Origin: a virus
Direction: 5' to 3' (one strand)
DNA: 26,140 nt
Virus record (IMG/VR): IMGVR_UViG_3300020437_000296
Span: 1 to 26,140 of that record
Shown: positions 1 to 26,140 of the stretch, in pieces
Layout of the letters: every line of letters begins with the position of its first letter
Numbering within the stretch: position 1 is the stretch's first letter
Program-made: the position numbers and the translations under genes
Notes under the pieces: model-generated
What the model saw: only the letters and a program-made list of their open reading frames with translations
What the model was told of the DNA's origin: nothing
Database searches by the model: none

Positions 1-395
1 TTGTCTATACTTCCCCATTTAGAACTAGAGTGTGAACCACATATAGCACAAGCAAGGTTACAAGTATTCCCCATTTTTAAATCTATTGCTTGTAGAGAAT
101 TCTTTTTATATCTAAAGTTCTTTGTCCATAATTTTATTTCTCTTTGTCTTTTGCTTTCGCCACCTGTTTGTTCAACTTCATAGCATTGTTTACAATCTGT
201 CTGATAGTAGTCATCAAAGTTTTTGATCCAGTCTTGTCTATCACTGTCTCTAAGTATTTCTGTAATTGTATGATAATGTGCGTTTGCTTTTTCTCCATTA
301 ATAGTAAATCTTTTAGAACTAATACAACAAGGAGTTGCCTCACCTTTTGTAGTAAGTTCAAGATTATTTGTTACTAATGGACAGAAATTACTCAT
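1..395 (-). CDS. Radical SAM protein with N-terminal cysteine region (3' part outside window)
   Basis: This reading frame is open from an ATG at 395 to the left edge, giving 131 residues. Reading the minus strand, it begins MSNFCPLVTNNLEL and has a CC pair at residues 23-24 and a CxxC at 68-71. A radical SAM cluster motif CNLACAIC follows (C112, C116, C119), which would bind a [4Fe-4S] cluster on SAM. The layout (P-C-C, then C-x2-C, then CxxxCxxC) matches the family annotated as twitch-domain radical SAM proteins. The start overlaps the stop of the upstream radical SAM gene by 8 nt (ATGAGTAA), which implies translational coupling. It is the third radical SAM gene in a row and more divergent than the other two. 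The substrate is unknown. The GGEP region and C-terminus lie outside the window. Confidence 0.85.
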   Translation of the reverse strand, partial: MSNFCPLVTNNLELTTKGEATPCCISSKRFTINGEKANAHYHTITEILRDSDRQDWIKNFDDYYQTDCKQCYEVEQTGGESKRQREIKLWTKNFRYKKNSLQAIDLKMGNTCNLACAICGSHSSSKWGSID

Positions 396-1944
396 TGACG
401 ATTACACCACCCAAAGCATCTTTATCAGTATCCCAACCACCGACACCTGCTTTTTCGTGTGCATCATCACCACCTTCGTATGATTCTGTAGTTGCAGGGT
501 CGCCTGCTCTGTCACCAACTTCAAGAACAAATGTTTTTGATTTGATTTGTTCTGGTGTAGGTGCTTTAGCATCTATAGTATCATACCAATCTGCGATAGG
601 ACCCTTGAATACTTCTCTGAAATCGTGACCTCTACGAACATCAAACTGTGAAAAGAATGCTTTAAAATCGTTATATAGTTTTGGAGTTTCCGCAGTATTC
701 TTGTGAGGAGTTTTTACAATATCAAGATAATCAATTAATCTTTGTACACTTGCTTTTTCGCCCTCTGTTAATTTTCTCTGCGGTCTGTCTGATATAAACC
801 ATCTTTCTAATTTGTCTTTATAAAAAGTTTTAATATGTTCTGGCAATATTGCGGCACTTTGAAAAGAAGGAAAACGTAAAATATTTAAAGTCATAGTAGG
901 CGCACGTTGTCCGTATTCTTCTCTCAAGTCTAGCATCTCATCCATAAAGTTTGTAATAGTAACTAAACACAATGAGTTAATAGTCATCATCATATGTAAC
1001 TTTTTCACATTTGATTCTTTTAATACACGATGAATATTTGATTTCCATAAATCATAATTCAATCCATCACGTATATATTCTGCTTGTTCTTTTGTTGCTT
1101 CCATTGATGTATAGATTTCAAAGTTAGGAACAAACCAAGACTTTTCAATAAGTTTGTCTAATACTTTTGGTTTCTCAGGAGATAGATTTGAATTAATTGC
1201 GAAACGCATATTTCTACCTCTATCAGGATTCTTTTCAAACCAATCGAATAGTTTCCAAGTACCTCTATGCATAATAGGCTCACCGCCTGTAATTCTAATT
1301 TCTTCTAAACAATCTGCTAAGTCACTTTCCCACCACTTATGAAATGCTTGAATATACGGATTGTCTTCTTCTTGTTTAGACACAGGAGCCGCCCAAGGAG
1401 CAGTATCTACAAAGTGTCCTCTACCATCTGATTGTATATTTTGATAAGCACCATATGTGTTTATATCTTTAACCCAAGCAGTTGAGAATGCTGGATTACA
1501 ATATGAACATTTAAGATTACAAGCACGGTCAAATGAAATTTCTAATGTACGTAAATTTACATTATCGTCCCAAGGCATATTAGCACTCTTTTCGACATCT
1601 TCATCTTTAAATATTTCTGTTTTGAAAACTCTATCTGAAATATGGTCTTTACCCATATCTTCAACTTTCCAACAGTATTCACATTCTGCAGGACGTTTGC
1701 CTTCTTGCATATACTTACGCATAAGTTTTTTATGCTTTGTATTATGAATAGCCGTAGGATTATCTTTTAATTCTTCTAGTGGAATCCAATGACCAGGTGG
1801 GTGGTGACAACTAGCAGTTTGTCCGTGACCTAACCAGATAGTTGCGTTATACCACTTCGCCGCACAGTAAGACGTACTGACAGGATCTATCATACGTTTT
1901 TTGTATTGGTGAAGTGTTTCGCCTTCCCAGTGTTTTCTACCCAT
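388..1944 (-). CDS. Radical SAM protein with N-terminal twitch/SPASM-like cysteine region
   Basis: This is a 518 aa radical SAM enzyme, read from an ATG at 1944. An upstream in-frame ATG at 1974 would give 528 aa, but I prefer 1944. It has a GAGG ribosome site six bases upstream, and it overlaps the previous stop by 8 nt (ATGGGTAG), as the next junction also does. In 528 aa numbering the cluster motif CNLKCSYC has C152, C156 and C159, and the SAM-binding GGEP is at 230-233. Ahead of these lie conserved cysteines in SCHHPPGHWIPLEEL (C56) and ECEYCW (C98, C101), which resemble the auxiliary-cluster part of twitch-type radical SAM proteins. It is clearly paralogous to the gene upstream. The family can modify peptides or small molecules, but no substrate can be read from the sequence. 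Context: a minus-strand cassette with glycosyltransferases beyond the tail genes. Confidence 0.88.
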   Translation of the reverse strand: MGRKHWEGETLHQYKKRMIDPVSTSYCAAKWYNATIWLGHGQTASCHHPPGHWIPLEELKDNPTAIHNTKHKKLMRKYMQEGKRPAECEYCWKVEDMGKDHISDRVFKTEIFKDEDVEKSANMPWDDNVNLRTLEISFDRACNLKCSYCNPAFSTAWVKDINTYGAYQNIQSDGRGHFVDTAPWAAPVSKQEEDNPYIQAFHKWWESDLADCLEEIRITGGEPIMHRGTWKLFDWFEKNPDRGRNMRFAINSNLSPEKPKVLDKLIEKSWFVPNFEIYTSMEATKEQAEYIRDGLNYDLWKSNIHRVLKESNVKKLHMMMTINSLCLVTITNFMDEMLDLREEYGQRAPTMTLNILRFPSFQSAAILPEHIKTFYKDKLERWFISDRPQRKLTEGEKASVQRLIDYLDIVKTPHKNTAETPKLYNDFKAFFSQFDVRRGHDFREVFKGPIADWYDTIDAKAPTPEQIKSKTFVLEVGDRAGDPATTESYEGGDDAHEKAGVGGWDTDKDALGGVIVNE

Positions 1945-3502
1945 ATTTTGCCTCGTATTCTTCTTTTGCCTCATTCCAGAAATCAGTCATTTCAGGGAAA
2001 GTTTCTAGGAAATTAAGACCTCTTCTTTCATCGTATTGTTTAAAGTATTCATAAAAACGAATAAGATGTGTACTTAATTCGTCATCTGTCATATTTATCC
2101 CCTCTTTGGCCCACGCCAAATCACGTTCAAGTTTTAATACTTCATAATTCTTAAAACCTGTGTACTTTCGACCATATAAGTCATTCTCTAAAACATTATC
2201 TTTCATAAAGTTAATATTATCTTGTATAGTATCAAGTAATGTCGGATCTGCTAACTGAATTGTCATCCAGTCAGGATATCTTAGATAAGGGATATCAAAC
2301 CAAACTCTTTGTCTTTTCTTTCTAACAAAAGGTGGGTGTTTGAAACCATTATAGTCTGGTGGTTGTATAATTTTATCTTCTTGATTTTCATATCCAAATT
2401 CTTCACGTAAATCTAATACCATCTGTAAAAATCCACGTAGATTTGGTATGCTCAATAATTGAAAAGTATTAATAAAAGAAATTTCAGTTCCATCTGTTTC
2501 ACGTAATACTCTGCGACAATTATTATACATTTTATCAAAGTCTAATCCATCACGCATATATTCTGCTTGTTTGCCTACACCATCAACACTAACATATAAA
2601 CTAAAATGTTTGTATGCAGGTGCGACATACCAGTGATTGCCACTATCTGGATTAAATCTTTTTGGATCTTCCCATACACGAATTTCTTCACAAGACTTAA
2701 TCTTATCAATAAACTTATCGAATAGTTTATCTTGTGGAGGACACATATTTGATGTAATACTTAAGTCAAGAAATGGATTTGGATTTTCATTTACATAATC
2801 AAATACTTTAAATGTATTGCTATCCATTAATGGTTCACCACCTGTCATACGAAAAACTTTCAAGTCTCTGTATATCATTGGAAACCATTTCCAAAATGCT
2901 TCGATATAAGGATTATCTTTACGTGCTACTTCTAATGGCATCAAACCAGTCTTACGCAAGTAATCTATATCATTATGACCTGTGCCATTACTGAAACGAA
3001 ATCCACCGTGTTTCTTTACATCATCTTCCCAAGCCGTTGACAAATGAGGAGAACAATAACTACATTTAAAGTTACACGCCTGATTAAAATTAACTTCTAC
3101 ATATCTTGGTGTTATGTTATGATCCCAAGGATTATTTACTACTTCGTCCCAGGCATCTTTAACCCACCATTCACTTGAGCGATAATGCCTATCACTCAAC
3201 CTACCACCTTTCGGGGCGTTAGGGGCATCTTCAACGTTCCAGCAATATTGACACCCTTCAGGTCGAGTGCCACATTTCATTTGCTTACGTTCTTCTAATT
3301 TGAATGTAGTATTGTGTAACGCATTAGGATCTTTTTTAAGTTCTTCTAATGGTATAGGGTGAGTTGGCGGGTGATAACAACTATGTGTTCTACCTTGTGG
3401 TAAATGCAAACTCACTTGTAACCATTTTGCCATACACATTGATGGCGATAGAGAATTTAATTTATCCCTGGTTACTATTGCATCGTCATCATAATTCGCC
3501 AT
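1937..3502 (-). CDS. Radical SAM protein with N-terminal twitch/SPASM-like cysteine region
   Basis: This 521 aa protein has a radical SAM core with CNFKCSYC (C143, C147, C150) and GGEP at 221-224. A conserved strand/loop SVDGVGKQAEYMRDGLDFDK follows and has a counterpart (TSMEATKEQAEYIRDGLNYD) in the next gene. The N-terminal region carries C42 (SCYHPP), a HPIPLEELKKDPNALHN stretch and C84/C87 (GCQYCW). It aligns end to end with the downstream paralog, so the pair arose by duplication. It starts 7 nt after the 325 aa gene and overlaps the next gene by 8 nt. The ribosome site is weak, so expression probably depends on coupling to the upstream gene. A peptide- or sugar-modifying role is inferred from family and context only. 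Confidence 0.88.
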   Translation of the reverse strand: MANYDDDAIVTRDKLNSLSPSMCMAKWLQVSLHLPQGRTHSCYHPPTHPIPLEELKKDPNALHNTTFKLEERKQMKCGTRPEGCQYCWNVEDAPNAPKGGRLSDRHYRSSEWWVKDAWDEVVNNPWDHNITPRYVEVNFNQACNFKCSYCSPHLSTAWEDDVKKHGGFRFSNGTGHNDIDYLRKTGLMPLEVARKDNPYIEAFWKWFPMIYRDLKVFRMTGGEPLMDSNTFKVFDYVNENPNPFLDLSITSNMCPPQDKLFDKFIDKIKSCEEIRVWEDPKRFNPDSGNHWYVAPAYKHFSLYVSVDGVGKQAEYMRDGLDFDKMYNNCRRVLRETDGTEISFINTFQLLSIPNLRGFLQMVLDLREEFGYENQEDKIIQPPDYNGFKHPPFVRKKRQRVWFDIPYLRYPDWMTIQLADPTLLDTIQDNINFMKDNVLENDLYGRKYTGFKNYEVLKLERDLAWAKEGINMTDDELSTHLIRFYEYFKQYDERRGLNFLETFPEMTDFWNEAKEEYEAKYG

Positions 3503-3509
3503 ATCATCT

Positions 3510-4487
3510 TTACTTGTCCCAACCAGTCTGCTTTTCAGTTGCTAATGGATTTGCAACTCTAGGTGGGTTTGTATAAACACGTTTAAAGAATCTTCCGACT
3601 TCAGGAGTTGGATCGCAAAGTTCTAAATCTAATTTATTAACAAGTATATCACCTGTATCTAAACACGCATCATACAATTTCTCGTAATCCCAAGTTAGTT
3701 TAGTTTTCTCACACTTCATATCTCCTCCCTCAAACTTAGGGAAAAGTACATTATCAAAATGTTCTTTGAACCAATCAAAACTTGAAATACTTTCTAATAG
3801 AAAGTCAGGATTCAAATTGATATCAAAGCATCCTAATCTCGCTCCATAGATTGCCCATAGACCGTTATCTATATCTGCACCTATGTTTTGCCAAGTAATT
3901 AATCTTTCGTAGTTCTTAGGCCATATTCTCTTTTTAAATTCATTTGGTTTGACTACTTTACCTTCATCTAAAGACATCTTAACACCTTCACGATATCCTG
4001 CTCTAAAGGCTTGATATGGAGAGCCAGCATTATGTACAGTTGAATAAATGTTATTCATTTGTATATAATTCAAGTCCCAACAAAAATCTACTTTCTTAGT
4101 TTCTTCATCTGCATTTTCGTGTGTTTTCATATTAAGAACTAAGTCAACAGGCCAACATTTGATACCACCATTGCCGTATACTAAACCATTGACTACGTTT
4201 TTACCACACCAAGATATAACAGAATTACTCAAGTCTGTGCCTTCTGGAAATGATAACTCTATATCAAAGAATTTTTCATCTACGATATTATCTCCATCAA
4301 CACTTATAAATCTTTCAGTGTCACTTTGTCTAGCACATTCTTTGTGTGCATTATCAAATCCTTTTACTCCGTCAACACGTTTAGCAAAAGGAAATTTACT
4401 TATTAAGTCTGCCCAATGTTTTTCTTTTTCGGGTTCGTCATAACTAATATAAAATATGTCTAACTCGCCTACTTCAAGTTTTGTCAT
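3510..4487 (-). CDS. Putative GT-A-like glycosyltransferase
   Basis: This 325 aa soluble protein has an N-terminal Rossmann-like alternation (LDIFYISYDEPEKEKHWADL) ending in RFISVDGDNIVDEKFF. Its DGD at residues 64-66 sits where GT-A enzymes place the metal- and nucleotide-sugar-binding DxD. Later come a GNGGIKCWP segment, an aromatic-rich middle and FRAGYREGVKMSL. There is no signal peptide or membrane span. The start overlaps the stop of the 191 aa gene by 4 nt (ATGA), and it is followed 7 nt later by the first radical SAM gene. Fold and DxD support a nucleotide-sugar transferase, but I do not recognise a characterised family, so donor and acceptor are unknown. It is less similar to the two glycosyltransferases upstream than those are to each other. 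Confidence 0.6.
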   Translation of the reverse strand: MTKLEVGELDIFYISYDEPEKEKHWADLISKFPFAKRVDGVKGFDNAHKECARQSDTERFISVDGDNIVDEKFFDIELSFPEGTDLSNSVISWCGKNVVNGLVYGNGGIKCWPVDLVLNMKTHENADEETKKVDFCWDLNYIQMNNIYSTVHNAGSPYQAFRAGYREGVKMSLDEGKVVKPNEFKKRIWPKNYERLITWQNIGADIDNGLWAIYGARLGCFDINLNPDFLLESISSFDWFKEHFDNVLFPKFEGGDMKCEKTKLTWDYEKLYDACLDTGDILVNKLDLELCDPTPEVGRFFKRVYTNPPRVANPLATEKQTGWDK

Positions 4488-5059
4488 TTAATTCTCCTGA
4501 ATGAATATGTATCTAAAAACTTTTGTGTATAGATACTTATATCATATTTATTATATTCGAATTTAACATCTACACCATCACTTAACAATTTAGCAAATGG
4601 TATAGATAGTGTTTTTATTAAAAAGTCTGGTCTATCTTTGTACGTAACAAAAAACATATGTTTAGTTTTTCCAGCAACTGTAACACTTTGTGAAGCATCT
4701 ACTTCTGATTTCGCTTTTAAATCTTCACTTGGTTTTAAAGAAATTGTTTCACCATCATATGTTATGTCAATATCTGCATTATCATATTCTTCAATTTTTA
4801 CTAATTGGTTTTCTTTACTCTTTTGTTTTATATCTACTTTCGTTCTTTTAATCTCATACGTAAAAACACTATCAGGAATTTTAACTATTTTAAAGTCCGA
4901 TATTTTTATTACACCTTCTAAGAAAGGTTTTATATCTTCTATTTCAAAATATGTATGTTTCTTATCTTCATCGATAGTTGATGAAATAGAAAGTATGTTT
5001 CCGTTGTCATCAAAATTTACAATACGAGTAGTTTCTGTAGGTTCTTTTACACTTATCAT
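4484..5059 (-). CDS. Hypothetical protein, lysine-rich and probably beta-rich
   Basis: This 191 aa protein is not one I recognise. It has no signal peptide, membrane segment or cysteine, and alternates short hydrophobic strands with charged turns (for example FEIEDIKPFLEGVIKISDF and ADIDITYDGETISLKPSEDLK). The C-terminal part, KTKHMFFVTYKDRPDFLIKT onward, looks like a compact alpha/beta segment. It overlaps both neighbours by 4 nt ATGA junctions: upstream the 285 aa glycosyltransferase, downstream the 325 aa DGD protein. It is therefore almost certainly co-translated with them and may be a partner or acceptor in the same pathway. That role is inferred from position only. Confidence 0.8.
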   Translation of the reverse strand: MISVKEPTETTRIVNFDDNGNILSISSTIDEDKKHTYFEIEDIKPFLEGVIKISDFKIVKIPDSVFTYEIKRTKVDIKQKSKENQLVKIEEYDNADIDITYDGETISLKPSEDLKAKSEVDASQSVTVAGKTKHMFFVTYKDRPDFLIKTLSIPFAKLLSDGVDVKFEYNKYDISIYTQKFLDTYSFRRIK

Positions 5060-5913
5060 ATACCTAATGTCCTCTCATATTTTTCTATCTTGTCATCTGT
5101 CATCCATTCTTTTTCAACATAATGAAAAGGTAGAGATTGTTCATAGTTAGCCACTCTAACTTTTAAGTCTGATCCTAGTTCACTAGGAATACTTTCTGTC
5201 CATATACCTGATATTTTTGTTGACGCAATATTTTGTATATAACTTTTCATATGTACAAAAGTAGGAACGTCTTTAATATCATAATCACAAACTTCGTTTT
5301 CTAAATCTAATAATTTAATTGCTAGTGCATATGCCAAATCTGCACTCATCCAGTTTTGACCTATACCTTTTAAAAACTTATCATAATATACGTGCCAATG
5401 TGTCATAATGATTTCAATCATTCTAAACAATTCAAATGTAGTTTGTGATTCTTTAAAGTATGTAAAATTACTATAGATGTTAGGTAACTCTAATTCTGTA
5501 AACTTTGTTCTATAGTAATCACTTTTTACATTTTCATTTCTAAATGTTTTTACATTTGTACAAGCCCACACTTCTTTCTTTGATAGATAATCCCACCATT
5601 GGTCTACAGGTTGAGTAAAAACAACATCTGTATCTAAAATAATACTTTCTTTAAAAGGAGTCATATGTGGATACTTCCATTTATTGTGTATCTTCCAAAC
5701 GTCACCTTTTGCAGGATCATTCCAAGGAATATCAACTACATAATCAAAAACTTCTTTATACTTGTCTGGCATTGCAGATTTTGTATCTTCATCTACACAA
5801 ACACAAAACTGATTTTCTTTTTGTGTTGCCTTTAAACTCAAAGCAAGGGCATACGCAAGTTTCAAATAATCTACTTTACTATTTTGTGCTATTGCTATAT
5901 AGCCTCTACTCAT
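5056..5913 (-). CDS. Putative GT-A (GT8-like) glycosyltransferase
   Basis: This 285 aa protein starts MSRGYIAIAQNSKVDYLKLA, a first strand and helix typical of GT8/GT-A enzymes. ESIILDTDVVF follows, with the metal/nucleotide-sugar-binding DTD at residues 94-96, and then PVDQWWDYL. The middle holds a helical aromatic-rich stretch (FRMIEIIMTHWHVYYDKFL) and SADLAYALAIKLL. It is a paralog of the 291 aa gene upstream: shared start, shared VDYxKxA, shared DxD, and shared late motif with an Asp-x3-Ala (SADLAYALAI against RNDFVFSMAI). It overlaps its neighbours by 4 nt on each side. The family transfers sugars from nucleotide donors in the cytoplasm. The acceptor could be a tail protein, DNA or a host glycan, and I cannot distinguish these. 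Confidence 0.72.
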   Translation of the reverse strand: MSRGYIAIAQNSKVDYLKLAYALALSLKATQKENQFCVCVDEDTKSAMPDKYKEVFDYVVDIPWNDPAKGDVWKIHNKWKYPHMTPFKESIILDTDVVFTQPVDQWWDYLSKKEVWACTNVKTFRNENVKSDYYRTKFTELELPNIYSNFTYFKESQTTFELFRMIEIIMTHWHVYYDKFLKGIGQNWMSADLAYALAIKLLDLENEVCDYDIKDVPTFVHMKSYIQNIASTKISGIWTESIPSELGSDLKVRVANYEQSLPFHYVEKEWMTDDKIEKYERTLGI

Positions 5914-6785
5914 AACGTTTGTCCTTTTTCTAAGAAAGTATCAATATTTCTTTCGATACCTTTCTTATTCATAATATGTAAATCTGTATTAGTAAATCTA
6001 GCAAGATTGTGTAATGTTAGTTTTTCTGGCTTTGCACAAAACAAAATAATATCATTACTTGAATTTACTCTAAACACATCATCCATATCAAAACTATTAT
6101 TTAGATATTCAATTGGAAGAGCAGGTACTTTTGAATCCACTCTACCATTCAAGATATGAATTGCCATTGAAAAAACAAAATCATTCCTAAACAACTGTCC
6201 ACCTGTACAATTATACAGAAAATAATAGTATCTGAAATTTTCTTTAATGTGTGATATAAGGTAAAACAGATTTTCAGTATATTCAGATTTTCTAAAATAG
6301 AAGACAGTTGCCCAATACATAGGAATTGAAAAATCGTCAATATAGGAAATGTTGCCGCCATGTCTACCAGAAACATCCCTATACTGACAATTAATCATAA
6401 GGTCGTTTTCACTACCCCATACTTGGTCTAGTGTATTACTCATTACAAAGTAATCACCGTCTATGACCAGAGTTTCATCATAAGGAGATAACTCATATAT
6501 GTCACTTCTACCCATATTGATAAAAGGTGCATAGTTTGAATCTTCATAAGTATCCTTAAATAATCTTATGTTTGGATGTGATTGGGAAGCATCCTGAATA
6601 ATAGTCCTGTCAAAATATTTGTCTATTAATCTTTTATTTGCTTTTTGTGATTTTGAATCTGTTATTAAACAAATCTCATCAAACTTTGATAAATTCTTTC
6701 TAACAAATCCTGCACTAGCACAAGCAATTTTGATATAATCGACTAGTCCATTATTAGATGCAAAGATTACAATACCTTTGCTCAT
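5910..6785 (-). CDS. Putative GT-A (GT8-like) glycosyltransferase
   Basis: This 291 aa protein begins MSKGIVIFASNNGLVDYIKI and carries ETLVIDGDYFVM, with DGD at residues 109-111 as the likely DxD. A SGRHGGNISYIDDF segment and RNDFVFSMAIHIL follow. It has the same plan as the 285 aa gene downstream, and the two probably arose by duplication. No signal peptide or membrane span is visible. It starts 1 nt past the stop of the 127 aa gene and overlaps the next gene by 4 nt. Because the two paralogs differ in the DxD (DGD against DTD) and in the substrate-side middle region, they may add different sugars or act in sequence. That is inference. Confidence 0.72.
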   Translation of the reverse strand: MSKGIVIFASNNGLVDYIKIACASAGFVRKNLSKFDEICLITDSKSQKANKRLIDKYFDRTIIQDASQSHPNIRLFKDTYEDSNYAPFINMGRSDIYELSPYDETLVIDGDYFVMSNTLDQVWGSENDLMINCQYRDVSGRHGGNISYIDDFSIPMYWATVFYFRKSEYTENLFYLISHIKENFRYYYFLYNCTGGQLFRNDFVFSMAIHILNGRVDSKVPALPIEYLNNSFDMDDVFRVNSSNDIILFCAKPEKLTLHNLARFTNTDLHIMNKKGIERNIDTFLEKGQTL

Positions 6786-6786
6786 A

Positions 6787-7170
6787 TTATATTTCTAGAA
6801 CCTTCTCTACTTTTCTTGAACTTTTCAACTTCTGATAGTCGTTGTAATATTCATTAATTGATTCAAAATATAAACTAGATATATCCTCTAAGAACTTTGC
6901 AGTATCTTCAACCTTAATTGGAATATCGTTCTTATCTAAGATAACAACTTCTGTTTTTCCAGATTGAACAATCATATGCATAAAACTAATCAATGATTGA
7001 TTTACATTGAAAGAACCACCACTATTGCTATAGTTAAGTAGGTTCTGAGTTTTAATTTTTAAGTTATTCTTATTGAGATTAAATGTTTGCATTGTGTTCG
7101 AAAACTCCAATGCTTTTTCAAGCCTTTCAACGTCTTTGTCTGAAGGCGAAATATCCGTTTTTGTTGACAT
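6787..7170 (-). CDS. Hypothetical protein, first gene of the glycosyltransferase/radical SAM cassette
   Basis: This 127 aa protein has no recognised family. It is acidic/lysine-rich with helical ends (DKDVERLEKALEFSNTMQTF near the start, YFESINEYYNDYQKLKSS near the end) and a central NVNQSLISFMHMIVQ followed by EVVILDKNDIPIKVED. There are no cysteines, signal peptide or membrane span. The start at 7170 is firm because an AAGGAG ribosome site (7178-7183) lies 7 bases upstream. It is the first gene after a strong sigma70-like promoter and is followed with a single-base gap by a glycosyltransferase, so it is part of the same transcript. An assembly-factor or adaptor role is possible but unsupported. 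Confidence 0.8.
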   Translation of the reverse strand: MSTKTDISPSDKDVERLEKALEFSNTMQTFNLNKNNLKIKTQNLLNYSNSGGSFNVNQSLISFMHMIVQSGKTEVVILDKNDIPIKVEDTAKFLEDISSLYFESINEYYNDYQKLKSSRKVEKVLEI

Positions 7171-7177
7171 GGTTATT

Positions 7178-7183
7178 CTCCTT
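7178..7183 (-). promoter_or_regulatory. Ribosome binding site of the 127 aa gene
   Basis: AAGGAG on the minus strand ends 7 bases before the ATG at 7170. It fixes the start of the first cassette gene and is one of the strongest ribosome sites in the window. Confidence 0.8.
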
Positions 7184-7194
7184 ATATTCTTTCT

Positions 7195-7223
7195 ATAATA
7201 CTAAAAAATAAGGTGAATGTCAA
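7195..7223 (-). promoter_or_regulatory. Sigma70-like promoter for the accessory cassette
   Basis: On the minus strand TTGACA (7218-7223) is followed by a 17-base spacer and TATTAT (7195-7200). The -35 is a perfect match and the -10 matches five of six, at ideal spacing. It sits 2 bases after the TAG of the 327 aa structural gene and about 25 bases ahead of the first cassette ATG, so it points leftward into the glycosyltransferase/radical SAM genes. It resembles host-polymerase promoters and not T4-type late promoters. Confidence 0.78.
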
Positions 7224-7225
7224 GC

Positions 7226-8209
7226 CTAAAGTTGTGCAATATGTGAAAAACTTGGAGAAATAATGACTACACCATTACCTGATGCGTCTTGGTCGTCTGC
7301 ACGTAGAATATCCACTTGTGCTTGTAGATTTCCATCTACGTAGTCTTGTCCTACGTAGTAATTTTGTACATATAATTGAGAATATGGGTCTGTTGGATCC
7401 ATTGCAGGATATCCATCATCAAATTCTACTTTGATATCTATACTTTGTGTACCATTAAGTCTGCCATATATATTTAATTTGTTAGCAGAATAATATCCAG
7501 TTCCGCCTTTTGTATATAACAATGAATATGTTGAAGACAAAGATGTAAATCCTTGACCTGGTGTACCTACAGAATTTGGACTTTCAGTAAGGTTATGTGA
7601 TATTTTTACTGCACCGATACTTGAAAGAAGTTGATTCCATTGTACACTTTGATTGTGAGATGAATCATAACTTGTTAGAGATGTATCAATTCTTATTTGT
7701 CCACCTGTATTGAAGAAATGTCTTCTAGCATCTTCGCTACCAAATGCGGCTGAAAATTCCCAATATACATTACCTTGCCAAAGGGGTAAACCAGAAGTAT
7801 TGCCTGGAGCCCCAAACTGTTTACCATCTGACCACTTGTTTGACTCAAGTGTCATATACGCCAAGTCAAAGTTTAACTTGTTTGAACGTACATCTTCAAT
7901 ATCAGTTACTAAGTTTGGAATTAATTCTACAAGGTCTCCTGCTGAAGGGAAACCTGGATCATTACTATCTTCTGGAGATTGAATAGTTGTTGCTTGGTGT
8001 CTACCTGCAAACTTAAGTGCAGTTAAAAGATCCTGCATATGAGATGCATTAATCTTAGTACCAGGCGCCACATTTGCAATTACTAGTTGGTTCTGACCAT
8101 AGCCTGAATCACCAGCACCAATTCCAACAATCTCGTTTATATCATCTGCGAAACCGTTAAAATCGACTGCTCGTATCTTCCCTCCTAGTAAATAACTCTG
8201 TGGCGCCAT
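7226..8209 (-). CDS. Virion structural protein, tail/fibre type (paralog of the 304 aa protein)
   Basis: This 327 aa protein is rich in Gly, Ser and Asn. The N-terminal part (residues 11-70) has a DxxxxxxxxINEIVGIGAGDSGYGQNQ segment and a later QDLLTALKFA helix. Residues 150-204 hold a domain with FFNTGGQIRIDTSL, then QWNQLLSSIGAVKIS. Both parts have clear counterparts in the same order in the 304 aa gene just upstream (GVGGGYNQS; WFSAGGEIRISAS; SWEQLTAELGIYRIS). It lacks a signal peptide and membrane spans and ends in short beta-type segments. Position after the baseplate genes and composition indicate a tail-tip, fibre or spike component. It is the last gene of the structural block, followed within 2 nt by the cassette promoter. 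Receptor binding is plausible but not shown. Confidence 0.68.
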   Translation of the reverse strand: MAPQSYLLGGKIRAVDFNGFADDINEIVGIGAGDSGYGQNQLVIANVAPGTKINASHMQDLLTALKFAGRHQATTIQSPEDSNDPGFPSAGDLVELIPNLVTDIEDVRSNKLNFDLAYMTLESNKWSDGKQFGAPGNTSGLPLWQGNVYWEFSAAFGSEDARRHFFNTGGQIRIDTSLTSYDSSHNQSVQWNQLLSSIGAVKISHNLTESPNSVGTPGQGFTSLSSTYSLLYTKGGTGYYSANKLNIYGRLNGTQSIDIKVEFDDGYPAMDPTDPYSQLYVQNYYVGQDYVDGNLQAQVDILRADDQDASGNGVVIISPSFSHIAQL

Positions 8210-8243
8210 ATTAATACTCTCATTCTAATATAAGATAACAATC

Positions 8244-9158
8244 TTATAGGTTATCTGTTACTGTGAATGTAGGGTTAGTAATATTAACTGAACCACTAGT
8301 GTTACTCAATTTTAGTGATTGAATTGTCACAGTTGATGTACCAACAGCCTGGTCGGCACCTGTCCAAGACCACGGTCCATCATAACCAGAACCAGAACCA
8401 GAACGTGCCACGTGGGCATCTGCTAGTGTAGTTTTGATATAAATTGTTGCACCGTTTTTATAAGCCTCGATTGATATATAGTTTGAACTGTAATCTGAGT
8501 CATCTGCATATTCTTTTTTGATTTCTGCATATGAACCGCCTAAGTCTGAATACTTTTTACGTGTTGATGAATCAACGTTTGTTGAATCTGTGTCACGTAA
8601 AGAAATACGATAGATACCTAGTTCAGCCGTTAACTGTTCCCAAGATGTACCTTGTTGGTTGTTTGATGTGTCATTGTGTGATGCTGAAATTCTAATTTCA
8701 CCACCTGCCGAAAACCAAGCATTCATTGTTGCTTCATCTGTGAATGCAACTGAAACTTCTTGACTAATCGAACCGTTCCAATCTGACTGTGATTGTGATG
8801 TTTCATTACCCACTGTTACGTCCCAACCAGATGAATAATCCCAAGGATTATCAAATCTTGTTGAAATATCAGATACGAAACCTGCGGCTTCGTCTACATA
8901 TGCGGATGCTAGAATTACATCACCAGCATCAACAACTGTAAGTGGGTTAGTAATGTTATAATAATTCGCAACTTTTGCCGCCGCTGAATAGATTGAATCT
9001 TGATATGCGTCATCAATCTCGGTGGCAGAATTTGGGTTTGCCGCTACTGTGTGCGATTGATTGTAGCCACCGCCCACACCTGTACCATTAAGGATACTGT
9101 TAAGTGTGTCTCTCAGTGTGACTAAATCAGTAGCAGAAACTGGTTGACCTTGTGCCAT
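8244..9158 (-). CDS. Virion structural protein, tail/fibre type (paralog of the 327 aa protein)
   Basis: This 304 aa protein opens with VSATDLVTLRDTLNSILNGT, then GVGGGYNQS, then the QDSIYSAAAKVANYY helix. Residues 134-186 form a domain with a WFSAGGEIRISAS strand pair and SWEQLTAELGIYRIS, shared with the neighbouring 327 aa protein. The C-terminal third is Ser/Thr/Asn-rich beta-type sequence with a GSGSG linker, ending in SLKLSNTSGSVNITNP. The two genes are a tandem duplication with diverged C-termini, as expected for tail fibre or baseplate-edge proteins that contact a receptor. The start has an AGGAG ribosome site (GATTTAGGAGTAAGTAAAA then ATG). It belongs to the minus-strand structural block. 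The specific role is uncertain. Confidence 0.68.
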   Translation of the reverse strand: MAQGQPVSATDLVTLRDTLNSILNGTGVGGGYNQSHTVAANPNSATEIDDAYQDSIYSAAAKVANYYNITNPLTVVDAGDVILASAYVDEAAGFVSDISTRFDNPWDYSSGWDVTVGNETSQSQSDWNGSISQEVSVAFTDEATMNAWFSAGGEIRISASHNDTSNNQQGTSWEQLTAELGIYRISLRDTDSTNVDSSTRKKYSDLGGSYAEIKKEYADDSDYSSNYISIEAYKNGATIYIKTTLADAHVARSGSGSGYDGPWSWTGADQAVGTSTVTIQSLKLSNTSGSVNITNPTFTVTDNL

Positions 9159-9179
9159 TTTTACTTACTCCTAAATCAG

Positions 9180-9854
9180 TTATGTTAGTTGTATAGTTAT
9201 TGTGTAATCTATTACAACTGTTCTATTTGCTGATAATAACACAGGGTGAAAAGTCACGTGTGTTAACATCAGGGTCTTAGTCTCGTCCAATACACCAGAG
9301 TTCGTAACACCTGCTAAAAGACCAATCTCGTCAAATGTAAATGCCTGCACACTATTTGCATCAGTAGAACTATCCGTCGACGGAGTAGTAATCGTCGGAT
9401 CAGATAATTGTTGCATTGCCTCATAGTCATTATGTGACATTTCAACTTTGTAATTAATCTTTGATGTATTTTCTGGAACTAAATTCCCTCCTCCCATATC
9501 TTCACCAGGGTAGTAAACAGTGTTCACAGTCTCTTGTTGATATGTTTTGGAGTACAATGTTGAATTACTAGATGTTATTGGTAATCCATCATATGTAGTG
9601 AATACTCTTGGAGAGCGGTATGAAAGAGTAGTTGTAGAACTACTTCCACCATTACCAAATGCCATCCAATTAATACTCGGTGCCGCGCCAGAAGAATTTA
9701 CACTTGTTGGCTTACCAGCAAGTGCGGCTCCCAAAACGTACGCCATATTACCAGGATGTATCGCATTTTTCTTGTCCACAAGTACGGTTCCTGTCTCTTT
9801 ATCAAAGATTTTCAGTGTTCCAACTACTTGTGTTCGTATATTTTCTTTAAACAT
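9180..9854 (-). CDS. Virion structural protein, probable baseplate/tail-fibre component
   Basis: This 224 aa protein starts MFKENIRTQVVGTLKIFDKETG and is Ser/Thr/Gly-rich. Landmarks are HPGNMAYVLGAALAGKP, NWMAFGNGGSSSTTT and a late FTFDEIGLLAGV. A short DEIGL(F/L)A motif of this type recurs in many phage tail-fibre-region proteins, where it usually ends one strand of a small beta domain. It lies directly after the gp7-like gene and before the two tail proteins, where T4-like phages carry gp8-gp10-type baseplate and fibre-attachment genes. At 224 aa it is shorter than T4 gp8 (334 aa), so I do not assign it to a named T4 gene. A GATAAATA late-type octamer lies 25 bases upstream. Confidence 0.68.
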   Translation of the reverse strand: MFKENIRTQVVGTLKIFDKETGTVLVDKKNAIHPGNMAYVLGAALAGKPTSVNSSGAAPSINWMAFGNGGSSSTTTLSYRSPRVFTTYDGLPITSSNSTLYSKTYQQETVNTVYYPGEDMGGGNLVPENTSKINYKVEMSHNDYEAMQQLSDPTITTPSTDSSTDANSVQAFTFDEIGLLAGVTNSGVLDETKTLMLTHVTFHPVLLSANRTVVIDYTITIQLT

Positions 9855-9879
9855 ATTATTCTCTCTTAGTAATCTTATC

Positions 9880-9887
9880 TATTTATC
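9880..9887 (-). promoter_or_regulatory. Probable T4-type late promoter (GATAAATA)
   Basis: GATAAATA on the minus strand matches the T4 late consensus TATAAATA at seven of eight bases. It lies in the short gap between the gp7-like gene and the 224 aa gene, 25 bases upstream of that ATG. The identical octamer precedes gp25. A late promoter here would drive the tail-protein segment separately from gp25-gp6-gp7. Confidence 0.5.
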
Positions 9888-9908
9888 ATATTTTGATTAT
9901 ATACTATT

Positions 9909-12900
9909 TTATTGGTCCATCTCCTGTAGAACAATTTCTTTTGGTGTGTCAAGTACGTATGCTTTTGATGTTGTACCTAATCCTGTAGATATTCCTGTAT
10001 ATAATCCTCTATCTGAAATAGTTAATTTTGTGTTGTCTTTCTTGCTATATTGCATAATTTCAATGTTACCTGTAGTTTCATTTCTTAGTGCAATAAGTTT
10101 TCTATTCGTTTTTGAGGCTGTTTTAAATACAGATGCTTGATTGACTACCATTTCAGTTCCATCAAATGATAGTACTGTAGATTCGTCTTTAACATCTATT
10201 ATCCAACCTCTGCCGTACATATCATAGACAAACATTGTTGTCTTATCGTGTACAGTTTTGTTCTTATCTGTAAACTGGTCAACAAATACTATTGACGAGT
10301 CTAGTAATTTTGCAGTGACAAGACCTGTATCGAACCCACCTGTTTCAGCAGTTGCAATAAATCTTGTTCTAAGAAGTCTTCCTTGGTCATAAGTACCATC
10401 TTGAATTTGAGGAAGATTGCTTTGGTCAGCAACACTTTCATCGCCGCCATCGATTGTATCACCAATAATATATCTTGAATTGTTACCAAAGTCAAGGCTT
10501 ATTTCCATCTTTTCATCGATTGATGCAGTTATGTTTGCAGTTTCTTCTTTGCCATAAATTCTTTCTGTCTCACGTATCTTAGTATGATATGGTTTTGCCT
10601 CTGTGATATATTCAATTACATCATCATAACTATCACGTTGATAGATTGCATATTGTCTTAAGTTTCTATTGAATAGTTTTAAGTCAATGAAACTTGTTTT
10701 GAATATCCAATCTGGATGTGTCTTTTCTGTAAACATATAATTTACCATATCAAAGAATATCATATTTTGATATTTTGCATCATCATATGAATTTAACATC
10801 TCAAAAAATTCTTTTATTTGAACACCTAATGCATTTTCATAATATTGTGTATATTGGTTTGAATTTTCTGGGAACGCAATATCTGAATAAGATAATTGTA
10901 ATGCGTTCTTAGAACTATTAACTAATCTTAACGCACCTTCGTGTTCTACATAAAATTCATTGTGTGTTGGCAACTCTAACTTAAATGATTTGATACCATC
11001 TTGTCTGTATAGTTTCAACATATCAAATAGTCTTGTTGTAGATAGATAACCAAATCTTTTTATGTCTTTGTATTCTTCTGTTAAATACCAATCACCTAAA
11101 CTAAATGCTAAATCTTCAGGATCAATATAATCTTTGTATGCAGGGAATTGTGCAGTAAAATGTTTACTAGATAAAATCTTATTAGCCGATGTAGCAAAAT
11201 TTTCTCTTGCTCTTGTTATATCACTAAACCAATTATTTGGTTTTGGTCCTACTCTATAAATTCTAACAACATCACCTTCAACAATAGGAAGTTGATTGCT
11301 GATTAAAACTTGTGCTTGATTTGGATTACCTGTAATATTAAAACTTAAATAACTTGCAAGTACAATTTTTGAGTTAACTGTCACAACTGTATCATCAATA
11401 GATGCGTTTACTCCGTATACAGAATTGATTGCATCTAGTAACGGAGCAGGGATAACTGCATTATTAGGATCACCTAACATTGCTTGTGTTACTCTTTGAG
11501 CATATGTATTTGCAAATTCAATATTTGCTAACGAGTCAATCATTTGATTTCCAATACGATAGTCAAAAGGTTCTTCTTGGTAATCTTGTATTAAACACCA
11601 ATCTGCGTGTTGACTTCCTGGTTCTTCTTGACCTTCGTATTCTACTGTTAATTCAACTGTCTCATTTTCGAATATGTAAGCATTGTTACTAATCAATATT
11701 TTGTCAGTGGAGATAGGTATAAACTTATTATTGATGTCTCCACTTTCAATAAGCATTTTTATTTCTGCAATACTTAAAGTTTTACCACCAGTTGGTTCAT
11801 CACCTTCTTCTGACCAATAAAAATATTCTGTGATAGATTTATTTCTTTCAGTATCAAAATATACTTTTGATGTAAATGTTTCAACACCTTCAGGCAGTGT
11901 TTCACTTTTAGTCCATTTCTTAACATTGATTTCTGAACCTGGAACTAACTTGCCCCAATATCTCTGTACGAATTCTTCTTTTAATACTCTGTTAGAATAT
12001 CCATAATCATTGTATCTGTAGTAACGTGCTAGTGATGTATCCCACCAAGTAACACCTAACTTCTCATCAAGCCATAAATCAATATCTGTATTGTTATCAT
12101 AACCTGCAGGATCTTCCCAAGTAATATAATCTAAGTTCTTTATAATAGTACCTGGTAGTTTAAGATTTAGTGGATCATATAACTGATAATTGTAAAAGTT
12201 TTGTCCATCTTTTAATATTAGACGTTTGAAATAATCTACTTCGATTGTTTCTGCTTGTCTATGTCTTATATAAAGTGCGCCTGTTTGTGTATGTTGTAAT
12301 ACTGCCCAAGTGTCATCTAAGTATTTGTCTGCCCATATTATCGCAGGAGAATTTAATCCCAAGTCTGCGTAAAACTCATCAAATGTTTCAAATTGAAAGT
12401 TAGGAGTGAAACGTACAGACTTCCAACGCATTGCTTTAAAGTTTGCGTTACTTGTGATACTTGTATAATCTCTGAATAAACCTATTTTATCTAACATTGT
12501 TTGCGATGTACCACTGAAACTTAATGAAACGTTACCTGATGTAAACACCATTCTTCCATCACTTGTTACTTGTACATTGAACGTATTAGTTTGTGAGTTT
12601 ATATAATCTTTAAATTCGTTTGCTGAACTACTTGTAGTTGTTGTATTACTATATGTACCTGCAACTATTCCTAAATCTTGTAATGGGTTACCATTTACAT
12701 TTTCAATAACAATACTTGATTGTGGACTTGTAATTTGTAGTTGTCTTTGTGAAGTAGGTTCTTTTGAAGCCACTGTATTTGCTAATGAACCTAATGCTTG
12801 TGAGTTTATATCGTTAACAATATTGTCTAATGCATTTATTGTTTCTGTAGTATTAGAAAATCCTAATCTACCCATTGCACCAGCGGTTACTTCTGTTATT

Positions 12901-15900
12901 ACTAAGTTTGCATTGTTGCTTTGAATTTTTATACTACCACCTACAGACGATGCTGATACACCTACAATATTTAATGCATTGATTTGATTAGCAACACTTT
13001 GTGCAGTTGGATTACTGTTTGCATTATATGTTCCAGCAGTCATTCCGATATCTGTTAATGCAGTACCAGCCAAAGTCATACTTGAATTTGAACTTTGAAT
13101 TGTCAATAAACCACCTGTTGTAATTGTTGCAGTGATACCTGAAATTGTTGTTAAGTCTACTGCAATATTTTCAAACTTGCTTTCTCTAAAAGAAGTAGTT
13201 GTTGATAATCCTAAATCTTGTAATGCAGAACCTGACATTTCTAAAATACCAGCAGTTGTATCTAATACTAATTCATCGTTTGCAGTTTTACTTGCAATAA
13301 CATTTACAATATTTGTATTAATGTTAGTTATAACTGCATCAACATCATCTCCTGATGTTAGAGATAAAACTGTACCATTGATTTGGAATGGTTTGTTTTG
13401 TGGTATAGTAGGCGCTGACACTGTTCCAGTTACAGAAATATCTGCAAATGTTTTGGTAGTGCCATCTACAATAATAGTTTTGCCAGCAGTTACACTTGTA
13501 GATTCTGATACAGTAGATGTTTCACTAATTGCTTGTACTGAACTAAAGTCAACTGTTAAAGTTGTTCCGTCTATTGTTACTTGGTCACCTTGATTTGAAG
13601 TTAATGAGTTAGGACCAGTTGCTACAGTTCCTGTAAATGTAACAACAGTGTTTGTATTCTGAATTAATCCTTGATTGTTATAAACAATAATTCTTATTTG
13701 TTCACCTGGAGAAACAGAAGGATCAACTGTTGCACTTTGACCACCAATCAAAATACCACTTGATACACTTCCTGTTCCTGGTGTATATGTAAACGTTTCA
13801 CCTGCAACAACTAATGTATCTCCTGATGCTATAACTGGATTACTAACTGTACCAATTGCTTCAACACCTTGTTGTGATGAAGTAGGAACAAATAAACTAT
13901 TTGATGTTGAACTATCAATCTCAACAATCAATGGTTCATAGTTTAATTCAAATACTAGATATTCATAAACAGTTACACCATCAACTTCTCTTGTTCCGTT
14001 ACTTACAAGATAATAATAATCTGCAATTTCTGGATCGATAGTTTCATTTCTAATTTTAATATAAACACTTTCTGTAGTGTCAATTTGATTTGTTAAACCT
14101 ATATATAATTGATTATCTGATGTTTCACCTACGTATGCAATCTCGGCAACTTCACTTAAACGTCTAACATCCCATTCTCTGTTAGGATCAAATTGTATCC
14201 AAGCAACATCGCCTTCTAATAAATTTGATTTAATATTTTCTAAATCATATTCTGATTTTACTGTATAGTTTACATCTTCACTGTCTACATACCCTGTAGT
14301 TTTAATTGGAAATTGTTTTGGTAATGCTCTTTTACTAAACGGTACTTCAATAGGATTGAACATTACAGTATGTGGATCACTAACAATGTCAACTGTATTA
14401 ATAGTTTTCTTTGCCTCGTATCCAGTTAATAAATGCCCGTACTCACCTACTTTATATGCCCATATATCTTTATGAGTTATATCTTTAAAGTTGCCGTTGT
14501 TATTAATAATTCTGTTAACTGCGGAGTTAGATCCTTTATGTGCTAAGAAACCTTTATAAAAGTCTAATGCACTTTCTCTTTCTACTCCGTGATTTGCGAG
14601 ATAGTCTCTTTTGTTAAAACCAATTTGTGTTTCTTTTAGTCTGTTAACTATTTCTAAGTTTTGGTCTACTAATGTATCTCTATAAAATTTTGTATCTGAT
14701 GTAACAGTTTCAAAGTTAGGTATTAACTCATTTCGATATGTTAAGTAACCATCAACTGTTAATGTTCCATCCCAATTTGATGTTCTGTTACAATCAATCT
14801 TAACTCTTAAATTTCTATTGTGTAATTTAGGATCATAGATAATGTCGCCATAACTATCAACTCTATCTATAACGAATGCGTGTTCAACATCTTGTATATC
14901 TATTTTCATACCATACACAGGAACATTACTATTAAAGTGAATTGTTTTACCGTCAGTATTAAATTTAATTTCTGTATTTGGTACTAGTCTTCCTGATGCA
15001 TCAACTACACGATAAAAGTTTTTATGTGTTTCTCTTGCAACTGTTGCCACACCATATGGTGCAGTAAAACTACCTGTGACTAACATTGGAGACAGAGTAA
15101 TGAATTCTCCTAATGTATGACTTTCTGTAGACCATTCTAAAAACTTGTATAATAATTGTTCGAAATCAATTACATTACCTTCATCGTCTTGGTCTGTAAA
15201 TCCCCAACCTATAAGTTTTAGATATTCTTGATAACCTAACATCAAGTGAGCAACTTCGTCTATGCTTGTTAATACTTTTCCATAATTGTATGATTTAACT
15301 TGGTCGTTTTGAAATTTTTTATATCCATTAGCAGTTACGATATTTTCTCTTGGCCATTCTGAAACTTGTTTCCAATCTTCTACGTTATCATCGAATAGTG
15401 TAGTAGATGTGTGTTCTCTCAAACATACAAAAGGTTGACCATTATATTTTATGTAACTATCTAATCTATAGAATTCACCTTCTTGCCACTCATTAAGATT
15501 CATTCTATCACCTTTAGTATTAAATGATTTGGCACCACTTGCCTTATCCCATTCCATTGCAAAGAATGTAGGATTTATATCATCATACCCTTGAACTTTA
15601 TATCCAAAGTTTCTTGTCTTAGGTTGAGAAATCATAACCCATTGACTATAATCAAATACGATAGTTTGATTTAATTCTTTTGTAGATTGTCCTGTATATC
15701 TTCTTCTGTAATATTTTCCATCTGCATTATTAAGTACAATATCGCCTTGTAAATAATTTGCCGTTTGTGCAATATCATAAGTTGGATATGATGCATCTAA
15801 AGAAACTTTTTCAATTAGTATTGCACTAAAGAATTCACTTCTGTTTGGTTCACCAGAATGAATAACTAAATCGAAATTATCTTTTGGTATTTCTGTAAAT

Positions 15901-18674
15901 TTACTATTTGTCAATGACGTATTTTCTGCCATTAGTTTAAAGTTGTTTACAAAACCACCTAGTTTACTTCCTAGTTTAAATTCGTATTGTGCTTTTTCTG
16001 ATGCAATAGATGAAGTATCATATCCTTCTCTTGAATTATAAATCGATACGCCTTGGTAAATTTCATCTTTGTACTCATAAAAAATCTTAAATGGTTTTGT
16101 CAACATTGCTAATAAAAATTCAGCAAATGGAAGTTCACTTGAACGTCTCCACGCCATTTCAACAGGAGACCCATCACCGAATTCCCAATCTTCATCCATT
16201 ATACCTATTTCAGCATTTGTAATACTGTTATTAAAAAATGCATCATCTATTGTTCTCAAGTCACCATTTGCATCAACTGGTATAGGAGTGTTTGTTATAT
16301 TGTTTGCAGTGAATAGTGAATTCCAAAAAGCAACTGTAGTATAATCACTTCCATATGTTGTATCAAAGTTATCAGGCTTTTGTGATAGACCTATAACTTT
16401 CCAAGGTTGAACAAGTGGATTATCAGTATTATATGCATATTGATATACACCACGCCAATGACCTGATGCCTCTGAATTTATAGTTCTATAGTTCCAAGTT
16501 TTCCAGTCATTAGGATCATAAATTGTATTACTTAAATCATCAATATTATTTCTAATCATCCATTTTTTGAAGAAAGGATACATTGTGTATTTTCTTTCTG
16601 ATGGATCCCAATCATCTGATGCTCTGCTATACAACCCATAATTGTATCTGTCTGTATTTGTTCTTGTAACATTATTTTCTAATCTGTTCCAGATATGAGT
16701 TTCAAACATTAATAAAATGTTATCTGTTCTGTCATTAAATGCTGGTGTTAAAGAACCATCGTGTCCTTGAATAAATTGTACTGTCGTATCGTAATTACTA
16801 TCTGGTATACCAATCTGTGGCATATAAGCAGGATTAATTTTTAAGAAAGTTGCACTTGGTGGTATATAAGTTTCTTCACAAGAACTATACTTTCTGACAA
16901 CAACTGTGTCTGCCATACTTAGTGCATCTGTAAAGTTTATTTCATTACCAGTTGCAGAAATACTATAATCTAACCTATGTCTAAGTAATATTCCGTTTTT
17001 GAAAATAGAAACTGATTCGTCATCTGAAATTGTACCTAATGAACTAGGAACAAATTGTTCAGTTGCAAGTGCTATAATAGAAATTTCTTCTTCTTGATAA
17101 TGTGAATACAATTCACCAAAGTTAATCATTTTTAAACCATCAAAAACACTTATACTATCTTTCTTAGATAGTGATATTGTTCTGATTGCCTCTTCTAATA
17201 TAACTAAGTCAGATTTTGATTCACTTCCTGTGCTATCTAAAATATCTCTTATTGTAGTTACTAGTTTGTTTTTATAACCTTGATAAACAGTTGATAAAAA
17301 TTCAAATGCTTTTATAGGATCATAATCATCACGTGTTATTGAAAAGTAACCGTCTTTGATATCGATACTATTTTTTACTAGTACACTACCTAAATTATTG
17401 TGTCTAGTTTTTAAAGAATTGTCACCTATATTTCTATAGTTATTATCACCATTAGCCTCACCTGTTGATATAACAGTTTCTAATATTCTTAAAAAGTGTT
17501 CATACCAAACAGAATATTCTATGTTTGTATTTTCATATGATTCATTATCTGGATTAAATTCTAATGAGTGATGTATTCTTTGAAAACCTTTATCTCCATC
17601 AGTTACTACGTTTGATTTAGTACAAACATCAACATACACAAAACCTTCTGGTGCTTCGTCAAAAGTAATTACATTGCCTGCAATAGTATAACCTTCTACT
17701 TGTCTAATACCTTCAACATAAACATCTATAGTCAAATCTGTCTTAGGTGCTTGTGATAAAGTTATTTCAGTTCCAGGGTCTCTACCAAACTCTTGTCTAA
17801 AGTTTCTATAATTAAAAACTGTACTGATATATAATTTTTTGTAATCTGTGTTTAACTTGTATGATTCTGTATCTGACATATCAATAGTAAAAATATATTC
17901 ACTATTGTAATCTCCTGATTTTACTAAAGGAGTAAAAAGTAATTCTGTATCTGCATTGTAAAGATTTGCATCTCCTTGAACATATGTAAACAGTTTAGAA
18001 TCTCTAGTATAATTATTATCTGCATCATATAATTTAAACTCAGGAAAAGCCCAACTAGTTTCTGATACTCTTGGATCTGTAAGTTCAAGTCCACTATCAA
18101 ATTCAATGATAGGTCTTTTTGCTTGATGTATTAAATGAAAGTTATCATCTGTAATTAAATTCTTAATATCATTATAATGATACCATTCGTTATTATTGCT
18201 CCACCAGTTATTAGATGCTTCCCTTCCTATTGTAACATAGTGTCTATAATCACTACCTGTAATTGATGCGTCAAAACTTGGTTCAACAAAATAATACATT
18301 GACCAGTTAACAAATTTATCAATATCAATAGGAATGTTTAAAGTTGTTTTTGGTGTATCAAATAATCTTCTATGGTCATTTGTTAATGCACCTTTATTGA
18401 ATAATGCATTTAGTAAATCTTCATAATATACTTTATCACCTGTACTTGAATATACAGGTTCTAGACCATAATTTTCACGTGTATGTGCGTGAGGAGGAAA
18501 AGTAAGATATCTATCTTCTTTTGAGTTTATGCCTTTTTCTTTTCTACCAACAAACGCAATAGTTTTGTCCATAGAGCCTTTTGAAAAGACTCTTTCTAAA
18601 GTGGTTTCAAAGATAGTTTCTAGTTCACTATTCTTTAAATGTCCCGGTAGAAAATCATAAATTTTATTGGCCAT
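9909..18674 (-). CDS. Giant baseplate wedge protein, gp7-like (2921 aa)
   Basis: This 2921 aa virion protein opens MANKIYDFLPGHLKNSELE and is rich in Tyr, Asn and Asp with many short beta-type segments. T4 gp7 is 1032 aa, so this is nearly three times larger. The assignment rests on position (gp25-gp6-this gene) and on a segment near residue 1370 (ESALDFYKGFLAHKGSNSAV) that resembles the DFYSTKG region late in T4 gp7. Between about residues 1590 and 2070 is a Ser/Thr/Asn-rich insert. It contains at least five tandem units of roughly 60 residues with the recurring end motif LQDLG(L/I) or DIGMTAGTY. The last 850 residues return to ordinary baseplate-like sequence. Its start overlaps the gp6 stop by 11 nt. 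It should form part of the wedge in the baseplate. Confidence 0.72.
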   Translation of the reverse strand: MANKIYDFLPGHLKNSELETIFETTLERVFSKGSMDKTIAFVGRKEKGINSKEDRYLTFPPHAHTRENYGLEPVYSSTGDKVYYEDLLNALFNKGALTNDHRRLFDTPKTTLNIPIDIDKFVNWSMYYFVEPSFDASITGSDYRHYVTIGREASNNWWSNNNEWYHYNDIKNLITDDNFHLIHQAKRPIIEFDSGLELTDPRVSETSWAFPEFKLYDADNNYTRDSKLFTYVQGDANLYNADTELLFTPLVKSGDYNSEYIFTIDMSDTESYKLNTDYKKLYISTVFNYRNFRQEFGRDPGTEITLSQAPKTDLTIDVYVEGIRQVEGYTIAGNVITFDEAPEGFVYVDVCTKSNVVTDGDKGFQRIHHSLEFNPDNESYENTNIEYSVWYEHFLRILETVISTGEANGDNNYRNIGDNSLKTRHNNLGSVLVKNSIDIKDGYFSITRDDYDPIKAFEFLSTVYQGYKNKLVTTIRDILDSTGSESKSDLVILEEAIRTISLSKKDSISVFDGLKMINFGELYSHYQEEEISIIALATEQFVPSSLGTISDDESVSIFKNGILLRHRLDYSISATGNEINFTDALSMADTVVVRKYSSCEETYIPPSATFLKINPAYMPQIGIPDSNYDTTVQFIQGHDGSLTPAFNDRTDNILLMFETHIWNRLENNVTRTNTDRYNYGLYSRASDDWDPSERKYTMYPFFKKWMIRNNIDDLSNTIYDPNDWKTWNYRTINSEASGHWRGVYQYAYNTDNPLVQPWKVIGLSQKPDNFDTTYGSDYTTVAFWNSLFTANNITNTPIPVDANGDLRTIDDAFFNNSITNAEIGIMDEDWEFGDGSPVEMAWRRSSELPFAEFLLAMLTKPFKIFYEYKDEIYQGVSIYNSREGYDTSSIASEKAQYEFKLGSKLGGFVNNFKLMAENTSLTNSKFTEIPKDNFDLVIHSGEPNRSEFFSAILIEKVSLDASYPTYDIAQTANYLQGDIVLNNADGKYYRRRYTGQSTKELNQTIVFDYSQWVMISQPKTRNFGYKVQGYDDINPTFFAMEWDKASGAKSFNTKGDRMNLNEWQEGEFYRLDSYIKYNGQPFVCLREHTSTTLFDDNVEDWKQVSEWPRENIVTANGYKKFQNDQVKSYNYGKVLTSIDEVAHLMLGYQEYLKLIGWGFTDQDDEGNVIDFEQLLYKFLEWSTESHTLGEFITLSPMLVTGSFTAPYGVATVARETHKNFYRVVDASGRLVPNTEIKFNTDGKTIHFNSNVPVYGMKIDIQDVEHAFVIDRVDSYGDIIYDPKLHNRNLRVKIDCNRTSNWDGTLTVDGYLTYRNELIPNFETVTSDTKFYRDTLVDQNLEIVNRLKETQIGFNKRDYLANHGVERESALDFYKGFLAHKGSNSAVNRIINNNGNFKDITHKDIWAYKVGEYGHLLTGYEAKKTINTVDIVSDPHTVMFNPIEVPFSKRALPKQFPIKTTGYVDSEDVNYTVKSEYDLENIKSNLLEGDVAWIQFDPNREWDVRRLSEVAEIAYVGETSDNQLYIGLTNQIDTTESVYIKIRNETIDPEIADYYYLVSNGTREVDGVTVYEYLVFELNYEPLIVEIDSSTSNSLFVPTSSQQGVEAIGTVSNPVIASGDTLVVAGETFTYTPGTGSVSSGILIGGQSATVDPSVSPGEQIRIIVYNNQGLIQNTNTVVTFTGTVATGPNSLTSNQGDQVTIDGTTLTVDFSSVQAISETSTVSESTSVTAGKTIIVDGTTKTFADISVTGTVSAPTIPQNKPFQINGTVLSLTSGDDVDAVITNINTNIVNVIASKTANDELVLDTTAGILEMSGSALQDLGLSTTTSFRESKFENIAVDLTTISGITATITTGGLLTIQSSNSSMTLAGTALTDIGMTAGTYNANSNPTAQSVANQINALNIVGVSASSVGGSIKIQSNNANLVITEVTAGAMGRLGFSNTTETINALDNIVNDINSQALGSLANTVASKEPTSQRQLQITSPQSSIVIENVNGNPLQDLGIVAGTYSNTTTTSSSANEFKDYINSQTNTFNVQVTSDGRMVFTSGNVSLSFSGTSQTMLDKIGLFRDYTSITSNANFKAMRWKSVRFTPNFQFETFDEFYADLGLNSPAIIWADKYLDDTWAVLQHTQTGALYIRHRQAETIEVDYFKRLILKDGQNFYNYQLYDPLNLKLPGTIIKNLDYITWEDPAGYDNNTDIDLWLDEKLGVTWWDTSLARYYRYNDYGYSNRVLKEEFVQRYWGKLVPGSEINVKKWTKSETLPEGVETFTSKVYFDTERNKSITEYFYWSEEGDEPTGGKTLSIAEIKMLIESGDINNKFIPISTDKILISNNAYIFENETVELTVEYEGQEEPGSQHADWCLIQDYQEEPFDYRIGNQMIDSLANIEFANTYAQRVTQAMLGDPNNAVIPAPLLDAINSVYGVNASIDDTVVTVNSKIVLASYLSFNITGNPNQAQVLISNQLPIVEGDVVRIYRVGPKPNNWFSDITRARENFATSANKILSSKHFTAQFPAYKDYIDPEDLAFSLGDWYLTEEYKDIKRFGYLSTTRLFDMLKLYRQDGIKSFKLELPTHNEFYVEHEGALRLVNSSKNALQLSYSDIAFPENSNQYTQYYENALGVQIKEFFEMLNSYDDAKYQNMIFFDMVNYMFTEKTHPDWIFKTSFIDLKLFNRNLRQYAIYQRDSYDDVIEYITEAKPYHTKIRETERIYGKEETANITASIDEKMEISLDFGNNSRYIIGDTIDGGDESVADQSNLPQIQDGTYDQGRLLRTRFIATAETGGFDTGLVTAKLLDSSIVFVDQFTDKNKTVHDKTTMFVYDMYGRGWIIDVKDESTVLSFDGTEMVVNQASVFKTASKTNRKLIALRNETTGNIEIMQYSKKDNTKLTISDRGLYTGISTGLGTTSKAYVLDTPKEIVLQEMDQ
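12460..13260 (-). repeat. Tandem protein repeats in the gp7-like gene (hook-IN-like units)
   Basis: Five units lie at about 13.2, 13.0, 12.86, 12.66 and 12.48 kb, spaced roughly 170-195 bases apart. Each ends in a related phrase: ALQDLGLSTTTSF, ALTDIGMTAGTYN, AMGRLGFSNTTETI, PLQDLGIVAGTYSN, MLDKIGLFRDY. Each phrase is preceded by an (I/L)xIxSxxSxxxL strand pair and followed by a helix such as AQSVANQINAL. The pattern recalls the flagellin-hook IN motif found in hook-associated proteins. That comparison is from memory of the motif and was not searched. The units have diverged enough that no long DNA repeat is visible. Confidence 0.65.
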
Positions 18675-21600
18675 AAGTTGTTACATCCTCGCCTTGTAGT
18701 TCTGTTTGTGATATTGCTGAGATAACTTTAACGTCTGATGATGAAGTCACACTCAAGAAAATTTCATTTGGATCACTTGTTATACTTAGTAAATCTGTGA
18801 AACCGCTTGTTGAGAACTTAGGTGTTATTATAACACTCGCAATATAATCTCCAAGTTGCTGATGTAAATATGATGCCAATTCTGAGAAGTAGAATGTATC
18901 ACCAAAGTTCCAATTGTCTAAATCAAAATACTCATTAACTTTTGCCGATACCGCAGTTTTAATTTCACTATCTGTGTACGCAGTTCCAGATTTTTTCACA
19001 ACTTTAAATACTGCTTGATTTTCTGGTTTAGCAAATGAACCAAACAGATATTTAAATGTTACTGGAATGTAACTGATATGGTCTGCGATTGCAGATTTAG
19101 GTTCAATGGAATTCATCATAGATTTTAATTCAAAATTATTTGGTGCAATCGGAACTTCTTCTTTAAATCCTCCTGCAACCCATTTGTTAACTCGTCTTAC
19201 ATAATCACTTGTAAGAACATAAATGTCAACAATATTACTTGTACTTGGATCAATTCTCTTATCTAAGTCTGCATAATGATCCCATCTATAACTCATAAAT
19301 TTGTCTTCTGTGAAACTCTTACCATCTACGACTTTGTATTTTATATCACCAACGTAAATACAACCTGGTTCTACTACACTATATGTGAAAGAAGTTGTCC
19401 ATTGTCCTGCAACGTAACTATACCAATCACCGTTATCTGTGTTATACCAAAGTTGATATTCAGGTCTTGTGCCTTCTGGAATAGGGTTAGTTGATGTTCC
19501 TACGTTTGGTCCAGCAGTTGCAATTTTAGATGCACGTTCTAATGCAATGTTATTTGTGTTTATATAACTTTCTACAACATAACGTGATGTATCTGTAGTG
19601 GTTTTAAATATCTCTAATATACCATATGGATTACTTTCTGTATCAAGTGTTAAAAGTTTAACTCTTGCGTGATTTAAGTATCCTGTTCCTGTTGTATAAT
19701 CATCATATACATAAGCCGCTTTTGTTTTGTATGTTGCAGTTTGAGTTTGTACTTGTTTTGCAATATTACAGTTTGCTACAACTTTTACTGCAAACTCTCC
19801 TAGTGATGTTGTTTGCGAACCATCACCTACTTTAACATCAATCAAACTACTAATTCCTGGATCTATTGTCCAGAATATAACTTTAAAATTGTTTGAACCC
19901 AAGTCAACTAATTCTGTATGTGCCTTGTCGATAATATTATTATTGTTATCATATAAAAGCATATTTGTACTTGTCAATGACACGCCTGATGAATTATTAA
20001 ATGTAATTTCACCATATGCAGTTTGTTTAAATCTAACATCGTTTTCTGTATTATCTGCACTTGTTAATCCAGAGTTATTTGGATACGTAAATGTCCATTG
20101 ATTAGTTGCACCATTAAATTGTGTAATAAAATCTGTTACAACACCTGTCATACCTACACTTGCAGTTGAGGCTGTTTGGCCTGATGGTAATTCACTAGCA
20201 TCTGTCCAGAAAAAGTTTCCTGTTGTAGGTGCTGAACCAAAATAAGTTGTTGATGGTTTACCTTTGAAATTGTAAGTTCCTGTTATGTCTGAATTCGAAA
20301 CTGTACTAAATGATGCGGCTGAGTTTGCAACGTTGGCGGCATCTGTTTCTGTTATAATTGGAATCTGGTCTCCAGCAACATATATTTCATTTGATGTTGC
20401 TACTGATTCGTCTATTGCTATATCAGTTGTTGAAGAAACATATTTTGTAATATCTGCTACTGCTAAATTCAAAGTATATGCTGGTGTTTCACCAATAATA
20501 TGATTAGGACTTGCAGGTGCAATTATTTCACTTTCTTCTAATTCATATTCTATACCTGCAGGAGATACTAGATAATGTTGATATTCTGAACTTTGAACAA
20601 CTGGATTGTTTTCAACAAAGTCATAAGTTACTTCTGCACCGGTGTATTGGTATACTGCATCAAATGTTGCACCTCCCGAACCATCGTCTTGATAGTTTGA
20701 TACTGGTGCATATCCAACTGTAATTTCATCAGATGACAATGTATCAGGTGATGTAGAAACACTACCACCATCATAATAGTTAATTAAAATTTTATCTCTT
20801 TCTGCTAAGTTAGTTTCATTATCAACAACCATTTCTTTGTTACCATAATAAAACTTAACTTGGTCATAACTTTCAAATACAACTCTTTTACCAACAACTG
20901 ATGCTGAGTATTCTGCCTCGTTTTGTCTTATACCTGGATTATAAGTAAACGAAACTTTTACTTTATCTGAAATATTTTCTACACCATCCCAAACTTTCCA
21001 CATCCATTTAGATGTAGAATTTGGTTGTAAACTGTAATGTAATGTAAAAGATGTTTGACTTAAATCATCAACTTTAGTTTTGATATTTGTTATTTCTTCA
21101 TAGCCTGTATCATTTCTAAATTTTGTTCTATAGCCTTTGATTGTAGTTTTTAATGTTCCATTTTCTGTAATAACTTTATCAAGAATAATACTACCTGGAT
21201 CAGTAGAAACAACTCTCATAACTTTTGCATAATATTCTGTACCAGAGTCACCTTGTATTTTTACAAAGTCACCTACTTCGCATTCTATCGGAACTGTGAA
21301 TGTAAGTTGTAAATTATTTGTTTCGTGTTTTACATATGTTTTGTTTTCGACTACATTTACACTTGTACTGTTTTGATATTTTGTGTAAAATAAATTCATT
21401 AATGCAGGATGCTTAATTGCTTTGATTAATTCATTTCTAATAAAGTCATCACTGTTACCACTGTTACGATTAAATCTCAAAGACATAATTGTAGTTTCAT
21501 CTTCCATAAAGATTGAACCGTCTGTTCCTGTAACTGCTAGATTTGAATGATGTCCTAATACATCGTCCATTTCAAAGAAACGAGAAAGACCTGCGAAACT

Positions 21601-22968
21601 TGTATTAACTGCTTTTACTTTTGATACAACATTGTTTCCTAATGTTAATGGATAAATGTTATAGTCTTGAGCATTGACCATTCTGTCTTGTGCATAATAG
21701 GCTCTTTGTGAAATTCTTCTAACACTTGCAAATGTTTCACCTGCAAAGTTTTCAGCAAAGTCACGTGTACTTGCTAATGTAAGTGAAAGTCTATATGGTT
21801 GGTCGTCTGCACCAATGTATGGAATCGAAATTGTTACATCATCAATGTCGCCTGAGTTTACTGTAAAGTTTTCGTTAGCAACTGTTCTGTACCAAACACG
21901 ATAATCACCAAAAGCCGCATTACCAAATATCCCATCTGGATATCTTAATTGAATAGAGTTATTTTCATTTGTAGTAACGTGAACTAAATTACCATCACCT
22001 GTTCTTAGTGAATTGTAAATTGCAGTTTCACGTGTTTCATTATCAACTTTTGTTACAGTTGATTCATAACCTAAACTTGTATCTAACTTATGAACCCAAA
22101 CATCTGAATTTGATATATCAACGTTATCAATTTCTTCAACTCTGTTTGATAATTCAAGTGAGTATTTAAAATTCTCAAATTGTAACTGACCTGCTTTTGC
22201 AGTTACAAAGAAACCTGTTCTGTCTGATGCTGGACCTAAGTTATCATTTCTGTTTAAGATTGTAAAGTTTTTACTTTCTAATGGTTCGCCTTCAACAATC
22301 TTATCATTTTCAATAACTGTACGTACTGCCTCAAATCTTCTTTCTGATCCTGCTATAGGACTTGTAAATGCATATGCAATAGATTTAGAATCTAAGTTTT
22401 CATTAATTTCATAAAGATAGTTTTCAACACCTGAAATATTTAATGTTGCACTTGGATCTTGAATTTTTGTATTCTTATTAAAAGATGCATTTAGAATTGT
22501 AATAAATTTTTCATACCAATCAACATCATTACCATCGTTCCAGTTAACGACTGAGCCGGCGAGAGAATTGCCTTCGTTGTCTGCAACATCTTCTGTAGTT
22601 GATATGCTTGTAATCTTCATAAGACCTTTAGCATTGATTGGTCTTGTTTTGATATAACCTAGTGTTTTTGCCATACGCAAAATACTTTCACGGCGTTCTG
22701 CCGTATCCATAAAGTTTTCACGTGTGTTCATATCATTCCTAAATGCTAAGGAATGACCTAAGTATGCAACAAGGTCTAGAATTGCAATGAATTCTGAACT
22801 TGCAATAAAATCATTAAATTTTTCTGGATACGTTGCGTTAATATATCCTAGAAGTGTTTCACGAATGCTATCGAAATCATAGGCTTGTAAACTAACTTGT
22901 GTAAATGCAGTATAAACAGCCGTCCAACTTTCACTCGCAAATAACTTATCAACTCTTTCTTGGCTCAT
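18664..22968 (-). CDS. 6: Baseplate wedge subunit gp6, enlarged
   Basis: This 1434 aa protein belongs to the gp6/baseplate J group. The diagnostic N-terminus is intact: SSEFIAILDLVAYLGHSLAF (58-77), then RENFMDTAERRESILRMAKT (83-102). The C-terminal quarter is also gp6-like (YIPVTFKYLFGSFAKPENQAV, then DNWNFGDTFYFSELASYLHQ). T4 gp6 is about 660 aa, and the extra length is mostly a central region. That region includes a Thr/Asn-rich beta-type insert near residues 890-1055 and an LWYNTDNGDWYSYVAGQW segment near 1175. In T4, gp6 dimers join the wedges into the baseplate ring. The gene begins 1 nt after the gp25 stop with an AGAGAG ribosome site and overlaps the gp7-like start by 11 nt. Confidence 0.88.
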   Translation of the reverse strand: MSQERVDKLFASESWTAVYTAFTQVSLQAYDFDSIRETLLGYINATYPEKFNDFIASSEFIAILDLVAYLGHSLAFRNDMNTRENFMDTAERRESILRMAKTLGYIKTRPINAKGLMKITSISTTEDVADNEGNSLAGSVVNWNDGNDVDWYEKFITILNASFNKNTKIQDPSATLNISGVENYLYEINENLDSKSIAYAFTSPIAGSERRFEAVRTVIENDKIVEGEPLESKNFTILNRNDNLGPASDRTGFFVTAKAGQLQFENFKYSLELSNRVEEIDNVDISNSDVWVHKLDTSLGYESTVTKVDNETRETAIYNSLRTGDGNLVHVTTNENNSIQLRYPDGIFGNAAFGDYRVWYRTVANENFTVNSGDIDDVTISIPYIGADDQPYRLSLTLASTRDFAENFAGETFASVRRISQRAYYAQDRMVNAQDYNIYPLTLGNNVVSKVKAVNTSFAGLSRFFEMDDVLGHHSNLAVTGTDGSIFMEDETTIMSLRFNRNSGNSDDFIRNELIKAIKHPALMNLFYTKYQNSTSVNVVENKTYVKHETNNLQLTFTVPIECEVGDFVKIQGDSGTEYYAKVMRVVSTDPGSIILDKVITENGTLKTTIKGYRTKFRNDTGYEEITNIKTKVDDLSQTSFTLHYSLQPNSTSKWMWKVWDGVENISDKVKVSFTYNPGIRQNEAEYSASVVGKRVVFESYDQVKFYYGNKEMVVDNETNLAERDKILINYYDGGSVSTSPDTLSSDEITVGYAPVSNYQDDGSGGATFDAVYQYTGAEVTYDFVENNPVVQSSEYQHYLVSPAGIEYELEESEIIAPASPNHIIGETPAYTLNLAVADITKYVSSTTDIAIDESVATSNEIYVAGDQIPIITETDAANVANSAASFSTVSNSDITGTYNFKGKPSTTYFGSAPTTGNFFWTDASELPSGQTASTASVGMTGVVTDFITQFNGATNQWTFTYPNNSGLTSADNTENDVRFKQTAYGEITFNNSSGVSLTSTNMLLYDNNNNIIDKAHTELVDLGSNNFKVIFWTIDPGISSLIDVKVGDGSQTTSLGEFAVKVVANCNIAKQVQTQTATYKTKAAYVYDDYTTGTGYLNHARVKLLTLDTESNPYGILEIFKTTTDTSRYVVESYINTNNIALERASKIATAGPNVGTSTNPIPEGTRPEYQLWYNTDNGDWYSYVAGQWTTSFTYSVVEPGCIYVGDIKYKVVDGKSFTEDKFMSYRWDHYADLDKRIDPSTSNIVDIYVLTSDYVRRVNKWVAGGFKEEVPIAPNNFELKSMMNSIEPKSAIADHISYIPVTFKYLFGSFAKPENQAVFKVVKKSGTAYTDSEIKTAVSAKVNEYFDLDNWNFGDTFYFSELASYLHQQLGDYIASVIITPKFSTSGFTDLLSITSDPNEIFLSVTSSSDVKVISAISQTELQGEDVTTYGQ

Positions 22969-22969
22969 A

Positions 22970-23326
22970 TTATTCTCTCTGTAAGTCTATCTCTAGTGTG
23001 ACTGGTTCTTTGGTTGGAAGAATATTAACTCTTACTGATGCGTTTATCTGATGTTCACTATCTGAGACATTGATACTATCTAATTCTACTCTAGGATCAT
23101 CATTTACTATCCCTGTTAAATCTTCTTTTATAAGAGTAATTGTTTCGGCAGTCAATGGTTCAAAAATCATATCGTGGATAATAGAGCCATATGTAGGCAT
23201 CATAACTCTTTCGCCTTTGCGAGTCATAATATGATTCATTAAATCTTCTACAACTAATTCTCTACCTGTTAGGGTATGATTAATCGCTGATTTATTCTTT
23301 GTACTAAAACCTATAAAACGTGCCAT
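22970..23326 (-). CDS. 25: Baseplate wedge subunit gp25
   Basis: This 118 aa protein is of the gp25/W family (T4 gp25 is 132 aa). It has the conserved RKGERVMMPTYGSIIHDMIF at residues 36-55, the loop-strand region that contacts gp6 and the sheath in contractile tails, followed by EPLTAETITLIKEDL. Despite the family's lysozyme-like name, these proteins are structural. It is the first gene of the leftward structural block and is followed 1 nt later by gp6. A GATAAATA octamer lies 25 bases upstream, and an AAAGAGAAT ribosome site precedes the ATG. It is divergent from clpP across a 117-base gap. Confidence 0.92.
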   Translation of the reverse strand: MARFIGFSTKNKSAINHTLTGRELVVEDLMNHIMTRKGERVMMPTYGSIIHDMIFEPLTAETITLIKEDLTGIVNDDPRVELDSINVSDSEHQINASVRVNILPTKEPVTLEIDLQRE

Positions 23327-23351
23327 TGTAATTCTCTTTGTATATTAAGAG

Positions 23352-23359
23352 TATTTATC
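23352..23359 (-). promoter_or_regulatory. Probable T4-type late promoter (GATAAATA) upstream of gp25
   Basis: The same GATAAATA octamer as before the 224 aa gene sits on the minus strand 25 bases upstream of the gp25 ATG. It fits a gp55-dependent late promoter for the baseplate block. Confidence 0.55.
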
Positions 23360-23384
23360 AACATATAAACTTCGAACTTTTAGG

Positions 23385-23413
23385 TTGACATTTATGATAG
23401 AATTTTGTAAAAT
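23385..23413 (+). promoter_or_regulatory. Sigma70-like promoter for clpP
   Basis: TTGACA (23385-23390), a 17-base spacer and TAAAAT (23408-23413) lie in the divergent gap between gp25 and clpP and point right. The -35 is perfect and the -10 is one base off TATAAT. It lies close to the gp25 late promoter, so the gap carries two back-to-back promoters of different types. Confidence 0.72.
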
Positions 23414-23424
23414 ATACAAATTAC

Positions 23425-23430
23425 AAGGAG
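23425..23430 (+). promoter_or_regulatory. Ribosome binding site of clpP (long spacing)
   Basis: AAGGAG ends 13 bases before the ATG at 23444, longer than the usual 5 to 9. No alternative in-frame start codon lies closer, because the intervening AATAAATAAAATT contains an in-frame stop. Translation may therefore be weaker than the strong promoter suggests. Confidence 0.6.
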
Positions 23431-23443
23431 AATAAATAAAATT

Positions 23444-24049
23444 ATGCCTAACTTAGTACCAATGGTCGTAGACCAATCTGCAAACGGAGAACGTAGTTAC
23501 GATATCTTCTCACGTTTGCTCAAAGAACGAGTTATATTTCTTACAGGTGAAGTCAATGATTATCAATCTGACTTGATTTGTGCCCAATTCTTATTTCTGG
23601 AAGCAGAAAATCCAAACAAAGATATTCATTTCTATATCAATTCTCCTGGTGGTGCAGTTACGGCTGGAATGGCTATCTATGATACTATGCAATTCATCAA
23701 ACCTGAAGTATCAACAATGGTCTTAGGACAGGCGTGTAGTATGGGTTCTCTTTTAGCACAAGCAGGTGCACCTGGCAAACGATATATGTTACCTCATTCA
23801 AGACATATGATTCATCAACCTAGTGGTGGAGCAGGCGGTCAAGCAACTGATATGGAAATCCAAGTAAAAGAGATTATGAAAGTCAAAGAACGACTTATCA
23901 ATATATACGTAAAACACAACTCTAAAGCGAAAACGTATGATGATTTCTATGCTGATATGGAAAGAGACAATTTTATGTCCCCAAAAGACGCCTTAAAATA
24001 TGGCTTAATTGACAAGATTCTAGAGAATAGAGAAGACATCAAAACTTGA
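23444..24049 (+). CDS. clpP: ATP-dependent Clp protease proteolytic subunit, ClpP
   Basis: This 201 aa serine peptidase (family S14) has the full catalytic set: S99 in GQACSMGS, H124 in [10 protein letters not shown] and D175 in ERDNFMS. It also has the NSPGG oxyanion-hole loop at 66-70. Cellular ClpP usually has GQAASMG, so C98 replaces the usual Ala just before the serine. It has normal cellular ClpP length and begins [20 protein letters not shown], close to alphaproteobacterial ClpP. It should form the two-ring barrel and work with a host ClpX or ClpA, since no unfoldase is encoded here. In T4-like phages head maturation uses gp21, so this looks like an accessory gene taken from a host. 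It has its own promoter and sits divergent from gp25. Confidence 0.93.
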
Positions 24050-24073
24050 CAAATTAGAGTTTCGTGATATATT
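24046..24073 (+). promoter_or_regulatory. Sigma70-like promoter for the secreted lyase-like gene
   Basis: TTGACA (24046-24051) contains the clpP stop codon TGA. A 16-base spacer leads to TATATT (24068-24073). TATTAA two bases further on, at 18-base spacing, is an alternative -10. It gives the downstream gene its own transcript. Confidence 0.65.
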
Positions 24074-24084
24074 AATCTTATAGT

Positions 24085-24090
24085 GAGGAG
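24085..24090 (+). promoter_or_regulatory. Ribosome binding site deciding the lyase-like gene start
   Basis: GAGGAG ends 7 bases before the ATG at 24098. An in-frame GTG at 24083 overlaps this site and would add only MRRLI ahead of the signal peptide, so the ATG is preferred. Confidence 0.75.
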
Positions 24091-24097
24091 ATTAATA

Positions 24098-25069
24098 ATG
24101 TTGAGAAGTATCTTAATTGCAAGTCTTTTGTTTACAACCTCTGCGTTAGCAGATTCTGGTTATAGCAAGAAAAATCTTAAAACAATAATGGATAGTAAAA
24201 CTGCCAATCTTATGGATTGGGTAGACCGTAATGTTAAAAAAGACGATACACTTGTCTTTGATAAATTTCACGGACGTGATGCAGTTAAAATTACTTTGTC
24301 ATATGACGATAAAGGTCACCCAAAAGATTGGGGTAGAGATATGGGCTTTGGTAAGGCTCAAAGAATTCAGATTCAAGAAAAGCAATGGAAAAAAGAAATG
24401 CTTGATGGAAAAGAATATTGGTACAAAGTATCAATGTTTATTCCAAGCAACATAGGAAGTCCTAATCACACAACAAGTTTTTATGATTTAAAACCTAGAT
24501 ACAATGGTTCTCAAGGTGCTCCTGCTTTTTCATTTAATATTACAAATGGTAGACTTTCATTACAAGTAGATAATGGTGAGTGGTTGTGTTGGATGAGAAA
24601 TTATGAAAATGCATCTTCAAATAAAGAATGTTCATTTGAAAACAACTTTAGTGTAGAGTTTGAAAACGACAAAAGATTCAGAGACAAATGGTTAGATGTT
24701 GTTATGCAAATCAATATGGTTAAGGGCGAAGAAATTTTTAGAATTTGGATCAATGAAGAACTTCTAATTTCTTATGCTGGTGATATCAACCCTCTTAATG
24801 AAGAATTAGGTTTCAAATGGGGTTTGTATAGAAACGGAATTAAAAAAGAAATACAAGATGAAACTGCTTACTATAGTGATATTCAAAGAGCAAGTAGTTG
24901 TTCTAAACTAAAAGTAAACTGTGAAAAATTCTTAAATGATTTTTCAGGACTAGGTGCTTTTACGGCTAAGAAAATTGTTCTTGCTAAATTAAAAGTTATC
25001 AATGGTAAGCCTGAAAGAAATTGGATTGAAATTTGCAGAGGCAAAACTTGTGAAAACTATGGTCAATAA
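24098..25069 (+). CDS. Secreted polysaccharide-lyase-like jelly-roll protein
   Basis: This 323 aa protein is read from the ATG at 24098. Residues 1-18 are a Sec signal peptide (MLRSILIASLLFTTSALA, then DSG). The mature part resembles the heparin-lyase-I/glucuronan-lyase-like jelly roll (Pfam Polysacc_lyase type). Landmarks are WYKVSMFIPSNI, then FYDLKPRYNGSQGAPAFSF, NGRLSLQVDNG, W(L)DVVMQINMVKG, FRIWINEELLISYAG, FKWGLYRNGI and ETAYYSDIQRA. Tyr258/259 and His58 are candidate catalytic or binding residues, not mapped to a structure. A 58-residue tail follows, and six cysteines (164, 178, 268, 275, 313, 318) could form disulfides after export. It should act in the periplasm or outside, unlike tail-borne depolymerases. 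It has its own promoter. Lyase activity is inferred; a carbohydrate-binding role remains possible. Confidence 0.65.
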   Translation: MLRSILIASLLFTTSALADSGYSKKNLKTIMDSKTANLMDWVDRNVKKDDTLVFDKFHGRDAVKITLSYDDKGHPKDWGRDMGFGKAQRIQIQEKQWKKEMLDGKEYWYKVSMFIPSNIGSPNHTTSFYDLKPRYNGSQGAPAFSFNITNGRLSLQVDNGEWLCWMRNYENASSNKECSFENNFSVEFENDKRFRDKWLDVVMQINMVKGEEIFRIWINEELLISYAGDINPLNEELGFKWGLYRNGIKKEIQDETAYYSDIQRASSCSKLKVNCEKFLNDFSGLGAFTAKKIVLAKLKVINGKPERNWIEICRGKTCENYGQ

Positions 25070-25071
25070 AC

Positions 25072-25099
25072 TTGACAGAATCAAGAATTGTGCTATTAT
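25072..25099 (+). promoter_or_regulatory. Sigma70-like promoter for the small membrane gene and ligase
   Basis: TTGACA (25072-25077) begins 2 bases after the stop of the lyase-like gene. A 16-base spacer leads to TATTAT (25094-25099). TATAAT at 25097-25102 is a second possible -10 at 19-base spacing. It should drive the 36 aa gene and the ligase together. Confidence 0.68.
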
Positions 25100-25125
25100 A
25101 ATAGTATAGTTAGGAGAGAGAATTT

Positions 25126-25236
25126 ATGCAAGAACTGTTATTTTTCCCATTCAAATGTCTTTGGGCAGGTGCGAAACTAACGTTCTATGTTTGGTTGATA
25201 CTTGGTATCATAGGTATGATTGTATCAATATTTTAA
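25126..25236 (+). CDS. Small single-span membrane protein (36 aa)
   Basis: This 36-codon reading frame begins MQELLFFPFKCLWAGAKLTF. Its last part (residues about 17-36, ending LILGIIGMIVSIF) is a continuous hydrophobic stretch fit for one membrane span, with lysines at 10 and 17 near the start. An AGGAG ribosome site (25112-25116) lies 9 bases upstream, and the frame follows a clear promoter. The ligase starts 11 nt after its stop. I do not recognise a family. Small phage membrane proteins can affect lysis or exclusion, but nothing here assigns either. Confidence 0.72.
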   Translation: MQELLFFPFKCLWAGAKLTFYVWLILGIIGMIVSIF

Positions 25237-25247
25237 GAGAGGAATAT

Positions 25248-26140
25248 ATGAAAAATATCGAAAGTCTTACAAGTCTATATAAAAGAGATACAAAAGGTAA
25301 ACTAAGAATTTGGACAGTACAATACGGTTTTGATTCTGATGATGTTGCTGGTACTAGAACTATCGCTGGTTTAGTTGATGGTCAAAAAGTTACTAGTGAA
25401 TGGAATATGTCAGTTGCTAAAAACGTAGGTAAGGCAAACGGTACTACTGCTAAAACTCAAGCAATGGCAGAGGCAAAGTCAAGTTGGGATCAAAAAGCAG
25501 ATAAAGAATATTTTGAAAACGTCAAAGACGTAGATAGTTATGAATTGTTCAAGCCTATGTTGGCAAATGATTTTACTAAAACTCCTGTAACATCAGGTTA
25601 TACACAACCTAAACTAGATGGTATCAGATGCTTAGTTAACAATCACGGTATGAATTCAAGAAGTGGTAAGCCTATCAATAGTTGTCCTCATATCGCTGAT
25701 GCACTAAAAGATTTTATCAAAGATTATCCTAGTATTACACTAGATGGTGAATTATACAATCACGAACTTAAATCAGATTTTCAAAAGATTGTTTCACTTG
25801 TTAGAAAAGTAAAATGTAGACCAGAAGAAATTGCCGAAAGTGCAGAATTAGTTGAGTATCATATTTACGATATGTTTGATGCTGATGCTCCTGATATGCC
25901 TTTCATTGAAAGAATGCATTTCTTAGTAAAGCATTTACCAGTTGATGCTAAAATCAAAATTGTTGAAACTGCTAAAACTGATACTACTGCCGATATCGAT
26001 AAGATGTATGGTGAGTATACGGAAGCAGGTTATGAAGGTCAAATGGTAAGACAAAATACTGCTTACGAATGTAAGAGAAGTAAAAATCTTTTAAAGAGAA
26101 AAGAATTCATTACAGAAGAATTTGAAGTTGTAAACGTAGA
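25248..26140 (+). CDS. ATP-dependent DNA ligase (3' end outside window)
   Basis: 297 codons are visible, running off the right edge. The nucleotidyltransferase motifs are complete: motif I KLDGIR with adenylated Lys122, motif III LDGELY (165-170), IIIa YDMF (207-210), motif IV EGQMVR (263-268) and motif V LLKRKEF (281-287). An N-terminal module of about 90 residues (KGKLRIWTVQYG, then DGQKVTSEWNMSVAKNVGKAN) resembles a WGR-like DNA-binding domain seen in phage ligases. The enzyme seals nicks during replication and repair using ATP, as T4 gp30 does. The OB-fold C-terminal domain should lie beyond the window. An AGAGGA ribosome site precedes the ATG, and the gene probably shares a transcript with the 36 aa gene. 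Confidence 0.93.
   Translation, partial: MKNIESLTSLYKRDTKGKLRIWTVQYGFDSDDVAGTRTIAGLVDGQKVTSEWNMSVAKNVGKANGTTAKTQAMAEAKSSWDQKADKEYFENVKDVDSYELFKPMLANDFTKTPVTSGYTQPKLDGIRCLVNNHGMNSRSGKPINSCPHIADALKDFIKDYPSITLDGELYNHELKSDFQKIVSLVRKVKCRPEEIAESAELVEYHIYDMFDADAPDMPFIERMHFLVKHLPVDAKIKIVETAKTDTTADIDKMYGEYTEAGYEGQMVRQNTAYECKRSKNLLKRKEFITEEFEVVNV

Follow-up and report, generated by a model that had tools for sequence, protein, structure and literature searches.

A cassette of glycosyltransferase-like and radical SAM genes beside phage tail genes

The window analyzed here, a 26,140-nt stretch of the virus record IMGVR_UViG_3300020437_000296, begins with eight leftward open reading frames (minus strand, positions 1-7170). 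Three of them encode twitch radical SAM (rSAM) proteins and three encode GT-A-like glycosyltransferases (GTs); the remaining two products are small proteins. Upstream of this cassette lie genes for t1, t2, t3, a 2,921-aa virion protein, a gp6-like wedge protein, and a gp25-like protein. The features discussed below are the following.

3..395, minus strand: g1, twitch rSAM, truncated at the window end (full length 375 aa in an overlapping contig)
388..1944, minus strand: g2, twitch rSAM, 518 aa, reading frame open to 1974 with a conserved start MGRK
1937..3502, minus strand: g3, twitch rSAM, 521 aa
3510..4487, minus strand: g4, GT-A-fold glycosyltransferase-like protein with a DGDN motif, member of the invariant core
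4484..5059, minus strand: g5, small all-beta protein of no named fold family
5056..5913, minus strand: g6, glycogenin/GT8-like glycosyltransferase with DxD
5910..6785, minus strand: g7, GT8-like protein with invariant DxD (D109, D111)
6787..7170, minus strand: g8, small protein, head of the cassette in every lineage
7195..7223, minus strand: sigma70-type promoter of the cassette, TTGACA-N17-TATTAT
7226..8209, minus strand: t1, Ser/Thr-rich tail-region protein and proposed acceptor, always directly ahead of the cassette
8244..9158, minus strand: t2, probable t1 paralogue (26% aligned identity, common F-x-GG-x-I-R-I stretch)
9180..9854, minus strand: t3, conserved tail-region protein (phrog_11259)
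9880..9887, minus strand: T4-late-type motif GATAAATA, upstream of t3

A preliminary description of this DNA had reported eight consecutive leftward genes with tight overlaps and gaps, and the reading frames, strand, and junctions are all as reported. Neighbors overlap by 8 nt at g1/g2 and g2/g3 (the latter computed with the conserved g2 start at 1944) and by 4 nt at g4/g5, g5/g6, and g6/g7, with gaps of 7 nt at g3/g4 and 1 nt at g7/g8. Elsewhere in the window, a plus-strand gene at 24083-25069 encodes a protein matching a polysaccharide lyase family (Pfam PF14099, E = 5.8e-15). It adjoins a DNA ligase and a ClpP-like maturation protease, downstream of a sigma70-like site, and may act in degradation of host glycans.

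Radical SAM proteins

The assignment of three rSAM proteins to the twitch type, also proposed in the preliminary description, is borne out by the NCBIfam model N_Twi_rSAM (NF033640, curated cut-off 170 bits). g2 and g3 score 308.8 and 293.3 bits, while g1 scores 83.7 bits because it is truncated by the window, its full-length copy in an overlapping contig reaching 243 bits. The CX3CX2C cluster motif is kept in 497/497 full-length rSAM homologues, so selection maintains these proteins as enzymes. They form about 30 orthologue groups, with 3-21 twitch rSAMs in each larger contig. An A-type Fe-S carrier is encoded in all five contigs of at least 317 kb and IscU in four of the five, in agreement with an earlier report of 12 rSAMs and a carrier in one phage.

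The sources searched name no substrate for these phage twitch rSAMs. Related SPASM/twitch enzymes often act on peptides, and the NCBIfam neighbors of the phage proteins are peptide maturases. Among the genes that recur beside bacterial twitch rSAMs are those for GT2, carbamoyltransferase, PhyH, and GDSL proteins, yet the bacterial context is mixed, with housekeeping surroundings as well as glycan loci, so that these neighborhoods do not point to one rSAM substrate. Bdellovibrionota, Elusimicrobia, and Bacteroidota commonly carry distant N-twitch rSAMs, which often occur as runs of several copies (L152-L224).

Glycosyltransferase-like proteins

Three GT-A-like proteins had been claimed as well, and the support is good for g6, moderate and structural for g4, and weakest for g7. 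All three contain a conserved DxD-type motif. g6 matches glycogenin in a PDB profile search (E = 5e-4), without a Pfam GT8 match. The AlphaFold model of g4 is confident (pLDDT 88.7). Most of its top PDB matches belong to GT-A glycosyltransferases and to sugar-nucleotide enzymes related to them, at E values of at least 1.6e-3 and TM-scores of about 0.3. SunS and ThuS, the S-glycosyltransferases of glycocins, are among these best structural matches. g4 also matches a BFVD glycosyltransferase (7e-4), and its weak fold matches include a glycosyltransferase of phage Che8. The case for g7 consists of its invariant DxD and a marginal glycogenin profile match (E about 1); PDB profile searches with g4 and g7 gave nothing informative. 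Additional g4-like paralogues, some of them fused into longer proteins, occur further down the island (L117 12695-13777, L148 16627-17952, L270 15696-17342).

Small proteins and the possibility of peptide modification

The slot between g6 and g4 is always filled, here by g5, with a sequence that is not conserved across lineages; homology among these small proteins was unsupported by hhalign. g5 is modeled as a folded beta protein, and a fold search with it matched only uncharacterized phage proteins. An apparent in-frame duplication of g5 in the overlapping contig was discarded as a scaffold joint of ten Ns between two strain variants. The ten-N scaffold gaps of that contig (L124; 20764-20773 and 24994-25003) fall exactly in g5 and t2, strain variants differ at both, and g5 may be a hot spot of microdiversity. 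Between lineages, g8 proteins have only around one third of residues in common, and a MutL match of g8 in a PDB profile search (E = 0.0075) looks like chance.

A small, fast-changing protein that always stands between g6 and g4, the peptide maturases among the rSAM relatives, and the resemblance of g4 to SunS and ThuS would all fit a RiPP-like chemistry, in which the rSAMs directly modify amino-acid side chains in t1, in g8, or in the protein of the g5 slot and the GTs glycosylate the same protein. We consider this unlikely, as g5 models as a folded beta protein, unlike a precursor peptide, and the accessory genes of the cassette are sugar enzymes.

An invariant core with a changeable tail

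The cassette had been delimited as a unit of three GTs and three rSAMs, and this boundary has to be given up, since the array runs past position 1. A 42.9-kb contig (G001) that overlaps the window at 99.7-99.9% identity continues with five more twitch rSAMs (making eight in tandem), a GT-like gene, and two esterase-like (GDSL) genes, most of them overlapping by 1-8 nt; no run of Ns interrupts the contig there. Past the window end, G001 (L123 1903-8878) also encodes additional GDSL/SGNH-like proteins, a GT-like protein, and, on the opposite strand, an FG-GAP/VCBS-like repeat protein (L123 4848-6443). In a 342-kb relative the same tract encodes a cupin isomerase, a DegT aminotransferase, a sugar C-methyltransferase, a TylF methyltransferase, a UDP-glucose dehydrogenase, and an NAD epimerase, along with GDSL proteins and additional rSAMs. 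In a second lineage, a carbamoyltransferase and a PIG-L deacetylase are present as well. Across relatives, then, the changeable tail of the cassette contains rSAM, GT, SGNH, carbamoyltransferase, methyltransferase, and aminotransferase genes. The natural unit is an invariant core followed by this changeable tail.

The common order is t1, promoter, g8, g7, g6, a small protein, and g4, followed by variable rSAMs, GTs, and sugar enzymes. The order g7-g6-g4 is kept in 160/160 scored loci (38+49+62+11, distinct within each set, the sets partly overlapping), a co-occurrence that is partly conditioned, as the loci were found through core genes. The gene set also flanks tail genes in other phages, a check put forward in the preliminary description: t1 lies directly before g8 in 149 of 154 loci, and a search from t1 alone found the cassette at 13/13 loci, counting one (L386) at which another t1 gene lies in between and the same contig has the cassette at L318. 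Independent scattering of the genes among relatives, which had been named as evidence against a single pathway, did not occur for the core. In several lineages of aquatic myophages, t1, the GT trio, g8, and the g5-slot protein form a fixed block with its own host-sigma70-type promoter.

The rSAM array is the variable part of the locus. An rSAM directly follows g4 in most loci; in a few the rSAMs are on the opposite strand or missing, with none nearby. In a comparison of distances, the GTs follow the phage backbone and rSAM-1, the first member of the array, does not. Such variability, together with the lack of backbone tracking by rSAM-1 and the loci where rSAMs are absent or inverted, is what would be expected if a hypervariable tail-fiber island had simply gathered unrelated auxiliary genes, with separate roles for rSAMs and GTs. 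Mere hitch-hiking of this kind seems quite improbable to us given the invariant core order and its promoter, the tight overlaps that run through rSAMs, GT, and esterases, and the usual position of an rSAM right after g4.

Distribution

Searches with g3 and g4 located about 120 loci in marine viral contigs of up to 342 kb. The wedge protein of the marine contigs is nearest to that of the jumbo phages GAP32, RaK2, and CBB (33% identity), whose corresponding region is without such a cassette. Further scans found the cassette in T4-like marine and lake lineages, and a search of bacterial genome contigs recovered the same gene order in marine MAG contigs that carry phage tail genes. The contigs with both tail genes and cassette (L147, L148, L150, L151, L199, L218, L219) sit in bins named for Verrucomicrobia, Pelagibacter, Betaproteobacteria, Rickettsiales, and Rhodobacteraceae; they are probably mis-binned viruses, so no host can be read from the MAG names. 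With g3, g4, g6, the g4 of the second lineage, t1, and a g7 from a lake phage as tblastn queries, none of 50,697 phage records gave a match.

Promoters and transcription

The sigma70-type promoter TTGACA-N17-TATTAT stands 25 nt ahead of g8, within the 55-nt gap between t1 and g8. A sigma70-like site (at least 10/12 matching positions) precedes g8 in 129/154 loci, compared with about 2.6% of random stretches, and it is kept across lineages despite the divergence of the g8 proteins. The T4-late-type motif GATAAATA precedes t3 in 30/39 loci against a background of 1%, and among the upstream octamers of the 342-kb genome, words of the GATAAATA type and TTGACA rank first. On this sequence evidence the cassette is a transcription unit separate from the tail operon, and we infer that its promoter means early expression. 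The placement right after tail genes given in the preliminary description stands insofar as the cassette adjoins t1, but the cassette is not simply part of the tail operon.

In lake loci (e.g., L265, L277, L282, L291, L294) a hairpin and then a T-rich stretch directly precede the cassette promoter (GGGACTTCGGTCCC-TTTACTTTT in L265), an arrangement that resembles a terminator for the tail operon. At one locus, L199, a late-type motif takes the place of the sigma70-type site before g8. In 21/45 loci a late-type motif also lies ahead of g4; it was set aside because it coincides with g5 codons for Asn-Lys-Tyr.

T4-like phages glycosylate their DNA, and early-type transcription would also suit hypermodification of DNA or RNA by the GTs and rSAMs. 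Nucleic acid, one of the acceptors suggested in the preliminary description, found no support: a single, ordinary ThyA-type match was present in 4/10 records, and no base-modifying partner enzyme was found. With the fixed link to a tail protein also speaking against it, we regard this reading as very improbable.

The acceptor of the predicted pathway

t1 has a Ser+Thr content of 22-31%, compared with 14-16% in unassigned neighbors; high Ser/Thr content is common among fiber proteins. A PDB profile search with t1 gave nothing informative. Beyond the backbone, t1 and GT distances correlate weakly (partial correlation 0.00-0.26), so that co-evolution is not shown and t1 as the acceptor is the favored hypothesis, not a result.

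Polytopic proteins (4 or more TM segments) make up 0/1,729 cassette proteins, compared with 82/1,009 in bacterial rSAM neighborhoods. No initiating polyprenyl-phosphate glycosyltransferase (Bac_transf, PF02397) was detected in 12 large contigs (9/14 control genomes were positive), nor was a flippase (PF01943) in the same 12. The pathway thus looks soluble and would not by itself build and export a lipid-linked polysaccharide, although phages seldom encode polytopic proteins, which makes this argument suggestive only. For the surface glycan offered as an acceptor in the preliminary description, this weakens a self-made, exported polysaccharide and leaves a host-made glycan as a candidate.

The main rival, close behind the favored reading, starts from such a host glycan: early enzymes would alter LPS or capsule sugars of the host by way of host export and thereby exclude rival phages, as in serotype conversion. 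It too needs an early-type promoter, which the sigma70-type site provides, and it is in keeping with the sugar-nucleotide enzymes of the extended cassette, the GT2, carbamoyltransferase, PhyH, and GDSL neighbors of bacterial twitch rSAMs, and published readings of pelagimyophage GT8 genes (PMC7029224) and of jumbo phage and cyanophage polysaccharide clusters (PMC7824862). Against it are the missing initiating transferase, flippase, and polytopic protein, the same GT trio in lineages whose hosts and envelopes must differ widely, and the strict t1 link, for which it has no need. We view host remodeling as a realistic possibility with odds well under even.

The overall best explanation, to which we assign a probability of roughly 0.45, is cytosolic synthesis and tailoring of a glycan that is most likely placed on t1. 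The GTs would transfer sugars one after another from nucleotide donors to build a short glycan in a soluble cytosolic pathway, and the rSAMs would then tailor it chemically, performing radical steps such as epimerization, oxidation, deoxygenation, or C-C bond formation on the sugars or the glycan, with phage Fe-S carriers helping to load them. Early transcription would have the enzymes ready before the late tail proteins appear. A t1-family tail protein would be the most likely acceptor, giving a virion glycan whose chemotype shifts as the rSAM array is reshuffled. Because t1 and the cassette predict each other and t1 is rich in Ser and Thr, t1 is the obvious candidate; a GT trio retained in waters, and hence hosts, that differ greatly is more readily explained by an acceptor made by the phage than by envelopes specific to each host, and the lack of polytopic, Bac_transf, and flippase proteins fits a cytosolic acceptor.

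Subjectively, we judge it probable that the cassette is a glycan pathway of some kind, and t1 or another virion protein as its acceptor somewhat short of an even bet. A more specific proposal, which we hold as doubtful, is that the GT trio glycosylates t1 and up to about 20 reshuffled rSAMs diversify the glycan chemistry, so that the host-contact surface would be varied by enzyme content and not by protein sequence.

These phages are common in aquatic habitats and have a hugely expanded set of twitch rSAMs. The location of these enzymes behind one promoter, a tail protein, and a conserved GT core offers a pathway and a class of substrate that are concrete enough to test. Should the glycan be attached to the virion, large phages could use enzymes to diversify their host-contact surfaces; should it be attached to the host, the cassette would be an early surface-remodeling program. 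With either acceptor, new radical chemistry on sugars or proteins may be involved.

Comparison with known systems

The closest described system is the host recognition cluster of pelagimyophages, a variable tail-region island, placed between the VrlC and gp14 genes, with tail fibers, several GT8s, and rSAM cassettes (Zaragoza-Solas 2020, PMC7029224). In the locus studied here, too, the structural region combines rSAM cassettes with GTs and tail fibers. That cluster is described as plastic, whereas here we find a fixed core of t1, promoter, g8, g7, g6, a variable small protein, and g4 with a conserved promoter, a core that extends to GAP32-related jumbo phages and to lake phages. The freshwater pelagimyophage group is without rSAM or LPS genes according to PMC7029224; in contrast, our lake contigs have both rSAMs and GTs.

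The T4-like marine viral genome TARA_ERS488813_N000010, with 12 rSAM genes and an A-type Fe-S carrier (Nishimura 2017, PMC5332604), resembles our contigs in pairing many rSAMs with a carrier. The portion of that account available to us interprets them as Fe-S metabolism and describes no GT cassette, gene order, or promoter. Capsular and LPS clusters of cyanophages and jumbo phages hold glycosyltransferases and sugar-nucleotide enzymes (PMC7824862); dominance by twitch rSAMs is not described there, and the contigs tested here have neither an initiating transferase nor a flippase. The cultured Vibrio phage K566 (OZ196521) carries an N-twitch rSAM cluster beside an LPS-galactosyltransferase-like gene (L145 4483-14602). 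None of the core genes g3, g4, and g6 is matched in K566, which is a possible laboratory model.

Phage GTs that decorate the phage's own virion proteins are known from mycobacteriophage Che8 (Freeman 2023, cited in PMC11256854). As cited there, the system is like the role proposed here and differs in having no rSAM array, in modifying capsid proteins and not a tail protein, and in its unrelated sequences.

Tail-linked islands with GT8 and rSAM cassettes in pelagimyophages, and rSAM-rich phages, were thus already known. Our literature search, which was without most subscription journals, found no report of the fixed core, its promoter, the t1 link, or presence in jumbo and lake phages; what appears to be new is the fixed core, the cassette promoter, the extension to jumbo and lake lineages, and the numbers of rSAMs.
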